Source: Streptomyces sp. NBC_01803 (lineage in GTDB: Bacteria; Actinomycetota; Actinomycetes; Streptomycetales; Streptomycetaceae). From it: a stretch of 64,000 bases of DNA. The stretch covers positions 1,657,001 to 1,721,000 of the forward strand of contig NZ_CP109073.1 of the NCBI RefSeq assembly GCF_035917415.1. The letters run 5' to 3'. Below the pieces are notes generated by a model. The model saw nothing but the letters and a program-made list of their open reading frames with translations, made no database searches and was not told where the DNA came from. Every line of letters begins with the position of its first letter. The first letter of the stretch is position 1. The translations under genes and the position numbers were made by a program. Positions 1 through 64,000 of the stretch are shown here, one piece after another.

Positions 1-36
1 GAGATCGACGCCCACCTCGCCGCGTGGCCGGGGTGA
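1..36 (+). CDS. 3' end of an unidentified upstream gene (partial)
   Basis: Frame 1 is open from the window edge to a TGA at 34-36 and gives only eleven residues, ending in HLAAWPG. The stop overlaps a GTG at 33-35 (GTGA), which is the natural start of the glycerophosphodiesterase gene, so the two were probably translationally coupled. Too little is visible to name a family. Confidence 0.4.
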   Translation, partial: EIDAHLAAWPG

Positions 37-713
37 TCGCGGTCGCCCACCGCGGCGACCCGTACCGGGCCCGGGAGAACACCCTCGCCTCGTTCCGGTC
101 CGCGATCGCGGCCGGGGCCGACGCGATCGAGCTGGACGTCCGGCTCTCGGCCGACGGCGTGCCGGTGGTGGTGCATGACGCCACGCTCAAGCGGCTGTGG
201 GGCCACGACCTGCCGGTGGCCGGGCTGACGGCCCGGCGGATCGCCGAGCTGACGGGCGGCGGCGTCCCGACGCTGGCCGAGGCGCTGGCGGTGACGGCCC
301 CGGTCCGGACGCTGATCGACCTGCCGGAGCGCGGCTCGGCCACGGCGCTCGCCACGCTCCCCGTGGTCCGGGCGGCCGACGCGGAGGGGCGCGTCTACTA
401 CTGCGGGGACGCCGCCGCGCTGCGCGCGGTCCGGGCGGCCGACGCGGCGGCGGAGATCGCCCTGACGTGGAAACGCGCCGCCCGCCCCCGCGACTCGCTG
501 CTGGCCGAGGTGCGTCCCCGGTGGCTCAACTACCGCTTCGGCCTCATCACCCGCGACACGGTCGAGCGCGCCCGGGCCGACGGCTACCACATCGCCGCGT
601 GGACGGCGGACAGCCGCCGCACGATGCGACGGCTGCTGGCTCTGGGCGTCACGGCGATCACCACGAACCGGGTCTCGGCCCTCCGCGCGCTCCTGACCAC
701 GACGGAAGCCTGA
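33..713 (+). CDS. Glycerophosphodiester phosphodiesterase family protein
   Basis: A 226-residue GDPD-fold enzyme expected to hydrolyse glycerophosphodiesters to glycerol 3-phosphate and an alcohol. The family hallmarks are in order near the N-terminus: AHRGD, then ENTLASF, then the metal-binding ELDVR, then VVVHD. GTG 33 was chosen because it forms a 4-base GTGA overlap with the preceding stop; GTG 24 is an in-frame alternative giving three more residues. There is no signal peptide, so it should be cytoplasmic. The length fits short bacterial UgpQ-like enzymes. The next gene is convergent, 64 bases away. Family is secure; the exact substrate is not shown by the sequence. Confidence 0.85.
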   Translation: MIAVAHRGDPYRARENTLASFRSAIAAGADAIELDVRLSADGVPVVVHDATLKRLWGHDLPVAGLTARRIAELTGGGVPTLAEALAVTAPVRTLIDLPERGSATALATLPVVRAADAEGRVYYCGDAAALRAVRAADAAAEIALTWKRAARPRDSLLAEVRPRWLNYRFGLITRDTVERARADGYHIAAWTADSRRTMRRLLALGVTAITTNRVSALRALLTTTEA

Positions 714-777
714 GCCACCCTCTCGGGCGGCCCCGCCGACCGGGTGACGAATCGGCGGCGCCGGCCGGGGGCATGGC

Positions 778-2211
778 TCACAGCGCGGTCATCACGTGCT
801 TGATCCGCGTGTAGTCCTCCAGCCCGTACGCCGAGAGGTCCTTGCCGTAGCCGGACTTCTTGAAGCCGCCGTGCGGCATCTCGGCGACCAGCGGGATGTG
901 GGTGTTGATCCACACGCAGCCGAACTCCAAAGCCCGCGACATCCGCATCGCCCGCGCGTGATCCTTCGTCCACACCGACGACGCCAGGCCGTACTCCACA
1001 TCGTTGGCGTACGTCACCGCCTGCGCCTCGTCCGTGAACTTCTGGACGGTGATCACCGGTCCGAAGACCTCGCCCTGGATGATCTCGTCGTCCTGGCGGC
1101 AGCCGGTGACCACGGTCGGGGCGTAGAAGTACCCCTGGTCGCCCACCCGGTGGCCGCCGGTGGCGACCGTGGCGTGGGCCGGGAGCCGGTCGATGAAGGC
1201 GGCGACCTTGGCCAGGTGCACCGGGTTGTTCAGCGGGCCGTAGAAGCAGTCCGGATCGGTGACGTCACCGGTCCTCACCTCGGCCGCCGCCTTGGTGAGC
1301 GCGGTCACGAAGTCGTCGTGCACCGACTCGTGGACCAGCACGCGGGTGGCCGCCGTGCAGTCCTGGCCGGCGTTGAAGAAGCCCGCGTCGCGGATGCCCT
1401 CGACGGCCGCCGGGATGTCGGCGTCCTCGAACACCACACAGGGCGCCTTGCCGCCCAGCTCCAGATGGACCCGCTTGAGGTCCTTCGCGGCGCTCGCCGC
1501 CACCTCCGTGCCAGCCCGCACCGAGCCGGTGATCGAGGCCATGGCGGGGGTGGTGTGCTCCACCATCAGCCGACCGGTGTCCCGGTCGCCGCAGACGACG
1601 TTGAAGACCCCGGGCGGCAGGATCTCGCCCAGCAGCCCGGCGACGAGGACGGCCGAGGCGGGCGTGGTGTCGGATGGCTTGAGCACCACCGTGTTGCCCG
1701 CGGCCAGCGCCGGGGCGAACTTCCACACGGCCATCATCACCGGGTAGTTCCACGGGGTGACCTGCGCGCAGACGCCGATCGGCTCCCGCCGGACGAACGA
1801 GGTCATCCCCTCCATGTACTCCCCCGCCGACTTGCCCTCCAGCATCCGCGCGGCGCCGGCGAAGAAGCGGATCTGGTCCAGCATCGGCGGCAGCTCCTCC
1901 TGCCGGGTCAGCTCCAGGGGCTTGCCGGTGTTCTCGCACTCGACGGCCAGCAGCTCGTCCGCGTGCCTCTCGAAGGCGTCCGCGATCCTCAGCAGCGCCA
2001 GCTGCCGGACGGCCGGCGTGGTGTCGCGCCAGGCGGGGAAGGCCGCCGCCGCGGCGGCCATGGCGGCGTCCACGTCGGCCGCGCCGGACAGCGGCGCCGT
2101 GGCGTACGCCAGCCCGGTCGTCGGATCCACCACATCGGTGGTCCGCCCGTCCGCGGCGTCCCGGAACGCCCCGTCGATGTAGTTGCGCAAACGGCGCGGC
2201 TCGCTGGTCAC
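778..2211 (-). CDS. Gamma-aminobutyraldehyde dehydrogenase (NAD-dependent ALDH)
   Basis: A 477-residue full-length aldehyde dehydrogenase. Visible active-site elements are Asn155 in TPWNYP, Glu251 in ELGGKAP and the nucleophile Cys285 in NAGQDCTAATR. The N-terminal half is the Rossmann NAD-binding domain. Overall character matches the gamma-aminobutyraldehyde dehydrogenases of putrescine and spermidine breakdown, which oxidise 4-aminobutanal to GABA. In Streptomyces this gene is usually the last of a polyamine-uptake operon. Here remnants of that transporter lie about 2.3 kb upstream on the same strand (4472-4839), with an opposite-strand ABC gene pair in between. The enzyme looks intact while its presumed partners are broken. 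Substrate is inferred from family and context; other amino-aldehydes are possible. Confidence 0.85.
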   Translation of the reverse strand: MTSEPRRLRNYIDGAFRDAADGRTTDVVDPTTGLAYATAPLSGAADVDAAMAAAAAAFPAWRDTTPAVRQLALLRIADAFERHADELLAVECENTGKPLELTRQEELPPMLDQIRFFAGAARMLEGKSAGEYMEGMTSFVRREPIGVCAQVTPWNYPVMMAVWKFAPALAAGNTVVLKPSDTTPASAVLVAGLLGEILPPGVFNVVCGDRDTGRLMVEHTTPAMASITGSVRAGTEVAASAAKDLKRVHLELGGKAPCVVFEDADIPAAVEGIRDAGFFNAGQDCTAATRVLVHESVHDDFVTALTKAAAEVRTGDVTDPDCFYGPLNNPVHLAKVAAFIDRLPAHATVATGGHRVGDQGYFYAPTVVTGCRQDDEIIQGEVFGPVITVQKFTDEAQAVTYANDVEYGLASSVWTKDHARAMRMSRALEFGCVWINTHIPLVAEMPHGGFKKSGYGKDLSAYGLEDYTRIKHVMTAL

Positions 2212-2545
2212 GGCACCCTCCTGCCTTCCCGGCCCGACGACTGTCAGGGCCTATAGCCTATGCCCCACCCCGGTCATACAACACTGCCACAGTCAGCAGA
2301 TTCTTCCGCGCCACGCGGGCGCTGACCGGAGAAACAGCCTTCACATGGCCTCGGCAAGAGAAATCTTCCTTCCGCCGCACCCCCTGGTACACCGTTCGGA
2401 GGATTCTGCGGACCGCCCCGCCGAGTCGGCGTCCGGCGGCCCGCGTGCCTGTGTCAGCGTGCGGAGGAGTCCGTGACCGATTCCCCGGCCGCTCGTTCAC
2501 CCGGTCGGGGGAGCTAAGACCGCTACGAGCGGAGGTGCCGGAGAC
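2212..2545. other. Divergent intergenic region, aldehyde dehydrogenase / ABC transporter
   Basis: A 334-base region between divergent starts. Its right half contains a possible 14-codon leader reading frame (2473-2517). The left part shows a directly repeated ATAGGC on the minus strand near 2250-2262, close to where the dehydrogenase promoter should be. No confident -35/-10 pair, terminator or RNA element could be picked out. Confidence 0.3.
2473..2517 (+). CDS. Possible short leader peptide
   Basis: GTG at 2473 is preceded at 3-base spacing by a strong ribosome-binding sequence, GGAGGAG. It opens a 14-residue frame (MTDSPAARSPGRGS) that ends at TAA 2515-2517, 28 bases before the ABC ATPase start. 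This could be a translated leader or a chance frame; there is no protein family to test it against. The spacing of the Shine-Dalgarno to GTG is short, which lowers confidence. Confidence 0.25.
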   Translation: MTDSPAARSPGRGS

Positions 2546-3253
2546 ATGGCCCCACCCGACAACGACGTCCTCTGGGCGCGCGGTGTGCACTACGCCCACA
2601 ATGGCTCGCCCGCGCTGCTGGGAATCTCCCTCGGCGTCCGCCAGGGCGAGATCCTCGCCGTCACCGGGCCGCGCGGCTGCGGCAAGACCACGCTGCTCGG
2701 CTGCCTGTCCGGCCAGCACGTGCCCGACAAGGGCGAGGTCTGGTTCAACAGCATGCCGGTCCACACCCTCACCCCCACCTCGCGCGAGCGGCTGCGCCGC
2801 GACCGCTTCGGCTGGGTGGGCGACAGCCCGCAGCTCCTGCCCGAGCTGACCGCCTGGGAGAACGCCGCGCTGCCGCTGCTGCTGGCCGGCGCCGGCCACC
2901 GCAAGGCGAGACGGACCGCGATGGAATGGCTGGACCGGCTCGACGTCGGGGACTGCGCCCGCAAGCGGCCCGCCGCGCTGCTCCAGGCCCAGCGGCAGCG
3001 GATCGCGATCGCGCGGGCGCTGGTCCACCAGCCCGACGTGCTGTTCGCGGACGAGCCGACCGCGCCCCTGCACCAGGCGGACCGGGCGCAGGTGCTGCGC
3101 ACCCTCACCACGGCGGGCCGCTCGCACAGCATCACCGTGGTCCTCGCGACGCACGACCCCGAGGTCGCCACCCTGGCCGACCGCACGGTGACCATCGTCG
3201 ACGGCCGCGCGTCCGGCGCCGCCAGCACAGCCACATGCTCGCTCTCCGCCTAG
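2546..3253 (+). CDS. ABC transporter ATP-binding protein
   Basis: A 235-residue nucleotide-binding subunit. Walker A is GPRGCGKT at residues 41-48, the Q-loop glutamine is near 98, Walker B is VLFADEPTA around 167-174 and the H-loop histidine sits in LATHDPE near 206. The ABC signature is unusual: where LSGGQ is expected the protein reads LLQAQ (146-150), so the signature serine and glycines are gone. The size and fold resemble the LolD/MacB group that energises FtsX-type permeases, and the next gene, overlapping by 19 bases, encodes such a membrane partner. The substrate cannot be told from sequence. Confidence 0.85.
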   Translation: MAPPDNDVLWARGVHYAHNGSPALLGISLGVRQGEILAVTGPRGCGKTTLLGCLSGQHVPDKGEVWFNSMPVHTLTPTSRERLRRDRFGWVGDSPQLLPELTAWENAALPLLLAGAGHRKARRTAMEWLDRLDVGDCARKRPAALLQAQRQRIAIARALVHQPDVLFADEPTAPLHQADRAQVLRTLTTAGRSHSITVVLATHDPEVATLADRTVTIVDGRASGAASTATCSLSA

Positions 3254-4440
3254 CCCGCGGCGCGGACCCGGTCGCCCTGAGCCGCCGGGTGCTGCTCGTC
3301 GGCGCGGCGGCCGGCGTCGGGTTCCTGCTGCTGAGCGCCCTGGCCTACGCCGTCGACCACCCCGGGCAGGGGCGCTCAGCGGCACTGCGCCTGGCCTGGT
3401 GCGCCGTGCCGCTGGCCGCCACCGTGCAGCTCGCCGTCGCGGTGGCGCGGGCCGACCCGACCGCGCGGCCCGCCTCCGGCCTCGATGTGGCGGGCATGGG
3501 CCCGGCACGGCTGCCGGTGCTCGCCGCGATGTCGGCGGCCGTGGCCGGGACGGTGGGCAGCGGGCTGGCCCTGCTGGCCTTCCTGCATCTGCGCGGCGAC
3601 CTGTCCGGGCTGCCGTTCGGCGGCGCCGCGGCCGGGACGCTCGCGGCCGGCCGTTCGCTGCCGCTGGGCGCCGCGCTCACCCTGCTGGCCGTCGCCCCCA
3701 CCGGGGCGGCGGCCGGGAGCGCGCTCGTCATGTGGCCCCGGCCCGCGGCCGAACGTCCCCGGCCGGAGCCCGCCCGGCCACCGGCCGACCCGACTGATCC
3801 GCCGCGCCACGACCCGCCGGTGCCCACGCCACCCGGGCTGCCCTGGGGCACCGCCCTGATCACCGGGGGCATCGCGCTGAGCGCCTACGCGGGCGACGAG
3901 GCCGCGGTCGTCACCGAGGCGCCCGACGGCTGGCTGCCGCTGCCCGGTGCGCTGGGCAACGTGTCGGCGGGCGTGGTCGGCGGCTGGCTGCTGATCGCGA
4001 CCGGGATCGTGCTGGCCGCGCCGGGCCTGGTCCACCTGTGCGGGCGGCTGCTGTCCGGCGGCAGGCCGGGCGTGCTGCGGCTGCTGGCCGGGCGGGCGCT
4101 CCAGGAGGAATCGCGCCGGATCGGCCGGCCGCTGGGCGCGCTGGTCGCCGCGTCGGCCGCGCTGCTGGCGGCGCGGGAGCTGGACGGGCTGAGCGAGTTC
4201 GGCCCACTGGGCGCCCTGGGCGCCGTCGTGGTGCTGGTCTGCGTGCTCGGCACGGTGGCGACCGTGGCCGACGAGGGGCGGGCGGCGCGGCGGACGGCGA
4301 CCGCGGCGCTGGCGCGGCTGGGCGCCCCGCGGGCCGTGCTGCGCGGCGCGGCCGTGCTGCGGGCCACGGTCCTGGTCTCGGTGCTGGCCCCCATGACTTG
4401 GCTGGCCGCCTACCTGATCGCCCTGCCGGCCGGCTCCTAG
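3235..4440 (+). CDS. ABC transporter permease, FtsX-like membrane protein
   Basis: A 401-residue Ala/Leu-rich integral membrane protein starting at ATG 3235 inside the end of the ATPase gene, so the two are translationally coupled. Hydrophobic segments appear near residues 18-38, 48-66, 90-112, 127-145, 200-218, 235-262 and several times in the C-terminal third. A Pro-rich hydrophilic stretch near residues 165-200 separates two membrane halves. The arrangement resembles the FtsX/MacB class of permeases without a clear extracytoplasmic domain. With the preceding ATPase it should form a full ABC complex in the cytoplasmic membrane. Substrate unknown. Confidence 0.75.
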   Translation: MLALRLARGADPVALSRRVLLVGAAAGVGFLLLSALAYAVDHPGQGRSAALRLAWCAVPLAATVQLAVAVARADPTARPASGLDVAGMGPARLPVLAAMSAAVAGTVGSGLALLAFLHLRGDLSGLPFGGAAAGTLAAGRSLPLGAALTLLAVAPTGAAAGSALVMWPRPAAERPRPEPARPPADPTDPPRHDPPVPTPPGLPWGTALITGGIALSAYAGDEAAVVTEAPDGWLPLPGALGNVSAGVVGGWLLIATGIVLAAPGLVHLCGRLLSGGRPGVLRLLAGRALQEESRRIGRPLGALVAASAALLAARELDGLSEFGPLGALGAVVVLVCVLGTVATVADEGRAARRTATAALARLGAPRAVLRGAAVLRATVLVSVLAPMTWLAAYLIALPAGS

Positions 4441-4471
4441 CCGGCCGGCGGCGGGGGCGGAGCGGGCCGGG

Positions 4472-4589
4472 TCACCGGGTGCTCCGGCGGCCCGCGCCGA
4501 ACAGCCGGCCGGCCAGCACGACGCCGACGGCCAGCGCGAACATGGCGCTGCCGATCACGTTGACCTGCACCGGCGTGCCGCGCTGGGCG
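4472..4589 (-). pseudogene. Remnant of polyamine ABC permease PotC (C-terminal end only)
   Basis: Read on the minus strand, about 38 codons ending at TGA 4472 encode a typical PotC tail: TPVQVNVIGSAMFALAV, then a last membrane segment and the basic end GAGRRSTR. Nothing of the remaining roughly 230 residues of a PotC protein is present. On its upstream side the sequence switches abruptly, and in a different frame, to the start of a PotD-like lipoprotein. The simplest reading is a deletion that removed the body of a potDABC-type operon. The family assignment is from memory of polyamine permease tails. Confidence 0.6.
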
Positions 4590-4839
4590 GCGCCTCGTCG
4601 ACGTCGATGGAGAGCGGCCAGTTGCTGAGGGCGAGCTCCTTCTCGCCGGCCGAGCGGTCCTCGGCGGCCTCCGTCGCCGCGTCACCGCCCCCGTCGTCGG
4701 TGCCGGGGATGCCGCAGGCGGCCAAGGCGGCGCCACCGGCTGCGGACGGCGCGGTGGCACGCAGCGGACAGCGCCAGGTCAGGGCGGCGCGGCCCGTGGT
4801 GAGGCCGCGCTCCCAGGCCCTGCGCACGGGCTCGGGCAT
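4590..4839 (-). pseudogene. Remnant of polyamine-binding lipoprotein PotD (N-terminal start only)
   Basis: From ATG 4839 the minus strand encodes MPEPVRRAWERGLTTG, an RCPLRAT segment, an Ala/Gly-rich stretch and the lipobox-like AACGIP. A charged linker and LALSNWPLSIDVDE follow; the last matches the beginning of the mature domain in Streptomyces spermidine/putrescine-binding proteins. The frame then closes within about 15 codons, where the PotC-like remnant begins in another frame. Only about 80 of an expected 400 residues remain, so it cannot bind ligand. It was probably the first gene of the operon whose end is the PotC remnant. Confidence 0.65.
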
Positions 4840-4845
4840 GCCGTC

Positions 4846-5208
4846 GATCATCTTCGAACGCGAGAACCTCACCGGCCGCGTCCCGGACAACGAGCACGCC
4901 TTCCGCGCCACCCTCCACAAGCTCGGCGACCTGCCGATCGTCGGGGACGTGCGCGGCGACGGCTCCTTCTGCGGGATCGAGCTGGTCAAGGACAAGACCA
5001 CCAAAGAGACGTTCACCGACGAGGAGTCCGAGCGCGTCCTGCACGGCTTCCTCTCCGGAGCCCGTACGACGACGGCCTCTACTGCCGCGCCGACGACCGC
5101 GGCGACCCCGTCGTCCAGCTCGCCCCGCCCCTCATCGCCGACCAGCCCTCTTCGACGAGATCGAACAGATTCCGCGCGGCGTCCTCACCAAAACGTGGAC
5201 CAAGCTCA
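4846..5208 (+). pseudogene. Remnant of class III aminotransferase (C-terminal third, frameshifted)
   Basis: In one frame the plus strand reads ERENLTGRVPDNEHAF, DLPIVGDVRG and FCGIELVKDKTTKETF. These are characteristic of the C-terminal third of PLP-dependent aspartate-aminotransferase-fold class III enzymes found beside Streptomyces polyamine genes. The frame then slips near 5065 (continuing YDDGLYCRADDRGDPVV and APPLIAD) and again near 5145 (LFDEIEQI, LTKTWTKL). The first roughly 300 residues, including the PLP lysine region, are absent. Two frameshifts plus truncation show it is dead. It abuts the PotD remnant head to head, so the intervening promoter and any regulator were lost. Confidence 0.75.
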
Positions 5209-5369
5209 GACGGCCGTGGCCGTGGTGGCGGCCCGGCCCTGGCCGGGGAGGCGGTACCAGGGTCGGGCCGCGATCGAGGGCGGTCGGGACAGGCTCAAGA
5301 GAGGGTGACGAAGCCGGGGAACCGTGCCCCGGCGATCCCTCCCGCCCACCCCCTGACCGCGGTCACGGG

Positions 5370-5840
5370 AGCGCCGGCCGCTCCGTCTTGGTCAGCCAGC
5401 GGTCGGTCCCCCCGGGCGGCCGGGCCGTGCCGGTTGAAGACGTGGTCGGCGGAGCGGGTCGGAGTGGCGCTGTTCCCCATGGGTTGACGTTGACCCAGGC
5501 GTGGACCTCCAGCCCGGCGGCGTGCGCCCGCTCGATCACCTCGTCCAGCGGGTCGCACGGCGCGGGGGCGATGGCCGCGTCGGTGCGCGGGTTCAGCGCG
5601 CGAGTGCAGAAGCAGTCGTAGCGGCGGGCGGTCTGCACGATGAGCGCGTTGGCGTGGACGGCGAGGGCGTCGTCGATGAGGGCGGTGACCCGCTGAGGGG
5701 GTAGACGCCGGGGTCGAAGGCGTCGACCCGGTACTCCGCCACTGCTCCGGCCGGCCGTCGCCGGCCGCGGTGGCAGCGGTGGGGAGGGTGCCGGTCAGCA
5801 GGCTGAGACAGGTGAGCGGGATGCGCGGGATCCGTCTCAT
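5370..5840 (-). pseudogene. Remnant of secreted GHL10-type (DUF187) glycosyl hydrolase
   Basis: ATG 5840 has a good ribosome-binding site (GGGGGAGG) and begins a signal peptide: MRRIPRIPLT, a hydrophobic core, then TAATAAG. The reading frame then shifts to EYRVDAFDPGVYPL and shifts again to VTALIDDALAVHANALIVQT, then YDCFCTRALNPRTDAAIAP and DPLDEVIERAHAAGLEVHAW. A further slip gives SADHVFNRHG. These are recognisable blocks of the family-10-like hydrolases that begin with a predicted TIM barrel. Intact members are about 400 residues; here only about 150 codons survive, in at least three frames, and the rest is missing. The gene is clearly non-functional. Confidence 0.7.
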
Positions 5841-5928
5841 GCGGGCCTCCCCCTGAGGGCAGTTGAGGTACGGCCCGGACAATTTACTTCGCCCGGGTCA
5901 GCCCGCATAGATGAAGACTTTCACCCTT

Positions 5929-7002
5929 TCAGGAAAGGTGGACCCGCTCCGGCAGCACGACCACATCCGCGCGGTCGAAGCCGACGCCGACCGCCGCGCC
6001 CTCCGCCGGGGCGTCGCGCAGCGGACACGCCGCCTCCAGCCCGGGGCCGCGCTCGGGGTCGAGGTACAGCAGCACGTGGTCGCCGCGGAACGTGCGCGCC
6101 CGGACCGTGGCGCGCGGTCCCTCGGGCGGGTCCGCGTCCGGCGCGGTGAGCCGGACGCCGGACGGCCGGATCAGGAGCCGGCGGCGCCCCGGCGCCGTGC
6201 CGCCGGGCACCGGCACCGGCCCCCACGGCGTCACGGCGGTCCCGTCCGCGCCGACCGTGGCCTCGACCAGGTTGCGGAAACCGAGGAACCGGGCGACGAA
6301 CGAGTCGGCCGGCCGCAGCCACACCTCGACCGGGCTGCCGCTCTGCGCGACGCGCCCCTCGCGCATCACCACCACCCGGTCGGCCAGCGCGAACGCCTCC
6401 CCCTGGTCGTGGGTGACGGCCAGGACGGTGGTGCCCAGGCGGCGGAAGAGCTGCCGCAGCTCGATGACCAGCCGCTCCCGCAGATCGCGGTCGAGCTGGC
6501 CCATCGGCTCGTCCAGCATCAGCAGCCGGGGCCGGGGCGCCAGCGCGCGGGCGAGCGCGACCCGCTGCCGCTCCCCGCCGGAGAGCGCGTCCACGGCGCG
6601 GCGCTGGGCGCCCGGCAGCCCCACCAGGTCGAGCAGCTCGGCCACCCGCCGCCCGGCCTCGACCCGGGGGACGCGGTGCATCCGCAGGCCGAACGCGACA
6701 TTGCCGCCGACATCCCGCTGCGGGAAGAGCTGCTGGTCCTGGAACATGAGCCCGAGGCCGCGGCGGTGCGTGGGCACCCCGGCCTGGTCCCGGCCCGCCA
6801 GCCGGACCGTGCCCGCGGCGACATCCGTGAGGCCCGCGACCGCCCGCAGCAGCGTGGACTTGCCGCTGCCGCTGGGGCCGAGCACGCAGACCGTCTCGTG
6901 CTCCGCGACCCGCAGGTCCACCGCGTCCAGGGCGGTACGGCCCGGGTAGCGCACGGTCAGGCCGTCGGCTTCGAGCAGGGGCGGTGTCGTCGGCATGCTC
7001 AC
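5929..7002 (-). CDS. thiQ: Thiamine ABC transporter, ATP-binding protein
   Basis: A 357-residue ATPase with Walker A GPSGSGKST (42-50), signature LSGGERQR and Walker B LLMLDEPMGQLD. After the roughly 240-residue nucleotide-binding domain comes a C-terminal TOBE-like regulatory domain (around 260-350). GTG 7002 was preferred over ATG 6996 because it forms a GTGA overlap with the permease stop and has GGAG five bases upstream. It should energise uptake of thiamine or its phosphates by the ThiP-like permease. Regulation is by the TPP riboswitch ahead of the operon's first gene. The TOBE extension makes it longer than E. coli ThiQ and more like the FbpC/PotA group, so the symbol rests on the operon and riboswitch. 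Confidence 0.8.
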   Translation of the reverse strand: MSMPTTPPLLEADGLTVRYPGRTALDAVDLRVAEHETVCVLGPSGSGKSTLLRAVAGLTDVAAGTVRLAGRDQAGVPTHRRGLGLMFQDQQLFPQRDVGGNVAFGLRMHRVPRVEAGRRVAELLDLVGLPGAQRRAVDALSGGERQRVALARALAPRPRLLMLDEPMGQLDRDLRERLVIELRQLFRRLGTTVLAVTHDQGEAFALADRVVVMREGRVAQSGSPVEVWLRPADSFVARFLGFRNLVEATVGADGTAVTPWGPVPVPGGTAPGRRRLLIRPSGVRLTAPDADPPEGPRATVRARTFRGDHVLLYLDPERGPGLEAACPLRDAPAEGAAVGVGFDRADVVVLPERVHLS

Positions 7003-8642
7003 ACCAGCTCCGTCGCGCGCGCCGGCCGCAGACTCTCCAGCGCCAGCAGGGTCAGCGCGCACAGCAGCATCAGGATGGTGCTCAGGGCCATCGCCTGCCC
7101 GTAGTTCAGCTCGCCGGCCCGGCCCAGCAGCCGGGCCACGGCGACCGGCAGCGTGGGGGCGTCGGCCCGGGCGATGAACACGGTGGCGCCGAACTCCCCG
7201 AGCGAGACCGCGAACGCGAAGCCGGCCGCCACCAGCGCGGCCCGTCGCATCAGCGGCAGGTCGACCTCCCGCCAGGCGCGCGGCGGAGAGGCGCCGAGCA
7301 CGGCCGCCGCCTGCCGCAGCCGGTCGTCCACGGCGCGCAGCACCGGCAGCATCACCCGCACCACGAACGGCACCCCGACCAGCGCCTGGGCGAGCGGGAC
7401 CAGGATCCAGGAGGACCGCAGATCGAACGGCGGCTCGTCCAGGGCGATCAGGAAGCCGAAGCCGACCGTGACGGCCGAGGTGCCCAGCGGCAGCATCAGC
7501 AGCGCGTCGAAGCCGCGCGTGAACCGTCCGGCCCGCCGGGTCAACGCCGCCGCCGCGAGCCCGCCGATCAGCAGCGCGATGGCGGTGGCGACGGCGGCGT
7601 AGCGCAGCGAGTTGCCCACGGCCTCCCAGGGAGCGACCAGGAACGTGCCGCCCTCGGTGGAGGCGAGCGCCCGGTAGTGGGCGAGTCCGTAGCCGTCCGG
7701 GCCGGACAGGGAGCGTTCGACCAGGACCGCGAGCGGCAGCAGGAGCAGCAGCGCGATCACCGCCAGGGTCCCGCCCAGCAGCCCCCACTGGGCCGCGCCG
7801 CGCGGCCGGCGGGCGGCGCGCTGCGGGTCCACGAGCGCCAGGGCGCTCTCCCGGCGGCGCGTGATCCGGCCGTGCGCGCCCAGCAGCAGGACGACGGCGG
7901 CGAACTGGAGGAGGGTGAGCACGGCCGCGGTCGGCAGGTCGAGGAGCTGCGCGGTCTGCCGGTAGATCTCCACCTCCAGCGTGGCGTACCGGGGTCCGCC
8001 GAGGATCTGCACGACCCCGAAGGAGGTGAAGGTGAACAGGAAGACCATCAGCGCGGCGGCGGCGACCGAGGGGACGAGCGCGGGCAGCGTCACCCGCCGC
8101 CAGGCGGCGAACCGGCCGGCGCCCAGCACCCGGGCGGCCTCCTCCTGGCGCGGGTCGAGCTGCGCCCACAGACCGCCGACGGTCCGCACGACGATGGCGT
8201 AGTTGAAGAAGGCGTGCGCCAGCAGGATCGCCCACACGGTGGTGTCCAGCCGCACCCCCCACAGCTCGTCCAGCAGTCCGCCGCGGCCGAGCAGGGCGAG
8301 GAACGCCGCCCCGGTCACGACGGTCGGCAGCACGAACGGCACGGTGACGACGGCGTGCAGCAGCCGTTTGCCGGGAAAGACCAGCCGCGCGAAGACATAG
8401 GCGCCCGGGAGTGCCAGGGCCAGCGTCAACGCGGTGGAGGCGGCGGCCTGCCAGCCGGTGAACCACAGCACGTGCAGGGTGTCGGGGTCGGTCAGCACCT
8501 CGCCGGCCCGCCCCCACGCCCAGGCGCCGTCCACGCGCAGCCCGCGCCCGGTGATCGCGGCCACCGGATAGGCGAAGAAGACGCCGAGGAACGCCACCGG
8601 CGGCGCGAGGAGCGCGAGCCGCCACCAGCCCGCGCGCGTCAC
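6999..8642 (-). CDS. thiP: Thiamine ABC transporter, permease
   Basis: A 547-residue inner-membrane permease made of two fused BPD-type permease halves, each with about six membrane segments, as in ThiP and iron(III) FbpB permeases. EAA-type loops can be seen near EEAARVLGAGRFAAWRRV in the first half and RQAAAVLGASPPRAWREV in the second. GTG 8642 was chosen because it overlaps the binding-protein stop as GTGA; an ATG at 8675 would overlap by 37 bases. The stop in turn overlaps the ATPase start. One such fused permease with a ThiB-like binding protein and a TPP riboswitch makes thiamine or a thiamine phosphate the likely substrate. Confidence 0.85.
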   Translation of the reverse strand: MTRAGWWRLALLAPPVAFLGVFFAYPVAAITGRGLRVDGAWAWGRAGEVLTDPDTLHVLWFTGWQAAASTALTLALALPGAYVFARLVFPGKRLLHAVVTVPFVLPTVVTGAAFLALLGRGGLLDELWGVRLDTTVWAILLAHAFFNYAIVVRTVGGLWAQLDPRQEEAARVLGAGRFAAWRRVTLPALVPSVAAAALMVFLFTFTSFGVVQILGGPRYATLEVEIYRQTAQLLDLPTAAVLTLLQFAAVVLLLGAHGRITRRRESALALVDPQRAARRPRGAAQWGLLGGTLAVIALLLLLPLAVLVERSLSGPDGYGLAHYRALASTEGGTFLVAPWEAVGNSLRYAAVATAIALLIGGLAAAALTRRAGRFTRGFDALLMLPLGTSAVTVGFGFLIALDEPPFDLRSSWILVPLAQALVGVPFVVRVMLPVLRAVDDRLRQAAAVLGASPPRAWREVDLPLMRRAALVAAGFAFAVSLGEFGATVFIARADAPTLPVAVARLLGRAGELNYGQAMALSTILMLLCALTLLALESLRPARATELV

Positions 8643-9715
8643 CTGACGACCAGGGAGGTCCACTCGTCGACCCACTGCTCCCGGTTGGCCGCGATGGTCT
8701 CCGGCGCGAGCGTCAGCGGCTCGTCGATCCGCTCCCCGTACTGGGTGAAGAGATCGGGCAACTCGGCGTCGGGGAGCACCGGGTTGACGAACATCTGGAG
8801 CGGCATGTCCTCCTGGAACGTGCGGCTGATCAGGAAGTCGATCAGGGCCCGGCCGCCCTCGGGGTTGCCGGCGCCCGCGAGCAGCCCGGCGAACTCGATC
8901 TGCCGGAAGCAGGTGCCGGTGGAGACACCGGTGGGCGCCTCCTCGGGCCGGTCGTCGCCGCCGTAGAGGACCCCGGCGGGCGGGCTGGAGGCGTAGGAGA
9001 CGACCAGCGGCCGGTCGCCGTTCCCGGCGCCGGAGAAGCGTTCGTTGTACGCCTGCTCCCAGCCGTCGACCACCTCGACGCCGTTGTCCGCGAGTCGCTC
9101 CCAGTAGTCCTGCCAGCCGTCCTCGCCGTAGGCGGCGACCGTGGCGAGGAGGAAGCCGAGGCCGGGCGAGGAGGTGGCCGCGTTCTCCACGACCAGCAGG
9201 TCCTCGTAGGCCGGGTCGGCCAGGTCCTCGAAGGTCTCGGGCGGGGTCAGGCCGTTCTCCGCGAACCAGGCGCGGTCGTAGTTGACGCAGATGTCGCCGG
9301 TGTCGACGGGGGTGACACGGTGCTCGTCACCGTCCAGCCGCACCCCGTCGGGCACCCGTTCCAGGCCCGCCGCCTCGTAGGGCGTGAAGATTCCGGCGTC
9401 CAGGGCGCGGGAGAGCAGCGTGTTGTCCACTCCGAAGAGGACGTCGCCCTGCGGGTTGTCCTTGGAGAGCACCGCCTGGTTGACCACGATCCCGGCGTCC
9501 CCGCCGCGCAGCACCCGGACGGTGTAGCCGGTCTCCTCGGTGAACGCCGCGAGCACCTCGTCGGAGACCAGGAAGGAGTCGTGCGTGACGAGCGTGACCT
9601 CGTCCCCGCCCCCGTCGGAGCCGCCGCCCGACGGGTCGTCACCACCGTCGCCGCAGGCGGTGGCGGTGGTGACGAGCAGACCTATGCCCAGGGCGATCGT
9701 GGCGGTGCGTCTCAT
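8639..9715 (-). CDS. thiB: Thiamine ABC transporter, substrate-binding lipoprotein
   Basis: A 358-residue extracytoplasmic binding protein. It opens with a basic n-region (MRRTATIALG), a hydrophobic core and a lipobox-like TATAC (Cys21), then a Gly/Asp-rich linker. The mature part starts VTLVTHDSFLVSDEVL and contains GDVLFGVDNT, typical of the thiamine-binding ThiB/TbpA family. A ribosome-binding AAGGA lies eight bases before ATG 9715. The 5' untranslated region holds a TPP riboswitch, which supports thiamine as ligand. It is the first gene of a tightly overlapping three-gene operon. Binding of thiamine monophosphate or diphosphate is also possible. Confidence 0.88.
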   Translation of the reverse strand: MRRTATIALGIGLLVTTATACGDGGDDPSGGGSDGGGDEVTLVTHDSFLVSDEVLAAFTEETGYTVRVLRGGDAGIVVNQAVLSKDNPQGDVLFGVDNTLLSRALDAGIFTPYEAAGLERVPDGVRLDGDEHRVTPVDTGDICVNYDRAWFAENGLTPPETFEDLADPAYEDLLVVENAATSSPGLGFLLATVAAYGEDGWQDYWERLADNGVEVVDGWEQAYNERFSGAGNGDRPLVVSYASSPPAGVLYGGDDRPEEAPTGVSTGTCFRQIEFAGLLAGAGNPEGGRALIDFLISRTFQEDMPLQMFVNPVLPDAELPDLFTQYGERIDEPLTLAPETIAANREQWVDEWTSLVVR

Positions 9716-9760
9716 CTGGCGCTTCCTTCGCGGGGCGCGCGGGCAGCACGGACGAGAGCG

Positions 9761-9856
9761 ATCCGAACTTCCTACCCAGCATGACCCGGGCGAGGTTCGA
9801 GGGTCTGCGGCCGGTGCCGCACTCTCAGCGCTGCGAGCGCTCCCCTGTCGGACTGT
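9761..9856 (-). promoter_or_regulatory. TPP (THI element) riboswitch upstream of thiB
   Basis: The minus strand carries the THI-box landmarks in order and spacing: ACAGGGGAGC, then GCTGAGAGTG, then CAGACCCTCGAACCT, then CCGGGTCATGC and GGGTAGGAAG. A P1 stem can be drawn between TCCGA (about 9850-9854) and TCGGA (about 9762-9766). It ends about 45 bases before the thiB start. The GC-rich stretch between aptamer and start could mask the ribosome-binding site, so control of translation start by thiamine diphosphate is likely. Confidence 0.93.
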
Positions 9857-9893
9857 GTGATTATTGTGTGCTCAAACGATAGCAGCAGCGTGG

Positions 9894-11000
9894 CTAGCGT
9901 TCGGCCGCCGCCAGCTGGCCGCAGGCGCCGTCGATCTCCTGGCCCCTGGTGTCCCGGACGGTAACCGGCACGCCATGTGCCTGGAGCCCGGCGACGAACG
10001 CCCGCTCGTCCTCCGGCCGTGACGCGGTCCACTGGGAGCCCGGGGTCGGGTTGAGCGGGATCAGATTGACGTGCGCGCCCCGGCCCCTGAGCAGCCGACC
10101 CAGCAGATCGGCGCGCCACGCCTGGTCGTTGACGTCCCGGATCAGGGCGTACTCGATCGAGATCCGGCGCCCGGACCTCTCGGCGTACTCCCAGGCCGCG
10201 TCCAGCACCTCACGCACCTTCCACCGGGTGTTGACGGGCACCAGCGTGTCCCGCAGCTCGTCGTCCGGCGCGTGCAGCGAGACCGCGAGACGGCACGAGA
10301 AGCCCTCGTCGGCCAGCCGCCGCATCGCCGGGACCAGGCCCACGGTGGAGACGGTGATGCCGCGCTGCGAGAGGCCGACGCCGTCCGGGTCGGGGTCGGT
10401 GAGTCGGCGGATGGCGCCCGTGACGCGCCGGTAGTTGGCCAGCGGCTCGCCCATGCCCATGAAGACGATGTTGGACAGCCGCGCCGGGCCGCCCGGCACC
10501 TCGCCGTCGCGCAGGGCGCGCATGCCGTCCACGATCTGGTGCGCGATCTCGGCCGTCGACAGGTTCCGATCAAGGCCCGCCTGGCCGGTGGCGCAGAACG
10601 GGCAGTTCATCCCGCAGCCGGCCTGTGAGGAGACGCACATGGTGACCCGGTCCGGATACCGCATCAGGACCGACTCCACGAGCGTCCCGTCGTGCAGCCG
10701 CCACAGCGTCTTGCGGGTCGCGCCGTCGTCACAGCTCACATGCCGCACCACGGTCATCAGCCGCGGCAGCAGCTCACTGGCCAGCCGCTCCCTGGCCGCC
10801 GCCGGGATGTCCGTCCAGGCGGCCGGGTCGTCGGCGAACCGCCCGAAGTAGTGCCGCGACAGCTGGCGGGCGCGGAACGGCTTCTCGCCCAGCGCGGCGA
10901 CCGCCTCGCGGCGTTCCTCGGGGGTGAGATCGGCGAGGTGCCGCGGGGGCTTCGCGGCCCGGCGCGGCGCGACGAACGTGAGCTCTCCTGGTACAGGCAT
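9894..11000 (-). CDS. rlmN: 23S rRNA (adenine(2503)-C(2))-methyltransferase / tRNA A37 methyltransferase
   Basis: A 368-residue radical-SAM enzyme that methylates C2 of A2503 in 23S rRNA and of A37 in some tRNAs. The iron-sulphur triad is Cys129, Cys133 and Cys136 in GCGMNCPFC. The methyl-carrying cysteine of the family is in IDGACGQL near residue 361, and SAM-binding GMGEP follows the cluster. Length is normal. It lies downstream of cdsA on the same strand with a 78-base gap and upstream of the thiamine operon, which has its own leader. Confidence 0.95.
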
Positions 11001-11054
11001 GATGCTCCAAGTGTCGCAGATCGGCGGGGCGGCCCGGCCCCCGCTCGGCGCACT

Positions 11055-11085
11055 CGGCCGGTCAGCCCGGTCGGCCGGTCAGCCC
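11055..11085. repeat. Short direct repeat at the cdsA 3' end
   Basis: The 14-base unit CGGCCGGTCAGCCC occurs at 11055-11068 and again at 11072-11085, a 17-base period. The right copy includes the cdsA stop codon (11079-11081). It looks like a small local tandem duplication; no function is evident. Confidence 0.8.
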
Positions 11086-12089
11086 ACTCCGACGAAGGCC
11101 AGGAACAGCAGCCAGACCACCGGGGCCGTCGGCAGCAGCGAGTCCAGCCGGTCCATGATGCCGCCGTGGCCGGGCAGCAGCGTGCCCATGTCCTTGATGC
11201 CGAGGTCGCGTTTGATCATGGACTCGGCCAAGTCGCCCAGGGTAGCGCTGATCGCCGCCCCGAAGCCGATCACGAGTCCCTGCCACCAGACGCCATCGTC
11301 GATCAGGAAGTGGACGGACAGCGCCCCGGCGACCATCGCGAACAGGACGGCACCGGCGAGCCCTTCGCGGGTCTTGCCCGGGCTGATGCGCGGGGCGAGC
11401 TTGCGCCGGCCCAGCCGCCAGCCGACGGCATAGGCGCCGGTGTCGCTGACGACGGTGAGCAGGAGGAACGTCGCCACCCGCCAGACGCCGTCGTCCGCGG
11501 CCAGCATCAGGGCCACGAACGTGGCGAGGAACGGGACGTAGAAGGCGGCGAACACACCGGCCGTGACGTCGCGCAGATAGTTCTCCGGCGGGCGGGCCAT
11601 GCGCCACACCAGCACGGCCAGCGCGGTCAGCGCCGCCGCCACCCAGGCGCCCTCGGCACCGCGCAGATAGCCGCTCACCACCATGGCGGCGCCGCCGACC
11701 GCCAGCGGCGGCAGCGGCACCCTGATCCCCTTGCGTTCGGCCAGCCGCGAGGACAGCTCCCACAGTCCCACGACCACGGCCACCGCTATCACGCCGACGA
11801 AGACCGGCTTGTAGACGAACAACGAGGCGAGGACCACGGCTCCGAGGGCGAGGCCGACCCCGATCGCGGCGGGCAGGTCCCGGCCCGCCCGCTTCTTGGG
11901 CCGCTCCGCCCCGCCGCCGTCCGGCCGCTGCTCCGGCACACCGCCGCCTGGCTCGGGCACGATCGACATAGGGCGAGTCTGCGCCGCCTCCCCGGAATCG
12001 CGCAGGGGACCCGCCGGTACGGCGCGGGCAGGCTCGGGCGGCTCGAAGAACCCGGCGGCCGGGGGCGGCCCCCAGGATGAATCGTTCAC
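11079..12089 (-). CDS. cdsA: Phosphatidate cytidylyltransferase (CDP-diacylglycerol synthase)
   Basis: A 336-residue membrane enzyme making CDP-diacylglycerol from CTP and phosphatidic acid, the branch point of phospholipid synthesis. The first 85 or so residues are a Pro/Gly/Arg-rich cytoplasmic extension. About eight hydrophobic segments follow. The C-terminal half holds the family signature: SDTGAYAVG, PRISPGKTREG and IKRDLGIKDMG, then PGHGGIMDRLDSL. It follows frr on the same strand, an order conserved from rpsB through cdsA in actinobacteria. Confidence 0.94.
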   Translation of the reverse strand: MNDSSWGPPPAAGFFEPPEPARAVPAGPLRDSGEAAQTRPMSIVPEPGGGVPEQRPDGGGAERPKKRAGRDLPAAIGVGLALGAVVLASLFVYKPVFVGVIAVAVVVGLWELSSRLAERKGIRVPLPPLAVGGAAMVVSGYLRGAEGAWVAAALTALAVLVWRMARPPENYLRDVTAGVFAAFYVPFLATFVALMLAADDGVWRVATFLLLTVVSDTGAYAVGWRLGRRKLAPRISPGKTREGLAGAVLFAMVAGALSVHFLIDDGVWWQGLVIGFGAAISATLGDLAESMIKRDLGIKDMGTLLPGHGGIMDRLDSLLPTAPVVWLLFLAFVGVG

Positions 12090-12177
12090 AGGTGACAGCG
12101 TCCTTCAGCGGTCCTTGGCGTCTGCGGTGGCTGCGGTGGGTGTGGTGCCGGTGGCACCCGCGTCCTCGGCGGTGGCC

Positions 12178-12735
12178 TCAGACCGCGAGCAGCTCGCTCT
12201 CCTTGTGCTTGAGCAGCTCGTCCACCTGGGTGACGTACTTCGCCGTGGTGTCGTCGAGCTCCTTCTCGCCGCGCCGGCCCTCGTCCTCGCCGACCTCGCC
12301 GTCCTTGATGGCCTTGTCGATGATCTCCTTGGCCTTGCGACGCACGCCACGGATCGAGATCTTCGCGTCCTCGCCCTTGGTCCGGGCGACCTTGATGAAC
12401 TCGCGCCGCCGCTCCTCCGTCAGCTCCGGGAAGACGACGCGGATCAGGTGACCGTCGTTCGTCGGGTTGACGCCCAGGTCGGAATCGCGGATCGCCTGCT
12501 CGATGTTGCGCAGCGAGCTCTTGTCGAACGGGGTCACGACAGCCATGCGCGCCTCGGGGACCGAGAACGAGGCGAGCTGATTGATCGGAGTCATGGTGCC
12601 GTAGTACTCGGCCACGATCTTGTTGAACATCGCAGGGTGCGCACGGCCGGTACGGATCGCGGCGAGGTCGTCCTTGGCGACTCCGACCGCCTTCTCCATC
12701 TTCTCCTCGGCTTCGAGGAGGGCTTCTTCGATCAC
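12178..12735 (-). CDS. frr: Ribosome recycling factor
   Basis: A 185-residue RRF of standard length, which with EF-G splits the post-termination ribosome. Hallmarks are [10 protein letters not shown], the central [14 protein letters not shown] and the C-terminal [11 protein letters not shown] helix. GTG 12735 ([13 protein letters not shown]) was chosen over further upstream codons because it matches the family N-terminus and has AGGAG six bases upstream. It sits between pyrH and cdsA on the minus strand, 49 bases after pyrH. Confidence 0.95.
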
Positions 12736-12784
12736 CACGTGCTCCTGGTTCGATGTGTTGACGTGTATGACGTGACGGACCGCA

Positions 12785-13522
12785 TCAGGCCCGCCGGCCC
12801 TGGCTGTTGACGAGTGTGCCGATCTTCTCACCCTTTACCGCACGGGCGATATTGCCCTCCGCGAGCAGTTCGAAGACCAGAATCGGCAGTTTGTTGTCAC
12901 GACAGAGCGTGATGGCGGTGGAATCGGCGACCTTCAGATCCCGGGTGATGACCTCGCCGTAGTCCAGCGCGTCGAACTTCACGGCGTCGGCGTTCTTCGC
13001 CGGGTCCGAGTCATATACCCCGTCGACCCCGTTCTTCCCCATGAGCAGCGCCTCGGCGTGGATTTCCAGCGCGCGCTGGGCGGCGGTGGTGTCCGTGGAG
13101 AAGTAGGGCATGCCCATGCCCGCGCCGAAGATGACGACACGGCCCTTCTCCAGGTGCCGCACGGCCCGCAGCGGGATGTAGGGCTCGGCGACCTGGCCCA
13201 TGGTGATGGCGGTCTGCACCCGGGAGTCGATGCCCTCCTTCTCCAGGAAGTCCTGGAGCGCCAGGCAGTTCATCACGGTGCCGAGCATGCCCATGTAGTC
13301 CGAGCGGGCCCGGTCCATGCCGCGCTGCTGGAGCTCGGCGCCCCGGAAGAAGTTGCCGCCGCCGATCACGACGGCGATCTGCGCGCCGCCCCGCACGACC
13401 GCGGCGATCTCCCGGGCCATCTTGTGCACGACATCGGGGTCCACGCCGAGCCCTCCGCCGCCCGCGAAGGCTTCTCCCGACAGCTTCAGGAGGAAACGCC
13501 GGGGTTTGTCGTCCTGGTTCAT
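12785..13522 (-). CDS. pyrH: Uridylate kinase (UMP kinase)
   Basis: A 245-residue amino-acid-kinase-fold enzyme that phosphorylates UMP to UDP in pyrimidine synthesis. Visible are the phosphate-binding [33 protein letters not shown] and the nucleotide-site [16 protein letters not shown] 13522 (MNQDDKPRR) has AGGAG upstream and gives standard length. The gap from tsf contains a strong hairpin, so pyrH-frr expression may be partly uncoupled from rpsB-tsf. Confidence 0.95.
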
Positions 13523-13547
13523 GGAGCTCTCCTCGTGCACACACCAA

Positions 13548-13599
13548 GGAGGCCACTGCCAGTGGATCCATACGGTTCCCCTGCTGGGCAATGGCCTCC
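13548..13599 (-). terminator. Hairpin between tsf and pyrH (terminator or attenuator)
   Basis: GGAGGCCACTGCC at 13548-13560 pairs with GGCAATGGCCTCC at 13587-13599, thirteen positions with one mismatch, around a 26-base loop. It lies 93 bases past the tsf stop and 26 bases before the pyrH start. No U-tract follows, as is common in high-GC actinomycetes. It could end most tsf transcripts or attenuate pyrH. Confidence 0.7.
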
Positions 13600-13691
13600 T
13601 CGTCACGACTGCGGTCGTAGGGCCGGGTTTCCACCCGCGGCCGGACGGCCTTCCGCCCGACAATAGCCGGGTGACGTCCGTTCCGCCGGGA

Positions 13692-14528
13692 TCAGGCGCC
13701 GACGCGGAAGCGGGCGAAGCCCTTCAGCGTGACGCCGGCCTCGGTGAGGACCTTCAGCACGGTCTTCTTGTTGTCCTTGGCGAAGGGCTGGTCGAGGAGG
13801 ACGCTCTCCTTGAAGAAACCGTTCACCCGGCCCTCCACGATCTTCGGCAGGGCGGCCTCGGGCTTGCCCTCCTCGCGCGCGGTGGCTTCCGCGATGCGGC
13901 GCTCGCTCTCGACCACGTCGGAGGGCACCTCGTCACGGGTGAGGAAGCGCGGGGAGAACGCGGCGATGTGCTGCGCCACGTCCTTGGCCACCTCGGCGTT
14001 CTCCTGCTCCAGCTCGACCAGGACGCCCACCTGCGGCGGGAGGTCCGGGCTGGTGCGGTGCAGGTAGGTCGCGACATAGCCGCCGGCGAAGCGCGCGTAC
14101 CGGTCGAGAACGATCTTCTCGCCCAGCGTCGCGTTGGCCTCGTCGACGAACTCCTTGACCGTCTTGCCGCTCTCGATCTCCGAGGCGAGCAGCGTCGCCA
14201 GGTCGGCGGGCGCGGTCGCGAAGACGTGCTCCGCGATGGCGTCGGCGACGGCCTGGAACTTCTCGCCCTTGGCGACGAAGTCGGTCTCGCACTTGAGCTC
14301 GACCAGGACGCCGGAGCCGTGGTCCGGGGCGATGACGGAGACGACCGCGCCGTTCTCGGCGGTGCGGCTCTCGCGCTTGGCCACGCCCTTCTGACCCTTG
14401 ACACGCAGGACTTCGAGGGCCTGCGTGACGTCGCCGTCGGCCTCGTCCAGGGCCTTCTTGCAGTCCATCATGCCGGCGCCGGAAAGCTCACGGAGCTTCT
14501 TGACGTCGGCGGCGGTGAAGTTCGCCAT
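13692..14528 (-). CDS. tsf: Translation elongation factor Ts
   Basis: A 278-residue nucleotide-exchange factor for EF-Tu. ATG 14528 starts [14 protein letters not shown], followed by the UBA-like [10 protein letters not shown] and the EF-Tu contact motif [13 protein letters not shown]. The rest is the two-subdomain core ending [11 protein letters not shown]. Length is normal for actinomycetes. It is the second gene of the rpsB-tsf pair, 122 bases after rpsB. Confidence 0.96.
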
Positions 14529-14650
14529 GGTTACGTGATTCTCTTCCCGGGAGTCGTTCGGATCGCTTGGCCCTTCGCCGGGGACGGCGGGAGCGCCGGG
14601 CCATCGGCCCCGCGCACCCGCCGTCGGCCCGGCCGGGCCTGTCGTCCGCG

Positions 14651-15517
14651 TCAGCCCTGCTCGGCGGGGGCTTCCGCGACATCGGCGGCGGGAGCGGCCT
14701 GCTCCTCGGCCGGCTGCTCGGCCGACTGCTCCTCGGCCTTGGCTTCCGCGCCCACCAGGAGCTCGCGCTCCCACTCGGGCAGCGGCTCGCCGGCCGGCTT
14801 CTCGCCGTCCTTCGCCTCGGGGGCACCGGACCGGGCGATGAGGCCCTCGGCGACGCCGTCGGCGATCACACGGGTGAGCAGGGTGACCGAACGGATCGCG
14901 TCGTCGTTGCCCGGGATCTTGTAGTCCACCTCGTCCGGGTCGCAGTTCGTGTCGAGGATCGCGACGACCGGGATGTTGAGCTTGCGGGCCTCGCCGACGG
15001 CGATGTGCTCCTTCTTGGTGTCCACGATCCAGACGGCGCTCGGCACCTTCTGCATGTCGCGGATACCGCCCAGCGTCTTCTCCAGCTTCGCCTTCTCGCG
15101 GGAGAGGACGAGCAGCTCCTTCTTGGTGAGGCCGGAGGCGGCGACATCCTCGAAGTCGATCTGCTCCAGCTCCTTGAGGCGCTGCAGCCGCTTGTGCACG
15201 GTCGAGAAGTTGGTGAGCATGCCGCCCAGCCAGCGCTGGTTGACGTAGGGCATGCCGACCCGGGCCGCCTGCTCGGCGATCGCCTGCTGGGCCTGCTTCT
15301 TGGTGCCGACGAACATGACGGTGCCGCCGTGCGCGACCGTCTCCTTGACGAACTCGTAGGCGCGGTCGATGTACGACAGCGACTGGAGCAGGTCGATGAT
15401 GTAGATGCCGTTGCGCTCGGTGAAGATGAAGCGCTTCATCTTCGGGTTCCAACGACGGGTCTGATGCCCGAAGTGGACGCCGCTCTCCAGCAGCTCCCGC
15501 ATCGTGACGACGGCCAT
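14651..15517 (-). CDS. rpsB: 30S ribosomal protein S2
   Basis: A 288-residue S2 protein with start [19 protein letters not shown] at ATG 15517, then [10 protein letters not shown] and the conserved [12 protein letters not shown]. The last 45 or so residues are a Glu/Ala/Pro-rich low-complexity tail seen in actinomycete S2. It heads the rpsB-tsf-pyrH-frr series. In most actinobacteria the gene divergent from rpsB is an M23 peptidase; here it is yraN, which is one side of the proposed inversion. Confidence 0.96.
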
Positions 15518-15911
15518 GGCCGTTCTCCTTGCTGACGCTCGGTTGTCAGCGCCGGCCGGGTGGCCGACGCTCCTGACGCCCCTGCGCGCTGTACCGGGAA
15601 GCGCCTGCGCGGCAGACCGCTCCGTGGACCGAGGTGCGCGGCCACCGGGGCGCCGAGGCAGGAGCCGGGGCGCCGAGGTGGCGGGGCATGCGAGGTCGAT
15701 CCGGGACCCCGGATCGCCACCAGAAGTGTACGGGACCGGAACAGGGCCGGGCGACAGCCGACGGGCGGCATGACCCTTCCGTGGACACGCCCGCGTGTCC
15801 TGGCGTGCCACCCCGAACGGGTGACGGATTTTTCCACAATCCCCGGGTTGTCCACCAAGATCCACTTCGGCCCGGGCGATGCGTCACAGTCGGTGACGGA
15901 GGTGAGGTGCC
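15518..15911. other. Divergent rpsB / yraN intergenic region and left inversion junction
   Basis: A 394-base gap without a credible gene. The part next to rpsB contains GTCAGCG...CGCTCCTGAC-type inverted sequence (about 15546-15579) that could fold in the rpsB leader, where S2 autoregulatory elements are commonly found. The part next to yraN contains the motif copy at 15831-15855 and a good yraN ribosome-binding site (GGAGGTGAGG). In the usual gene order these two sides would belong to different intergenic regions. Confidence 0.5.
15831..15855 (+). repeat. Left arm of long-range inverted repeat at inversion junction
   Basis: TTTCCAC, four variable bases, then CCCGGGTTGTCCAC. The same 21 fixed positions occur on the opposite strand at 20704-20728. 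The pair flanks the yraN-to-M23 block. The TTGTCCAC element resembles the Streptomyces DnaA-box consensus TTGTCCACA with one mismatch. Confidence 0.75.
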
Positions 15912-16298
15912 ATGAATCAGCGAGGTGCGCTCGGCCGCTTCGGCGAGGACGTCGCGGTACGGCGGCTGAGGGACGCGGGGCTGACCGTCCTGGAGCGGAA
16001 CTGGAGATGCCGCGCGGGCGAGATCGACATCGTGGCCCAGGAGCGGGCCGCCGCCGGCCGGACGTTGGTGGTGTGCGAGGTGAAGACGCGCAGGGCCGGC
16101 CGGTTCCAGCATCCGATGGCGGCGGTGACGCCGCGCAAGGTGGAGCGGCTGCGCCGACTCGCCGAGTGGTGGCTGAGCGAGCGCTGGCTGGCGGTGTACG
16201 CGGCGCCGCCGCCCGGCGGCGTGCGGATCGACCTGGTCGGGGTGCTGCTGCCCGAGCGCGGTGCGCCGCTGGTCGAGCACGCGCGGGGGGTGGCGTGA
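15912..16298 (+). CDS. YraN family (UPF0102) endonuclease-like protein
   Basis: A 128-residue protein of the YraN/UPF0102 family, which has a restriction-endonuclease-like fold. Conserved blocks are [27 protein letters not shown] (with the metal-binding Asp/Glu pattern) and LVVCEVKTR. Its biochemical role is not settled; it commonly sits with yifB and dprA, as here, where its stop overlaps the yifB start by one base (TGATG). In most actinobacteria it runs in the same direction as DUF2469 and rpsB; here it is opposite to both. Confidence 0.92.
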
Positions 16299-17908
16299 TG
16301 GCCTTCGCCCGCACCTGCGCGGTGGCCCTGGTCGGGGTCGAGGGCGTGGTGGTCGAGGTCCAGGCCGATCTGGAGCCGGGGGTCGCGGCCTTCTCCCTGG
16401 TGGGACTGGCCGACAAGTCGCTGACCGAGAGCCGGGACCGGGTCAGGGCCGCCGTGATCAACTCCGGGGCCCAGTGGCCGCAGAAGAAGCTGACCGTCGG
16501 GCTGAGCCCGGCGGCGGTCCCCAAGTGCGGCAGCGGGTTCGACCTCGCGGTGGCGTGCAGCGTGCTGGCCGCCGCCGAGCGGATCGATCCGCAGGTGATC
16601 GCGGACGTGATGATGATCGGCGAGTTGGGGCTCGACGGGCGGGTCCGGCCGGTCCGGGGCGTGCTGCCCGCGGTGCTCACGGCGGCCGACGCGGGGTACC
16701 GGCAGGTGGTGGTGCCCGAGCAGGCCGCGGCCGAGGCCGCGCTGGTGCCCGAGATGGCCGTGCTCGGGGTGCGCAGCCTGCGGCAGTTGATCGCGGTGCT
16801 CGCCGACGAGCCCGTGCCCGAGGAGCCGCGGGACGAGGCGGGCGGCCCGGTCGCCGCGCCCGGCCCCGGTTGGGGGCTGCCGCAGCCGGCCGGCCTGTTC
16901 TTCCCGGTCGGCGGCGAGCACCCGCCCGATCTGGCGGAGGTCTCGGGTCAGCGGGTGGCCCGCCGGGCGCTGGAGGTGGCCGCCGCCGGACGGCACCACC
17001 TGCTTCTGAAGGGCGCTCCCGGCGCGGGAAAGACGATGCTGGCCGAGCGACTGCCCGGCCTGCTGCCGCCGCTGAGCAGACAGGAGTCCCTGGAGGTCAC
17101 GGCCGTGCACTCGGTGGGCGGCTCGCTGCCGCCGGGCCGCCCGCTGATCGACCGCCCGCCGTACTGCGCGCCGCACCACTCGGCGTCGATGGCGTCGCTC
17201 GTCGGCGGCGGCACCGGCCTGCCCCGGCCGGGAGCGGTGTCGCTGGCGCACCACGGGGTGCTGTTCCTGGACGAAGCGGCCGAGATGAGCGGTCAGGTGC
17301 TGGACGCGCTGCGGCAGCCGCTGGAGTCGGGCCACGTCGTGGTGGCCCGGGCGGCCGGGGTGATGCGGATGCCGGCCCGGGTGCTGCTGGTCCTCGCGAC
17401 GAACCCCTGTCCCTGCGGACGGCACGGCTCGCCCGCCGGGGACTGCGAGTGCCTGCCCAGCACCGTCCGGCGGTACCGGGCCAGGCTGTCGGGGCCGCTG
17501 CTGGACCGCATCGATCTGCGGGTGCCGGTGGAGCCGGTGAGCCGGGCCGAGCTGATCACCGGAGGCGGCGGCGGGGAGTCGACCGCCGTGGTGGCGGAGC
17601 GGGTGCGCGCCGCCCGCGAGCGCTCCCTCGCCCGGTACGCGCAGACCCCGTGGCGGACCAACGCGGAAGTGCCGGGGCACGAGCTGCGCACCCGGTGGTG
17701 CCCGGTGCCGGGCGCGCTGGCGCGGGCCGAGCAGGACATGGAGCGCGGGCTGCTCACCGCCCGGGGCCTGGACCGGGTGCTGCGGGTGGCCTGGTCGGTG
17801 GCCGATCTGGCCGGGCACGACCGGCCCACCGCCGCGGACGTGGACGCGGCGCTGGAGCTGCGCACCGGGCTGCGGCGTGGCGCGGGCGTCGCCGGGAGCC
17901 TGCCGTGA
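16298..17908 (+). CDS. YifB family Mg-chelatase-like AAA+ ATPase (ComM-like)
   Basis: A 536-residue ComM/YifB protein. The N-terminal about 190 residues form the ribosomal-S5-like/ChlI domain ([19 protein letters not shown] and [10 protein letters not shown]). The AAA+ core holds Walker [10 protein letters not shown] near residues 240-248 and Walker [11 protein letters not shown] Cys-rich insertion, NPCPCGRHG, and the C-terminal helical domain follow. In other bacteria ComM is a hexameric helicase that extends heteroduplex during integration of incoming DNA. That fits its overlap (GTGA) with dprA. Confidence 0.92.
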
Positions 17909-19080
17909 GCCGGGACGACGGCGGTCAGGAGGCCCGGCTGGCGCGGGCGGCGCTGGCCAGGATCGTGGAGCCGGGGGACGCGCTGGTGGGGCGGTGGCTG
18001 GCGCGGCTCGGCCCGGTGGCGACCTGGCGGGCGCTGCGGGAGGACGGTCCACCGCCGGAGGGCGCCTCGGCCGACCGGTGGGCGGGGCTGCGGCTGCGGG
18101 CCCGGCGTGCCCCGGCACCCGAGCGGGACCTGGAGCGGATCGCCCGGCTGGGCGGGCGCTTCGTGTGTCCGGGCGACCGGGAGTGGCCCAGCCAGCTCGA
18201 CGACCTGGGGGCGGCCCGGCCGGTCGGCCTGTGGGTGCGCGGCGCCTGCTCGCTGCGGTTTGTGTCGCTGCGCTCGGTCGCCCTGGTGGGGGCGCGCGCC
18301 TGCACCGACTACGGGACGCATGTGGCGGCCGAGCTGGGCACCGCGCTCGCCGAGCGCGGCTGGACGGTGGTCTCCGGAGCGGCGTACGGGGTCGACGGCG
18401 CGGCCCACCGGGGGGCCCTCGCGGTCGGCGGGTCCACGGTCGCGGTGCTGGCCTGCGGGGTCGATGTCTCCTATCCGGCGACCCATACGGACCTGCTGCG
18501 CCGCATCGCCGAGAGTGGGCTGCTGGTCGCCGAGCTGCCACCGGGCGACCACCCGACGCGCGCCCGGTTCGTCCAGCGGAACCGGGTGATCGCCGCGCTG
18601 ACCCGGGGCACGGTCGTGGTCGAGGCCGCGCGGCGCAGCGGCTCGCTGATCACCGCCCGGCACGCCGGGCGGCTGGGGAGACACCTGATGGCCGTGCCCG
18701 GGCCGGTGACGTCCGGGCTGTCGGCCGGGACGCACCGGCTGATCCGGGAAGAGGCCACGCTGGTCGGGGACGCGGCGGACGTCATCGAGCTCGTCGGGGA
18801 CATGGGAGACCTGGCGCGGGAGCCGGACGAGCCGGCGGTGCCCCGCGATCTGCTGGCCCCGCCGACGGGCGAGGTGCTCGACGCGCTGCCCGCCGACGGC
18901 GCGATCGCCGTGGAGGAGGTAGCGCGCGGCGCGTGCACCAGCCCGGCGGCGGCGCTGGCCAGGCTGCGGGAGCTGAGCTCCCTCGGGTTCGTCGAACGGG
19001 TGGGCGACCGCTGGCAGTTGTCCCGGGTCGGCCCCCGACACGCGGACGGCCCGGATGCCCGGGCGCACGCCGGCGCGTAA
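17905..19080 (+). CDS. dprA: DNA-processing protein DprA (Smf)
   Basis: A 391-residue DprA. The Rossmann-like DNA-binding core shows [39 protein letters not shown] and [17 protein letters not shown]-terminal winged-helix domain (about 320-375) is also present. DprA loads RecA on single-stranded DNA during transformation. Start GTG 17905 overlaps the yifB stop as GTGA. In this genus it is kept although natural competence is not known to be general, so it may serve other recombination. A 152-base gap separates it from whiG. Confidence 0.93.
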
Positions 19081-19232
19081 CACCACCGTGCGGGCAGCGG
19101 AACGTATCTGCGCATACCCAAGGGTGGCGCACATGCGCACCGCGATCCTGTTGTCACGCTACGCTCACAGGGTTCTGTCGCCAGAACTCCCAGCCCCGCA
19201 CGCACTCCCCGCAGAACGGCTCACAACGACGT

Positions 19233-20078
19233 ATGCCACAGCACTCCTCCGGGCCTCAGCACGCGGCTCCGGCAGCGCCGGCCGCGGCGGAGGGCGGCAC
19301 CACGGCCCCGGCCGCGCCCACCGCGCTCGACACGCTGTGGCGCTCGTACAAGGCCACCGGTGACGAGCGGCTGCGGGAGCAGCTCATCCTGCACTATTCC
19401 CCGTTGGTCAAATATGTGGCGGGCCGGGTCAGCGTCGGGCTGCCGCCCAATGTGGAGCAGGCCGACTTCGTCTCCTCCGGGGTGTTCGGCCTCATCGACG
19501 CGATCGAGAAGTTCGATCCCGAGCGGTCCATCAAGTTCGAGACCTATGCCATCACCCGCATCCGGGGCGCGATGATCGACGAGCTGCGCGCCCTGGACTG
19601 GATCCCCCGCTCGGTGCGGCAGAAGGCGCGAGCCATCGAGCGCGCCTACGCCACTCTGGAGGCGTCGCTTCGCCGCACGCCGTCGGAGCCCGAGGTCGCC
19701 GCCGAGCTGGGCGTCACCCTGGAGGAGCTGCACGGGGTCTTCAGCCAGCTGTCCCTGGCCAACGTGGTCGCGCTGGAGGAGCTGCTGCACGCCGGCGGAG
19801 AGGGCGGCGACCGGCTGAGCCTGATGGACACGCTGGAGGACACCGCGGCGGACGACCCGGTGGAGGTGGCCGAGGACCGCGAGCTGCGCCGGCTTCTGGC
19901 CCGCGCGGTGAACACGCTGCCCGAGCGGGAGAAGACGGTGGTGACGCTCTACTACTACGAGGGGCTCACGCTGGCCGAGATCGGCGAGGTGCTCGGGGTG
20001 ACCGAGAGCCGGGTCAGCCAGATCCACACCAAGTCGGTGCTCCAGCTCCGTGCGAAGCTCGCCGACGTCAACGGCTGA
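19233..20078 (+). CDS. whiG: RNA polymerase sigma factor WhiG
   Basis: A 281-residue FliA-type sigma-28 factor that in Streptomyces starts sporulation of aerial hyphae. After an Ala/Pro-rich N-terminus come region 2 ([33 protein letters not shown]), region 3 ([14 protein letters not shown]) and region 4 ([22 protein letters not shown], then [13 protein letters not shown]). ATG 19233 gives the usual WhiG length. It lies directly after dprA and ends tail to tail with the M23 gene, overlapping it by 11 bases. A separate promoter in 19081-19232 is likely but was not identified. Confidence 0.95.
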
Positions 20079-20652
20079 CCGGCACCGATCCGGTCCCCTC
20101 CGGCACCGGGACACCCTCGGTCGGCAGCAGCCGGGACGGCCCGGACCTCAGCAGGCCGGGTGCCAGCCGCGCGAGCGGATCGAGGTAGATCTCGCCACGC
20201 AGCAGCCCCCAGTGCAGACACGGCCCGGCGCAGTGGAACGGGCCGGCCGTCGCCACCGTGCCCACCACGTCGCCCGCCGCCACCTCGTCCCCCTGGGCCA
20301 CGGTGGCGCGCACCGGCTCCAGGGTGGTGCGCGGCGGCACTCCCTCACCCTGCTGACCCGCGAGCTCGATCGTGACCACCCCGCGCCCGGCCACCTCGCC
20401 GGCGAAGCTGACCCGCCCGGCGGCCGGCGCCACCACCGGCGCCCCCGCCTCGGTGGCCAGGTCCACGCCGCGGTGTCCGGCCGCCCAGGGGGCCGGGGGC
20501 GGATCCCAGAGGCGCGCGACCAGCGGCCGGGCGGCTCCGGCGGCGCCCGGAACCGGCCACGCCCCGAAGGCAGGCGCCGCGGAGCCGGGCTCGGACGGTC
20601 CGGCGGGCGCGGCGAGCAGCAGGATGGACAGCAAGGCGGTGAGAACGCTCAT
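20068..20652 (-). CDS. Secreted M23 (LytM-like) peptidase-domain protein
   Basis: A 194-residue exported protein: residues 1-16 are a short signal peptide ([16 protein letters not shown]) and the rest is one LytM domain. The first metal motif is present as [11 protein letters not shown]. The second, normally HxH, reads CLHWG, so the first histidine of that pair is a cysteine. It may bind metal differently or be a non-catalytic regulator of cell-wall hydrolysis. In other actinobacteria this gene is divergent from rpsB; here it lies next to DUF2469, on the right edge of the inverted block. Confidence 0.85.
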
Positions 20653-20703
20653 CCCCGCAGCCTGCCGGGCGCGGCCGGGCCGTGGCGCGCCGGCGCGAAA
20701 TCT

Positions 20704-20728
20704 GTGGACAACCCGGGAGCGGTGGAAA
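20704..20728 (-). repeat. Right arm of long-range inverted repeat at inversion junction
   Basis: On the plus strand this reads GTGGACAACCCGGG, four bases, GTGGAAA: the reverse complement of 15831-15855 at 21 of 25 positions, with a perfect 14-base core at 20704-20717. On the minus strand it contains a perfect TTGTCCACA, the Streptomyces-type DnaA box. It lies in the 108-base gap between the M23 and DUF2469 genes. Confidence 0.75.
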
Positions 20729-20760
20729 CAGCGGCCCCCCGATCGGGTGAAACAGCTCGC

Positions 20761-21096
20761 TCAGGAGCTCCGCCCGCCGCCAAAGCCCGAATCCTCCGGC
20801 AGATCGAGCTCGCTGCGGTTGAGCTCCTCAATGTTGACGTCCTTGAAGGTCAGCACCCGCACCTGCTTGACGAAGCGGGCCGGCCGGTACATGTCCCACA
20901 CCCAGGCATCGGCCATGGAGACTTCGAAGAAGACCTCACCCTGCACCGAGTGCACCTGCATCTCGTAATCGTTGGTGAGATAGAAACGCCGCTCGGTCTC
21001 GATCACATAAGTGAACAACCCGACCACGTCCCGGTACTCCCGGTAGAGCTTCAGCTCCATCTCGGTCTCGTACTTTTCGAGGTCCTCGGCACTCAT
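20761..21096 (-). CDS. DUF2469 family protein
   Basis: A 111-residue small, acidic protein conserved in actinobacteria, beginning MSAEDLEKYETEMELKLYRE with ATG 21096. It contains GLFTYVIETERRFYLTN and AWVWDMYRPARFV. Function is unknown; an upstream ATG at 21129 in the same frame is less likely because it overlaps the end of sipZ. It closes the rplS-sip gene series. In the usual order the next gene on this strand would be yraN. Confidence 0.9.
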   Translation of the reverse strand: MSAEDLEKYETEMELKLYREYRDVVGLFTYVIETERRFYLTNDYEMQVHSVQGEVFFEVSMADAWVWDMYRPARFVKQVRVLTFKDVNIEELNRSELDLPEDSGFGGGRSS

Positions 21097-21109
21097 GGCG
21101 TGATCCCCT

Positions 21110-21877
21110 TCAGCCGCGCGTTCCCTCATTGTGCGCCACTCCGGACGTCCGCACGCCGCGGCGGCCCGGCCGGGAGGCCCGGTGCGCCATCCCGCCGTAC
21201 GCGGCCCCCACCAAAATCAGCACCGCCCCCGCGCTCGTGGCGTAGAACAGCGGGCGCAGCGGACCCTCCCCCGACACCCCGCCGGGCTGGTCCGCGAACC
21301 CCGTCGCCCGGGGCAGCAGGCCGAGCTCACCGAACGGCCACACGACGGCCTCCACCCGCCCGGAGACGGCGTCGCGCGGCACGCTTCCGGTGTTGGTGTC
21401 CGTCAGCAGGCTGCGGGAGTCCTGCGAGTCCGCCCGGTTGTCGCCCAGCATGAACAGCTCGCCCTCCGGCACCTCGACCGTGAACCCCACGGACGAGGCC
21501 CCGGAATCCCCCCCGACATACGGCTCGGCCACCGGGTCGCCGTTCACCGTGAGCCGACCCTGGTCGTCGCAGCAGGCGACTGTGTCGCCGCCGATCCCGA
21601 CGACTCGCTTGAGCATCAGCGAGGGACCCCACTCGTCGTCCTCGAAGACGACGACGTCTCCCCGGCGCACCTCGTCACCGTCGATCCGCTGCGCGAGCAC
21701 CCGGTCCCCCGCCGCCACGGAGGGCGCCATGGAGTCGGTCGGCACCGTGTAGGGCTGGTAAAGGACGGCGGCCAGCACGAATCCGCCCAGCAGCAGCACA
21801 CATCCCAGGCCCACGGCGAGACCGGACAGCGTCCGGCCCAGCCATCCCGCGCGGCGCGGCGGCGCTCCGCCCATCAC
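21110..21877 (-). CDS. sipZ: Signal peptidase I (SipZ type)
   Basis: A 255-residue type I signal peptidase with an N-terminal membrane anchor (about 18-40) and, unusually for the group, a second C-terminal membrane segment (about 205-225). The catalytic dyad is Ser49 in PTDSM and Lys90 in SLMLKRVVGIGGD. The box MLGDNRADSQDSR is box E. It cleaves signal peptides from secreted proteins on the outer face of the membrane. It is the last of four adjacent sip genes, matching the sipW-X-Y-Z order of Streptomyces. Confidence 0.93.
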   Translation of the reverse strand: MMGGAPPRRAGWLGRTLSGLAVGLGCVLLLGGFVLAAVLYQPYTVPTDSMAPSVAAGDRVLAQRIDGDEVRRGDVVVFEDDEWGPSLMLKRVVGIGGDTVACCDDQGRLTVNGDPVAEPYVGGDSGASSVGFTVEVPEGELFMLGDNRADSQDSRSLLTDTNTGSVPRDAVSGRVEAVVWPFGELGLLPRATGFADQPGGVSGEGPLRPLFYATSAGAVLILVGAAYGGMAHRASRPGRRGVRTSGVAHNEGTRG

Positions 21878-21932
21878 GTCCCCTCCCGAAGGGTGCTCAG
21901 GAGGACGACCCTACCCAGCGCCGGTCCGCGGG

Positions 21933-23024
21933 TCAGCCCCTGACCTGCTCCGCGCCCGCCACGGCCCGCGCGACGGCCCGGTCCAGCAGCCTGCGGCGGC
22001 GCCACAGCACCAGCGGCAGCGCCCCCGCCAGCCCCAGCGCGGCCGGTCCGGCGGCCGCCGCGGAGCCCAGCGTCCCGAACGTGTCGGGCACCGGCAGCGT
22101 GCCCCAGCGAGTCACGGGCCAGGCGATCACGATGGCCCGGCCCACCACGTCGTCCTCGGAGACGGTGCCCTGGCCGATCAGGTTCTGGTGGAAGCGCGAG
22201 TCCAGGGAGTCCTGCCGGTGGTCGCCCATCACCCACAGCCGTCCCTCGGGGACCTCGACGGGCCCGAACGCCTGGTCGCCGCAGGGGGTGTTCCCCGGGA
22301 ACAGGTAGTCGCTCTCGTCCAGGGCCTCGCCGTTGACCATGACCTGGCCGCTCACCTGGCACTCCACGGTGTCCCCGCCGACCGCGATCACCCGCTTGAT
22401 CAGGTCCTGCTCGTCGGCCGAGGGCATCAGCCCGATGAAGCTCAGCGCGCTCTGGACGGCCGAGCCGAACCCACCGCTCGACGGGGCCTCCGCCAGCCAG
22501 CCGCCCGGGTCGTGGAAGACGACGACCTCACCGCGCTCCGGCTCACCGCCGAACCAAGGGGTGAGCTTGTCGACCAGGACCCGGTCGCCCTTCTGCAGGG
22601 TGTCCTGCATCGAGTTCGACGGGATGGAGAACGCCTGGAGCAGGAAGGTCTTGATGAGTAGCGCCAGCACCACGGCGATGCCGATCAGGATCGGCAGCTC
22701 CTTCCAGAACGAGCGCTGCCGCGCGGCCCGGACGCGCCGCCGTTCCTCCTCGTCCTCGCGCTCCCGGCGCTCCCCGGAGTCCGCGGCGTCCCCGGTCTCC
22801 TCGTCCCGCTCGCCGCCCGTGTCCGCTCCCCGCGCCTCGCCCGGGTCCCCGACCGGGGCTTCGCGGTCGCGATCGCTACCGCTCGGGCCGCCGCTTCCGC
22901 CGGCGTCCTCGGAGCCGTGCCGCGCACCGGGGGATTCCTCGCCGGATGCCTCGCCACCCGGACGCACCGGACGCTCCTCCGGATCGCCCGAGCCGGCCCG
23001 CGCACCCACCGCTACATCCCCCAC
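21933..23024 (-). CDS. sipY: Signal peptidase I (SipY type)
   Basis: A 363-residue type I signal peptidase. The first 100 residues are a very charged Gly/Glu/Asp/Arg-rich cytoplasmic extension. A membrane segment (about 110-128) precedes catalytic Ser138 (PSNSM) and Lys210 (DLIKRVIAVGGD). MGDHRQDSLDSR is box E, and a C-terminal membrane segment lies near 320-340. GTG 23024 has AGGAG five bases upstream. Its first 149 bases overlap, in another frame, the end of the sipX reading frame. Confidence 0.92.
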   Translation of the reverse strand: MGDVAVGARAGSGDPEERPVRPGGEASGEESPGARHGSEDAGGSGGPSGSDRDREAPVGDPGEARGADTGGERDEETGDAADSGERREREDEEERRRVRAARQRSFWKELPILIGIAVVLALLIKTFLLQAFSIPSNSMQDTLQKGDRVLVDKLTPWFGGEPERGEVVVFHDPGGWLAEAPSSGGFGSAVQSALSFIGLMPSADEQDLIKRVIAVGGDTVECQVSGQVMVNGEALDESDYLFPGNTPCGDQAFGPVEVPEGRLWVMGDHRQDSLDSRFHQNLIGQGTVSEDDVVGRAIVIAWPVTRWGTLPVPDTFGTLGSAAAAGPAALGLAGALPLVLWRRRRLLDRAVARAVAGAEQVRG

Positions 23025-24042
23025 ATTCGCTCCTCACGCTCCGCTCCGGCCTGTTCCACGCCCGGGACAGGCCCACCACTCCCATAACGAGCGGAAGTTC
23101 CGCAGGCATCGGGAGGCGGGCGAATTCGCCCGGATCGGCGGCCGAGGCGGCGTCCACGGTGCCCGAGCCGGGGTCGGGCACCGAGGAGAAGGCTCCGGTC
23201 CCGTCCAGCCGGCCCCAGTGCCCGAACGGCCAGGCGATCACCACCGCCCGGCCCACGACCAGGTCCTCGGGTACCGTACCCTGCCCGGCCTCGTCCAAGT
23301 GGAACCGCGAGTCGGAGGAGTTGGACCGGTGGTCGCCCATGACGAAGAGCCGGCCCTCGGGCACCGTGACATCGAAGGGGATCGTCGAGGGCACGTCCCC
23401 CGGGTTGATGTAGTCCTCATCGTCCAGCGGCTCGCCGTTGACCGTGATCCGGCCCTCGTCGTCGCAGCACACCACTCGGTCGCCGCCGATCCCGATGACC
23501 CGTTTGATCAGATCCTGGTCATTCTTGGTCGGCAGCAGACCTATCCAGGTCAGCGCTTCCCGGATCTGCTCGATCACGATCGGACCGTCGTCGTCGGAGA
23601 CGGTCGGCTGCTCGGTCCGGAGCCAGCCGCCGGGGTCCTTGAAGACGACGACCTCGCCGCGCTCGGGCTCCCAGCCGAACCAGGGTGTCAATTTGTCGAC
23701 CAGCACCCGGTCGTCGATCCGGATCGTCTGCTCCATCGACCCGGAGGGGATGACGAACGCCTGCACGAGAAACGTCTTGAGCACCAGCGCGATCAACAGC
23801 GCCGTGCCGATGAGGATCGGGACCTCGCGGGTGGCCCGCAGCCGCCTACGGCGCTTGATCCGCTTGGCCGCGCGCCGTCGCGCCGCCCGGCCCTCGCCCG
23901 GACCGCGCAGCGTCGGCCGCGGCTCGGACGCCTGCGGCTCCTGCGGCTCCCGCGGCTCCTCGGTCTCGTCCGCCCGACCCTGCCGCTGATCCCCCGGCAC
24001 CCCGTGGCTGCTCGTGAACCTGGACCGTCCCCGCTCACCCAT
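22876..24042 (-). CDS. sipX: Signal peptidase I (SipX type) with out-of-family C-terminal extension
   Basis: A 388-residue type I signal peptidase: basic, Arg/Glu-rich N-terminus, a membrane anchor (about 75-95), catalytic Ser102 (PSGSM), Lys180 (DLIKRVIGIGGD) and MGDHRSNSSDSR. After about residue 335 the frame continues 49 codons into sipY and becomes Gly/Arg/Cys-rich, which looks like non-native sequence. A shift of one base just upstream would end it at a TGA that overlaps the sipY ribosome-binding site. So a recent frameshift or stop loss at the 3' end is likely. The catalytic core is intact. The start overlaps the sipW end by 8 bases. Confidence 0.88.
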   Translation of the reverse strand: MGERGRSRFTSSHGVPGDQRQGRADETEEPREPQEPQASEPRPTLRGPGEGRAARRRAAKRIKRRRRLRATREVPILIGTALLIALVLKTFLVQAFVIPSGSMEQTIRIDDRVLVDKLTPWFGWEPERGEVVVFKDPGGWLRTEQPTVSDDDGPIVIEQIREALTWIGLLPTKNDQDLIKRVIGIGGDRVVCCDDEGRITVNGEPLDDEDYINPGDVPSTIPFDVTVPEGRLFVMGDHRSNSSDSRFHLDEAGQGTVPEDLVVGRAVVIAWPFGHWGRLDGTGAFSSVPDPGSGTVDAASAADPGEFARLPMPAELPLVMGVVGLSRAWNRPERSVRSECGGCSGGCAGRLGRSGGASGASGWRGIRRGIPRCAARLRGRRRKRRPER

Positions 24043-24736
24043 GATCCGACCGCACCCAGCTCCAGCGATCCGCCGGCCAGCCGATCAGCTCGACCCGGCC
24101 GATCACCTTGTCCTCGGGAACGGTGCCGCCCCCCGGGGAGCCCAGATACTCCCGGGAATCCGCCGAGTCAGAACGGTGATCGCCCATCACCCACAACCGT
24201 CCCTCCGGGACTATGACATCAAACCTGACATTCGAAGGAGCGTCCCCCGGATAGAGATAGGGCTCCTCCAGCGGCTCGCCGTTGACCTCGATCCTGCCCT
24301 GGCCGTCGCAGCAGCGCACGCGGTCGCCGCCGACACCGATCACGCGCTTCACGTAGTCCGTGCCGGTCGGCTGGACGAGACCGACCGCCGCGCCCGCACT
24401 CCGCAGCAGCCCGCCGAACAGTCCCGGCTGCGAGCCCTCCGCGACGAACGAGCCCGAGCCGTCGAAGACGATGACGTCCCCGCGCCGCACCTCACCGTCG
24501 AAACGGTACGCCAGCTTGTTGACCAGCACGCGGTCGCCCACCTGGAGGGTGCCCTCCATCGACCCGCTGGGGATGAGGAACGGCTGCATCACGAACGAAC
24601 TGGTGCACGAGGTGAGGAGCGCCGTGCACACCAGTGCCGTGGTCCACAGACGCACCGAGCGCGACCTCCACCACCCGCCCCTGACGGGGCTGGGGGTGTG
24701 GTCGCGCTCCGGGAGTGGTGCGTCGGCATCGGTCAC
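24035..24736 (-). CDS. sipW: Signal peptidase I (SipW type)
   Basis: A 233-residue type I signal peptidase, the shortest of the four. It has one N-terminal membrane segment (about 28-46), catalytic Ser59 (PSGSM) and Lys130 (DYVKRVIGVGGD), and MGDHRSDSADSR. It ends shortly after the catalytic core, WSWVRSDHG, with no C-terminal anchor. GTG 24736 was chosen as giving a compact N-terminus 30 bases after the rplS stop. It is the first sip gene downstream of rplS and is probably transcribed with it. Confidence 0.93.
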   Translation of the reverse strand: MTDADAPLPERDHTPSPVRGGWWRSRSVRLWTTALVCTALLTSCTSSFVMQPFLIPSGSMEGTLQVGDRVLVNKLAYRFDGEVRRGDVIVFDGSGSFVAEGSQPGLFGGLLRSAGAAVGLVQPTGTDYVKRVIGVGGDRVRCCDGQGRIEVNGEPLEEPYLYPGDAPSNVRFDVIVPEGRLWVMGDHRSDSADSREYLGSPGGGTVPEDKVIGRVELIGWPADRWSWVRSDHG

Positions 24737-24765
24737 GCCGCGATGGTAACCGGCGGGCGCGCCGC

Positions 24766-25113
24766 TCAGTTGTCGCGCTTTTCCTTGATCTTCGCCGCCT
24801 TGCCCCGCAGGTTCCGCAGGTAGTAGAGCTTGGCGCGGCGGACGGCGCCGCGGGTCACGAGCTCGATCCGCTCCACCACCGGGGTGTGCACCGGGAAAGT
24901 GCGCTCCACGCCGACGCCGAAGCTCACCTTGCGCACCGTGAAGGTCTCGCGCACACCGGAGCCCTGGCGGCGGATGACCACGCCCTTGAACTGCTGCACG
25001 CGGGACCGGTTGCCCTCGATGACGCGAACGTGGACGTTGACCGTGTCCCCGGGACGGAAGGCCGGGATGTCGTCGCGCAGGGAGGCGGAGTCGACACTGT
25101 CCAGAAGGTTCAT
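24766..25113 (-). CDS. rplS: 50S ribosomal protein L19
   Basis: A 115-residue L19 of standard length that sits at the interface between the ribosomal subunits. ATG 25113 begins [35 protein letters not shown] and [16 protein letters not shown] are family blocks, and it ends [11 protein letters not shown]. It lies between trmD and the sip genes, as in other Streptomyces. A small hairpin precedes the ribosome-binding site. Confidence 0.96.
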
Positions 25114-25130
25114 GACCTGCTGCTCTCCTC

Positions 25131-25152
25131 GCTGATGCCACAGGTCATCAGC
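25131..25152 (-). promoter_or_regulatory. Hairpin in the rplS 5' leader
   Basis: GCTGATG (25131-25137) pairs perfectly with CATCAGC (25146-25152) over an 8-base loop, 18 bases before the rplS start in the 136-base trmD-rplS gap. It could be a processing or regulatory site; no matching named leader family was recognised. Confidence 0.4.
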
Positions 25153-25249
25153 GGAATGATCGTGGTGATGAGAATGGATGCGGCCCGGTCGCCCCGGCGG
25201 GCGTCGGTCCCCCTGTGGCGGGGTCGCGCGCCTGGCGAGAGCCAGCGGC

Positions 25250-26068
25250 CTATTCTTCCACGCCGTCCGGCACGCGCCCAAATCGGCCCCCGGCATCCGG
25301 CCGCCAGCCCAGCTCCGCGAGCGTCGCCCGGTCGTGCCGGTCGAACGCCGCGGGGTCGCAGCGCTCGATCAGGTCCGGCCGGTGGTCGCTGGTGCGGCGC
25401 AGCGCCTCGTCCCGGCGCCAGCGCGCGATCCGCCCGTGGTGGCCGCTGATCAGCACCTCGGGCACGCCCCGGCCCCGCCACTCGGGCGGTTTGGTGTAGA
25501 CGGGCCCCTCCAGCAGGTCTGCCATCGGGCCAGGCGCGAACGAGTCGTCGCGGTGGCTGTCGGCGTTGCCCAGCACGCCGGGCAGCAGCCGGGCGATCGC
25601 CTCGACCATGACCAGCACGGGCGCCTCGCCGCCCGCCAGCACGTAGTCGCCGATGGAGACCTCGCGCACGTCGAGCCGGGCGCCGTATTCCTCGATGACC
25701 CGGCGGTCGATCCCCTCGTACCGGGCGGGGGTGAAGATCAGCCACGGCACGCCCGACAGCTCCCCCGCCAGCTCCTGGGTGAACGGCCGCCCGCTGGGCG
25801 TCGGCACGATGACGACCGGCGCCCCCGCCCCCGGCTCCCCCGACGCCAGCACGGCGTCCAGCGCCTCGCCCCACGGCTCGGGCTTCATCACCATGCCGGG
25901 CCCACCGCCGTAGGGGGTGTCGTCGACGGTGTGGTGCCGGTCGCGCGCCCACCCGCGCAGGTCGTGCACCCGCACGTCCAGCCGACCGCGGGCGCGCGCC
26001 TTCCCGACCAGCGAGACGTTGAGCGGCTCCAGGTACTCGGGGAAGATCGTGACGACGTCCAGCCTCAT
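25250..26068 (-). CDS. trmD: tRNA (guanine(37)-N(1))-methyltransferase
   Basis: A 272-residue SPOUT methyltransferase that makes m1G37 in tRNAs reading CNN and CGG codons. It begins [16 protein letters not shown] and contains [17 protein letters not shown], the knot motifs [13 protein letters not shown] and [13 protein letters not shown], and [16 protein letters not shown]. Its ATG overlaps the rimM stop as ATGA, so the two are translationally coupled. Confidence 0.96.
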
Positions 26069-26625
26069 GCCCCGGCGTCCCCCTCTTGATCGTCCCGATC
26101 GTCCCGATCGTCCTGATCGCCGTCGAGCAGGCCGGGGGGCGGGGTGACGACCACCCGGCGCGCGGCGAGGTCGATGTCGGGAACGATCTCCGTGACGAAC
26201 GGGATCAGCGCCTCGCCCCCGGTCTCCCGCTCGACGATCAGCAGGTCCTGGCCGGGCAGGTGCGCGATCTCGGCGACGGAACCGACGCGGGCGCCGTCCC
26301 CGGTCACCACGTCGAGGCCGACGAGTTGGTGGTCGTAGAACTCCTCGGGGTCGTCCGGCAGTTCCTCCGGATCGACCTCGGCGATCAGCAGGGTGTTGCG
26401 CAGCGCCTCGGCGGCGGTGCGGTCGGCCACGCCGACGAAGCGCAGCAGCAGCCGACCGCTGTGCACCCGGCCGTCGGCCACGGTGAGCGGGCCGGTCTCC
26501 GGTGGGTCCGTGGCCAGGATGGCGCCGGGCGCCAGCCGCACCTCCGGTTCGTCGGTGCGGACCTCGACGGAGACCTCACCCTTGATGCCATGGGCACGGC
26601 CGATGCGCGCGACGACGAGTTGCAC
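26065..26625 (-). CDS. rimM: Ribosome maturation factor RimM
   Basis: A 186-residue 16S rRNA processing factor with an N-terminal RimM beta-barrel ([14 protein letters not shown]) and a C-terminal PRC-barrel ([35 protein letters not shown]). RimM binds S19 during 30S head assembly. GTG 26625 gives normal length. The last 20 residues are an acidic tail with Asp-Asp-Arg repeats encoded by 9-base tandem units. Confidence 0.95.
26088..26123. repeat. 9-bp tandem repeat inside the rimM 3' end
   Basis: Four adjacent 9-base units based on GATCGTCCC (the last two diverged) encode the repeated Asp-Asp-Arg of the RimM tail. The repeat is in frame, so copy-number change would only alter tail length. Confidence 0.85.
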
Positions 26626-26662
26626 TGTGCTTTCCGCTTTCCGTTGCATCCATGACGGACGA

Positions 26663-26700
26663 CGAGGGCCGTGGGCGGCGATCGCCGTCCACGGCCCTCG
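26663..26700 (-). terminator. Strong hairpin between khpA and rimM
   Basis: CGAGGGCCGTGG (26663-26674) and CCACGGCCCTCG (26689-26700) are perfect 12-base complements, and the 14-base interval itself contains the palindrome GGCGATCGCC. It lies 22 bases after khpA and 38 bases before the rimM start on the minus strand. It probably ends or attenuates the rpsP-khpA transcript. Confidence 0.8.
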
Positions 26701-26722
26701 AATTGCTGTATCGACGGCGCCC

Positions 26723-26962
26723 TCAGCGGACCTCGTCCACGTCGACCAGATCGACGCGGATGCCTTTGCCCCCGAGCGCACCGACGACCGTGCGCAGCGA
26801 ACGCGCGGTGCGGCCGTTGCGACCGATCACCTTGCCGAGGTCATCGGGGTGCACCCGGACTTCGAGAATCCGCCCGCGGCGCAGCGTGCGCGAGGCGACC
26901 TGGACCTCATCGGGGTGATCGACGATGCCCTTCACCAAGTGTTCCAGGGCCTCTTCGAGCAT
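26723..26962 (-). CDS. KhpA-type KH-domain RNA-binding protein
   Basis: A 79-residue single KH domain with the RNA-binding loop [12 protein letters not shown] (the GxxG element). KhpA proteins bind RNA, often as a partner of the Jag/KhpB protein, and affect cell elongation and ribosome-related RNA in other bacteria. The gene starts two bases after the rpsP stop, so it is certainly co-transcribed with it. Normal length. Confidence 0.92.
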
Positions 26963-26964
26963 CC

Positions 26965-27405
26965 TCAGCCCTCGGTCGACTCGGCCGGGGCCTCGGCGGC
27001 CTCGGCGTCAGCCTTCTTCTCGGCCTTCTTCGCCTTCGGAGTGATGGCCTCGCCCCTCGGCTCGCCACCCGTCTCCTTGGCCGCGGCCTCGAAGAGGATG
27101 CGCTTGTCCGGCTTCGGCTCGGGGAACTTCATGGGCGGCGGGGCGGGCTGGCCCTTGAACTTCTGCCAGTCGCCGGTCACCTTGAGGATCGCCATGACGG
27201 GCTCGGTCGGCTGTGCGCCGACACCCAGCCAGTACTGCACGCGCTCCGAGTCGACCTCGATGCGGGAGGGGTTCTGCACCGGGTGGTACAGACCGAGCTC
27301 CTCGATGGCGCGGCCGTCCCGGCGGGTGCGGGAGTCGGCGACGACGATGCGGTAGTGCGGCGACCGGATCTTGCCCAGTCGCTTCAGCTTGATCTTGACT
27401 GCCAC
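26965..27405 (-). CDS. rpsP: 30S ribosomal protein S16
   Basis: A 146-residue S16 with [25 protein letters not shown] at the front (read in two parts, 1-12 and 13-25) and the core [19 protein letters not shown]. The last 60 residues are a Lys/Glu/Ala-rich extension typical of Streptomyces S16. It heads the rpsP-khpA pair; a 149-base gap upstream should contain its promoter. Confidence 0.95.
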
Positions 27406-27554
27406 GGGTGTGGTGTCTCCTGCGTCTTGACGTGGTGGACCGCCGCGGCTGACCGCGTGGGGCTGCGGCGCCGGAGGTCCGATGGACGCGCCAGCCGGAG
27501 GAGAGAGGGTCCTGTGCGACTGCCGAGTTCAACCGCCTATTCTGCCACAGCCCG

Positions 27555-28154
27555 TCAGGAGGAAGCCGCCACGGTCATGGCCTCGGCGATCTGGAACGGC
27601 TTCTTGCACGCGCCGCACATGATCGGCGCCTGCGCCAGCACTGACGGAACGACCCGCACGTTCCGTCCGCACTCGCAGACCGCCTTCACGCGCACGCCAC
27701 CGCCCGACGAGCCGTGCCGGGCGGCCGGCCCGCGGAAGCTGCGCTTGGTGTCGGTCGCGGTGGCCGCCACATGCGCCTTCAGCGCGCGCGCCAGCCGCTC
27801 GGCGGTCGGCCGATACCGGCGCCGGGCCTCCGCGTTCATGGTGACGAGCGAGAAACCACTGCTCGGATGAGGGTCGTCGGCGTGGTCGAGGCCGAGCTCC
27901 TCCGCGATCGCGAGGAAGCGGCGGTTGTGATAGCGCCCCGCGCGGGAGGTGTCCCTGACCCCCCGGGCGGCGGCGATACCGTGCACGGCCTCGTGCAGCA
28001 GCCGTTCGAAGGAGAGCTCGGAGCCGCAGGCGGACGAGGACTCTCCGATCAAGGATTCGGGCGCGGCCAGGTCAGGCAGCTCCGGGTGGTGCCGTTGAAT
28101 ATCGGCCCACGCGTGCGCCAACTCGGCGGCGAGAACTGGTGGTGTCGTGCTCAC
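27555..28154 (-). CDS. SprT-like zinc metalloprotein of unknown function
   Basis: A 199-residue protein with the SprT-type zinc motif HEAVH at 54-58, a third likely ligand His76 in RYHNRRF, and a C-terminal four-cysteine zinc ribbon (CECGRNV ... CGACKKP). The DTSRAGRYHNRRFLAIAEELGL region (68-89) resembles SprT-like proteins seen on actinomycete chromosomes and plasmids. SprT/Spartan proteins act on DNA-protein crosslinks, but this short form lacks recognisable DNA-binding parts. It stands alone between rpsP and proS with its own intergenic spaces. Fold is fairly safe; function is unknown. Confidence 0.7.
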   Translation of the reverse strand: MSTTPPVLAAELAHAWADIQRHHPELPDLAAPESLIGESSSACGSELSFERLLHEAVHGIAAARGVRDTSRAGRYHNRRFLAIAEELGLDHADDPHPSSGFSLVTMNAEARRRYRPTAERLARALKAHVAATATDTKRSFRGPAARHGSSGGGVRVKAVCECGRNVRVVPSVLAQAPIMCGACKKPFQIAEAMTVAASS

Positions 28155-28286
28155 GTCTACCTAACGAGCGAGTCCCCCGGGGTGTTCCGATTCCGGGCCA
28201 AGTCCACGAATTTGCACTTACCAGTCAGTTCGCCGTCTATGGGGATGCGAAACCCGGATCGACGCGATGAAGGGAAATTGGCCGGA

Positions 28287-29702
28287 TCAGTACGCCCGGC
28301 CCACGATGGCGAGCGCGCCCGGCGCGTCGTCGGACTCGGGGACCGAGCCGTCCTCGCCGACCAGACAGCGCACGGTGACCGCGTCCTGGGCCAGCCGCGC
28401 CTCGCCCTCCGGGCCGAGGTCGGCCCACGGGATGCGCGCCCAGCCGCCCGCGACGGCCGCCGCGATCGCGTCCTCGATCGTCCGCACGTCCGTCGTCCGG
28501 GATTCGCGGCGCTCGCGGGACTGGCGCAGCAGCAGCGCCTGGTCCTCCTCCAGGATCCCTGGCAGCCGGGCGGCCAGCGCGTCGATGGCGACCGGCTCCT
28601 TGCCGCCGGGGATACGGCGGGCGAGCATCGCGGTACCGGCCTCCAGATCACGCGGGCCGACCTCGATCCGCGCCGGGACCCCCTTGAGCTCCCAGTCCAC
28701 CGCGCGCCGGCCGAAGGGGGTGTCGGTGCGGTCGTCCACCTCGGTCCTGATCCCGGCCGCGGTCAGCGCCGCGCCGATCTCGCGGACCTTGGCCAGCACC
28801 GCCTCGTCGTCCTTGATGGCCAGCACCACGACCTGCGTGGCCGCCAGGCGCGGCGGGATGCGCAGGCCGTTGTCGTCGCCGTGGGACATGATCAGGCCGC
28901 CGACCATGCGGGTCGAGGTGCCCCAGGAGGTCTGCCAGACCAGCTCGCGGCTGCCGTCCTTCGACAGGAACCGGGTGTCGAACGCCGTCGCGAAGTTCTG
29001 CCCGAGCTCGTGGCTGGTGCCCATCTGGAGCGCCTTGCCGTCGCCCATCATGCCCTCCAGGGTGAGGGTGTTGATGGCGCCGGCGAAGCGCTCGGAGGGA
29101 GACTTGCGGCCCAGGACGACGTCGATGGCCAGCACGTTCGCCATGAAGTCGGCGTAGACGTCGCGGTGGATGCGGGCGGCGAAGTCCCGCGCCTCCTCGT
29201 AGGTGGCGTGCGCGGTGTGGCCCTCCTGCCAGAGGAACTCGGTGGTGCGCAGGAATACCCGGGGGCGCATCTCCCAGCGGACCACGTTGGCCCACTGGTT
29301 GATCAGCAGCGGCAGGTCGCGGTAGCTCTGCACCCACTTCGCGAAGGAGGCGTTGATGATCATCTCGGAGGTGGGCCGCACGACGGCCGGCTCCTCCAGC
29401 TGCTTGCCGCCGCCGTGCGTGACCACCGCGAGCTCGGGGGCGAAGCCCTCGACGTGCTCGGCCTCCTTGGCCAGGTAGCTCTGGGGGATGAACAGCGGGA
29501 AGTAGGCGTTGCGGGTGCCCGTCATCTTGATACGGGCGTCCATCTCCTGCTGCATCCGCTCCCAGAGCCCGTACCCGTACGGTCGGATGACCATGGTGCC
29601 GCGGACCGGGCCGTTGTCGGCGAGCTCGGCCTTGTTGATCACGTCCTGGTACCAGCGCGGGAAGTCCTCCGCCTGGGGGGTGAGTACGGGAGCCTTTGCC
29701 AT
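28287..29702 (-). CDS. proS: Proline--tRNA ligase, ProS type 3 (eukaryote/archaea-like)
   Basis: A 471-residue class II aminoacyl-tRNA synthetase charging tRNA-Pro. It lacks the roughly 180-residue editing insertion of the usual bacterial enzyme: class II motif 2 (NVVRWEMRPRVFLRTTEFLWQEGH at about 116-139) is followed at once by the catalytic core with GTSHELGQNF. An anticodon-binding domain (about 285-380) and a C-terminal zinc-type domain follow. The family is the archaeal/eukaryotic-like type. Many Streptomyces also carry a long bacterial-type proS elsewhere, so this may be one of two. Confidence 0.92.
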   Translation of the reverse strand: MAKAPVLTPQAEDFPRWYQDVINKAELADNGPVRGTMVIRPYGYGLWERMQQEMDARIKMTGTRNAYFPLFIPQSYLAKEAEHVEGFAPELAVVTHGGGKQLEEPAVVRPTSEMIINASFAKWVQSYRDLPLLINQWANVVRWEMRPRVFLRTTEFLWQEGHTAHATYEEARDFAARIHRDVYADFMANVLAIDVVLGRKSPSERFAGAINTLTLEGMMGDGKALQMGTSHELGQNFATAFDTRFLSKDGSRELVWQTSWGTSTRMVGGLIMSHGDDNGLRIPPRLAATQVVVLAIKDDEAVLAKVREIGAALTAAGIRTEVDDRTDTPFGRRAVDWELKGVPARIEVGPRDLEAGTAMLARRIPGGKEPVAIDALAARLPGILEEDQALLLRQSRERRESRTTDVRTIEDAIAAAVAGGWARIPWADLGPEGEARLAQDAVTVRCLVGEDGSVPESDDAPGALAIVGRAY

Positions 29703-29744
29703 GGCGGGAATGGTACGGGGGAAGCGCCCGGAAGCGTGAATCGG

Positions 29745-31262
29745 TTACTTCGGCGGGAGCATATCCCGGAATTCCTTGGGTAGTTCGAAGGATTCAGGCT
29801 CGAACGCCCCGCCGCCCTCGCCCTGCCGCTGCTCGTCGGCCTGGCGCTTCATCGGATTGCCCGAGCGACGCGCGCCCTTGGCCTTCTTCTGCTGCTTGGG
29901 CTTGCGCTTGCCGGCGCCGCCCATCCCGGGGATGCCGGGCATACCGGGCAGGCCACCGCCCTGGGCCATCCGGGACATCATCTTGCGGGCTTCGAAGAAA
30001 CGCTCCACCAGGCCCTTGACCGCGCTGACGTCCACGCCTGAGCCGCGCGCGATGCGGACGCGGCGCGAGCCGTTGATGATCTTCGGGTCGGCGCGCTCGG
30101 CCGGGGTCATGGACTTGATGATGGCGGCGGTGCGGTCCACGTCGCGCTCGTCCAGGTTGTTGATCTGCTCGCGCATCTGGCCCATGCCCGGCATCATCCC
30201 GAGCAGCTTGGAGATCGAGCCCATCTTGCGGACCTGCTCCATCTGCTGAAGGAAGTCGTCGAGGGTGAACTCCTTGGGGCCCTTGGCCAGCTTGCTGGCC
30301 AGCTTCTCGGCCTCCTGCTGGCTGAACGTCCGCTCGGCCTGCTCGATGAGGCTGAGCACGTCGCCCATGCCGAGGATGCGGGACGCCATGCGGTCCGGGT
30401 GGAAGGCGTCGAAGTCGTCCAGCTTCTCGCCATTGGACGCGAACATGATCTGGCGGCCGGTGACCTGCGCCACGGACAGCGCCGCGCCGCCGCGCGCGTC
30501 GCCGTCGAGCTTGGAGAGGACGACCCCGTCGAAGCCGACCCCGTCGCGGAACGCCTCGGCCGTGGTGACGGCGTCCTGGCCGATCATGGCGTCCACGACG
30601 AACAGGATCTCGTCGGGGCGGACGGCGTCGCGGATGTCCGCGGCCTGCCGCATCATCTCCTCGTCGATGCCCAGCCGGCCCGCGGTGTCGACGATGACGA
30701 CGTCGTACTGCTTGTCCCTGGCGTGGACGAGGGAGTCCTCGGCCACCTTCACCGGGTCGCCCACGCCGTTCCCCGGCGCGGGCGCGAACACCGCGACGCC
30801 GGCCCGCTCGGCGACGACGCTCAGCTGGTTGACCGCGTTGGGCCGCTGCAGGTCGCAGGCGACCAGCAGCGGGGTGTGGCCCTGGCTCTTCAGCCACCGG
30901 CCCAGCTTGCCCGCCAGGGTGGTCTTGCCCGCGCCCTGGAGACCGGCCAGCATCACCACGGTCGGCGGGGTCTTGGCGAAACGCAGCCGCCGGGTCTCGC
31001 CGCCCAGGATGCCGACGAGCTCCTCGTTGACGATCTTGACGATCTGCTGCGAGGGGTTCAGGGCCTTGGACACCTCGGAGCCGAGCGCCCGTTCCTTGAC
31101 CCGCTGGATGAACGAGCGGACGACCGGCAGGGCGACGTCCGCCTCCAGCAGGGCGACACGGATCTCACGCGCCGTGGCGTCGATGTCCGCCTCGCTCAGG
31201 CGGCCCTTGCCCCTGAGGTTCTTGAACGTGGCCGCAAGGCGGTCGGAGAGTGTGTCGAACAC
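29745..31262 (-). CDS. ffh: Signal recognition particle protein Ffh
   Basis: A 505-residue SRP54. The N domain comes first, then the G domain with GLQGAGKTTLAGKLG, DTAGRLGID and SKLDGDARGG. The Met-rich M domain (about 300-440) contains LLGMMPGMGQMR and ARGSGVDVSAVKGLVERF. A Lys/Gly-rich tail follows. It binds signal sequences on nascent chains and docks with FtsY, whose gene is 7 kb away. It follows glnD on the same strand with a 95-base gap. Confidence 0.96.
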   Translation of the reverse strand: MFDTLSDRLAATFKNLRGKGRLSEADIDATAREIRVALLEADVALPVVRSFIQRVKERALGSEVSKALNPSQQIVKIVNEELVGILGGETRRLRFAKTPPTVVMLAGLQGAGKTTLAGKLGRWLKSQGHTPLLVACDLQRPNAVNQLSVVAERAGVAVFAPAPGNGVGDPVKVAEDSLVHARDKQYDVVIVDTAGRLGIDEEMMRQAADIRDAVRPDEILFVVDAMIGQDAVTTAEAFRDGVGFDGVVLSKLDGDARGGAALSVAQVTGRQIMFASNGEKLDDFDAFHPDRMASRILGMGDVLSLIEQAERTFSQQEAEKLASKLAKGPKEFTLDDFLQQMEQVRKMGSISKLLGMMPGMGQMREQINNLDERDVDRTAAIIKSMTPAERADPKIINGSRRVRIARGSGVDVSAVKGLVERFFEARKMMSRMAQGGGLPGMPGIPGMGGAGKRKPKQQKKAKGARRSGNPMKRQADEQRQGEGGGAFEPESFELPKEFRDMLPPK

Positions 31263-31357
31263 GGCGCTGGCGGGTCCTTACGGTTCGGCGGTCGGTCGGC
31301 GGTGTCCTCCAGCGTATCCGCCCGGCGCGGGTACGGTCAGCCCGCGGTGCTCGGGGG

Positions 31358-33838
31358 TCAGCCGGCCAGCGCCCGTTCGAGATCGCGGGCGAGCCCCGAC
31401 GCCTCTTCCCCGGCGAGCGGCTTGCCGTCCGGCCCGGTGACGTAGAAGGCGTCCACGGCGTTTGCCCCGAGCGTGCTGATGTGGGCGCTGCGCACCGTGA
31501 CGCCCGCGCCGTCCAGGGCGTGGCCGATCCGGTAGAGCAACCCCGGGGCGTCCTGGGCGCGCACCTCGATCACCGTGGCCACCTTCGAGCCCAGGGGCGC
31601 GACGGTGACCCTCGGCGGCGGGGTCAGCGGGAGCCTGCGGCGCGGGCGCCGGTAGGCGGCCTCCCGCTCGGCGAGCCGGGTGGCGATGTCCAGGGAGCCC
31701 TCCAGCGCCCGCACCAGGTCCGCGCGCAGCCGCTCGGCCTGCGGCAGCGAGCCGTACTCGGCGGCCACCCGCCAGTCCAGCAGCAGGACTTGGCCCTGGC
31801 CGGCCGGGTCGACGCCGCGCAGCTCGGCGGAGCGCACGGTCAGCCGGTGCAGCGCCAGGACCCCGGCGACCGCCGGGAGCACGCCCGGCTGCTCGGGCAG
31901 GGCCACCACCAGCTCGACGCCGACCGGCTCCGGCTCGGCGTCCTCCCCGGCGCGGTCCGGTTCGGCGGCGGGGGCCCGGTCGGGGCGGGTGTGCAGGGCG
32001 AGCACGGGGGCGCCGGTGCGGAACGCCTCGATGGCCAGCCGCTCCGCCGCGATGCTCGGCTGCGAGGGGGCCGGGCGGGGCGGATCGCCGCCCTCCTCCA
32101 GCACGGCCGAGACCCGCTTGACCAGGTCGGCCAGGAGCGAGGCCCGCCAGGCGGACCAGGCGGCGGGGCCGGTGGCGAGCGCGTCCGCCTCGGTGAGGGC
32201 GTGCAGCAGCTCCAGGGTGGACCGGGTACCGACGGCCTTGGCGACGTGGGCCAGGGTGGCGGGATCCTCCAGGTCGCGCCGGGTGGCGGTCTCGATCAGC
32301 AGCAGATGGTTGCGCACGAGGGTGGCGAGCACCTCCGTGTCGGCCGCGCCGAAGCCGATGCTGGCGGCCATGTCGCGGGCGATGGTCTCGCCGGCGACGC
32401 TGTGGTCGCCGGGCCAGCCCTTGCCGATGTCGTGCAGGAGGGCGGCGACGAGCAGCAGGTCGGGGCGCTCGACCCGGCGGGTGAGCGCGGAGGCGCGCAC
32501 GGCGGTCTCGACCAGGTGCCGGTCGACGGTCCAGCGGTGCACGGCGTTGCGCTGCGGGCGGCAGCGGACGCGCTCCCAGTCGGGCAGCAGGCGCGTGATC
32601 AGCCCGGCGGCCTCCATGGCCTCCCAGACGGGAACGGTGTCCGGGCCGGCGCCGAGCAGGGTGATGAACTGCTCGCGCGCCTCGGCCGGCCAGGGCACCG
32701 GAAGCGTGGTGTCGGCGGCGGCCAGCGCGTGCGCGGCGGGCAGCGCGAGGGGCAGGCCGGCCTGGGCCGCCGCCGCTGCGGCCCGCAACGGCAGCACCGG
32801 GTCGCGATCGGGCCGGGCGCCACGGGCGAGCACGACTTCGCCCTCCTGTTCGACGACGCCCTCGGCCAGCGGTGTGCGCTCCTCGCCCGGGGTACGGCGG
32901 GCGGGACGGCCGCCCAGCAGGCCGCGCAGCCGGCGCCGGGCGGAGCGGGCCCGCAGCACACGGCTGACCTCGCGCCAGGTGACGTCGGAGGCGTACGAGA
33001 TGGTGCGGCCCGCCTCGTACACACGCCGCAGCAGGGTGTCGGCGTCGAGCATTCCGAGTGCCTCGGCCACCTGGTCCTGGTCCTCCAGGGCCAGCCGGTC
33101 GGTGGCGCGGCCGGTGGTCAGGTGCAGGGCGTCGCGCACGTCGAGGAGGGTGTTGCGGGCGGCGTCGAGACCCTGGCGCGGGGCGTCGGCCACCCAGGAG
33201 GCGGCGACCGCGCGCAGGGCGGTGGCGTCCCGCAGGCCGCCGTGGGCCTCCTTGAGGTCGGGTTCGAGGAGGAACGGCAGCTCGCCGTGGCGGCGGGCGC
33301 GTTCCCGGCCGAGCTCGTGCAGCTCGGGGAGGCGGGCGGGGGCCTGGGCGCGCCACTGGGCGAGCAGGGCGGTGCGCAGCTCGGCGGTGAGGGCGGCGTC
33401 GCCCGCCACGTGGCGGGCGTCCAGCAGGCCGAGATGGACCTTGAGGTCGTCCGCCGCGGTCTCGTGCGCCTCGGTCAGGGTGCGCACGGAGTGGTCCAGG
33501 GAGATGCCGAGGTCCCAGACGGGATACCACAGGCGGTCGGCGAGCGCGGCGAGCTCGGCGCGGGTGGCGCTGCCGTCGTGGAGGAGGAGCAGGTCGAGAT
33601 CGCTGCGCGGGGAGAGCTCGCCGCGGCCGTAGCCGCCGACGGCCACCAGCGCGGCGCGGGCGGGACGGGGTCCGTCCCCGAGCAGTCCGGTGAGCCAGTC
33701 GTCCGTGAGCCGCGCCAGCCGCGCGCGGCGCGGCGGCCCGGTCTGCTCCTCCTTGGTCAGGAGGTGCAGCCGGGCCGCCGCGTAGCCACCGCTGGGGCCC
33801 GTCTCTCCGCCGGTCGTTGATGTCGTCTCCGCCGTCAT
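31358..33838 (-). CDS. glnD: PII uridylyl/adenylyltransferase (GlnD)
   Basis: An 826-residue bifunctional nitrogen sensor. The nucleotidyltransferase motif GGYGRGEL (68-75) with Asp80/Asp82 lies near the N-terminus, the HD hydrolase motif LLHDIGKGWPGDHSV in the middle and two ACT domains at the C-terminus (PEQPGVLPAVAG and APGLLYRIGHALDG). In Streptomyces GlnD adenylylates the PII protein GlnK rather than uridylylating it. It is the last gene of amtB-glnK-glnD, 25 bases after glnK. Confidence 0.94.
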   Translation of the reverse strand: MTAETTSTTGGETGPSGGYAAARLHLLTKEEQTGPPRRARLARLTDDWLTGLLGDGPRPARAALVAVGGYGRGELSPRSDLDLLLLHDGSATRAELAALADRLWYPVWDLGISLDHSVRTLTEAHETAADDLKVHLGLLDARHVAGDAALTAELRTALLAQWRAQAPARLPELHELGRERARRHGELPFLLEPDLKEAHGGLRDATALRAVAASWVADAPRQGLDAARNTLLDVRDALHLTTGRATDRLALEDQDQVAEALGMLDADTLLRRVYEAGRTISYASDVTWREVSRVLRARSARRRLRGLLGGRPARRTPGEERTPLAEGVVEQEGEVVLARGARPDRDPVLPLRAAAAAAQAGLPLALPAAHALAAADTTLPVPWPAEAREQFITLLGAGPDTVPVWEAMEAAGLITRLLPDWERVRCRPQRNAVHRWTVDRHLVETAVRASALTRRVERPDLLLVAALLHDIGKGWPGDHSVAGETIARDMAASIGFGAADTEVLATLVRNHLLLIETATRRDLEDPATLAHVAKAVGTRSTLELLHALTEADALATGPAAWSAWRASLLADLVKRVSAVLEEGGDPPRPAPSQPSIAAERLAIEAFRTGAPVLALHTRPDRAPAAEPDRAGEDAEPEPVGVELVVALPEQPGVLPAVAGVLALHRLTVRSAELRGVDPAGQGQVLLLDWRVAAEYGSLPQAERLRADLVRALEGSLDIATRLAEREAAYRRPRRRLPLTPPPRVTVAPLGSKVATVIEVRAQDAPGLLYRIGHALDGAGVTVRSAHISTLGANAVDAFYVTGPDGKPLAGEEASGLARDLERALAG

Positions 33839-33863
33839 GCGGTCCCCAACTCTCGGTGTTCTG

Positions 33864-35506
<1,643 letters not shown>

Positions 35507-35587
35507 AGTGGACGTCTCCTCGGAATTACGACCCGTGCGGGCAGGATCTTGGTCGGGTCAGGATTCGCCACAGGCTCTCTGAGGGCC

Positions 35588-35625
35588 GTTTCCGCCGATG
35601 GCCCCCTATGTTTCCTGGATGTGAC
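35588..35625 (-). promoter_or_regulatory. GlnR operator upstream of amtB
   Basis: The minus strand reads GTCAC-ATCCAG-GAAAC-ATAGGG-GGCCA-TCGGCG-GAAAC. This fits the Streptomyces GlnR box (GTnAC-n6-GAAAC repeated after six bases) in three of four half-sites with exact spacing; only the second a-site (GGCCA) is poor. An extra GTAAC lies at 35641-35645. Its position ahead of amtB is where GlnR activates this operon in S. coelicolor. Confidence 0.75.
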
Positions 35626-35706
35626 GATGGCGCCGCGCGCGTTACACCCCGATGAAGTGGGTTAGACGCTCGGCGGGGCGAGGTTACTGTGTGCCGCACC
35701 GTCGCC

Positions 35707-35746
35707 CGCGACCCGCCGCGCCCCGCCGCGACCCGCCGCGACCCGT
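35707..35746. repeat. 10-bp tandem repeat in the amtB / nsdA gap
   Basis: Four imperfect 10-base units of the form ACCCGCCGCG run from about 35707 to 35746 in the region beyond the amtB promoter, downstream of the nsdA stop. No coding potential is evident; it may contribute to structure 3' of nsdA. Confidence 0.7.
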
Positions 35747-35849
35747 GCCGGACACGGACCCGGCCGCGGCGGCCCGCCGGGCGTGCCCCGGCCTGGGGGA
35801 GCCCGGTCCCGGGGTCCGGAGCGGACGGCGCCGGGGGCGGGGCGGCGCC

Positions 35850-37361
35850 TCAGACCGACCGGCCGACCTCGCTTTCCGGGAGTTCCGTGGTGAGACGCTC
35901 GGTGAGCGCGACGATCTCGGGGACCTCGCCGTAGTCCCGCCGCGCGGTGGCCCAGGTCTTCCGCAACCTGTTGTTCACCCGCTCGGAGCGGAGCCGCCGG
36001 GCCAGGTTGATCGCCTCGGTCGTCTGCGCCGCGCACGCCTCCGGCTCCCGCTCCAGCAGGTGCACGGTGGCCATGCCGATGAGGTTGAGTGCATACGAAC
36101 GCTGATGCCCGCCGCTCGCGTTCTCCGCGCACTCGCGCGCGAAGAGTTCGACCGCCCGTTCCATCAGGGGCCTGGCGCGGGAGAGATAGGCCGGGCTGCG
36201 GCCCGCCACATAGGCCAGATCGCGGTAGGAGTGGGCGTTCTCGGCGTTGAGCTCGGCCTCCGAGAAGAACCGGATCCAGTCCGGCTCCTCCTCGCCCGGC
36301 GCGATGTCGGCGAACGCCTCCTGGGCCATCCGCACCGCGCGGTGGCACCGAGGCACCTGGCCCAGCGTGGCGTAGGCCCGGCCCTCCAGCGCGTACAGCA
36401 TGGACTGGGTACGGGCGGTGGCCCGCCCCCGGCTGCCGTACTGCGCGAGGTGGATGAGCTCCAGCGCGTCCTCGGCCCGCCCGAGATGGATCATCTGCCG
36501 GCTCATCTTGGACAGGACATAGGCGCCGAGCGGCCGGTCCCCGGCCTCCTTGGCGGCGTGCAGGGCCAACACGAAGTACTTCTGGGCGGTCGGCTGGAGC
36601 CCGATGTCGTAGCTCATCCAGCCCGCCAGCTCCGACAACTCCGCCGTGATCCGGAACAGCCGCCCGCGCACCTCCTCCGGGTGCGACTCCTGGAGCAGGT
36701 CGGTGACCTCGTGAAGCTGGCCGACGACCGCCTTGCGCCGCAGGCCGCCGCCGCTGACCGCGTCCCAGCGCCGGAACTGGGCCGTCGACTCCTCCAGCTG
36801 CGCCAGCTCCGGGCCCGACAGGCCGGTCAGGCGGCGCGACTCGCCCCGGGCCTGGGACGGCACGGTCAGCCGGGCGTCGGCCTGCGCCTCGGCGCCGGAC
36901 GAGGGCACCAGCCAGCGCTGCATGGGCTCTATCAGGCCGGGCCCGGCCGACATGACGAGGGAGGTGCCGAGGAAGCCACGGCGGCCGAGCATCAGGTCGC
37001 TGCGGGAGAACTCGTTGATCAGCGCGACCGTCTGCGGCCCCGCCCAGGGCAGGTCGATGCCGGACACCGCGGCGGACTGCGGCGCCGAGCGCAGCCCGAG
37101 GTCCTCGATGCCGACGACGCTGCCGAAGCGCTCGGAGAACAGCTCGGAGAGGATGCGCGGGATCGGCTCGCGCGGCTGCTCGCCGTCGAGCCAGCGGCGC
37201 ACCCGGGAGGTGTCCGTGCTGATGTGGTGCGCGCCGAGCTGGCGGGCGCGCCGGTTGACCTGCCGGGCCAGCTCGCCCTTCGACCAGCCGCTGCGCTGGA
37301 ACCACGAGCCCAGCCGTTCGTTCGGCCGCTTCGCGGAGATGCCGCTGCCGTTGCCGGACAC
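35850..37361 (-). CDS. nsdA: NsdA-type negative regulator of sporulation and antibiotic production
   Basis: A 503-residue cytoplasmic regulator. The N-terminal part (about 14-70) looks like a helix-turn-helix segment: WFQRSGWSKGELARQVNRRA. The rest is alpha-helical with TPR-like repeats (e.g. FVLALHAAKEAGDRPLGAYV and MLYALEGRAYATLGQVPRC). Neighbourhood (amtB on one side, a primase-like gene and ftsY on the other) and N-terminal sequence match nsdA of S. coelicolor, where loss causes early sporulation and antibiotic overproduction. GTG 37361 was used. Confidence 0.88.
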   Translation of the reverse strand: MSGNGSGISAKRPNERLGSWFQRSGWSKGELARQVNRRARQLGAHHISTDTSRVRRWLDGEQPREPIPRILSELFSERFGSVVGIEDLGLRSAPQSAAVSGIDLPWAGPQTVALINEFSRSDLMLGRRGFLGTSLVMSAGPGLIEPMQRWLVPSSGAEAQADARLTVPSQARGESRRLTGLSGPELAQLEESTAQFRRWDAVSGGGLRRKAVVGQLHEVTDLLQESHPEEVRGRLFRITAELSELAGWMSYDIGLQPTAQKYFVLALHAAKEAGDRPLGAYVLSKMSRQMIHLGRAEDALELIHLAQYGSRGRATARTQSMLYALEGRAYATLGQVPRCHRAVRMAQEAFADIAPGEEEPDWIRFFSEAELNAENAHSYRDLAYVAGRSPAYLSRARPLMERAVELFARECAENASGGHQRSYALNLIGMATVHLLEREPEACAAQTTEAINLARRLRSERVNNRLRKTWATARRDYGEVPEIVALTERLTTELPESEVGRSV

Positions 37362-37674
37362 GGTGTCGCCCCCAATCCGGGGAGTGTGTGTGCGATGCGC
37401 GAAATGACGGATGACGTGCGGACGTCACGCCCGGAGATGCGTCGAAAGCAATCCCGAGGTCTCCGGCGCGACGAGGGGCGGCTCGCAATCGCCACCATTC
37501 GCCACCCCATTGCCAGAACCTAATGCCCGCGCGGCGCGCTTGACTTGTCCGGGCGGCGTTCCCGCAGGGGTCGACGCGAAGCACACCGGGGGCGCGCGAT
37601 CCGTCGCGCACTCCCGCGTCAGCTGCGGGGTGCCGGTCCGTAACCATCGGCCGGACGGACCCGTTGGAGGGGGC
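37362..37674. other. Divergent nsdA / primase-like intergenic region
   Basis: A 313-base gap with promoters in both directions. On the minus strand, toward nsdA, there is a direct repeat GTGGCGA at ten-base spacing (about 37486-37505), a possible regulator site. On the plus strand a TTGACT (about 37550) could be a -35 element, but no good -10 was found. No small gene was recognised. Confidence 0.35.
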
Positions 37675-38322
37675 ATGGGCTTCACGATCGGCGGGCGGCG
37701 AGCCGACCCGGTCTCCCTCACCACGGCGGTCGCGGAGTACACGGGTCTGTGGGGGTGGGACGTGCTGCCGGGGGCGCGTGCGGGGCTCGGCCCCGACGGC
37801 CGCCCGGGCTGCTCGTGCGGCGGGGCGGACTGCCCGGCCCCGGGGGCGCATCCGCTCGATCCCACGCTCCTCATTCCCGCCGGCACGACGCTGGACGAGG
37901 CGACGCGCGCCTGGGCGCGCACACCGGGCGCGTCCGTGCTGCTGCCCACCGGCCGGGACTTCGACGTGATCGACGTGCCCGCGCCCGCCGGGCTGCGCGC
38001 CCTGCCGCCGCTGGAGCGCATGGGCCTGCCGCTGGGCCCGGTCGCCCTGGCGCCGCACGGCCGGGCCTGGTTCTTCGTCGCGCCGGGCGCGGCGGCGGAT
38101 CTGCCCAGGCTGCTCTACCGGGTCGGCTGGGACGACGCCCCACTGGACCTGCGGGGCCTGGGCCCCGGTCGGCATGTCACCGCGCCACCCTCGGACCACG
38201 GCGGCCTCGGCCCGGTCCGCTGGCTGCGCCCGCCCGGCCTGGAGACGGCCGCGAGGCCGCCGCGCGCCCGGCTGCTGCTGGGCGTCCTGGCATACGCCTG
38301 CCGCCGGGCCGGGCCTAGCTGA
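37675..38322 (+). CDS. Primase-polymerase N-terminal-domain-like protein
   Basis: A 215-residue Streptomyces protein related to the N-terminal domain of bifunctional primase/polymerases. It begins [18 protein letters not shown], has [18 protein letters not shown] and the nucleotide-site-like [18 protein letters not shown]. In active Prim-Pol enzymes the last motif is an Asp-x-Asp pair; here the second acid is replaced (DVIDVP), so it is probably not a polymerase. ATG 37675 follows GGAGGGGG. It ends tail to tail with ftsY, overlapping 8 bases. Role unknown; the position beside nsdA and ftsY is typical. Confidence 0.75.
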
Positions 38323-39526
38323 GCAGCGCGTCCACGAACGCCTCGGGCTCGAACGGGGCCAGGTCGTCCGGCCCCTCGCCGAGACCCACCAGCTTCACGG
38401 GCACGCCGAGCTCGCGCTGGACGGCGACCACGATCCCGCCCTTGGCGGTGCCGTCGAGCTTGGTCAGGGCGATTCCGGTGACGTCCACGACCTCCGCGAA
38501 GACCCGCGCCTGAACGAGCCCGTTCTGCCCGGTGGTCGCGTCCAGCACGAGCAGCACCTCGTTGACCGGGCCGTGCTTCTCGATGACCCGCTTGACCTTG
38601 CCCAGCTCGTCCATGAGGCCGGTCTTGGTGTGCAGCCGCCCGGCGGTGTCGACCAGCACCACGTCGGCGCCCTCCGCGATGCCCTCCTTGACCGCGTCGA
38701 ACGCCACCGAGGCCGGATCGCCGCCCTCGGGTCCCCGCACCGTACGGGCGCCCACCCGCTCGCCCCAGGTCTGGAGCTGATCGGCGGCGGCGGCACGGAA
38801 GGTGTCGGCGGCGCCGAGGACCACGGACCTGCCGTCCGCGACCAGCACGCGCGCGAGCTTTCCGGTGGTGGTGGTCTTGCCCGTGCCGTTGACACCGACC
38901 ACCAGGATCACGGCCGGGCGCTCCTCGCCCTCGGTCGACACCCCGCCCTCGGTGTGCACGACGCGGTCCAGGTCCGTACCGATCTGGGCCAGCAACTCCT
39001 CGCGCAGCAGGGTGCGCAGGTCGTCGGGGGTGCGGGTGCCCAGCACCAGGACCCGCTCGCGCAACCGCTCCACCAGCTCCTGGGTGGGGCCGACGCCGAT
39101 GTCGGCGGTCAGCAGGGTGTCCTCGATCTCCTGCCAGGTCTCCTCGTCGAGGTGCTCGCGGGCGAGCAGGGTGAGCAGCCCACGGCCCAGCGTGTTCTGC
39201 GACCGGGCGAGCCGGGCGCGCAGCCGGACCATCCGGCCCGCGGCGGGCTCGGGCACCTCGATGCCGGGGGCCGGGGGCGCCTCGGGCGCCGGGGCCGCCG
39301 CGCCGCCGGGCAGCGTGACGTCCTCGATGGTGCGGCGTTCCTCGTCGACAGGCGTGGCGGCCTCGTCGCCGACCCGGGGCTCGGGCGGCGCCGTGGGCGC
39401 CGTGGGCGCGGCCCGCTGGTCGCGCGGCGGTGGCGCCTGCCTCCCCCGGCGACGGCTGACGACGAGCCCGCTGATCGCGGCGACGGCGACCACGGCGATG
39501 ATGATGACGAGGATGAGGATGTCCAT
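38315..39526 (-). CDS. ftsY: Signal recognition particle receptor FtsY
   Basis: A 403-residue SRP receptor. Residues 4-24 form a membrane segment ([17 protein letters not shown]), followed by a Pro/Ala/Glu-rich acidic linker to about 105. The NG domain then follows with [31 protein letters not shown] and [11 protein letters not shown]. It docks Ffh and delivers ribosomes to the translocon. The N-terminal membrane anchor is a feature of actinomycete FtsY. Confidence 0.95.
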
Positions 39527-39659
39527 CGGTTCCCTTGAGCGGCCTGGCGGTGGGGCAACGGTCCTAACGTACCGAAGCCGGCCCCGATGACCGCTGCCCC
39601 CGCCCGCGAGCGGCGGGCGAGGGCAGCGATGGTGGGCGAGGAGACGGGCGGCGGGGGGG

Positions 39660-41084
39660 CTAGCCCATCTCCTCCAACGCCTTGCCCTTCGTCTCCGGCA
39701 CCCACAGGAGGATGAACGGAATCGAGAGCAGGGCGAAGCAGGTGTACATCACATAGGCGCCGGAGAGGTTCCAGTCCGAGAGGGTCGGGAAGCTCTGGCT
39801 GATGGCCCAGTTGGCGATCCACTGGGCGGAGGCGGCGACACCGAGCGCGGCGGCGCGGATCCGGTTGGGGAACATCTCCCCGAGCAGCACCCAGACCACC
39901 ACGCCCCAGGAAAGCCCGAAGAACAGCACGAAGCCGTGCGCGCCGGTCAGGGCCACCATGCCCTGGGTGTCGGGCAGCCGGATGTCGTCGCCGGTCCCCT
40001 CCTTGAAGGAGAACGCCCAGGCGGTCAGGCCCAGCGAGAGGGCCATGCCGACCGAGCCGATGAGGGCCAGCGGCTTGCGGCCGATGCGGTCCACGAGGAG
40101 CATCGCGATGATCGTGCCGATGATGTTGATGATCGACGTGGTGAACGAGTAGAAGAACGAGCCCTCGGGGTCGACGCCGACCGACTGCCACAGCGAGTTG
40201 GAGTAGTAGAAGATCACATTGATGCCGACGAGCTGCTGGAAGACCGAGAGGCCGATGCCGATCCAGACGATGGGGAGCAGCCCGGCCCGCCCGCCGATCA
40301 GGTCGCGCCAGGTGGACCTGTGCTCGGTGCGGATGTTGTGCTCGATCTCGGCGACCCTGGCATCCAGGTCGGTGCCCTCGGCCTCCACGTCGGCGAGCAC
40401 GCGCCGGGCGTCGTCGAGCCGGCCGGTGCTGATCAGGAAGCGCGGCGACTCGGGGATACGCAGCGTCATCAGGCCGTAGAACAGGGCTGGGAGCGCCGCG
40501 ACGCCGAGCATGACCTGCCACGCCTCCAGGCCGAGGAGCGAGCCGCGCTGGTCGTCGTCGGCGAGGTTGACCAGGCCGTAGTTGACGAGTTGGGAGACGG
40601 CGATGCCGAGCACGATGGCGGCCTGCTGGAACGAGGCGAGTCGGCCCCGGTACGCGGGCGGGGAGACCTCCGCGATGTAGGCGGGCGCGATGACCGAGGC
40701 CATGCCGATGGCGACGCCGCTCAGGGTGCGCCAGAACGCGAGGTCCCACACCGAGAACGGCAGCGCCGAGCCGACGCTGCCGATGACGAAGATCGCCGCG
40801 GCGATCTGCATGACGCGGATGCGCCCGAGGCGGTCGGCGAGCCGGCCGGCCACGATGGCGCCGAGCGCGGCGCCGAGCAGCGCGATGGCCACCACGGTGC
40901 CGAGTCGGCCCGAGGAGATGTCGAACCTCCCCCGGATGCCCTCCACGGCCCCGTTGATCACGGCGCTGTCGTAGCCGAAGAGGAAGCCGCCGAGCGCCGC
41001 GGTGGCGGCGATGAAGATCACATAGGTGAGATGCGGCGGGCGTCTGTCGTGCGCCACCGGCTCGGCTTTCGCGGTTGAGGTCAC
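39660..41084 (-). CDS. glcP: Glucose permease GlcP (MFS sugar transporter)
   Basis: A 474-residue 12-segment MFS sugar porter, proton-symport type. Family motifs are GYDSAVINGA, GRLADRLGR, PESPRFL, LVDRIGRKPL and the C-terminal PETKGK. GTG 41084 was chosen because AGGAG lies six bases upstream; an ATG nine codons earlier lacks one. The location next to smc and near ftsY and the close sugar-porter character match glcP1 of S. coelicolor, the main glucose uptake system behind glucose kinase-dependent repression. Other hexoses or pentoses remain possible. Confidence 0.85.
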   Translation of the reverse strand: MTSTAKAEPVAHDRRPPHLTYVIFIAATAALGGFLFGYDSAVINGAVEGIRGRFDISSGRLGTVVAIALLGAALGAIVAGRLADRLGRIRVMQIAAAIFVIGSVGSALPFSVWDLAFWRTLSGVAIGMASVIAPAYIAEVSPPAYRGRLASFQQAAIVLGIAVSQLVNYGLVNLADDDQRGSLLGLEAWQVMLGVAALPALFYGLMTLRIPESPRFLISTGRLDDARRVLADVEAEGTDLDARVAEIEHNIRTEHRSTWRDLIGGRAGLLPIVWIGIGLSVFQQLVGINVIFYYSNSLWQSVGVDPEGSFFYSFTTSIINIIGTIIAMLLVDRIGRKPLALIGSVGMALSLGLTAWAFSFKEGTGDDIRLPDTQGMVALTGAHGFVLFFGLSWGVVVWVLLGEMFPNRIRAAALGVAASAQWIANWAISQSFPTLSDWNLSGAYVMYTCFALLSIPFILLWVPETKGKALEEMG

Positions 41085-41193
41085 GGTGCACTCCTGGGTG
41101 TCCGGCGGCACTGCCGGCCGTACTGAGCTCGCACGGTCCAGTGGAGCACTTCCGCGCGAGGGCTATAAGTTGAACGGAAAGGCGGCCTCGCAA

Positions 41194-41221
41194 AGGCTAT
41201 GACTTCAAGCTTCTAAGTCAA
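41194..41221 (-). promoter_or_regulatory. Likely glcP promoter with overlapping inverted repeat
   Basis: On the minus strand TTGACT (41216-41221) and TAGCCT (41194-41199) are separated by 16 bases, a good vegetative-type promoter about 110 bases before glcP. The spacer and -35 are covered by the inverted repeat TGACTT...AAGTCA (41200-41220), a candidate repressor site for sugar control. Confidence 0.5.
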
Positions 41222-41274
41222 GCCCCGAAGCGAAGGGCGTGATTCGGCGCGCATCACGCTGAGGGAATTTCAGG

Positions 41275-44200
41275 TTATGAAGAGAGACGCTGACTGATCA
41301 CCTTGGATACCCCGTCCCCCTGCATGGAAACGCCATAGAGGGCGTCCGCGACCTCCATGGTCCGCTTCTGGTGCGTGATCACGATGAGCTGGGAGCTGCC
41401 CTTGAGCTCCTCCATGATCCGGATCAGCCGCTGGAGGTTGGTGTCGTCGAGCGCCGCCTCGACCTCGTCCATGACGTAGAACGGGCTGGGCCGCGCCTTG
41501 AAGATCGACACCAGCAGCGCCACCGCGGTCAGCGAGCGCTCGCCGCCGGAGAGCAGCGACAGCCGCTTGACCTTCTTGCCCGGCGGTCTCGCCTCCACGT
41601 CGACGCCCGTGGTGAGCATGTTCGAGGGGTCCGTCAGCAGCAGCCGGCCCTCGCCGCCCGGGAAGAGCCGGGAGAAGACGCCCTCGAACTCCCGGGCCGT
41701 GTCGTGGTAGGCGGCCGTGAAGACCTGCTCCACCCGCTCGTCGACGTCCTTCACGACCTGAAGCAGGTCGGCGCGCGTCTTCTTGAGGTCTTCGAGCTGC
41801 TCGCTGAGGAACTTGTGGCGTTCCTCCAGGGCCGCGAACTCCTCCAGCGCCAGCGGGTTGACCTTCCCGAGCTGCTTGTACGCCCGCTCGGCGGCCCGCA
41901 GCCGCTTCTCCTGCTCGGTCCGGACATACGGGCGCGGCTGATGACGCGGATCGTCCGGGTCCGCCGGGAGCTCCTCGCCCTCGTCCGGCGACGCGGGCGG
42001 CACCGGCTGGTCCGGGCCGTACTCGCGCACCAGGACCTCCGGCTCGACGCCCAGCTCCTCCAGCGCCCGGCCCTCCAGCTGTTCGATGCGCAGCCGCTTC
42101 TCCGCGCCGAGCACCTCACCCCGGTGCACCGAGTCGGTGAGCTTGTCCAGCTCCTCCTTCAGCTCGCGGCCCGCGTTCCGCTCGACGACGAGCGCCTGCT
42201 CCCGTTCCGCCTTGGCCCGCTCGGCGGCCTCCCGCTCCTGGAGGGCGCGGGCCAGCGAGACCTCGACATGTGCCAGGAGCTGCCGGGCGCCCGCGGCGAC
42301 GGCGGCGGCGACCCCGGCCTCGTGCCGCATCCGGGCGCGCCGCTGCTCGGCGCGCGCCCGCGCCTCCCGCTCCGCACGCGCCGCGCGGTCCAGGGAGTCC
42401 GCCCGGCCGGCCAGCCCCCTGACCCGCTCCTCATGGGTGCGGACCTGGAGCCTGGCCTCCATCTCCGTCTGCCGGGCGTTGGCGCCGTCGGCGGCGAGCC
42501 GGTCGCGCACCGTGGTGTCCGGCTCCTCCTCGCCGTCCGCCGCCTCCTCCGCGACCGCCAGCCGCTCGGCCAGTTCCTCGGCCTGCTCGACGGCCCGGGC
42601 CAGCTCCTCCCTGGCCCGCGCCACCGCGGCTTCCGCCCGCTCCGCCTCGCCACCCGCGCCGCGCGCCTGACCGGCCAGCCGGCCCAGGTCCTGCGCCACC
42701 TTCGACTTCTCGCGCTCGGCCGCGCTGCGCCGCCGGGCCAGCTCCTCCACCTCGGCCGCGCACACCCGCCGCCGCTCGGCCGCCTCCTCCTGCGCGGCGG
42801 CCAGCTCCGCGCAGCACCCGGTCAGGCGGCGCAGCGCCGCCGCCGCCTCATCCACGGACGCCTGGACCTCCAGCAGGCTGGGCGCGCCGGCCGAGCCGCC
42901 CTGGGCCAGATGCCGGGAGAGCAGGTCGCCCTCGGCCGTGACGGCGGTCAGCTCCGGCCGGTGGGCCAGCAGCTCTTGGGCGTCGTCGAGCGTGCCGACC
43001 ACCACGACGTCGCGCAGCAGGCGGAGCACGGCCGGCAGCAGGGTCTCCGGCCCGCGCACGAGGCCGACCGCCGGGACCGGCCCGGCGCCGGGACCGGACG
43101 CGGCGGCGGCCGGGTCGGCGGGCACGCCGTCCCCGGACTCCGGGGCGGGGCCGCCGAGCAGCAGGGCGGCGCGGCCCGCGTCGTTCTTGCGCAGCAGGCG
43201 CAGCGCCGCCGCCGCGGCGGCGGGCCCGTCGACCGCGACCGCGTCGGCGGCGGCCCCCAGGGCGGCGGCCACCGGGACCTCGAAACCGGGAGTGACGGTC
43301 AGCAGCTCGGCGGCCGGGCCGAGCACTCCGGCGAGCCGGTCGGCGGCGGCGAGCAGCGCGCCGGTGCCGTCCTTGCGACGCAGGCCGAGAGCGAGCGCGT
43401 CGTGCCGGGCGGAGACGGCGGCCCGCTCCCGTTCGGCGGCGGTGGCGGCCTCCCGGGCCGAGGTCAGCGCGGTCTCGGCGGCGGCGAGGGCGGCCCTGGC
43501 CGCCTCGTGTTCCCCGGCCAGCTCGGTGTCGCCCGCGTCGAGCCCGTCGACCTCCGCGCGCAGCGTCTCGTACTCCCGCCGCGCGGCGGCGGCCCGCTCG
43601 CGCGCCTCGTCGCGGGTGGTGGCCAGCCGGTCGATCTGGGACTGGCCCGCCGCCGCGCGGCTGCGGGCCGCGTTGGCCTGGCCGGACAGCCGCGCCAGGC
43701 CCTCGCGGCGGTCCGCGATGGCCCGGGCCACGTCCTTCAGCCGCCGTTCCTCGTCGGCCAGCCCGCGTTCGAGCGCGGCCCGGTGCTCGACCGTGTCCTC
43801 CAGCGCCCGGCCGGCCGCCTCCAGGGCGGCGGTCAGCTCCGCCTCCTGCTCGCGGACCCGGGCGGCCTCCCGTTCCAGGTCCTCCGGGTCGCGCCCGCGC
43901 CGCTCCTCGGGGACCTGGGCACGGGCGCTGGTGACCCGGGCATCGGCGAGGCTGACGGTGCCGCGCACCCGCTCGGCCAACTGCGACAGCTCATACCAGG
44001 TCGTCTGCGCCCGCCGCACGCGGGGCGTGAGCGTCCGCGCCTCGTGTTCGAGCTCCGACTCCCGGCGCAGGGCCTCCCGCAGGCGGCACTCGGCCGCGTC
44101 CTTGCGCTCCTTCAGCGCGGCCTCGTCCGCGATCTCGGCGCGCAGCGCGGCCCGCAACGTGACCAGGTCGTCGGCGAGCAGCCGGAGCCTGGCGTCGCGC

Positions 44201-44865
44201 AGGTCGGCCTGGATGACGGCGGCCCGCCGGGCGACCGCCGCCTGCCGCCCCAGCGGCTTGAGTTGGCGGCGCAGCTCGTCGGTGAGATCCTGGACCCGGG
44301 CCAGGTTGACCTGCATGGCGTCGAGCTTCCGCAGCGCCTTCTCCTTGCGCTTGCGGTGCTTGAGCACCCCGGCGGCCTCCTCGATGAAGGCGCGGCGGCC
44401 GGTGGGGTCGGCGTGCAGCACCGAGTCGAGCTGGCCCTGCCCGACGATGACGTGCATCTCGCGGCCGATGCCGGAGTCCGACAGCAGGTCCTGGACGTCG
44501 AGGAGGCGGCAGGTGTCGCCGTTGATCTGGTACTCGCTGCCGCCGTTGCGGAACATGGTCCGCGTGACAGTGACCTCGGTGTAGTCGATCGGGAGGGCAC
44601 CGTCGGAGTTGTCGATGGTGAGGGACACCTCGGCCCGTCCGAGCGGCGGGCGGCCGGTGGTGCCCGCGAAGATGACGTCCTCCATCTTGCCGCCGCGCAG
44701 CGACTTGGCGCCCTGCTCCCCCATGACCCACGAAAGGGCGTCCACCACATTGGACTTGCCGGACCCGTTGGGGCCGACCACACACGTGATACCGGGCTCG
44801 AAGCGGAGCGTGGTGGCCGAGGCGAAGGACTTGAACCCGCGCAGGGTCAGGCTCTTGAGGTGCAC
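41275..44865 (-). CDS. smc: Chromosome segregation protein SMC
   Basis: A 1196-residue SMC ATPase. Walker A is GPNGSGKSN at 31-39. Two long coiled coils rich in Ala/Arg/Glu flank a hinge (about 510-670). The C-terminal head has the signature LSLLSGGERSLTAVALL and Walker B YVMDEVEAALDD. It condenses and separates chromosomes with ScpA/ScpB, which matters for sporulation septation. GTG 44865 gives MHLKSLTLRGFKSF, the family N-terminus. The hinge contains Gly/Ala/Pro-rich insertions typical of the genus. Confidence 0.95.
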   Translation of the reverse strand: MHLKSLTLRGFKSFASATTLRFEPGITCVVGPNGSGKSNVVDALSWVMGEQGAKSLRGGKMEDVIFAGTTGRPPLGRAEVSLTIDNSDGALPIDYTEVTVTRTMFRNGGSEYQINGDTCRLLDVQDLLSDSGIGREMHVIVGQGQLDSVLHADPTGRRAFIEEAAGVLKHRKRKEKALRKLDAMQVNLARVQDLTDELRRQLKPLGRQAAVARRAAVIQADLRDARLRLLADDLVTLRAALRAEIADEAALKERKDAAECRLREALRRESELEHEARTLTPRVRRAQTTWYELSQLAERVRGTVSLADARVTSARAQVPEERRGRDPEDLEREAARVREQEAELTAALEAAGRALEDTVEHRAALERGLADEERRLKDVARAIADRREGLARLSGQANAARSRAAAGQSQIDRLATTRDEARERAAAARREYETLRAEVDGLDAGDTELAGEHEAARAALAAAETALTSAREAATAAERERAAVSARHDALALGLRRKDGTGALLAAADRLAGVLGPAAELLTVTPGFEVPVAAALGAAADAVAVDGPAAAAAALRLLRKNDAGRAALLLGGPAPESGDGVPADPAAAASGPGAGPVPAVGLVRGPETLLPAVLRLLRDVVVVGTLDDAQELLAHRPELTAVTAEGDLLSRHLAQGGSAGAPSLLEVQASVDEAAAALRRLTGCCAELAAAQEEAAERRRVCAAEVEELARRRSAAEREKSKVAQDLGRLAGQARGAGGEAERAEAAVARAREELARAVEQAEELAERLAVAEEAADGEEEPDTTVRDRLAADGANARQTEMEARLQVRTHEERVRGLAGRADSLDRAARAEREARARAEQRRARMRHEAGVAAAVAAGARQLLAHVEVSLARALQEREAAERAKAEREQALVVERNAGRELKEELDKLTDSVHRGEVLGAEKRLRIEQLEGRALEELGVEPEVLVREYGPDQPVPPASPDEGEELPADPDDPRHQPRPYVRTEQEKRLRAAERAYKQLGKVNPLALEEFAALEERHKFLSEQLEDLKKTRADLLQVVKDVDERVEQVFTAAYHDTAREFEGVFSRLFPGGEGRLLLTDPSNMLTTGVDVEARPPGKKVKRLSLLSGGERSLTAVALLVSIFKARPSPFYVMDEVEAALDDTNLQRLIRIMEELKGSSQLIVITHQKRTMEVADALYGVSMQGDGVSKVISQRLSS

Positions 44866-44978
44866 GCCGTGCGACTTTACCTGTCGCTCTTCTGGCATTC
44901 GCCGTTTCGACGCGGAGAATGCAGGGCACATCAGTCAATGAACGAAGCAAGCGGTGCCAGGGGACCCGCACATGACGA

Positions 44979-44998
44979 AGGGACGCCGAAGCGTCCCT
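44979..44998 (-). terminator. UUCG-loop hairpin between the coiled-coil gene and smc
   Basis: On the minus strand AGGGACGC-TTCG-GCGTCCCT forms a perfect 8-bp stem closed by the extra-stable C(UUCG)G tetraloop. It sits 54 bases after the small upstream gene and 113 bases before smc. It probably ends that transcript so smc must use its own promoter between 44866 and 44978. Confidence 0.8.
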
Positions 44999-45052
44999 CG
45001 CATTAACTACTTCCGCAAGCGAAAGCCCTAGCGACTCGCCTCGTCATTGAGG

Positions 45053-45259
45053 TCAGGTCAGGGCGGGCTCCGCCTTGTGCACGTCGATGCTGTCGAGCAC
45101 CGAGCTGCCGTGCCGAGCGGCGGCGGCGAGCGCGTCGTTTTCCGCCTGGACCCGGAGGAGCTGAGTCTCCAGGTCCTGTACGCGCTGCTGAAGCCGTCGC
45201 ATCTCGGCGAGCACTCGGGGGTCGAAGCCGCCGACGTGTCCAAGAAGCGCCTTTGCCAT
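45053..45259 (-). CDS. Small conserved coiled-coil protein
   Basis: A 68-residue protein starting MAKALLGHVGGFDPRVL at ATG 45259, followed by one coiled coil (about 18-50: MRRLQQRVQDLETQLLRV) and a short tail ending VHKAEPALT. The N-terminal MAKALLGH-GG...DPR block is remembered from small proteins in other Streptomyces, which suggests a real gene. Function unknown. It is monocistronic: upstream acyP is 334 bases away and a UUCG hairpin follows. Confidence 0.7.
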   Translation of the reverse strand: MAKALLGHVGGFDPRVLAEMRRLQQRVQDLETQLLRVQAENDALAAAARHGSSVLDSIDVHKAEPALT

Positions 45260-45592
45260 GATGGATGGTCCTCCACACTGAGTGACCGACCGAAGCCGTT
45301 GGTGGGTCGTGGGGTGAATGAATCCGCGCCAGGGCTCCGCGTTGTGTTCCAGGGTCACAAAGCTGAGGTGCGCGGGACTTTCAGCGTCTCACCAAAAAGT
45401 GGGACGGTCAACACGATCACACCGCGTATCGCCCGTGTGCCACGGCCTCGGAAGGCCCGCGCGAGGAGATAAAGAATCACTCGCCAGCGGGTCGGGCAGC
45501 TCCGCCGGGCGGCGGTGGTGGCGGCAGCCTTGCACGTGGGAGTGGGGTTGGCAAGCAGATTCCGGATTTTCCCCGGGTCGGCGGACCGGCCC
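45260..45592. other. Intergenic region upstream of the coiled-coil gene
   Basis: A 333-base non-coding gap. It contains a TTGACC on the minus strand (about 45407-45412) that could be a -35 for the small gene, and the short hairpin GGCCTCGGAAGGCC (about 45444-45457). Nothing encoding a protein was seen. Confidence 0.35.
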
Positions 45593-45904
45593 TCAGCGGA
45601 CCGCGAAGCCGTCGTAGCCCCCGCGCGGTGTGTCCCATATCTCGGTGACGCCGGTCACCCGCCCGGGCGTGTCCTCGCCCCGCAGCCACTCCAGCAGCAG
45701 CCGGCAGCGCTCCCGGTCGCCCTCCACGACGACCTGGACCCGGCCGTCCGCCAGATTGAGGGCGAATCCCCGCAGCTCACCGATGGTCAGCGCGCGGGCC
45801 CGCGTGTGCCAGCGGAAGCCCACGCCCTGCACCCGGCCACGGACCCAGGCGGTCAGCCGGACGGATTCGGATGCCTCGCCGGGCGGCGGAGTCGGTCGGT
45901 CCAT
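45593..45904 (-). CDS. acyP: Acylphosphatase
   Basis: A 103-residue acylphosphatase that hydrolyses carboxyl-phosphate bonds such as acetyl or carbamoyl phosphate. The catalytic arginine lies in [14 protein letters not shown] and the asparagine in [11 protein letters not shown], both in the expected family patterns. ATG 45904 was used; another ATG three codons upstream is possible. The C-terminal GGYDGFAVR is typical. Confidence 0.92.
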
Positions 45905-46035
45905 GTGACGCACGCTATCCCCTCGATCCGCAGTGAGGCACTGGCGTCTTTGTCGACATCGCGTACAGTCACGCGGTAAAGAATCCCCCGTTTGGGTGAT
46001 TTGTGATCTTCAAGTTGACGAGGAAGGTGCTTCGG

Positions 46036-46857
46036 ATGGGACGCCATCGCCGCCGCAAGGGGCATGCGCGGACCGGGCTGATCAGTGCCTCCGCGGCGCT
46101 TGCCGTGGGTGCGGTGGCCGTGACCTCGGGCCTGCTGCCCGGCCTCGGGGACGGCCTCACGCCCAGCGACTCCGCCGGGCACCGGGCCGCCGAGCGGAGT
46201 GCCGCCACGTCCTCGTCCACGCCGGAGCGCGAGAGCGCTCCGGCGCCGGCCGGCGGGACGACGGAGCCGGGCGAGAGGGAGACGTCGCCCGCCGCGACGC
46301 CGACGCCCACCCCCACGCCCACCCGGGAGAAGCCCTCACCCGAGGAACCCGAGCCCGACGAGACCGCGCCCGCCCCCGCCCCGGAGCCGACCAGCGAGGC
46401 CCCCGAGCCGGAGCGGGAAGCGGCACCGGAGCCGGCGAGCCCGTCGCCCGACGACGCCCCGGCCCCGAGCACGGACCCGGAGCAGGCCGCGGCCGAAGCG
46501 GTGCTGGCCCTGGTCAACGAGGAGCGGACGGCGGCTGGCTGCCAGGCACTCACGCTGGACCCGGCGCTGTCCGGGCTGGCCGCCGGCTTCAGCCTGGACA
46601 TGGCCGAACGCGACTTCTTCTCCCACGTCGACCCCGACGGACGCGACCCGTGGGACCGCGCGGCGGCCTCGGACGTGACCAACCTGGGCGGCGAGAACAT
46701 AGCCTGGGGCCAGCCGAACCCCGAGGCGGTGATGGACGCCTGGATGACCAGCGAGGGCCACCGGGCCAACATCCTGAACTGCTCGTTCACCACCCTGGGC
46801 ATCGGCGTGCACATCGACGAGGGCGGCCCCTGGTGGACGCAGGAGTTCGGCTTCTGA
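46036..46857 (+). CDS. Secreted CAP-domain (SCP-like) protein
   Basis: A 273-residue exported protein. Residues 1-35 form a basic signal or anchor (MGRHRRRKGHARTG, then an Ala/Val-rich core). A long Pro/Thr/Glu/Ser-rich linker (about 45-155) with a TPTPTPT run follows. The C-terminal CAP domain has VNEERTAAGCQALTLDPALS, FFSHVDPDGR, GENIAWG and SEGHRANIL, with the usual His/Glu site. CAP proteins are common secreted Streptomyces proteins; activity is uncertain. ATG 46036 with GAGGAAGG upstream was preferred to GTG 46003. Confidence 0.88.
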   Translation: MGRHRRRKGHARTGLISASAALAVGAVAVTSGLLPGLGDGLTPSDSAGHRAAERSAATSSSTPERESAPAPAGGTTEPGERETSPAATPTPTPTPTREKPSPEEPEPDETAPAPAPEPTSEAPEPEREAAPEPASPSPDDAPAPSTDPEQAAAEAVLALVNEERTAAGCQALTLDPALSGLAAGFSLDMAERDFFSHVDPDGRDPWDRAAASDVTNLGGENIAWGQPNPEAVMDAWMTSEGHRANILNCSFTTLGIGVHIDEGGPWWTQEFGF

Positions 46858-46897
46858 CCCCGACCCGGGACGGCGCCGCCCGCCGCCGCCCGCCGCG

Positions 46898-47749
46898 TCA
46901 GGCCCGGGGCAGGCGCTGGCAGCGGGGGCAGAAGTAGCTGGAGCGGTTCATCCAGGGACGTCTGCGGACCGGCGTCGCGCAGCGGCGGCAGGGGTGTCCC
47001 TCGCGGCCGTACACGTCGAGCGAGCGGTCGAAGTAGCCGGACTGGCCGTTGACGTTGACGTACAGACTGTCGAAGCTCGTGCCGCCGACTGCCAGGGCCG
47101 CCGCCATCACCTCGCGGATGTGGGTCACCAGCTCGGCGGTCCTCGGCCGGGTGAGGCCGGCGGTCGGGCGGTCGTAGTGCAGCCCGGTGCGCCACAGCGC
47201 CTCGTCGGCGTAGATGTTCCCGACACCGCTGATGAGCGACTGGTCGAGCAGGGCCCGTTTGATGGTCGTCCGGCGGCGGCGCAGCGCCGCGTGGAAGGCG
47301 TCCTCGTCGAACTCCGGATCCATCGGGTCCCGGGCGATGTGCCCTATCACGTCCGGCACCCCGTCCGCCGTGACCGGGTGGAGGGAGAGCCCGCCGAAGG
47401 TCCGCTGGTCCACGAAACGCAGCTCGCCGCCCGCCGGGTCGGTGAACGTGACGCGGACACGCAGGTGCTTCTCGTCGGGGGCGCGGTCCGGCTGGACGCG
47501 GAGCTGTCCGCTCATGCCCAGGTGCGCGAGCAGGGCGTGCTCGTTCCCCAGCGGCAGCCACAGATACTTGCCCCGGCGGCGGACGTCGGTCACGCCGACG
47601 CCCCGGAGCCGGTCGGCGAAGTCCTCGGCGCCCGCCAGGTGGCGGCGGATGGCGCGCGGGTGCAGCACTTCGGCCGTGGTGATCGTCCGGCCGCTGATCC
47701 AGCGGTCGAGGCCGCGCCGGACGACCTCCACCTCCGGCAGCTCAGGCAA
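46898..47749 (-). CDS. mutM: Formamidopyrimidine-DNA glycosylase (Fpg/MutM)
   Basis: A 283-residue base-excision enzyme removing 8-oxoguanine. After processing the N-terminus is [13 protein letters not shown], with catalytic Pro and Glu next to the start. A Lys lies in RRGKYLW, the helix-two-turn-helix is near [17 protein letters not shown], and a C-terminal zinc finger has CRRC and CPRC. The start codon is TTG at 47749, the only position giving the required M-P-E terminus, with GGAG six bases upstream. It overlaps the rnc stop by 8 bases. Confidence 0.95.
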
Positions 47750-48527
47750 CGGGCGCTCCGCCGGCCGTCGTGGTGCCGTTCCGGCCGTCGATGGCGGCCC
47801 GGATGGCCCGCCAGGCCGTCTCCGCCGCCTGCTGCTCGGCTTCCTTCTTGCTGCGGCCGGTGCCGGTGCCGTAGGTCTCACCACCGACACGGGCGGCAGC
47901 GGTGAAGGTCTTCTCGTGGTCCGGACCGCTCTCCGCGATCACGTACTCGGGCACGCCGAGGCCCTCGGCCGCGCTCAGCTCCTGAAGGCTGGTCTTCCAG
48001 TCGAGACCGGCGCCCAGATTCGAGGAACGCTCGATCACCGGGTCGAAGAGCCGGTGCACGAGCTCGTCCGCCGCGTCCAGCCCCTGATCGAGGTAGACGG
48101 CGCCGATCACGGCTTCCAGGGTGTCCGCGAGAATGGATGCCTTGTTCCGGCCGCCGGTGCCCTCCTCGCCCCGCCCGAGCCGGACGAAGGCGCCCAGATC
48201 GAGCTCGCGGGCCACCTCGGCCAGCGCCCTGGCCTGGACGACCGCCGCCCGCAACTTGGCGAGCTGGCCCTCGGCCAGGTCCGGATGCCTGCGATACAAG
48301 GTGTCGGTGACCACCAGGCCGAGCACGGAGTCCCCGAGGAACTCCAGCCGCTCGTTGGTGGGCAGTCCGCCGTTTTCGTATGCGAAGCTGCGGTGGGTCA
48401 GCGCACGCACCAGAAGGGCGGGCTCGAGCCGGTAGCCGAGCCGCCCTTCCAGAATCGCGAGGGACGAGGCTGTGTCCTCCGACGCCTGGGGTTGCGACCT
48501 CCTGGCGTGTGGCATGGAGCCTGTCAC
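47742..48527 (-). CDS. rnc: Ribonuclease III (AbsB)
   Basis: A 261-residue double-strand RNase: the endonuclease domain (about 20-150) carries [14 protein letters not shown] and [16 protein letters not shown] with the metal-binding acids. A C-terminal dsRNA-binding domain (about 175-245) includes [17 protein letters not shown]. In S. coelicolor this gene is absB, needed for production of several antibiotics. Start GTG 48527 or ATG 48515 cannot be decided; neither has a strong ribosome-binding site. The usual order DUF177-rpmF-rnc-mutM is kept. Confidence 0.94.
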
Positions 48528-48534
48528 CTGCCGA

Positions 48535-48708
48535 TCAGACCTCGAGGACCTGACGGCGGTTGTACGTGCCGCAGTTGCCGCACGCGGTGTGCTGCAGCCT
48601 CGGCTCCTGGCAGCGCTCGCAACGCACCAGGCTCGGGGCCACAGCCTTCCACTGCGACCGGCGGTGGCGCGTGTTGCTGCGCGACATCTTCCGCTTCGGA
48701 ACAGCCAC
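48535..48708 (-). CDS. rpmF: 50S ribosomal protein L32 (zinc-binding type)
   Basis: A 57-residue L32 starting [19 protein letters not shown] at GTG 48708, with a zinc ribbon CERC ... CGNC. It is the zinc-containing (C+) form. It lies two bases after the DUF177 stop and seven before rnc, so the three are co-transcribed. Confidence 0.96.
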
Positions 48709-48710
48709 GG

Positions 48711-49379
48711 CTACTTCTCCTGTGGATCGTCCCCGCGACCGCGGGGTGCCTTGTCTTGCATGTCCTGCCTGCCGGAGGACTCCCCGGGACCCGAGGTCCC
48801 GGCGAACTCCCGCAATGCGGCCCAACGGATGTCGACGGCGTCGTCATGACGGTGGTCGGGGTCCTCCGCGAGCAGCGCCCCGCATTCGGGGCACAGGCCC
48901 GGGCAGTCCTCCCGGCACACCGGCTGCAGCGGCAGTGACAGCACCACCGCGTCCCGCAGCACGGGCTCCAGGTCGAACAGGTCGCCCTGGAGGAACAACG
49001 TCTCCTCGTCCCCCTCGTCCTCGACGGCGTCCGCCTGACGGCGGCCGTGCCCATCGGTCTCGGGATACGAGAACATCTCCTGGAACTCCGCCTCGCCCTC
49101 CCGGGCCAGCGGCTCCAGACACCTTACGCACTCCCCCGCCAACGGCGCCCGGACGATGCCGGTGACCAGCACACCCTCCATCACCGACTCCATACGGAGC
49201 TCCACCTCCAGCGGCGCTCCCGCCGGCACCCCGATGACCTCGGTGCCGAGGTCGGCCGGGGCTTCGACCGTGCGGGAGATCCGCTTGAGCGCACCGGGAC
49301 GCCGCCCAAGCTCGCGTGTGTCGAACACGAGAGGGGCTCGGTGGTCCAGCGGGGCGTTCAGGGCGTTCTGCTTTCTCAC
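48711..49379 (-). CDS. YceD/DUF177 family protein
   Basis: A 222-residue protein of the YceD/DUF177 family, almost always found just before rpmF and implicated in 23S rRNA or ribosome assembly in other organisms. The conserved cysteine motifs are [10 protein letters not shown] and [13 protein letters not shown]. The last 40 residues are a charged tail. GTG 49379 was used; the conserved part begins [18 protein letters not shown]. Precise molecular role is not known in actinomycetes. Confidence 0.9.
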
Positions 49380-49522
49380 GGTGCTGCCTGTGGTGGAAGC
49401 CGCGCACGTCGGCCCCTCGGAGAGGGGCCGGGCGGGCGGCCGGGATCACACGTCTGGAGACAGGTGCCACGGCCGAAGGGCCAGCATACTTCACGGGCCG
49501 CCGGGCACCCAATCGGCGGCGG

Positions 49523-50593
49523 TCAGGGGTGCCCCTGCTGGTAGCGGCGGAGCTGCTCCGCGTCGATCATGCCGGTGTCGAAGAGGCTGGTCTCGTCCAG
49601 CACCGCCGGGGCCTGGTAGCCGTACGAAGGCGGCTGAGCCGGCTGCTGGGCATAGGGATCCTCCTGGGCATACCCGCCGGCGGCATAGCCGTCGTCTCCG
49701 TAGGGCTCGGGCACGTAGGTCCCGTCCTGGGCGTAGGACCCGCCGCCGTAGCCGTCCTGGGCGGTGCCGTAGCCGTCGGCCCGCGCGACGGGCTGGAGCG
49801 CGTACGGATCCGGCGCCTCGTAACCGCCGCCGACGGGGGCGGCGGGCGCCGGGACGGGCGCGGGCGCCGGGGCGGCCGGCTCGGGCTGCGGCATGCCGAG
49901 GTAGTCGTAGGTGTCCTGGTCGCCGCTCCGGTCGAAGTAGGCGTCGCCGGGCTGCCCGCCCTCGCCGGCCTCCCTCGCCTCCTGCGCGGCCACGTGCTCG
50001 GCCAGCTCGTCGCTCGGGCGGTGGCCGGTCAGCTTCTGCCGACCGCGGCCGACCGCCTCCAGAGTCTTGCGCAGCACCGCCTCGATGGCGCCGAACTGGG
50101 CGTCCACATAGGCGTCGGCCCGCGCGAGCAGCTCCTGCGGGTCGCCGCGGTCCGGGCCGAGGAGCTTGGCCCGGCCCCGGTCGACCGAGCCGATGGTCTT
50201 GCCCAGGACCACCTCGAAGTTGGCCAGCTTGCTGTCCACATAGTCGTCGGCCTCCGCGCGCACCTCGTCGGCCTCCCGGCGGGCCTCGGCGAGGATGCGG
50301 GCCGCCTCGTCCTGAGCCTGCCGCACGATCTCGGTGGTCCCGACGAGGGAACCGCGCTCCGCGTGCGCCGCCTCGACGATACGGCGGGCCTCCTGCTGGG
50401 CCTCGGCGACGACCTGCTCACGGTCGCCGAGCACTTCCCTGGCCTCGGCCAGCGAGCCGGGCAGCGCCTGGCGGACCTCGTCGAGCCGCGAGAGCAGCTC
50501 GGAGCGGTTGATGACGCAGGATGCCGACATGGGCATGCCCTTGGCGCTCCGGACCGCCCTGACGATCTCGTCGAGTTTCTGCTGTACGTCCAC
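49523..50593 (-). CDS. DivIVA/ATP-synthase-b-like coiled-coil protein with Tyr/Gly-rich tail
   Basis: A 356-residue protein. The N-terminal 190 residues are one long helical, probably coiled-coil region (EQVVAEAQQEARRIVEAAHA, ADEVRAEADDYVDSKLANF), resembling DivIVA-type and cell-division-initiation proteins. From about 225 the sequence becomes Pro/Ala-rich, then repeats of Tyr-Gly and Tyr-Ala-Gln (e.g. YGTAQDGYGGGSYAQDG). It sits between coaD and DUF177 as in other Streptomyces. It may act at polar growth sites, but this is inference. Confidence 0.75.
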   Translation of the reverse strand: MDVQQKLDEIVRAVRSAKGMPMSASCVINRSELLSRLDEVRQALPGSLAEAREVLGDREQVVAEAQQEARRIVEAAHAERGSLVGTTEIVRQAQDEAARILAEARREADEVRAEADDYVDSKLANFEVVLGKTIGSVDRGRAKLLGPDRGDPQELLARADAYVDAQFGAIEAVLRKTLEAVGRGRQKLTGHRPSDELAEHVAAQEAREAGEGGQPGDAYFDRSGDQDTYDYLGMPQPEPAAPAPAPVPAPAAPVGGGYEAPDPYALQPVARADGYGTAQDGYGGGSYAQDGTYVPEPYGDDGYAAGGYAQEDPYAQQPAQPPSYGYQAPAVLDETSLFDTGMIDAEQLRRYQQGHP

Positions 50594-50652
50594 GAAACGA
50601 CTGTACGGCCAACCGGCGACGGGCGGGCACCGGTTGGCGAGGCGGGTGCGGG

Positions 50653-51132
50653 CTAGCGACGGGCGAGTCTCTCACCGAGCACGCGCAGCACGGGCTCGGG
50701 GACCAGGTGGGAGACGTCGCCGCCCCAGGTGGCGACCTCCTTGACCAGGCTGGAGGAGAGGAAGCTGTAGACCGGATTGGTGGGAATGAACATGGTCTCG
50801 ACGCCGGAGAGGCCGTTGTTCATCTGGGCCATCTGGAGCTCGTAGTCGAAGTCGCTGACCGCCCGCAGGCCCTTGACGATGGCGGGGATGTCGCGCTGCT
50901 TGCAGTAGTCGACGAGGAGGCCGTGGAACGCCTCGACCACGACGTTGCCATAGCCGCCGGCGCACTCCTCGATCAGGGCTATGCGCTCCTCGATGCTGAA
51001 CAGCCCCTGCTTGGACTTGTTGATCATGACGGCAACGTGGACGACGTCGTAGAGCTTCGAGGCGCGGGCGACGATGTCGAGGTGGCCATTGGTGATGGGA
51101 TCGAAGGACCCCGGACAGACTGCGCGGCGCAA
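50653..51132 (-). CDS. coaD: Phosphopantetheine adenylyltransferase
   Basis: A 159-residue enzyme of coenzyme A synthesis that transfers AMP to 4'-phosphopantetheine. The nucleotidyltransferase motif is PGSFDPITNGHLDI and the end has YSFLSSSLVKEVATWGGD. TTG 51132 was chosen: it has AGGAGGA just upstream and gives exactly the family length. An ATG at 51162 would add ten non-conserved residues. It lies 26 bases after rsmD, a common pairing. Confidence 0.94.
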   Translation of the reverse strand: MRRAVCPGSFDPITNGHLDIVARASKLYDVVHVAVMINKSKQGLFSIEERIALIEECAGGYGNVVVEAFHGLLVDYCKQRDIPAIVKGLRAVSDFDYELQMAQMNNGLSGVETMFIPTNPVYSFLSSSLVKEVATWGGDVSHLVPEPVLRVLGERLARR

Positions 51133-51158
51133 CGGTTCCTCCTCGCTCTCCCGGCCCC

Positions 51159-51746
51159 TCATGGCCGGTCGCTTACGTGGTGGGCGGCGGGCCGGCCATA
51201 CCAGAGAGTTCCCTCGCCGTAGCGGCGTGAACGCAGCCCCTGGAATCCGTCCGGCCAGTCGAAGGCACCGCCCCGGGTGCTGCGCTCCACCGTGACGACG
51301 GCATCGGCCGCTAGCCAGCCATTTGTCACGAGTGTGAGCAGAATCTCGCGAAGATCGTCATCGCCCACGGCGTAGGGCGGATCCAGGAAAACCAGGTCAT
51401 AGGAGGCGCCGTCGGGCGGCGCCGCCGCGAGCTGCTCGGCCCGCGCGGAGCGCAGCTCGGCGCCGGGCAGTCCGAGGGAGCGGATGTTGTCCCTGATGGT
51501 CCTGGCGGCTCGCGCGTCGGTCTCGGCGAGCAGGGTGTGGGCGGCGCCCCGGGAGAGCGCCTCCAGGCCGACGGCACCCGAGCCGCCGTAGAGGTCGAGC
51601 ACCCGGGCTCCGTCCAGCGAGCCCCGCAGCGCGGTCCAGGTGGAGAACAGACCCTCGCGCGCCCGGTCGGACGTCGGGCGGGTGCCGCCGCCCGGCGGCA
51701 CGGCCAGCCGCCGCCCGCCGGCGATACCGGCGATCACGCGGGTCAT
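51159..51746 (-). CDS. rsmD: 16S rRNA (guanine(966)-N(2))-methyltransferase RsmD
   Basis: A 195-residue SAM-dependent methyltransferase that modifies G966 of 16S rRNA. It begins MTRVIAGIAGGRRLAVPPG, binds SAM at VLDLYGGSGAVGLEA and has the catalytic DPPY (LVFLDPPYAVGD). ATG 51746 matches the family N-terminus. It precedes coaD on the same strand. Confidence 0.94.
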   Translation of the reverse strand: MTRVIAGIAGGRRLAVPPGGGTRPTSDRAREGLFSTWTALRGSLDGARVLDLYGGSGAVGLEALSRGAAHTLLAETDARAARTIRDNIRSLGLPGAELRSARAEQLAAAPPDGASYDLVFLDPPYAVGDDDLREILLTLVTNGWLAADAVVTVERSTRGGAFDWPDGFQGLRSRRYGEGTLWYGRPAAHHVSDRP

Positions 51747-51857
51747 GGGCGTCCTCGTCCTCACAGCTCTCGTCCGTCAGCCGTCGGACACCACGCTATA
51801 CGGGCCCCTCGCCCAGGAGCACGGCGAGGGGCCCGGAGGACGCTCCGGAGAGGAGCG

Positions 51858-52283
51858 TCAGGCGTCACCTCCCCGGACGCGAACGTGCCGCTGGGCGGCG
51901 CGTCCCGCGCTCAGCACATCCGGGTAGACCTCGCAGACAAGCCCGCCGTCCACCGTGCGGTCGTGTTCCAGCTCGTACAGACACAGCTCGCTGTCGTCAT
52001 CGAGCAGGAAGGCGTGCTCGTAGAGGGAGCACCAGTGCCCGCCGCCGGCGTGGCCGCGGGGCTCGGGCAGCCGCTCGATGCCATACCCGCGGGCGGCCGA
52101 CAGCAGGCGGAGTATCTCCTCGCCCGGCCGGTCGGTGTTGACCGCTCGGCGGAGCAGCCGACGGGCGTGCTCCGACGAGTCCTGCCCCGGGTACGCCCGT
52201 TGGCCGGGGATTCCGACTCCCAGCACGGTGAGCGCGTCCGGCCCGAGGCTCCGGTCCCGCGGAGCTTCGCGGCGATCGGTCAT
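51858..52283 (-). CDS. Uncharacterised Streptomyces protein (possible DUF6227)
   Basis: A 141-residue acidic protein, starting MTDRREAPRDRSLG. It has an Arg-rich helix (SSEHARRLLRRAVNT) and a beta-rich end (HWCSLYEHAFLLDDDSELCL, then LYELEHD). The last half resembles small Streptomyces proteins of unknown function, perhaps DUF6227; this is from memory and uncertain. There is no signal peptide. It lies between rsmD and the next unknown gene on the same strand. Confidence 0.6.
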   Translation of the reverse strand: MTDRREAPRDRSLGPDALTVLGVGIPGQRAYPGQDSSEHARRLLRRAVNTDRPGEEILRLLSAARGYGIERLPEPRGHAGGGHWCSLYEHAFLLDDDSELCLYELEHDRTVDGGLVCEVYPDVLSAGRAAQRHVRVRGGDA

Positions 52284-52415
52284 GCTGAATCCTTCCGGTA
52301 TGCGGCGTCCGATGCCCGTGCGTACTCACCGTAGTCCCCCGGATGCGCTCCGGGGGACCCCCTTTACGGAATCAAGAACATGTGCGCGGCGGATGAGCAC
52401 CCGCTGAGCACGCCG

Positions 52416-52934
52416 TCACCCCTCGGTCGTCTCCTCCGTCGTGCCGATCAGGACCGGCGAGGCATACCGCGACCATGACATGCAGCCGTCGGGCGGGCAG
52501 TGCTCCGGGCGGCGCGGGTCGTGGCCCAGCTCACGGAGCTTGGTCCGCACGGAGTCGGGCGTGCGGCCGAAGCGGGCCGCTATGCGGGCGATGGTCTCCC
52601 CGGCGTGGAACCGGCGGGTCAGGTCCTCCTCGTGCTGCGGGATCCAGGGGGCGCCGTGGCCGGGGAACAGCTCGCGCAGGATGTCCCGGTCCGGGATGGG
52701 CTCCGCGACGTCGGCGGCCAAGGCGAGCGCGCGCAGTCCTCGGTTCAGCGCGATGCGCAGGGTGGGGACGTCGGCCAGCGGCATCGTGAGCGAGCCGGAG
52801 GCCATCGGGGCCTCGGACAGCGACTCGCGCCAGCCGGTCAGGGTCAGCGTCACGGTGATGTCGTCGTCGCTCGCCAGCTCGACGCGGAAGATCTTGTCGC
52901 CGAGCGGCAGTTCGTTGATGTGCCGGAATGCCAT
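52416..52934 (-). CDS. Uncharacterised protein with HTH-like C-terminal half
   Basis: A 172-residue protein beginning MAFRHINELPLGDKIFRVEL at ATG 52934. The N-terminal half is a beta-rich segment (ITVTLTLTGWRESL). The C-terminal half (about 110-140) has the helix-turn-helix-like RRFHAGETIARIAARFGRTP and a Cys-containing tail (HCPPDGCMSW). It may be a DNA-binding protein, but no family was recognised. It is the second unassigned gene between rsmD and recG. Confidence 0.6.
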   Translation of the reverse strand: MAFRHINELPLGDKIFRVELASDDDITVTLTLTGWRESLSEAPMASGSLTMPLADVPTLRIALNRGLRALALAADVAEPIPDRDILRELFPGHGAPWIPQHEEDLTRRFHAGETIARIAARFGRTPDSVRTKLRELGHDPRRPEHCPPDGCMSWSRYASPVLIGTTEETTEG

Positions 52935-53049
52935 CGAGCAACCCCCAACGGTCCACTCCCGCCCGATCCCGGATGGATCGGGCGGACTGAGACCATTCTC
53001 CCAGGTGGCACTGACAATTGACGATCCGTCAGAAAGCTTCGGCCGCAGG

Positions 53050-55314
53050 TCAGCCCTTGTCGAGGAACTCCTCGCGCTCCGCGTCCAGCAGCGCGTCCAG
53101 CGCGGCGCGCAGGGCGGGCGAGCCCTCCAGCGCGGGGTCCGCGGCGACCAGGGCGGTGGCCTCCGCGCGGGCCTCGGCGATGACGTCCTCGTCCTCGATG
53201 ACGGTGAGCATCCGCAGGCTGCTGCGCCCGCCGGACTGTGCCTGGCCCAGCACGTCGCCCTCGCGGCGCTGCTCCAGGTCGATGCGGGACAGCTCGAAGC
53301 CGTCGGTCGTCGCCGCCACCGCCGCCAGCCGGGCCCGGGCACCGCCGGCCTCCGGCGCCTCGCTGACCAGCAGGCACAGCCCCGGCGCCGTGCCGCGGCC
53401 GACGCGACCGCGGAGCTGGTGCAGCTGGGAGACGCCGAAGCGGTCGGCGTCCATGATCACCATCGCGGTGGCGTTCGGCACGTTGACCCCGACCTCGATC
53501 ACCGTGGTGGCCACCAACACGTCGACCTCCCCGGCAGCGAACCGGCGCATCACGTCGTCCTTGGTGTCGGGGGCGAGTCGTCCGTGCAGCACCTCGGTGC
53601 GCAAGCCCCGCAGCGGGCCCCCGGCCAGCTCGGCGGCGACATCGAGGACGGCGAGCGGCGGGCGCCGCTCCTCGCCGTCCCCGGCGCCCTCCCCCGTCTT
53701 CTCCCCGGCGCTCTCCTCCCCGGCCGCCCGGCCCTTGCGCGCGGCCGTGCCCGCCTCGTCGCCGTCCCCGATCCGGGGGCAGACCACATACGCCTGGTGG
53801 CCCGCCTCGACCTCCTCCCGGACCCGCTCCCAGGCCCGGGAGAGGAAGTGCGGCTTGTCCCGGGCCGGAACCACATGGCTGGCGATCGGGGAGCGCCCCT
53901 CGGGGAGCTGGTCCAGCACCGAGGTCTCCAGGTCACCGAAGACGGTCATCGCGACCGTGCGCGGGATCGGCGTCGCGGTCATCACCAGCAGATGCGGGGG
54001 CCGCGCGCCCTTGGCGCGCAGGGCGTCGCGCTGCTCGACGCCGAACCGGTGCTGCTCGTCCACGACCACCAACCCGAGATCGTGGAACTTCACGATGTCC
54101 TCGATCAGCGCGTGCGTGCCGATGACGACGCCCGCCTCGCCGGTCGCCGCGTCCAGCAGCGCCCGGCGCCTGGCCGCCGCACCCATGGAGCCGGTCAGCA
54201 GCACCACCTTGGTGCCCCGCTCGGCCCCGCCCAGCATCCCGCCCTCGGCCAGGGCGCCCATCATCTCGGTGATCGAGCGGTGGTGCTGCTGGGCCAGCAC
54301 CTCGGTGGGCGCGAGCAGCGCCGACTGACCGCCCGAGTCCGCGACGGCGAGCATGGCGCGCAGCGCCACCAGCGTCTTGCCGCTGCCGACCTCGCCCTGC
54401 AGCAGCCGGTGCATCGGGTGCTCGGCGGCCAGCCCGGCGAAGATCTCCGCGCTGACCCGCCGCTGCCCCTCGGTCAGCGTGAACGGCAGCCGGGCGTCGA
54501 ACGCGCGCAGCAGGCCGTCGTCGGCGGGGCGGCGGGGCGTGGCGGGGAGCTGGGCGGCGGCCGTGCGGCGCCGGGCCAGGGCGACCTGCAGCACGAACGC
54601 CTCGTCCCACTTCAGCCGGGCCCGGGCGTCGGCGATGTCCCGCTTGGTGCGCGGCCGGTGCACCTTCTCGAACGCCTCGGGCAGCTCGATCAGGTCCCGC
54701 CGGGCGCGCAGCGCGCCGGGGAGCGGGTCGACCAGGCCTTCCCAGCCGACCGCCCCGAGGGAGTCGAGGACCACCTCGACGGACTTGGCGATCCGCCAGG
54801 ACTCCAACTGTTTGACCGCCGGGTAGATCGGCAGCGGCCGGCCGGCGAAGTCGGCCACCGCCGACGAACCGCCGTCCGCGTCGTCCTCCGCGTCCAGCAA
54901 CTCGTAGGCGGGATGGGAGAGCTGGAGCTTGCGGTTGAACCGCGTGACCTTCCCCGCGAACATGCCGCGCCGGCCCGGCACCAGCGTCCTCTCGTGGTGG
55001 TGGACGGCGCGCCTGCCGAAGAAGACGAGCTGGAGCCGGCCACTGCCGTCGGTGAGGGTCACCTCCAGACGGACCCCGCTGCCCCGGTTGAACGTGGCGG
55101 ACCGGGTGTCCGCGATCTCCGCGACGACCGTGACGTGCTCGTCCAGCGGCAGCTCGTCCAGCCGGGTCAGCTCGCCGCGCTCGGCGTACCGGCGCGGATA
55201 GTGGTGCAGGAGGTCTCCGACCGTGCGCAGGTCGAGGTGGGCGGCCATCACCTTGGCGGTGGTGTCGCCGACGACCTTGGTGAGGGGCTCGTGCAGTGCG
55301 GTCACGCCGCCCAT
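53050..55314 (-). CDS. recG: ATP-dependent DNA helicase RecG
   Basis: A 754-residue branch-migration helicase. The N-terminal wedge/OB domain (HHYPRRYAERGEL) is followed by helicase motifs: LLQGEVGSGKTLVALR (Walker A), VVVDEQHRFGVEQR (DExH), VMTATPIPRT, and the C-terminal QLHQLRGRVGRG. It restarts stalled forks and processes Holliday junctions. An acidic Gly/Glu-rich insertion at about 520-550 is genus-typical. ATG 55314 or GTG 55305 may be the start. Confidence 0.95.
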   Translation of the reverse strand: MGGVTALHEPLTKVVGDTTAKVMAAHLDLRTVGDLLHHYPRRYAERGELTRLDELPLDEHVTVVAEIADTRSATFNRGSGVRLEVTLTDGSGRLQLVFFGRRAVHHHERTLVPGRRGMFAGKVTRFNRKLQLSHPAYELLDAEDDADGGSSAVADFAGRPLPIYPAVKQLESWRIAKSVEVVLDSLGAVGWEGLVDPLPGALRARRDLIELPEAFEKVHRPRTKRDIADARARLKWDEAFVLQVALARRRTAAAQLPATPRRPADDGLLRAFDARLPFTLTEGQRRVSAEIFAGLAAEHPMHRLLQGEVGSGKTLVALRAMLAVADSGGQSALLAPTEVLAQQHHRSITEMMGALAEGGMLGGAERGTKVVLLTGSMGAAARRRALLDAATGEAGVVIGTHALIEDIVKFHDLGLVVVDEQHRFGVEQRDALRAKGARPPHLLVMTATPIPRTVAMTVFGDLETSVLDQLPEGRSPIASHVVPARDKPHFLSRAWERVREEVEAGHQAYVVCPRIGDGDEAGTAARKGRAAGEESAGEKTGEGAGDGEERRPPLAVLDVAAELAGGPLRGLRTEVLHGRLAPDTKDDVMRRFAAGEVDVLVATTVIEVGVNVPNATAMVIMDADRFGVSQLHQLRGRVGRGTAPGLCLLVSEAPEAGGARARLAAVAATTDGFELSRIDLEQRREGDVLGQAQSGGRSSLRMLTVIEDEDVIAEARAEATALVAADPALEGSPALRAALDALLDAEREEFLDKG

Positions 55315-55371
55315 TGCACACCATGGGGCCGACAGCGGCTCCCGGCGCCGCCCCAGCTCCCGATCCCGATC

Positions 55372-55395
55372 CCTGCCCCTGCGCCTGCCCCTGCG
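55372..55395. repeat. 12-bp tandem duplication between the DAK2 gene and recG
   Basis: CCTGCCCCTGCG occurs twice in tandem (55372-55383 and 55384-55395) in the 87-base gap. A short CCCGAT pair lies just before it. Probably slippage-derived; no function inferred. Confidence 0.85.
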
Positions 55396-55401
55396 CCGCG
55401 C

Positions 55402-57024
55402 CTACTCGACGCCGATGAGCAGCGGCGCGCTCTGCCGCCCCTCGTAGACCACCGTGTCCACGCCGAGGTGGCCCCGGCGGACCTGTGCCTCCAGCCGCGC
55501 CGCGAGCCCGTCGGGGGCGCCGGTGCCCAGCACCAGGGTGACCAGCTCGCCCCCCGCGGACAGCATCCGGCCGAGGATGTCGCTCGCGACATCGGCCGGA
55601 TCGGCGCCGATCACGGCGACGTCGCCGTCGATCAGACCGAGCGCGTCCCCGGCCTGGCAGATGCCGGCCGTGGTCCAGGACTGCCGTTCCGCGACAGCCA
55701 GCTCGCCGAAGCGGGTGGCCCCGGCGGCGGCGGTCATGGCGACGACATCCTCGTCGAAACGGCGCTCGGCGGCGTGCACGGCGAGCGCCGCGATGCCCTG
55801 CACCGGGGACCGGGTGGGGATGACGGCGACGCGCACGCCCTCGGCGCGCGCCCGCTCCGCGGCGGCGGCCGCGGCGTGCCACAGCGCGTCGTCGTTGGGC
55901 AGCAGGACGACCTCCCGGGCCCGCGCGCCCAGGATCGCGGCGGCCAGCTCGCCGCCGCCCGGCGGATCCTCGGCGCGGACGGTCAGCGTCACGGCGCCGG
56001 CCTCCTCGCACAGCCCGGCGAGCCCGTCGCCCGGCAGCACCGAGACGATGACGCGGGCCGAGCGCGGGGCGCGGGGCGGACCGGCGACGGCGAGCGCGGT
56101 GATGCGGACCCGGTGCGGCCGGCCCGCCTCGATGCCCGCCTCGACGGCCGGGCCGGGCCGCGGGGTGTGCACATGGATGTGCCACAGGCCGTCGCCGCCC
56201 ACGACGACCAGCGAGTCGCCCAGCGCGTCGAGGCGCGCGCGCAGCGCGGGAAGGGCGGCGTCCGCGGCGTCCAGCAGGTAGGTGACCTCGTAGGCGTCCG
56301 CCGCGTCGGCCGCGCCGGCGTCCGCCTCGGGGCACTCGGCGCCCACCGGTCCGCCGGCCCGCGGCGCGGTGGAACGGCCCAGGCGCTCGCGGAGCGATGC
56401 GTCGGGGGCACGGCCGGACAGAGCCGCGTCGAGGGCGTCGAGCACGGCGACCAGGCCGCTGCCGCCCGCGTCGACGACGCCCGCGTCGGCCAGCACGGCG
56501 AGCTGGTCCGGCGTCGCGGCCAGCGCGGTCCTGGCCCCGGCACAGGCCGTCGCCGCCACCCGCGCGGTGCCGCCCTCCGCGCGCTCGGCGGCCTCGGCGG
56601 CGGCCACGGCGACCGTGAGCATGGTGCCCTCGACGGGGTGGGCGACGGCCTCGTACCCGGCGGCGGCGGCGCGGCGCAGCGCGCGGCGCAGGGTGTCGGG
56701 GCCGGCCGGCTCGGAGTGGGCGGCGAGCACCTCGGCCATGCCGCGCAGGAGCTGGGCCAGGATGGTGCCGGAGTTGCCACGGGCGCCGATGAGCGCGCCG
56801 TGGGCCATGGCGCGGGCGGCCTCGGCCAGGGTCGGGGTGGCCGGCTCCGCCGCCGCGACGGCCTGGGCGGCGGATTCGACGGTCAGGTAGAGATTGGTGC
56901 CGGTGTCCCCGTCCGCGACGGGGAACACGTTGATCGCGTCGATGTCCTCGCGGGCCTGGCCCAGAGCGTCCAGGGCGATGCGGCACCAGCGCCGTACCGC
57001 CGCGGCGTCGAGCGGCTGCGGCAC
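55402..57024 (-). CDS. DAK2 domain-containing (DhaL/FakA-like) kinase
   Basis: A 540-residue protein. The N-terminal 200 residues form a DhaL/DAK2 ATP-binding domain with INVFPVADGDTGTNLYLT, GARGNSGTILAQLLRG and AGVVDAGGSG. The C-terminal half has the FakA-like domain (DAYEVTYLLDA, VVVGGDGLWHIHVHT) common in fatty-acid kinase A. GTG 57024 has GAGGAGG seven bases upstream. In other bacteria such proteins phosphorylate fatty acids bound to FakB/DegV partners; no DegV gene is in this window. It lies upstream of recG, as in many Gram-positives. Confidence 0.88.
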   Translation of the reverse strand: MPQPLDAAAVRRWCRIALDALGQAREDIDAINVFPVADGDTGTNLYLTVESAAQAVAAAEPATPTLAEAARAMAHGALIGARGNSGTILAQLLRGMAEVLAAHSEPAGPDTLRRALRRAAAAGYEAVAHPVEGTMLTVAVAAAEAAERAEGGTARVAATACAGARTALAATPDQLAVLADAGVVDAGGSGLVAVLDALDAALSGRAPDASLRERLGRSTAPRAGGPVGAECPEADAGAADAADAYEVTYLLDAADAALPALRARLDALGDSLVVVGGDGLWHIHVHTPRPGPAVEAGIEAGRPHRVRITALAVAGPPRAPRSARVIVSVLPGDGLAGLCEEAGAVTLTVRAEDPPGGGELAAAILGARAREVVLLPNDDALWHAAAAAAERARAEGVRVAVIPTRSPVQGIAALAVHAAERRFDEDVVAMTAAAGATRFGELAVAERQSWTTAGICQAGDALGLIDGDVAVIGADPADVASDILGRMLSAGGELVTLVLGTGAPDGLAARLEAQVRRGHLGVDTVVYEGRQSAPLLIGVE

Positions 57025-57248
57025 GTGGTGACCTCCTCGGCCAGCGGTGAACGGCTGTCGGTGAACGGCCGGGACGCAGCTTATGCCCCGGTCACGGCCG
57101 GGAGCGATTTCGCTGATGGGGAACGCCCGGGGTATGCTTCCCCGGTTGCCCGATGTTGTCGCCGCGTGCCGGCTGCGCACCGGGCAGACCTCGCCGGAGC
57201 CGTGGAGCTCCGGAATCCCAGCGTAAATTCCTGTCTTTGGAGTGACCC

Positions 57249-57434
57249 GTGGCTGCCAACTGCGATGTCTGCGGCAAGGGGCCGGGCTTCGGCAACAGCA
57301 TCTCCCACTCGCACCGCCGGACCCCCCGCCGTTGGAACCCGAACATCCAGCGGGTGCGTGCCGTGGTGAAGGGGACGCCCAAGCGCCTGAACGTCTGCAC
57401 CTCGTGCATCAAGGCCGGCAAGGTCGCGCGCTGA
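57249..57434 (+). CDS. rpmB: 50S ribosomal protein L28 (zinc-binding type)
   Basis: A 61-residue L28 with MAANCDVCGKGPGFGNSISH and SHRRTPRRWNPNIQ, plus two CxxC pairs (CDVC and CTSC), the zinc-containing form. The GTG start is at 57249. It is monocistronic, divergent from the DAK2 gene and ended by the hairpin at 57454-57483. A TATGCT near 57133 could be its -10 element. Confidence 0.95.
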   Translation: MAANCDVCGKGPGFGNSISHSHRRTPRRWNPNIQRVRAVVKGTPKRLNVCTSCIKAGKVAR

Positions 57435-57453
57435 CCCACCCCTGGCCGCTCGG

Positions 57454-57483
57454 AGCCGGTCCGTCGCTCATGACGGACCGGCT
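57454..57483 (+). terminator. rpmB terminator overlapping the end of thiD
   Basis: AGCCGGTCCGTC (57454-57465), a six-base loop and GACGGACCGGCT (57472-57483) make a perfect 12-bp stem followed by TTTT, a classic factor-independent terminator for rpmB. Its right arm lies inside the last codons of the convergent thiD gene, whose stop is at 57468-57470. So the same bases serve both. Confidence 0.88.
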
Positions 57484-58271
57484 TTTCGCATGCGGTGACC
57501 GTGGTCGACCGGGCCGATGCCGGCTCCCAGCGGGAAGCCGGCCGCGATCGCGCCGGTGACGTACTCCTTGGCGGCGGCCACCGCCTCCGGCACCGGGTCG
57601 CCGTGCGCGAGCCGGGCGGCGATCGCGGAGGCGAGCGTGCATCCGGTGCCGTGGGTGTGGCGGTTGTCGTGACGCGGGGCCCGCAGCCAGTGCTCGGCCG
57701 TTCCGTCGGTGAGCAGATCGGTGGCGTCGCCCGGGAGATGACCGCCCTTGATCAGCGCCCAGCGCGGACCGAGGGCGAGGATCGCGGCGGCGGCGCGACG
57801 CATGTCGCCCTCCGTCCCGACGCGAACGCCGGTGAGCTGGGCGACCTCGTGCAGGTTGGGGGTGGCGACCGTGGCGACGCGGAGCAGCCGGGTGCGGACG
57901 GCGTCGAGCGCGTCGGGGGCCAGCAGCGGATCGCCGTGCTTGGAGACGCCGACCGGATCGACCACCACCGGGGCGGCGGTGCCGGCCAGCAGTCCGGCGA
58001 CGGTCTCGACGATCTCCGCCGTGGCGAGCATGCCGGTCTTGACCGCCTGGACGCCGATGTCGTCGGCGACAGCGCGGAACTGCGCGCTCACGACCTCGAC
58101 GGGCAGCTCCCAGGCGCCCCGCACCCCCAGTGAGTTCTGCGCGGTGACGGCGGTGATCACGCTCATCCCGTGGGCGCCGAGCGCCAGCATGGTCTTGAGA
58201 TCGGCCTGGACGCCCGCGCCGCCGCCCGAGTCGGAGCCGGCGACGGTGAGCACGCGAGGAGGTGTTCGCAT
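57468..58271 (-). CDS. thiD: Hydroxymethylpyrimidine/phosphomethylpyrimidine kinase
   Basis: A 267-residue ribokinase-fold enzyme that phosphorylates HMP and HMP-P in thiamine synthesis. It begins [20 protein letters not shown]; the anion-hole motif is [15 protein letters not shown] near the C-terminus and VKTGMLA lies in the middle. It follows thiL on the same strand with a 27-base gap, so the two are co-transcribed. No TPP riboswitch was found ahead of thiL or thiD. Confidence 0.95.
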
Positions 58272-58298
58272 GGCCCCGACGGTACCCGCGGGAGCGCG

Positions 58299-59261
58299 TC
58301 AGGCGCTGAAGTGGTCCCAGCCGCCGGCCTTGTCCCACGCGGCGCCGTCGACGGTCACCGACGGGGTGCCCCGGCCGCGCGCGGGCAGGACCTGGCCGAT
58401 CGTCCGCCAGCGGGCGGGGAGTTTGGTCTCGGGCGGGAACGTGGCGACCAGCGCGTGGTCCTCGCCGCCGGTGAGCACCCAGTGCAGCGGGTCAACGCCG
58501 ACGGCCTGCCCGATGTCCGACATCTGGGCCGGAACGTCCAGCGAGGCCGAGGCGATGTCGACGCGCACCTTGCTGCCCTGCGCGATGTGACCGAGATCCG
58601 CGACGAGTCCGTCGCTGACGTCGGTCATGGCGGTGGCGCCGAGCGCGGCGCCGGCCGGGCCCGCGACGTAGGGCGGCTCGGGACGGCGGTGGGCCTCGAC
58701 GAACGCGCGCGGGGAGCGGAAGCCACGGGAGAGGACGGCGTGCCCGGCGGCCGACCAGCCCAGCCAGCCGGTGACGGCGACGATGTCCCCGGCCCTGGCC
58801 CCGGTTCTGGTGACGGGCTCCCGGCCGCCGAGGTCGCCCAGGGCCGTGATGGAGACGGTGATGACGTCGCCGCGCACCACGTCCCCGCCGGCCACTCCGG
58901 CGCCGGCGACACGGCACTCGTCGCGGATGCCGTCCATCAGCTCCACGGGCCAGGTGACGGGCAGTTCGGCGGGGACGACGAGTCCGACGAGCACGGCGGT
59001 GGGCACGGCGCCCATGGCGGCGATGTCGGCGAGGTTCTGGGCGGCGGCCTTGCGGCCGACGTCGTAGGCGGTGGACCAGTCGCGGCGGAAGTGCCGTCCC
59101 TCCAGCAGGATGTCGGTGGTGGCGACGACTCTCCGGTCCGGAGCCGCCACCACCGCCGCGTCGTCGCCCGGGCCCAGACGCACCGCGGGTGTCCCGGTGA
59201 TCCGGGACGTCAGCTCCCGGATCAGCCCGAACTCCCCGAGCTCCCCCACACTGCCCTTCAC
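58299..59261 (-). CDS. thiL: Thiamine-monophosphate kinase
   Basis: A 320-residue PurM-like ATP-dependent kinase that makes TPP from TMP, the last step of thiamine diphosphate synthesis. Family blocks are RLGPGDDAAVV, VATTDILLEGRHFRRDW, AAQNLADIAAMG and AMTDVSDGLVADLGH. Length is normal. First gene of thiL-thiD. Together with the thiBPQ operon it gives the cell both uptake and synthesis routes. Confidence 0.95.
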   Translation of the reverse strand: MKGSVGELGEFGLIRELTSRITGTPAVRLGPGDDAAVVAAPDRRVVATTDILLEGRHFRRDWSTAYDVGRKAAAQNLADIAAMGAVPTAVLVGLVVPAELPVTWPVELMDGIRDECRVAGAGVAGGDVVRGDVITVSITALGDLGGREPVTRTGARAGDIVAVTGWLGWSAAGHAVLSRGFRSPRAFVEAHRRPEPPYVAGPAGAALGATAMTDVSDGLVADLGHIAQGSKVRVDIASASLDVPAQMSDIGQAVGVDPLHWVLTGGEDHALVATFPPETKLPARWRTIGQVLPARGRGTPSVTVDGAAWDKAGGWDHFSA

Positions 59262-59396
59262 TCAGCTCTCCTCATGCTCGTCTCGCGGTCCCATCCGTCA
59301 ACCTGCCGTGACCAGCGGCGGCCTGATGTCTCCCCCGTGCTGGTCATGACGCGCTACGGTAGCGCCCCCGTTCCTCGTAGCCGCTGTGGAGGACCC

Positions 59397-59630
59397 GTGG
59401 TACAGGCGTACATCCTGATCCAGACCGAGGTGGGCAGGGCGTCCACCGTGGCCGATGTCATCTCCAAGATCCCAGGTGTGCTCCAGGCCGAGGATGTCAC
59501 CGGCCCCTATGACGTGATCGTGCGCGCCCAGGCCGACTCGGTGGACGAGCTGGGTCGGCTCGTCGTCGCCGAGGTGCAGCGGGTGGGCGGCATCACGCGC
59601 ACCCTGACCTGCCCGGTCGTCCATCTGTAG
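59397..59630 (+). CDS. Stand-alone Lrp/AsnC ligand-binding (RAM) domain protein
   Basis: A 77-residue protein that is just the effector-sensing domain of an Lrp/AsnC regulator: VQAYILIQTEVGRASTVADV, GPYDVIVRAQADSVDEL and VGGITRTLTCPVV. There is no DNA-binding part. GTG 59397 follows GGAGG. Such small SMC-like actinomycete proteins are found next to thiL and DUF3515, as here; they may modulate other regulators by forming mixed oligomers, but this is inference. Confidence 0.85.
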   Translation: MVQAYILIQTEVGRASTVADVISKIPGVLQAEDVTGPYDVIVRAQADSVDELGRLVVAEVQRVGGITRTLTCPVVHL

Positions 59631-59649
59631 CACCCCTTATGCTCGCCGG

Positions 59650-60192
59650 ATGACCTTCCGCGCGCATCCGGCCCCGGCGGCGATCGCCGCGCTGCTGGCC
59701 CTGGCGGCGTGCACCTCGGGGGCGGACGACCCCGAGGTGACGGAGCCCTCCCCCACCGGCGAGGCCGCGGGCGCCTGCCGGGAGCTGGCGGACGCTCTCC
59801 CGGAGCGCGTGGACGGGGAGGAGCGTGGATCGGCGGCGGACGGGATGGAGTTCGCGGCCACGTGGGGGGACCCCGCGATCGTGCTGCGCTGCGGCGTCTC
59901 ACGCCCGGCGCTGATGACGCCGGGCAGCGAGACCTACGATCCGCTGGCCGAGGTGGTGGACGTGAACGGGGTGTCGTGGCTGCTGGAGGAGGAGCCGGAC
60001 GGCAAGCGGTTCACCACCACCGGGCGGCTGGTGTTCGTGGAGATGACGGTGCCCGACGCCTACGCGCCCGAGGTGAATCCGCTGATCGACGTCGCCGCCC
60101 CGGTCGACGGGCACATCCCGCTGGATGAGCTGTATGCGGAGCCGGAGCCGGAATCCGACTCCGGGGCCGACTCCGGGGACGCGTCGGGCTGA
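59650..60192 (+). CDS. DUF3515 family lipoprotein
   Basis: A 180-residue exported lipoprotein: a short signal (MTFRAHPAPAAIAALLALAAC with lipobox LAAC, Cys21), then a domain with CRELADALPERVDGEER, WGDPAIVLRCGV and WLLEEEPDGKRFTTTGR. This is the DUF3515 domain of actinobacteria, function unknown. It starts 19 bases after the Lrp-like gene, so they share a transcript. The acidic Glu/Asp-rich tail is low complexity. Confidence 0.9.
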   Translation: MTFRAHPAPAAIAALLALAACTSGADDPEVTEPSPTGEAAGACRELADALPERVDGEERGSAADGMEFAATWGDPAIVLRCGVSRPALMTPGSETYDPLAEVVDVNGVSWLLEEEPDGKRFTTTGRLVFVEMTVPDAYAPEVNPLIDVAAPVDGHIPLDELYAEPEPESDSGADSGDASG

Positions 60193-60195
60193 CCG

Positions 60196-61338
60196 TCAGC
60201 GCAGCCCGGTCGAGCGGCGCAGCGCCGCCCGGATGAGGCGGTCGATCAGCTCCGGGTAGTCCACGCCGCTGGCCTGCCACATCCGTGGGAACATCGAGAT
60301 CGGCGTGAAGCCGGGCATGGTGTTGATCTCGTTGATGACGAACTCGCCGTTCTCCAGCAGGAAGAAGTCCGCCCGGACCAGGCCCTCGCAGGAGGCGGCG
60401 TCGAAGGCCCGCACGGCCAGCTCGCGGACCCGGGCCGTCTGCTCCTCGGTGAGCGGGGCCGGGACGACGCCCTCGGCGGAGTCGATGTACTTGGCCTCGA
60501 AGTCGTAGAAGTCGTGGCTGGAGACGGCCGGGATCTCGGCGGGCACGCTGGCGCGCGGGCCGTCCTCGAACTCCAGCACGCCGCACTCGATCTCGCGCCC
60601 GCGCAGCAGCGACTCCACGATGATCTTGGGGTCGTGGCGGCGGGCCTCCTCGATCGCGTCCTCCAGGCCGGCCAGGTCCTCGATCCGGGAGATGCCCATG
60701 GAGGAGCCGGCGCGCGCGGGCTTCACGAACAGCGGCCAGCCGTGGTCCGCAGCGAAGTCCACGATTCTCTTCCGGGCCGCCGCCGGATCCCGCTCCCACT
60801 CACGGGGGCGGATCACGGTGTACGGGCCGACGGGCAGGCCGAACGAGGCGAAGACCCGCTTCATGTACTCCTTGTCCATGCCGATCGCCGAGGACAGCAC
60901 GCCGGCCCCGACGTACGGCACCCCGGAGAGCTCCAGGAGGCCCTGGAGCGTGCCGTCCTCGCCGTAGGGGCCGTGGAGCAGCGGGAAGACGACGTCGACA
61001 TCGCCGAGGTCCTTGGGCACCGAGCCCGGCTCGGCGTAGACCACGTCGTGCCGGCCGGGATCGACGGGCAGCAGCACGCCGCCCGCGCCTGGCTCGGCGA
61101 TCTGCTCGACGCTGGGCAGCCGGCGTTCGCTGATCGCCATCCGCTCCGGATCGTCCGCGGTCAGGGCCCAGCGCCCGTCGGTGGTGATACCGATGGGCAG
61201 CACGTCGTAACGGGTGCGGTCGATGGCGCGCAGCACGGCTCCGGCGGTGACCACCGAGATGGCGTGCTCCGAGCTTCGGCCGCCGAAGACGACGGCGACG
61301 CGGGGCTTGGGGCTCTGGGAAGAGGTCTCGCTGCTCAT
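60196..61338 (-). CDS. ddl: D-alanine--D-alanine ligase
   Basis: A 380-residue ATP-grasp ligase making D-Ala-D-Ala for peptidoglycan. VAVVFGGRSSEHAISV starts it; ATP-binding LFVKPARAGSSMGISR and the catalytic end ADFFLLENGEFVINEINTMP follow. Active-site residues look typical of a D-Ala rather than a vancomycin-type D-Lac ligase, though this was judged only by eye. It lies 34 bases after gpsA on the same strand. Confidence 0.94.
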   Translation of the reverse strand: MSSETSSQSPKPRVAVVFGGRSSEHAISVVTAGAVLRAIDRTRYDVLPIGITTDGRWALTADDPERMAISERRLPSVEQIAEPGAGGVLLPVDPGRHDVVYAEPGSVPKDLGDVDVVFPLLHGPYGEDGTLQGLLELSGVPYVGAGVLSSAIGMDKEYMKRVFASFGLPVGPYTVIRPREWERDPAAARKRIVDFAADHGWPLFVKPARAGSSMGISRIEDLAGLEDAIEEARRHDPKIIVESLLRGREIECGVLEFEDGPRASVPAEIPAVSSHDFYDFEAKYIDSAEGVVPAPLTEEQTARVRELAVRAFDAASCEGLVRADFFLLENGEFVINEINTMPGFTPISMFPRMWQASGVDYPELIDRLIRAALRRSTGLR

Positions 61339-61372
61339 AACCCTCTGAGGCTACCCAACGGGGTGGCCCGAG

Positions 61373-62374
61373 TCAGCGGTGTTCGGCCTTGGCGGTTCGC
61401 GACATCAGCTCCTCGACCGCCACCTGGGGCGGGGTGCCGCGGTGCACGATGCCCACCACGGTCTCCGTCAGCGGCATCTCGACGCCGTGACGGCGGGCCA
61501 GGTCGAGCACGGAGCGGCAGGATTTGACGCCCTCGGCGGTCTGCCGGGTGACGGCGATGGTCTCCTCCAGCGTCATGCCGCGGCCCAGGTTGGTGCCGAA
61601 GGTGTGGTTGCGTGAGAGCGGCGAGGAGCAGGTGGCGACCAGGTCGCCCATGCCGGCCAGCCCCGCGAAGGTCTGCGGATCGGCGCCCATGGCGGACCCG
61701 AGACGGGCGGTCTCGGCGAGGCCGCGGGTCATCAGCGACGCCTTGGTGTTGTCGCCCAGGCCCATGCCGTCGGCGATGCCGACGGCGAGCGCGATGACGT
61801 TCTTCACGGCGCCGCCCAGCTCGCAGCCGACCACGTCGGTGTTCGTGTACGGGCGGAAGTACGGCGTGTGGCAGGCGGCCTGGAGCCGTCTGGCCACCTC
61901 CTCGTCGCGGCAGGCGACGACAGAGGCGGCGGGCTGGCGTTCGGCGATCTCGCGGGCGAGGTTGGGGCCGGACAGCACGGCGACGCGCTCGGGGCCGACG
62001 CCCGCGACTTCCTCGACGACCTCGCTCATCCGCTTCGCGGTGCCCAGCTCGACGCCCTTCATCAGCGAGACCAGGACAGTGCCGGGCGCCAGCAGGCCGG
62101 CCCAGCCCGCCAGGTTGCCGCGCAGGGTCTGCGACGGCACGGCGAGCACGGTGAACTCCGCGTCGCGCGCCGCCTCGGCGGGGTCGGTGGTGGCCCGGAT
62201 GCCCGGGGGGAGCTTGATGCCCGGCAGGTAGTCCGGGTTGACGCGGTCGATGTTGACGGCCTCGACGAGCTCGGCGCGGCGGCCCCACAGGGCCACCTCG
62301 CAGCCCGCGTCGGCGAGGACCATGGCGAACGCGGTTCCCCAGGAGCCGGTTCCATAGACGGCGGCGCGTGTCAC
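61373..62374 (-). CDS. gpsA: Glycerol-3-phosphate dehydrogenase (NAD(P)+)
   Basis: A 333-residue enzyme producing sn-glycerol 3-phosphate for phospholipids. The dinucleotide fold begins [49 protein letters not shown] and [19 protein letters not shown] are family blocks. GTG 62374 overlaps the plsC stop as GTGA. It lies between plsC and ddl, so this short operon serves both membrane and wall precursors. Confidence 0.95.
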
Positions 62375-63132
62375 TCCGCTTTCTCCTCCTCCGGGGCGGG
62401 GCGCGGGACGCGCCGCTCGGGCAGCATCTTCCGGTGTGCGTAGCGCTCGACGGGCGGGGGCTCGTGGCGCACGTCGGCGAGCAGCTCGGTGATGGCGTCC
62501 ATGATGCGGTCCGTCGCCTCGCGCAGCACCTCGGGGGTGGGCTGCCTGCCGTAGAACTCGCCGAGGTCCACCGGCGGTCCCGCGACGACGGTCAGCGTCT
62601 TGCGCGGGAGCAGCCGCAGCCGCTTCTCCCGGACGTAGGGCGGCACCGCCTCGTGGGCGCCCCACTGAGCGACGGGGATGACGGGGGCGCGGGTGATCAG
62701 CGCGACCCGGGCGGCCCCGGACTTGCCCTCCATGGGCCACATCCGCGGGTCGCGGGTGAGCGTTCCCTCGGGGTAGAACGCGACGCATTCGCCCCGGCGG
62801 ACGGCGTCGACGGCGGCCCGGAAGGCGTCGGCGGCGTCCAGGGTGTCGCGGTAGACCGGGATCTGGCCGGTGCCGCGCATGAATCTGCCGACCGGGCCGC
62901 TCTGGAAGAGACTGACCTTTGCCAGAAATCTCGGTGGCCTGCCGGTGTTGTACTGGAAGTGCGCGTAGGAGAGCGGGTCGAGATAGGAGTTGTGATTCAC
63001 CGCGGTGATGAATCCCCCCTCAACGGGAATATGCTCCATTCCCCGCCAGTCTCGACTGAAGAGCAGCAACAGCGGCGGTTTTACCAGAATTGCGGCCAAT
63101 CGGTACCAGAAGCCGATTCTGCGGCGAGACAC
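62371..63132 (-). CDS. plsC: 1-acyl-sn-glycerol-3-phosphate acyltransferase
   Basis: A PlsC-type acyltransferase of about 253 residues from GTG 63132, beginning [16 protein letters not shown]. The HX4D motif is NHNSYLD; EGT is in [18 protein letters not shown] and a later PVIPVAQWG are also present. It makes phosphatidic acid, the substrate of CdsA. Another in-frame ATG at 63237 would add a charged 35-residue N-terminus that does not look conserved. The first hydrophobic segment is [13 protein letters not shown]. It overlaps gpsA by four bases. Confidence 0.9.
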
Positions 63133-63350
63133 TCGGTCACCATCCCCTCTCGCGCTGCTCCGACGTGGCCTCTTGCGGACCGCCGGACCATCCTCGCCCC
63201 GGGCCCAGGGGCTGTCCAGCGGATCTCTCGTCGTCATGGCGGGGCTCTTTGCACCCTCATGCGCACCCCTCACGCGGGCACCGGAAGGCCGCCGCCGGGC
63301 GGGCCGCCCCTGGCCGGGCCACGGTCGACCAGGGAAAGGAGAATGGCAGC

Positions 63351-64000
63351 ATGCGAGACACGGGATGGTCGCTCATCGTGCCCCTGAAGCCGCTGCCGCT
63401 GGCCAAGAGCAGGCTGGCGCCGGTGGCCGGGGACACTCTGCGGCCCTCGCTCGCGCTGGCCTTCGCCGAGGACACGGTGGCCGCCGCGCTGGCGTGCGCG
63501 GCGGTGCGGGATGTGGCGGTTGTCACGGACGATCCGCTGGCGGGGCGGCGACTGGCGCTGCTGGGCGCCCGGATCGTGCCCGACACCCCGGGCCGGGGGC
63601 TCAACGCCGCGCTGTCGTACGGCGCCGACGCCGTCCGGGCCGCCGCGCCGGGCGCGGCGGTGGCCGCGCTCAACGCCGATCTGCCCGCCCTGCGCCCGGC
63701 GGAGCTGGCGCGGGTGCTCGCGGCGGCGGCGGCGTGCTCGCGGAGCTTTCTGGCGGACGCGGCGGGAATCGGCACCACACTGCTGACGGCGGCGGCCGGA
63801 ACGGCGCTGGCACCGGCGTTCGGCGGGCCTTCGCGGGAGCGGCACCTGGCGTCCGGCGCGGTCGAGCTCGCGCCCACGGGAGTGGACAGCGTCCGGCGGG
63901 ACGTGGACACCGGGGAGGATCTGTGGGCCGCGCTGGCGCTCGGCGTCGGGCCGCGTACGGCGGCGAGCGCGCGGGGGCTTACAGCGTCTGCAAGGTCAGG
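63351..64000 (+). CDS. cofC: 2-phospho-L-lactate (or PEP) guanylyltransferase CofC, 3' end cut by window
   Basis: From ATG 63351, with GGAAAGGAG nine bases upstream, a frame runs without a stop to the window end (216 codons visible). It begins LIVPLKPLPLAKSRLAPVAG, has DVAVVTDDPLAGRRLALLGA and ALNADLPALRPAELARVL, and ends with FGGPSRERHLASGAVELAP and VDTGEDLW. These are CofC blocks: the enzyme makes a guanylylated three-carbon acid for coenzyme F420. Mycobacterial and some other actinobacterial enzymes use phosphoenolpyruvate. The stop should lie just beyond the window. Divergent from plsC. Confidence 0.9.
   Translation, partial: MRDTGWSLIVPLKPLPLAKSRLAPVAGDTLRPSLALAFAEDTVAAALACAAVRDVAVVTDDPLAGRRLALLGARIVPDTPGRGLNAALSYGADAVRAAAPGAAVAALNADLPALRPAELARVLAAAAACSRSFLADAAGIGTTLLTAAAGTALAPAFGGPSRERHLASGAVELAPTGVDSVRRDVDTGEDLWAALALGVGPRTAASARGLTASARS

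Follow-up and report, generated by a model that had tools for sequence, protein, structure and literature searches.

Phase-variable invertible segments, in which the DNA between inverted repeats is reversed in orientation, and the ComK boxes of Bacillus, which provide a competence regulon with a shared operator, are among the described systems that come closest to the locus considered here. To our knowledge, natural DNA uptake by Streptomyces is not a settled matter and competence has not been shown in it; clusters of DnaA boxes in S. coelicolor were reportedly the subject of an earlier study. In the published excerpts available to us, little is said to be understood of how competence is regulated in Actinomycetota, with the upstream competence cascade of Micrococcus luteus still to be identified (PMC12849477), transformation of M. 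luteus is stated to need the comEC and tad loci (PMC4322843), and a screen for mutants of comEA/EC expression in this species is described (PMC8467076). In the titles and opening lines of abstracts of the open-licence papers listed, no operator common to comEA, dprA, and tad is named for Streptomyces.

In the present work, we have analyzed a window consisting of a single 64,000-nucleotide stretch of the one-contig 5.85 Mb genome of Streptomyces sp. NBC_01803. The order and strands of its genes, as originally read, were confirmed (Table 1), and the sip genes also lie on the (-) strand, like rpsB and DUF2469. In comparison with the canonical Streptomyces locus (DUF2469-yraN-yifB-dprA-whiG-M23-rpsB), the genes, the elements at the block ends, and the rpsB promoter are all alike, whereas the orientation of the block differs; the window is also without the gene that is found between whiG and M23 in most relatives. 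The original prediction that this block is inverted relative to the usual actinobacterial order was borne out for Streptomyces, in which flipping back exactly yraN to M23 restores the usual order at both ends.

Table 1. Features of the inverted block and its flanks (positions within the window)
Feature	Position	Strand	Remarks
rpsB	14651-15517	(-)	left flank, outside block
rpsB promoter region	15518-15760	(-)	unmoved by flip; conserved GTACACT ~212 nt before rpsB (median, flipped loci)
Left junction interval	15518-15911		
Inverted block, yraN-yifB-dprA-whiG-M23	~15.81-20.75 kb		~4.9 kb
Element, left copy	15812-15855	(+)	GGGTGAC arm and box pair 15830-15855; points at yraN; left end of block
yraN (UPF0102)	15912-16298	(+)	
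yifB, Mg-chelatase-type AAA+ ATPase	16298-17908	(+)	product of the ComM family
dprA	17905-19080	(+)	
whiG, sporulation sigma factor	19233-20078	(+)	
M23 peptidase gene	20068-20652	(-)	convergent with whiG, overlaps its end
Right junction interval	20653-20760		
Element, right copy	20704-20747	(-)	box pair 20704-20729 (2 mismatches) and upstream arm; points at M23; right end of block
DUF2469	20761-21096	(-)	right flank, outside block

The state of this locus in other genomes was scored as usual where DUF2469 and yifB lie on the same strand and as flipped where they are opposed. Among 100 loci with the needed genes (including 4 duplicates and 7 outgroup loci, the latter all in the usual class), 83 are usual and 17 are flipped; L099, in which DUF2469 was not found, was excluded from these counts. 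The distinct flipped loci, the window included, number 16 and come from different species and records (viz. S. specialis, S. harbinensis, S. avicenniae, S. hoynatensis, strains SBT349 and MP131-18, the single-contig genome G289, and others). The same flipped state in the assemblies of relatives rules out the misassembly for which a check had been proposed, and an assembly error in the window genome can be dismissed for practical purposes. In a draw of 199 genomes from the genus, scored from yifB and rpsB among the matches listed when both were on one contig and ≤40 kb apart, 94 of the 99 scorable genomes were usual and 5 were flipped. In one genome (G121, locus L266), rpsB lies on another contig. 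The usual order prevails in Streptomyces, and the flip is old and clade-wide and not peculiar to the window genome.

In a phylogenetic tree of 82 rows (constructed by a quick method with SH-aLRT support and no bootstrap; of the 101 loci, 19 are outside it, L090 as a duplicate and the remainder with fewer than 5 of the 6 genes), the 15 flipped rows fall into a single clade with an SH-aLRT support of 97, or of 90 for the 14 rows without the long-branched L088, and every row of this clade is flipped (15/15). The second change counted on the tree is L099, which was mislabelled because no DUF2469 was detected on its stretch; in this locus, yifB lies on the same strand as rpsB. An ancestral flipped order, with the usual order derived, would find some support in the branching of the flipped clade from the unresolved base of the genus tree. 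However, in the outgroup, which belongs to another family of the order, yraN-whiG run in the usual direction in 7/7 loci, and on this ground an ancestral flipped state was rejected as scarcely credible. The presence of one flipped clade, together with an outgroup in the usual yraN-whiG direction, therefore indicates a single derived inversion, and it is nearly certain that the inversion was a single event in the common ancestor of a Streptomyces clade, all examined members of which keep the flip. No report of an inversion at whiG/rpsB of Streptomyces was found among open-licence papers. By itself, this inversion is an ordinary clade-defining rearrangement, and the element found at its ends matters more.

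Other parts of the original account require qualification. M23 had been described as divergent from rpsB in the usual order; this is the case in all 59 of the unflipped loci whose contig reaches far enough, but M23 runs with rpsB in 7/7 outgroup loci, so that the back-to-back arrangement of the two genes is, as far as compared, usual within Streptomyces only. The rpsB and M23 promoters were also thought to have been separated. M23 and rpsB are indeed no longer back to back, but the rpsB promoter itself is unbroken: its GTACACT motif lies 206-228 nt before rpsB in 15/15 flipped loci and 150-231 nt before it in 57/57 unflipped loci. Four loci on the same contigs as named loci (L090, L093, L096, and L098) are left out of the promoter and AAGATC counts and of the gene-first counts below, and the seven outgroup loci are also left out of the former. 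As had been stated for whiG, yraN-whiG now run opposite to rpsB and DUF2469, their former neighbours. The location of dnaA suggests that, in the window genome, the replication fork now encounters yraN-whiG head-on, which is apparently tolerated.

The more interesting part of this locus, which was absent from the first reading, is the inverted repeat at the block ends. The element that makes up this repeat consists of a GGGTGAC arm (TCACnCGnnnGGGTGACgGAG) followed by TTNTCCACA-N8-GTTNTCCAC, i.e., two DnaA-box-like 9-mers with a spacing of 9 bp; it contains TTNTCCACA and TTNTCCAC, the third base varying in the boxes and the ninth base also in the second. The two block ends lie in inverted copies of the element, one of which reads into yraN and the other into M23, and unflipped Streptomyces likewise carry both copies, pointing inward. 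Of 116 inverted pairs found in this region, the 44-nt inverted repeat ranks first, yet it is not outstanding, and because similar chance pairs exist the repeat alone was not taken as evidence; its meaning comes from conservation across species and loci. In the 45 unflipped loci where both copies were found, their identity to each other averages 32/50 and reaches at best 42/50. A downstream AAGATC motif stays with yraN in 10/14 flipped and 54/66 unflipped loci having the element. No leader motif travelling with M23 was found, AAGATC being present in 0/12 flipped and 11/49 unflipped loci. Outside the genus, the element is poorly supported: it occurs at ≤2 mismatches in one of the seven yraN regions of one group (f3), the other six having 5-7 mismatches, and in the region around DUF2469 from another (f2) no match is better than 4 mismatches.

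The flip of the block is best explained by recombination between these two end copies. The element is present at both breakpoints, in unflipped genomes as well; the left breakpoint falls in a narrow interval bounded by the rpsB promoter and by the AAGATC that follows the yraN boxes, and the right one in the 108 nt separating M23 from the DUF2469 stop, of which 14 nt extend beyond the repeat. As substrates for RecA, the copies are short and imperfectly matched. This imperfection, and the occurrence of one flip only despite 45 unflipped loci having both copies, would agree with illegitimate recombination or a since-lost mobile element, the end repeat being incidental; we regard this as unlikely, since breakpoints in short stretches at the repeat at both ends speak against it, as does the fact that the gene families represented in the block include no transposase or recombinase. 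A phase-variable invertible element was also considered and rejected, no recombinase being found among the block's genes and the whole clade being flipped. If recombination between the two inverted copies flipped the block, each gene would have been left with its own copy, and the regulation of both yraN and M23 would therefore have survived.

The positions of the element hint at a function in DNA uptake. A gene-first test was carried out in which the element was required to have ≤3 mismatches over 16 fixed positions and to point at the gene, within upstream windows of 500 nt (1400 nt for comEA and 350 nt for comFC, because the matched starts lie at different distances). The element is found ahead of yraN, i.e., of yraN-yifB-dprA, in 81/95 loci, ahead of M23 in 61/80, ahead of comEA in 29/30 (the best 30 of 58 matching genomes), and ahead of the Tad-pilus gene ssd in 28/30 (the best 30 of 60). 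It is absent from the control genes (DUF2469 0/96, tsf 0/77, rplS 0/84, whiG 0/91, and dprA 0/94), no box pair being found ≤500 nt before whiG (0/91 loci), and in every gene group the pattern read in reverse gave 0 and dinucleotide shuffles 0.0. For comFC, the exact spacing of the element was found in 0/30 loci (the best 30 of 59 matching genomes), and a strict comFC operator was accordingly rejected and comFC kept out of the core set; this gene mostly has boxes at a different spacing, with a perfect TTNTCCACA ≤100 nt before its matched start in 26/30 tested loci and 4 exact matches in the motif-first search. A phosphoribosyltransferase match was likewise obtained for comFC.

Genome-wide searches lead partly to the same genes. 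Exact matches are present in 72/101 genus genomes and lacking in 29, while the reversed-read control gave 0 in all. That the element sits at several places per genome could suggest a dispersed repeat of the REP/MITE type instead of an operator, which we consider highly improbable: each of the 101 genomes has 0-8 exact copies, the orientation of the element is kept across species at yraN, M23, comEA, and ssd, and it is mainly the boxes and arm that are conserved. Of the 7 matches at ≤2 mismatches in the window genome, 5 adjoin yraN, M23, comEA, ssd, and an RcpC-like gene. The motif-first search returned at least 150 genus sites, and of the 150 listed, to which all shares refer, 79 are at yraN, M23, comEA, the RcpC-like gene, ssd, or comFC. 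These 79 comprise 53 of 124 sites (137 after subtraction of 9 belonging to two other families and of 4 in L265 and L266) and a further 26 assigned by eye because their coordinates are next to yifB, DUF2469, or rpsB (24 yraN, 2 M23); comFC, the Tad pilin-like gene, and several group names of other sites were likewise judged by eye. The GGGTGAC arm, which was outside the search pattern, accompanies 45/53 target-gene sites versus 12/71 other sites (Fisher p 2e-14, a flattering value because the arm was first noticed at these same loci).

The remaining 71 of the 150 listed sites are at other genes, including DUF2252/azoreductase, SMI1, M24/ABC, and response-regulator genes, and the sites at these four were considered as members of the regulon but set aside, since the arm is mostly missing from them. 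A conserved box pair is found in or beside the parA start in several genomes. The gene ssb was rejected as a general target, being behind a box pair in only one of the loci checked (L219). The sites at other genes and at parA are the ones to be expected if the box pairs were ordinary DnaA sites for titration or replication timing, with an incidental tie to competence genes, and the available part of PMC4285127 lists TTGTCCACA as a high-affinity DnaA box of S. coelicolor. We judge this explanation improbable, as the arm is enriched at com, tad, yraN, M23, and RcpC sites, the position of the sites is conserved at functionally linked genes, and no box pairs pointing away from the gene are found at the five tested target loci. 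An E. coli-type DnaA double box was rejected on its spacing, the boxes here being 9 bp apart in contrast to the 2-3 bp preferred by E. coli DnaA according to the excerpt available (PMC11317965).

Thus, an operator-like element is shared upstream of several DNA-uptake genes (comEA, ssd, yraN-yifB-dprA, and M23), of which the ComM-like yifB and dprA are DNA-uptake genes themselves. Judged by comparison of genomes, Streptomyces likely has a competence/Tad regulon, as yet undescribed, of which this element would be the operator and which would serve DNA uptake, the pilus, and the opening of the cell wall; the protein binding the element may be DnaA or one of similar, DnaA-box-like specificity. A single ancestral flip, recombination between copies of the element, and a role of the element as a competence-type operator together form what we hold to be the probable joint explanation. 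More tentatively, and with slightly less than even confidence, we propose from genome comparison a Streptomyces competence regulon consisting of comEA-comEC, the comM-like yifB with dprA, the Tad pilus, the RcpC-like gene, and M23 under one operator of two DnaA boxes, which the flip of the block would have rearranged without breaking. In Kitasatospora L-forms, deletion of comEA/comEC is reported in the excerpt available to have left DNA uptake unchanged, with no uptake at all by walled cells (PMC9500057), a result that counts against the regulon reading. If the proposed regulon is real, DNA uptake would be coupled to DnaA, or else to an activator that reads DnaA boxes, and the inverted block would represent a natural experiment in which two operators recombined and a regulon was rearranged yet left intact. 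One operator common to the ssd/Tad locus, comEA, and the operon of dprA would make the question of competence in Streptomyces directly testable.

In comparison with known systems, the block is like phase-variable segments in its inverted repeats and in the reversal, and differs from them in having no recombinase among its genes and in being fixed in its clade. The TTNTCCACA of the element resembles the 9-mer of DnaA boxes; unlike DnaA-regulated promoters, the element has a 9-bp spacing, an upstream GGGTGAC arm, and, at yraN, a downstream AAGATC, and com/tad-type loci, yraN, and M23 account for over half of its listed targets. The functional set of genes (viz. comEA, comEC, dprA, and tad) is shared with Micrococcus luteus. 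The ComK box is unrelated to the element in sequence; as one short putative operator placed before comE-type, dprA-type, and pilus genes, the element is nevertheless similar to the ComK boxes of Bacillus.

Gene calls and family scans of the window genome, a single contig of 5.85 Mb, place rpsB on the minus strand, yraN, yifB, dprA and whiG on the plus strand, and M23 and DUF2469 on the minus strand, in agreement with the original prediction, whose main claim was that the yraN-M23 block is inverted relative to the usual actinobacterial order. Judged by yifB, the closest named relatives of this genome are Streptomyces. We scored gene orientation by tblastn in 80 named Streptomyces loci around yifB, 20 further loci and the window; yifB, yraN and DUF2469 were all present in 100 of these 101 loci. 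DUF2469 and yifB share a strand (usual state) in 83 of the 100 loci, 7 of them from the outgroup, and oppose each other (flipped state) in 17, which bears out an inversion relative to the usual Streptomyces order; removal of four loci that duplicate named contigs leaves 80 and 16. The flipped state is found in named species including S. specialis, S. harbinensis, S. avicenniae, S. radicis and S. hoynatensis, in S. hainanensis (right end only), in strains including SBT349, MP131-18, 8K308, NBRC 109706, 7-21 and YIM 98790, and in the single-contig genome G289 (locus L089). A genus draw of 199 genomes, scored by the listed yifB and rpsB matches on the same contig, gave 94 usual and 5 flipped among 99 scorable genomes.

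In a tree built from six concatenated proteins (82 rows; quick method without bootstrap), the 15 flipped rows form one clade (SH-aLRT 97), in which L088 has a long branch and the other 14 rows have an SH-aLRT of 90. Two state changes were counted on this tree by the tool, one of them at L099; this locus is mislabelled (DUF2469 was not found there, but rpsB and yifB agree), and hence one change remains. In the order outgroup (7 loci from one family) yraN-whiG run in the usual direction, and the flip is therefore derived. These results confirm the inversion as derived and clade-wide. The usual order assumed in the prediction holds for the direction of yraN-whiG, in the outgroup as well; its other part, the divergent arrangement of M23 and rpsB, does not hold throughout the order, because the outgroup M23 runs with rpsB.

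In usual-state species, the box pair TTNTCCACA-N8-GTTNTCCAC is present before yraN and, inverted, before M23, pointing at the gene, and the consensus also includes TCACnCGnnnGGGTGACgGAG directly upstream of the pair. Allowing up to 3 mismatches of 16 fixed positions, this element precedes yraN in 81 of 95 loci and M23 in 61 of 80. In the same upstream regions the opposite strand, the reversed-read pattern and dinucleotide shuffles gave no match, and the element was absent from the upstream windows of DUF2469 (96), tsf (77), rplS (84), whiG (91) and dprA (94). Matches in yifB windows (60 of 97) and, on the opposite strand, rpsB windows (70 of 79) are expected, since the neighbouring yraN and M23 copies fall inside them.

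The rpsB promoter motif GTACACT is found upstream of rpsB in both states, at a distance of 206-228 nt in all 15 flipped loci and of 150-231 nt in all 57 unflipped loci. Among loci having the element, AAGATC, which lies behind the boxes, remains with yraN in 10 of 14 that are flipped and in 54 of 66 that are not; together these two markers set the left breakpoint. M23 has no comparable travelling marker (AAGATC in 0 of 12 flipped and 11 of 49 unflipped loci). The region's longest inverted repeat falls inside both breakpoint intervals, although its length alone proves nothing because chance pairs nearly as long occur.

Positions of features in the window, its genome and the compared loci (L, locus; G, genome; G000, window genome)
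Feature	Sequence	Position	Remark
Left breakpoint	window	about 15.74-15.86 kb	
Right breakpoint	window	20.65-20.76 kb	between M23 and DUF2469 stop
Longest inverted repeat	window	15812-15855 with 20704-20747	
whiG/M23 overlap	window	20068-20078	convergent, 11 nt
whiG-M23 gap gene	L009	13785-14450	TetR/AcrR-like by eye
whiG-M23 gap gene	L022	13928-14750	TetR/AcrR-like by eye
whiG-M23 gap gene	L016	13830-14520	acetyltransferase-like
dnaA	window genome	3.20 Mb	
RcpC/CpaB-like SAF-domain gene beside mscL	L119	5081 (G000:C1:2535080)	exact element and GGGTGAC arm
ssb paralogue	L219	1773 (G022:C64)	exact box pair before gene
parA start	L123	3932	box pair

Two putative operators that face each other across 4.9 kb would constitute a ready inverted repeat, and recombination between them would flip the block while giving yraN and M23 each its own operator back; such recombination is the likely cause of the inversion. 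The two copies share on average 32/50 (best 42/50) in 45 unflipped loci with both copies found, and at this identity recombination should be rare, which fits one event. In the flipped context yraN is back to back with rpsB, and M23 lies 108 nt downstream of DUF2469 on the same strand. With oriC presumably beside dnaA, yraN-whiG meet the fork head-on in the window genome. The whiG-M23 gap measures 620-1805 nt in 59 unflipped loci and holds a gene in most relatives; it is lost in the window, S. specialis, 7-21 and YIM 98790 (10 nt or overlap).

Seven places in the window genome match the element at up to 2 mismatches, and the reversed control gave none. Five are at yraN, M23, comEA-comEC (L120), the gene for an RcpC/CpaB-like protein next to mscL (L119) and ssd (L122), a CpaE-like gene of actinobacteria that we take to head the Tad locus; one is in the parA start and one elsewhere. 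Exact matches occur in 72 of 101 genus genomes, where the control pattern had none. Among 150 listed sites, 79 are at comEA, yraN, M23, the RcpC-like gene, ssd or comFC: 53 of the 124 typed from sequence (71 elsewhere) and the 26 placed by coordinates (yraN 24, M23 2). A set of 137 exact sites, among them some from two other families and from two loci retrieved for gene order, comprises comEA 25 (5 labels resting on neighbouring degV), yraN 14, RcpC-like/mscL 8, M23 5, comFC 4, ssd/tad 3 and elsewhere 78. The GGGTGAC arm, which is outside the search pattern, accompanies 45 of 53 com/tad/yraN/M23/RcpC-type sites vs. 12 of 71 others (p 2e-14, optimistic because the arm was seen at the same loci before testing), and 49 of 59 vs. 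13 of 78 in the wider set; these counts are not independent because the genomes are related, and the weight of the motif evidence is the likeness between different loci.

A gene-first test started from proteins instead of the motif. The element precedes comEA in 29 of 30 loci (best 30 of 58 matching genomes; the upstream region of the single miss is off the contig) and ssd in 28 of 30 (best 30 of 60), the first ssd box being mostly ATATTCACA. Before comFC the element was found at exact spacing in 0 of 30 loci; a perfect TTNTCCACA lies within 100 nt before the matched start in 26 of 30, and none in these windows points away from the gene. The same 100-nt windows held no perfect TTNTCCACA in five control gene groups, or at comEA and ssd, where in most loci the boxes are farther than 100 nt from the matched start.

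Several further sites were observed. The arm is present at 8 of 8 sites of the RcpC/CpaB-like class. The box pair before an ssb paralogue is the only such locus among those examined. A conserved pair in or beside the parA start (L123, L135, L138, L145, L149, L154) may represent a different kind of DnaA-related site. Sixteen exact pairs, 15 without the arm, occur at a DUF2252-like/azoreductase/HxlR-type cluster (names judged by eye; L113, L116, L155, L175, L243 and others). In G013 (L124-L131), a 5.1 Mb genome from a different family of the order, a looser pattern gave 9 pairs, of which two lie at ssd and at a Tad pilin-like gene (by eye).

The constant orientation, upstream position, variable spacer and arms conserved between unrelated loci make the element look like an operator. 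On comparative grounds it is probably a competence/Tad operator. Its targets together make a DNA-uptake set by the roles we assume for them, viz. transport for comEA-comEC, recombination for dprA and the ComM-like yifB, a pilus for the Tad system, and, potentially, opening of the wall for the M23 peptidase.

Transformation of Micrococcus luteus requires comEC and tad loci (PMC4322843), and its upstream competence cascade has yet to be identified (PMC12849477). A study of Kitasatospora describes the role of comEA/comEC as unknown, with no DNA uptake by walled cells and uptake by L-forms unaffected by comEA/comEC loss (PMC9500057). PMC4285127 lists TTGTCCACA as the DnaA box of S. coelicolor, and DnaA is therefore one candidate binder of the element. 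E. coli DnaA prefers boxes 2-3 bp apart (PMC11317965), whereas those of the element are 9 bp apart, and the arms suggest a further protein as candidate binder.
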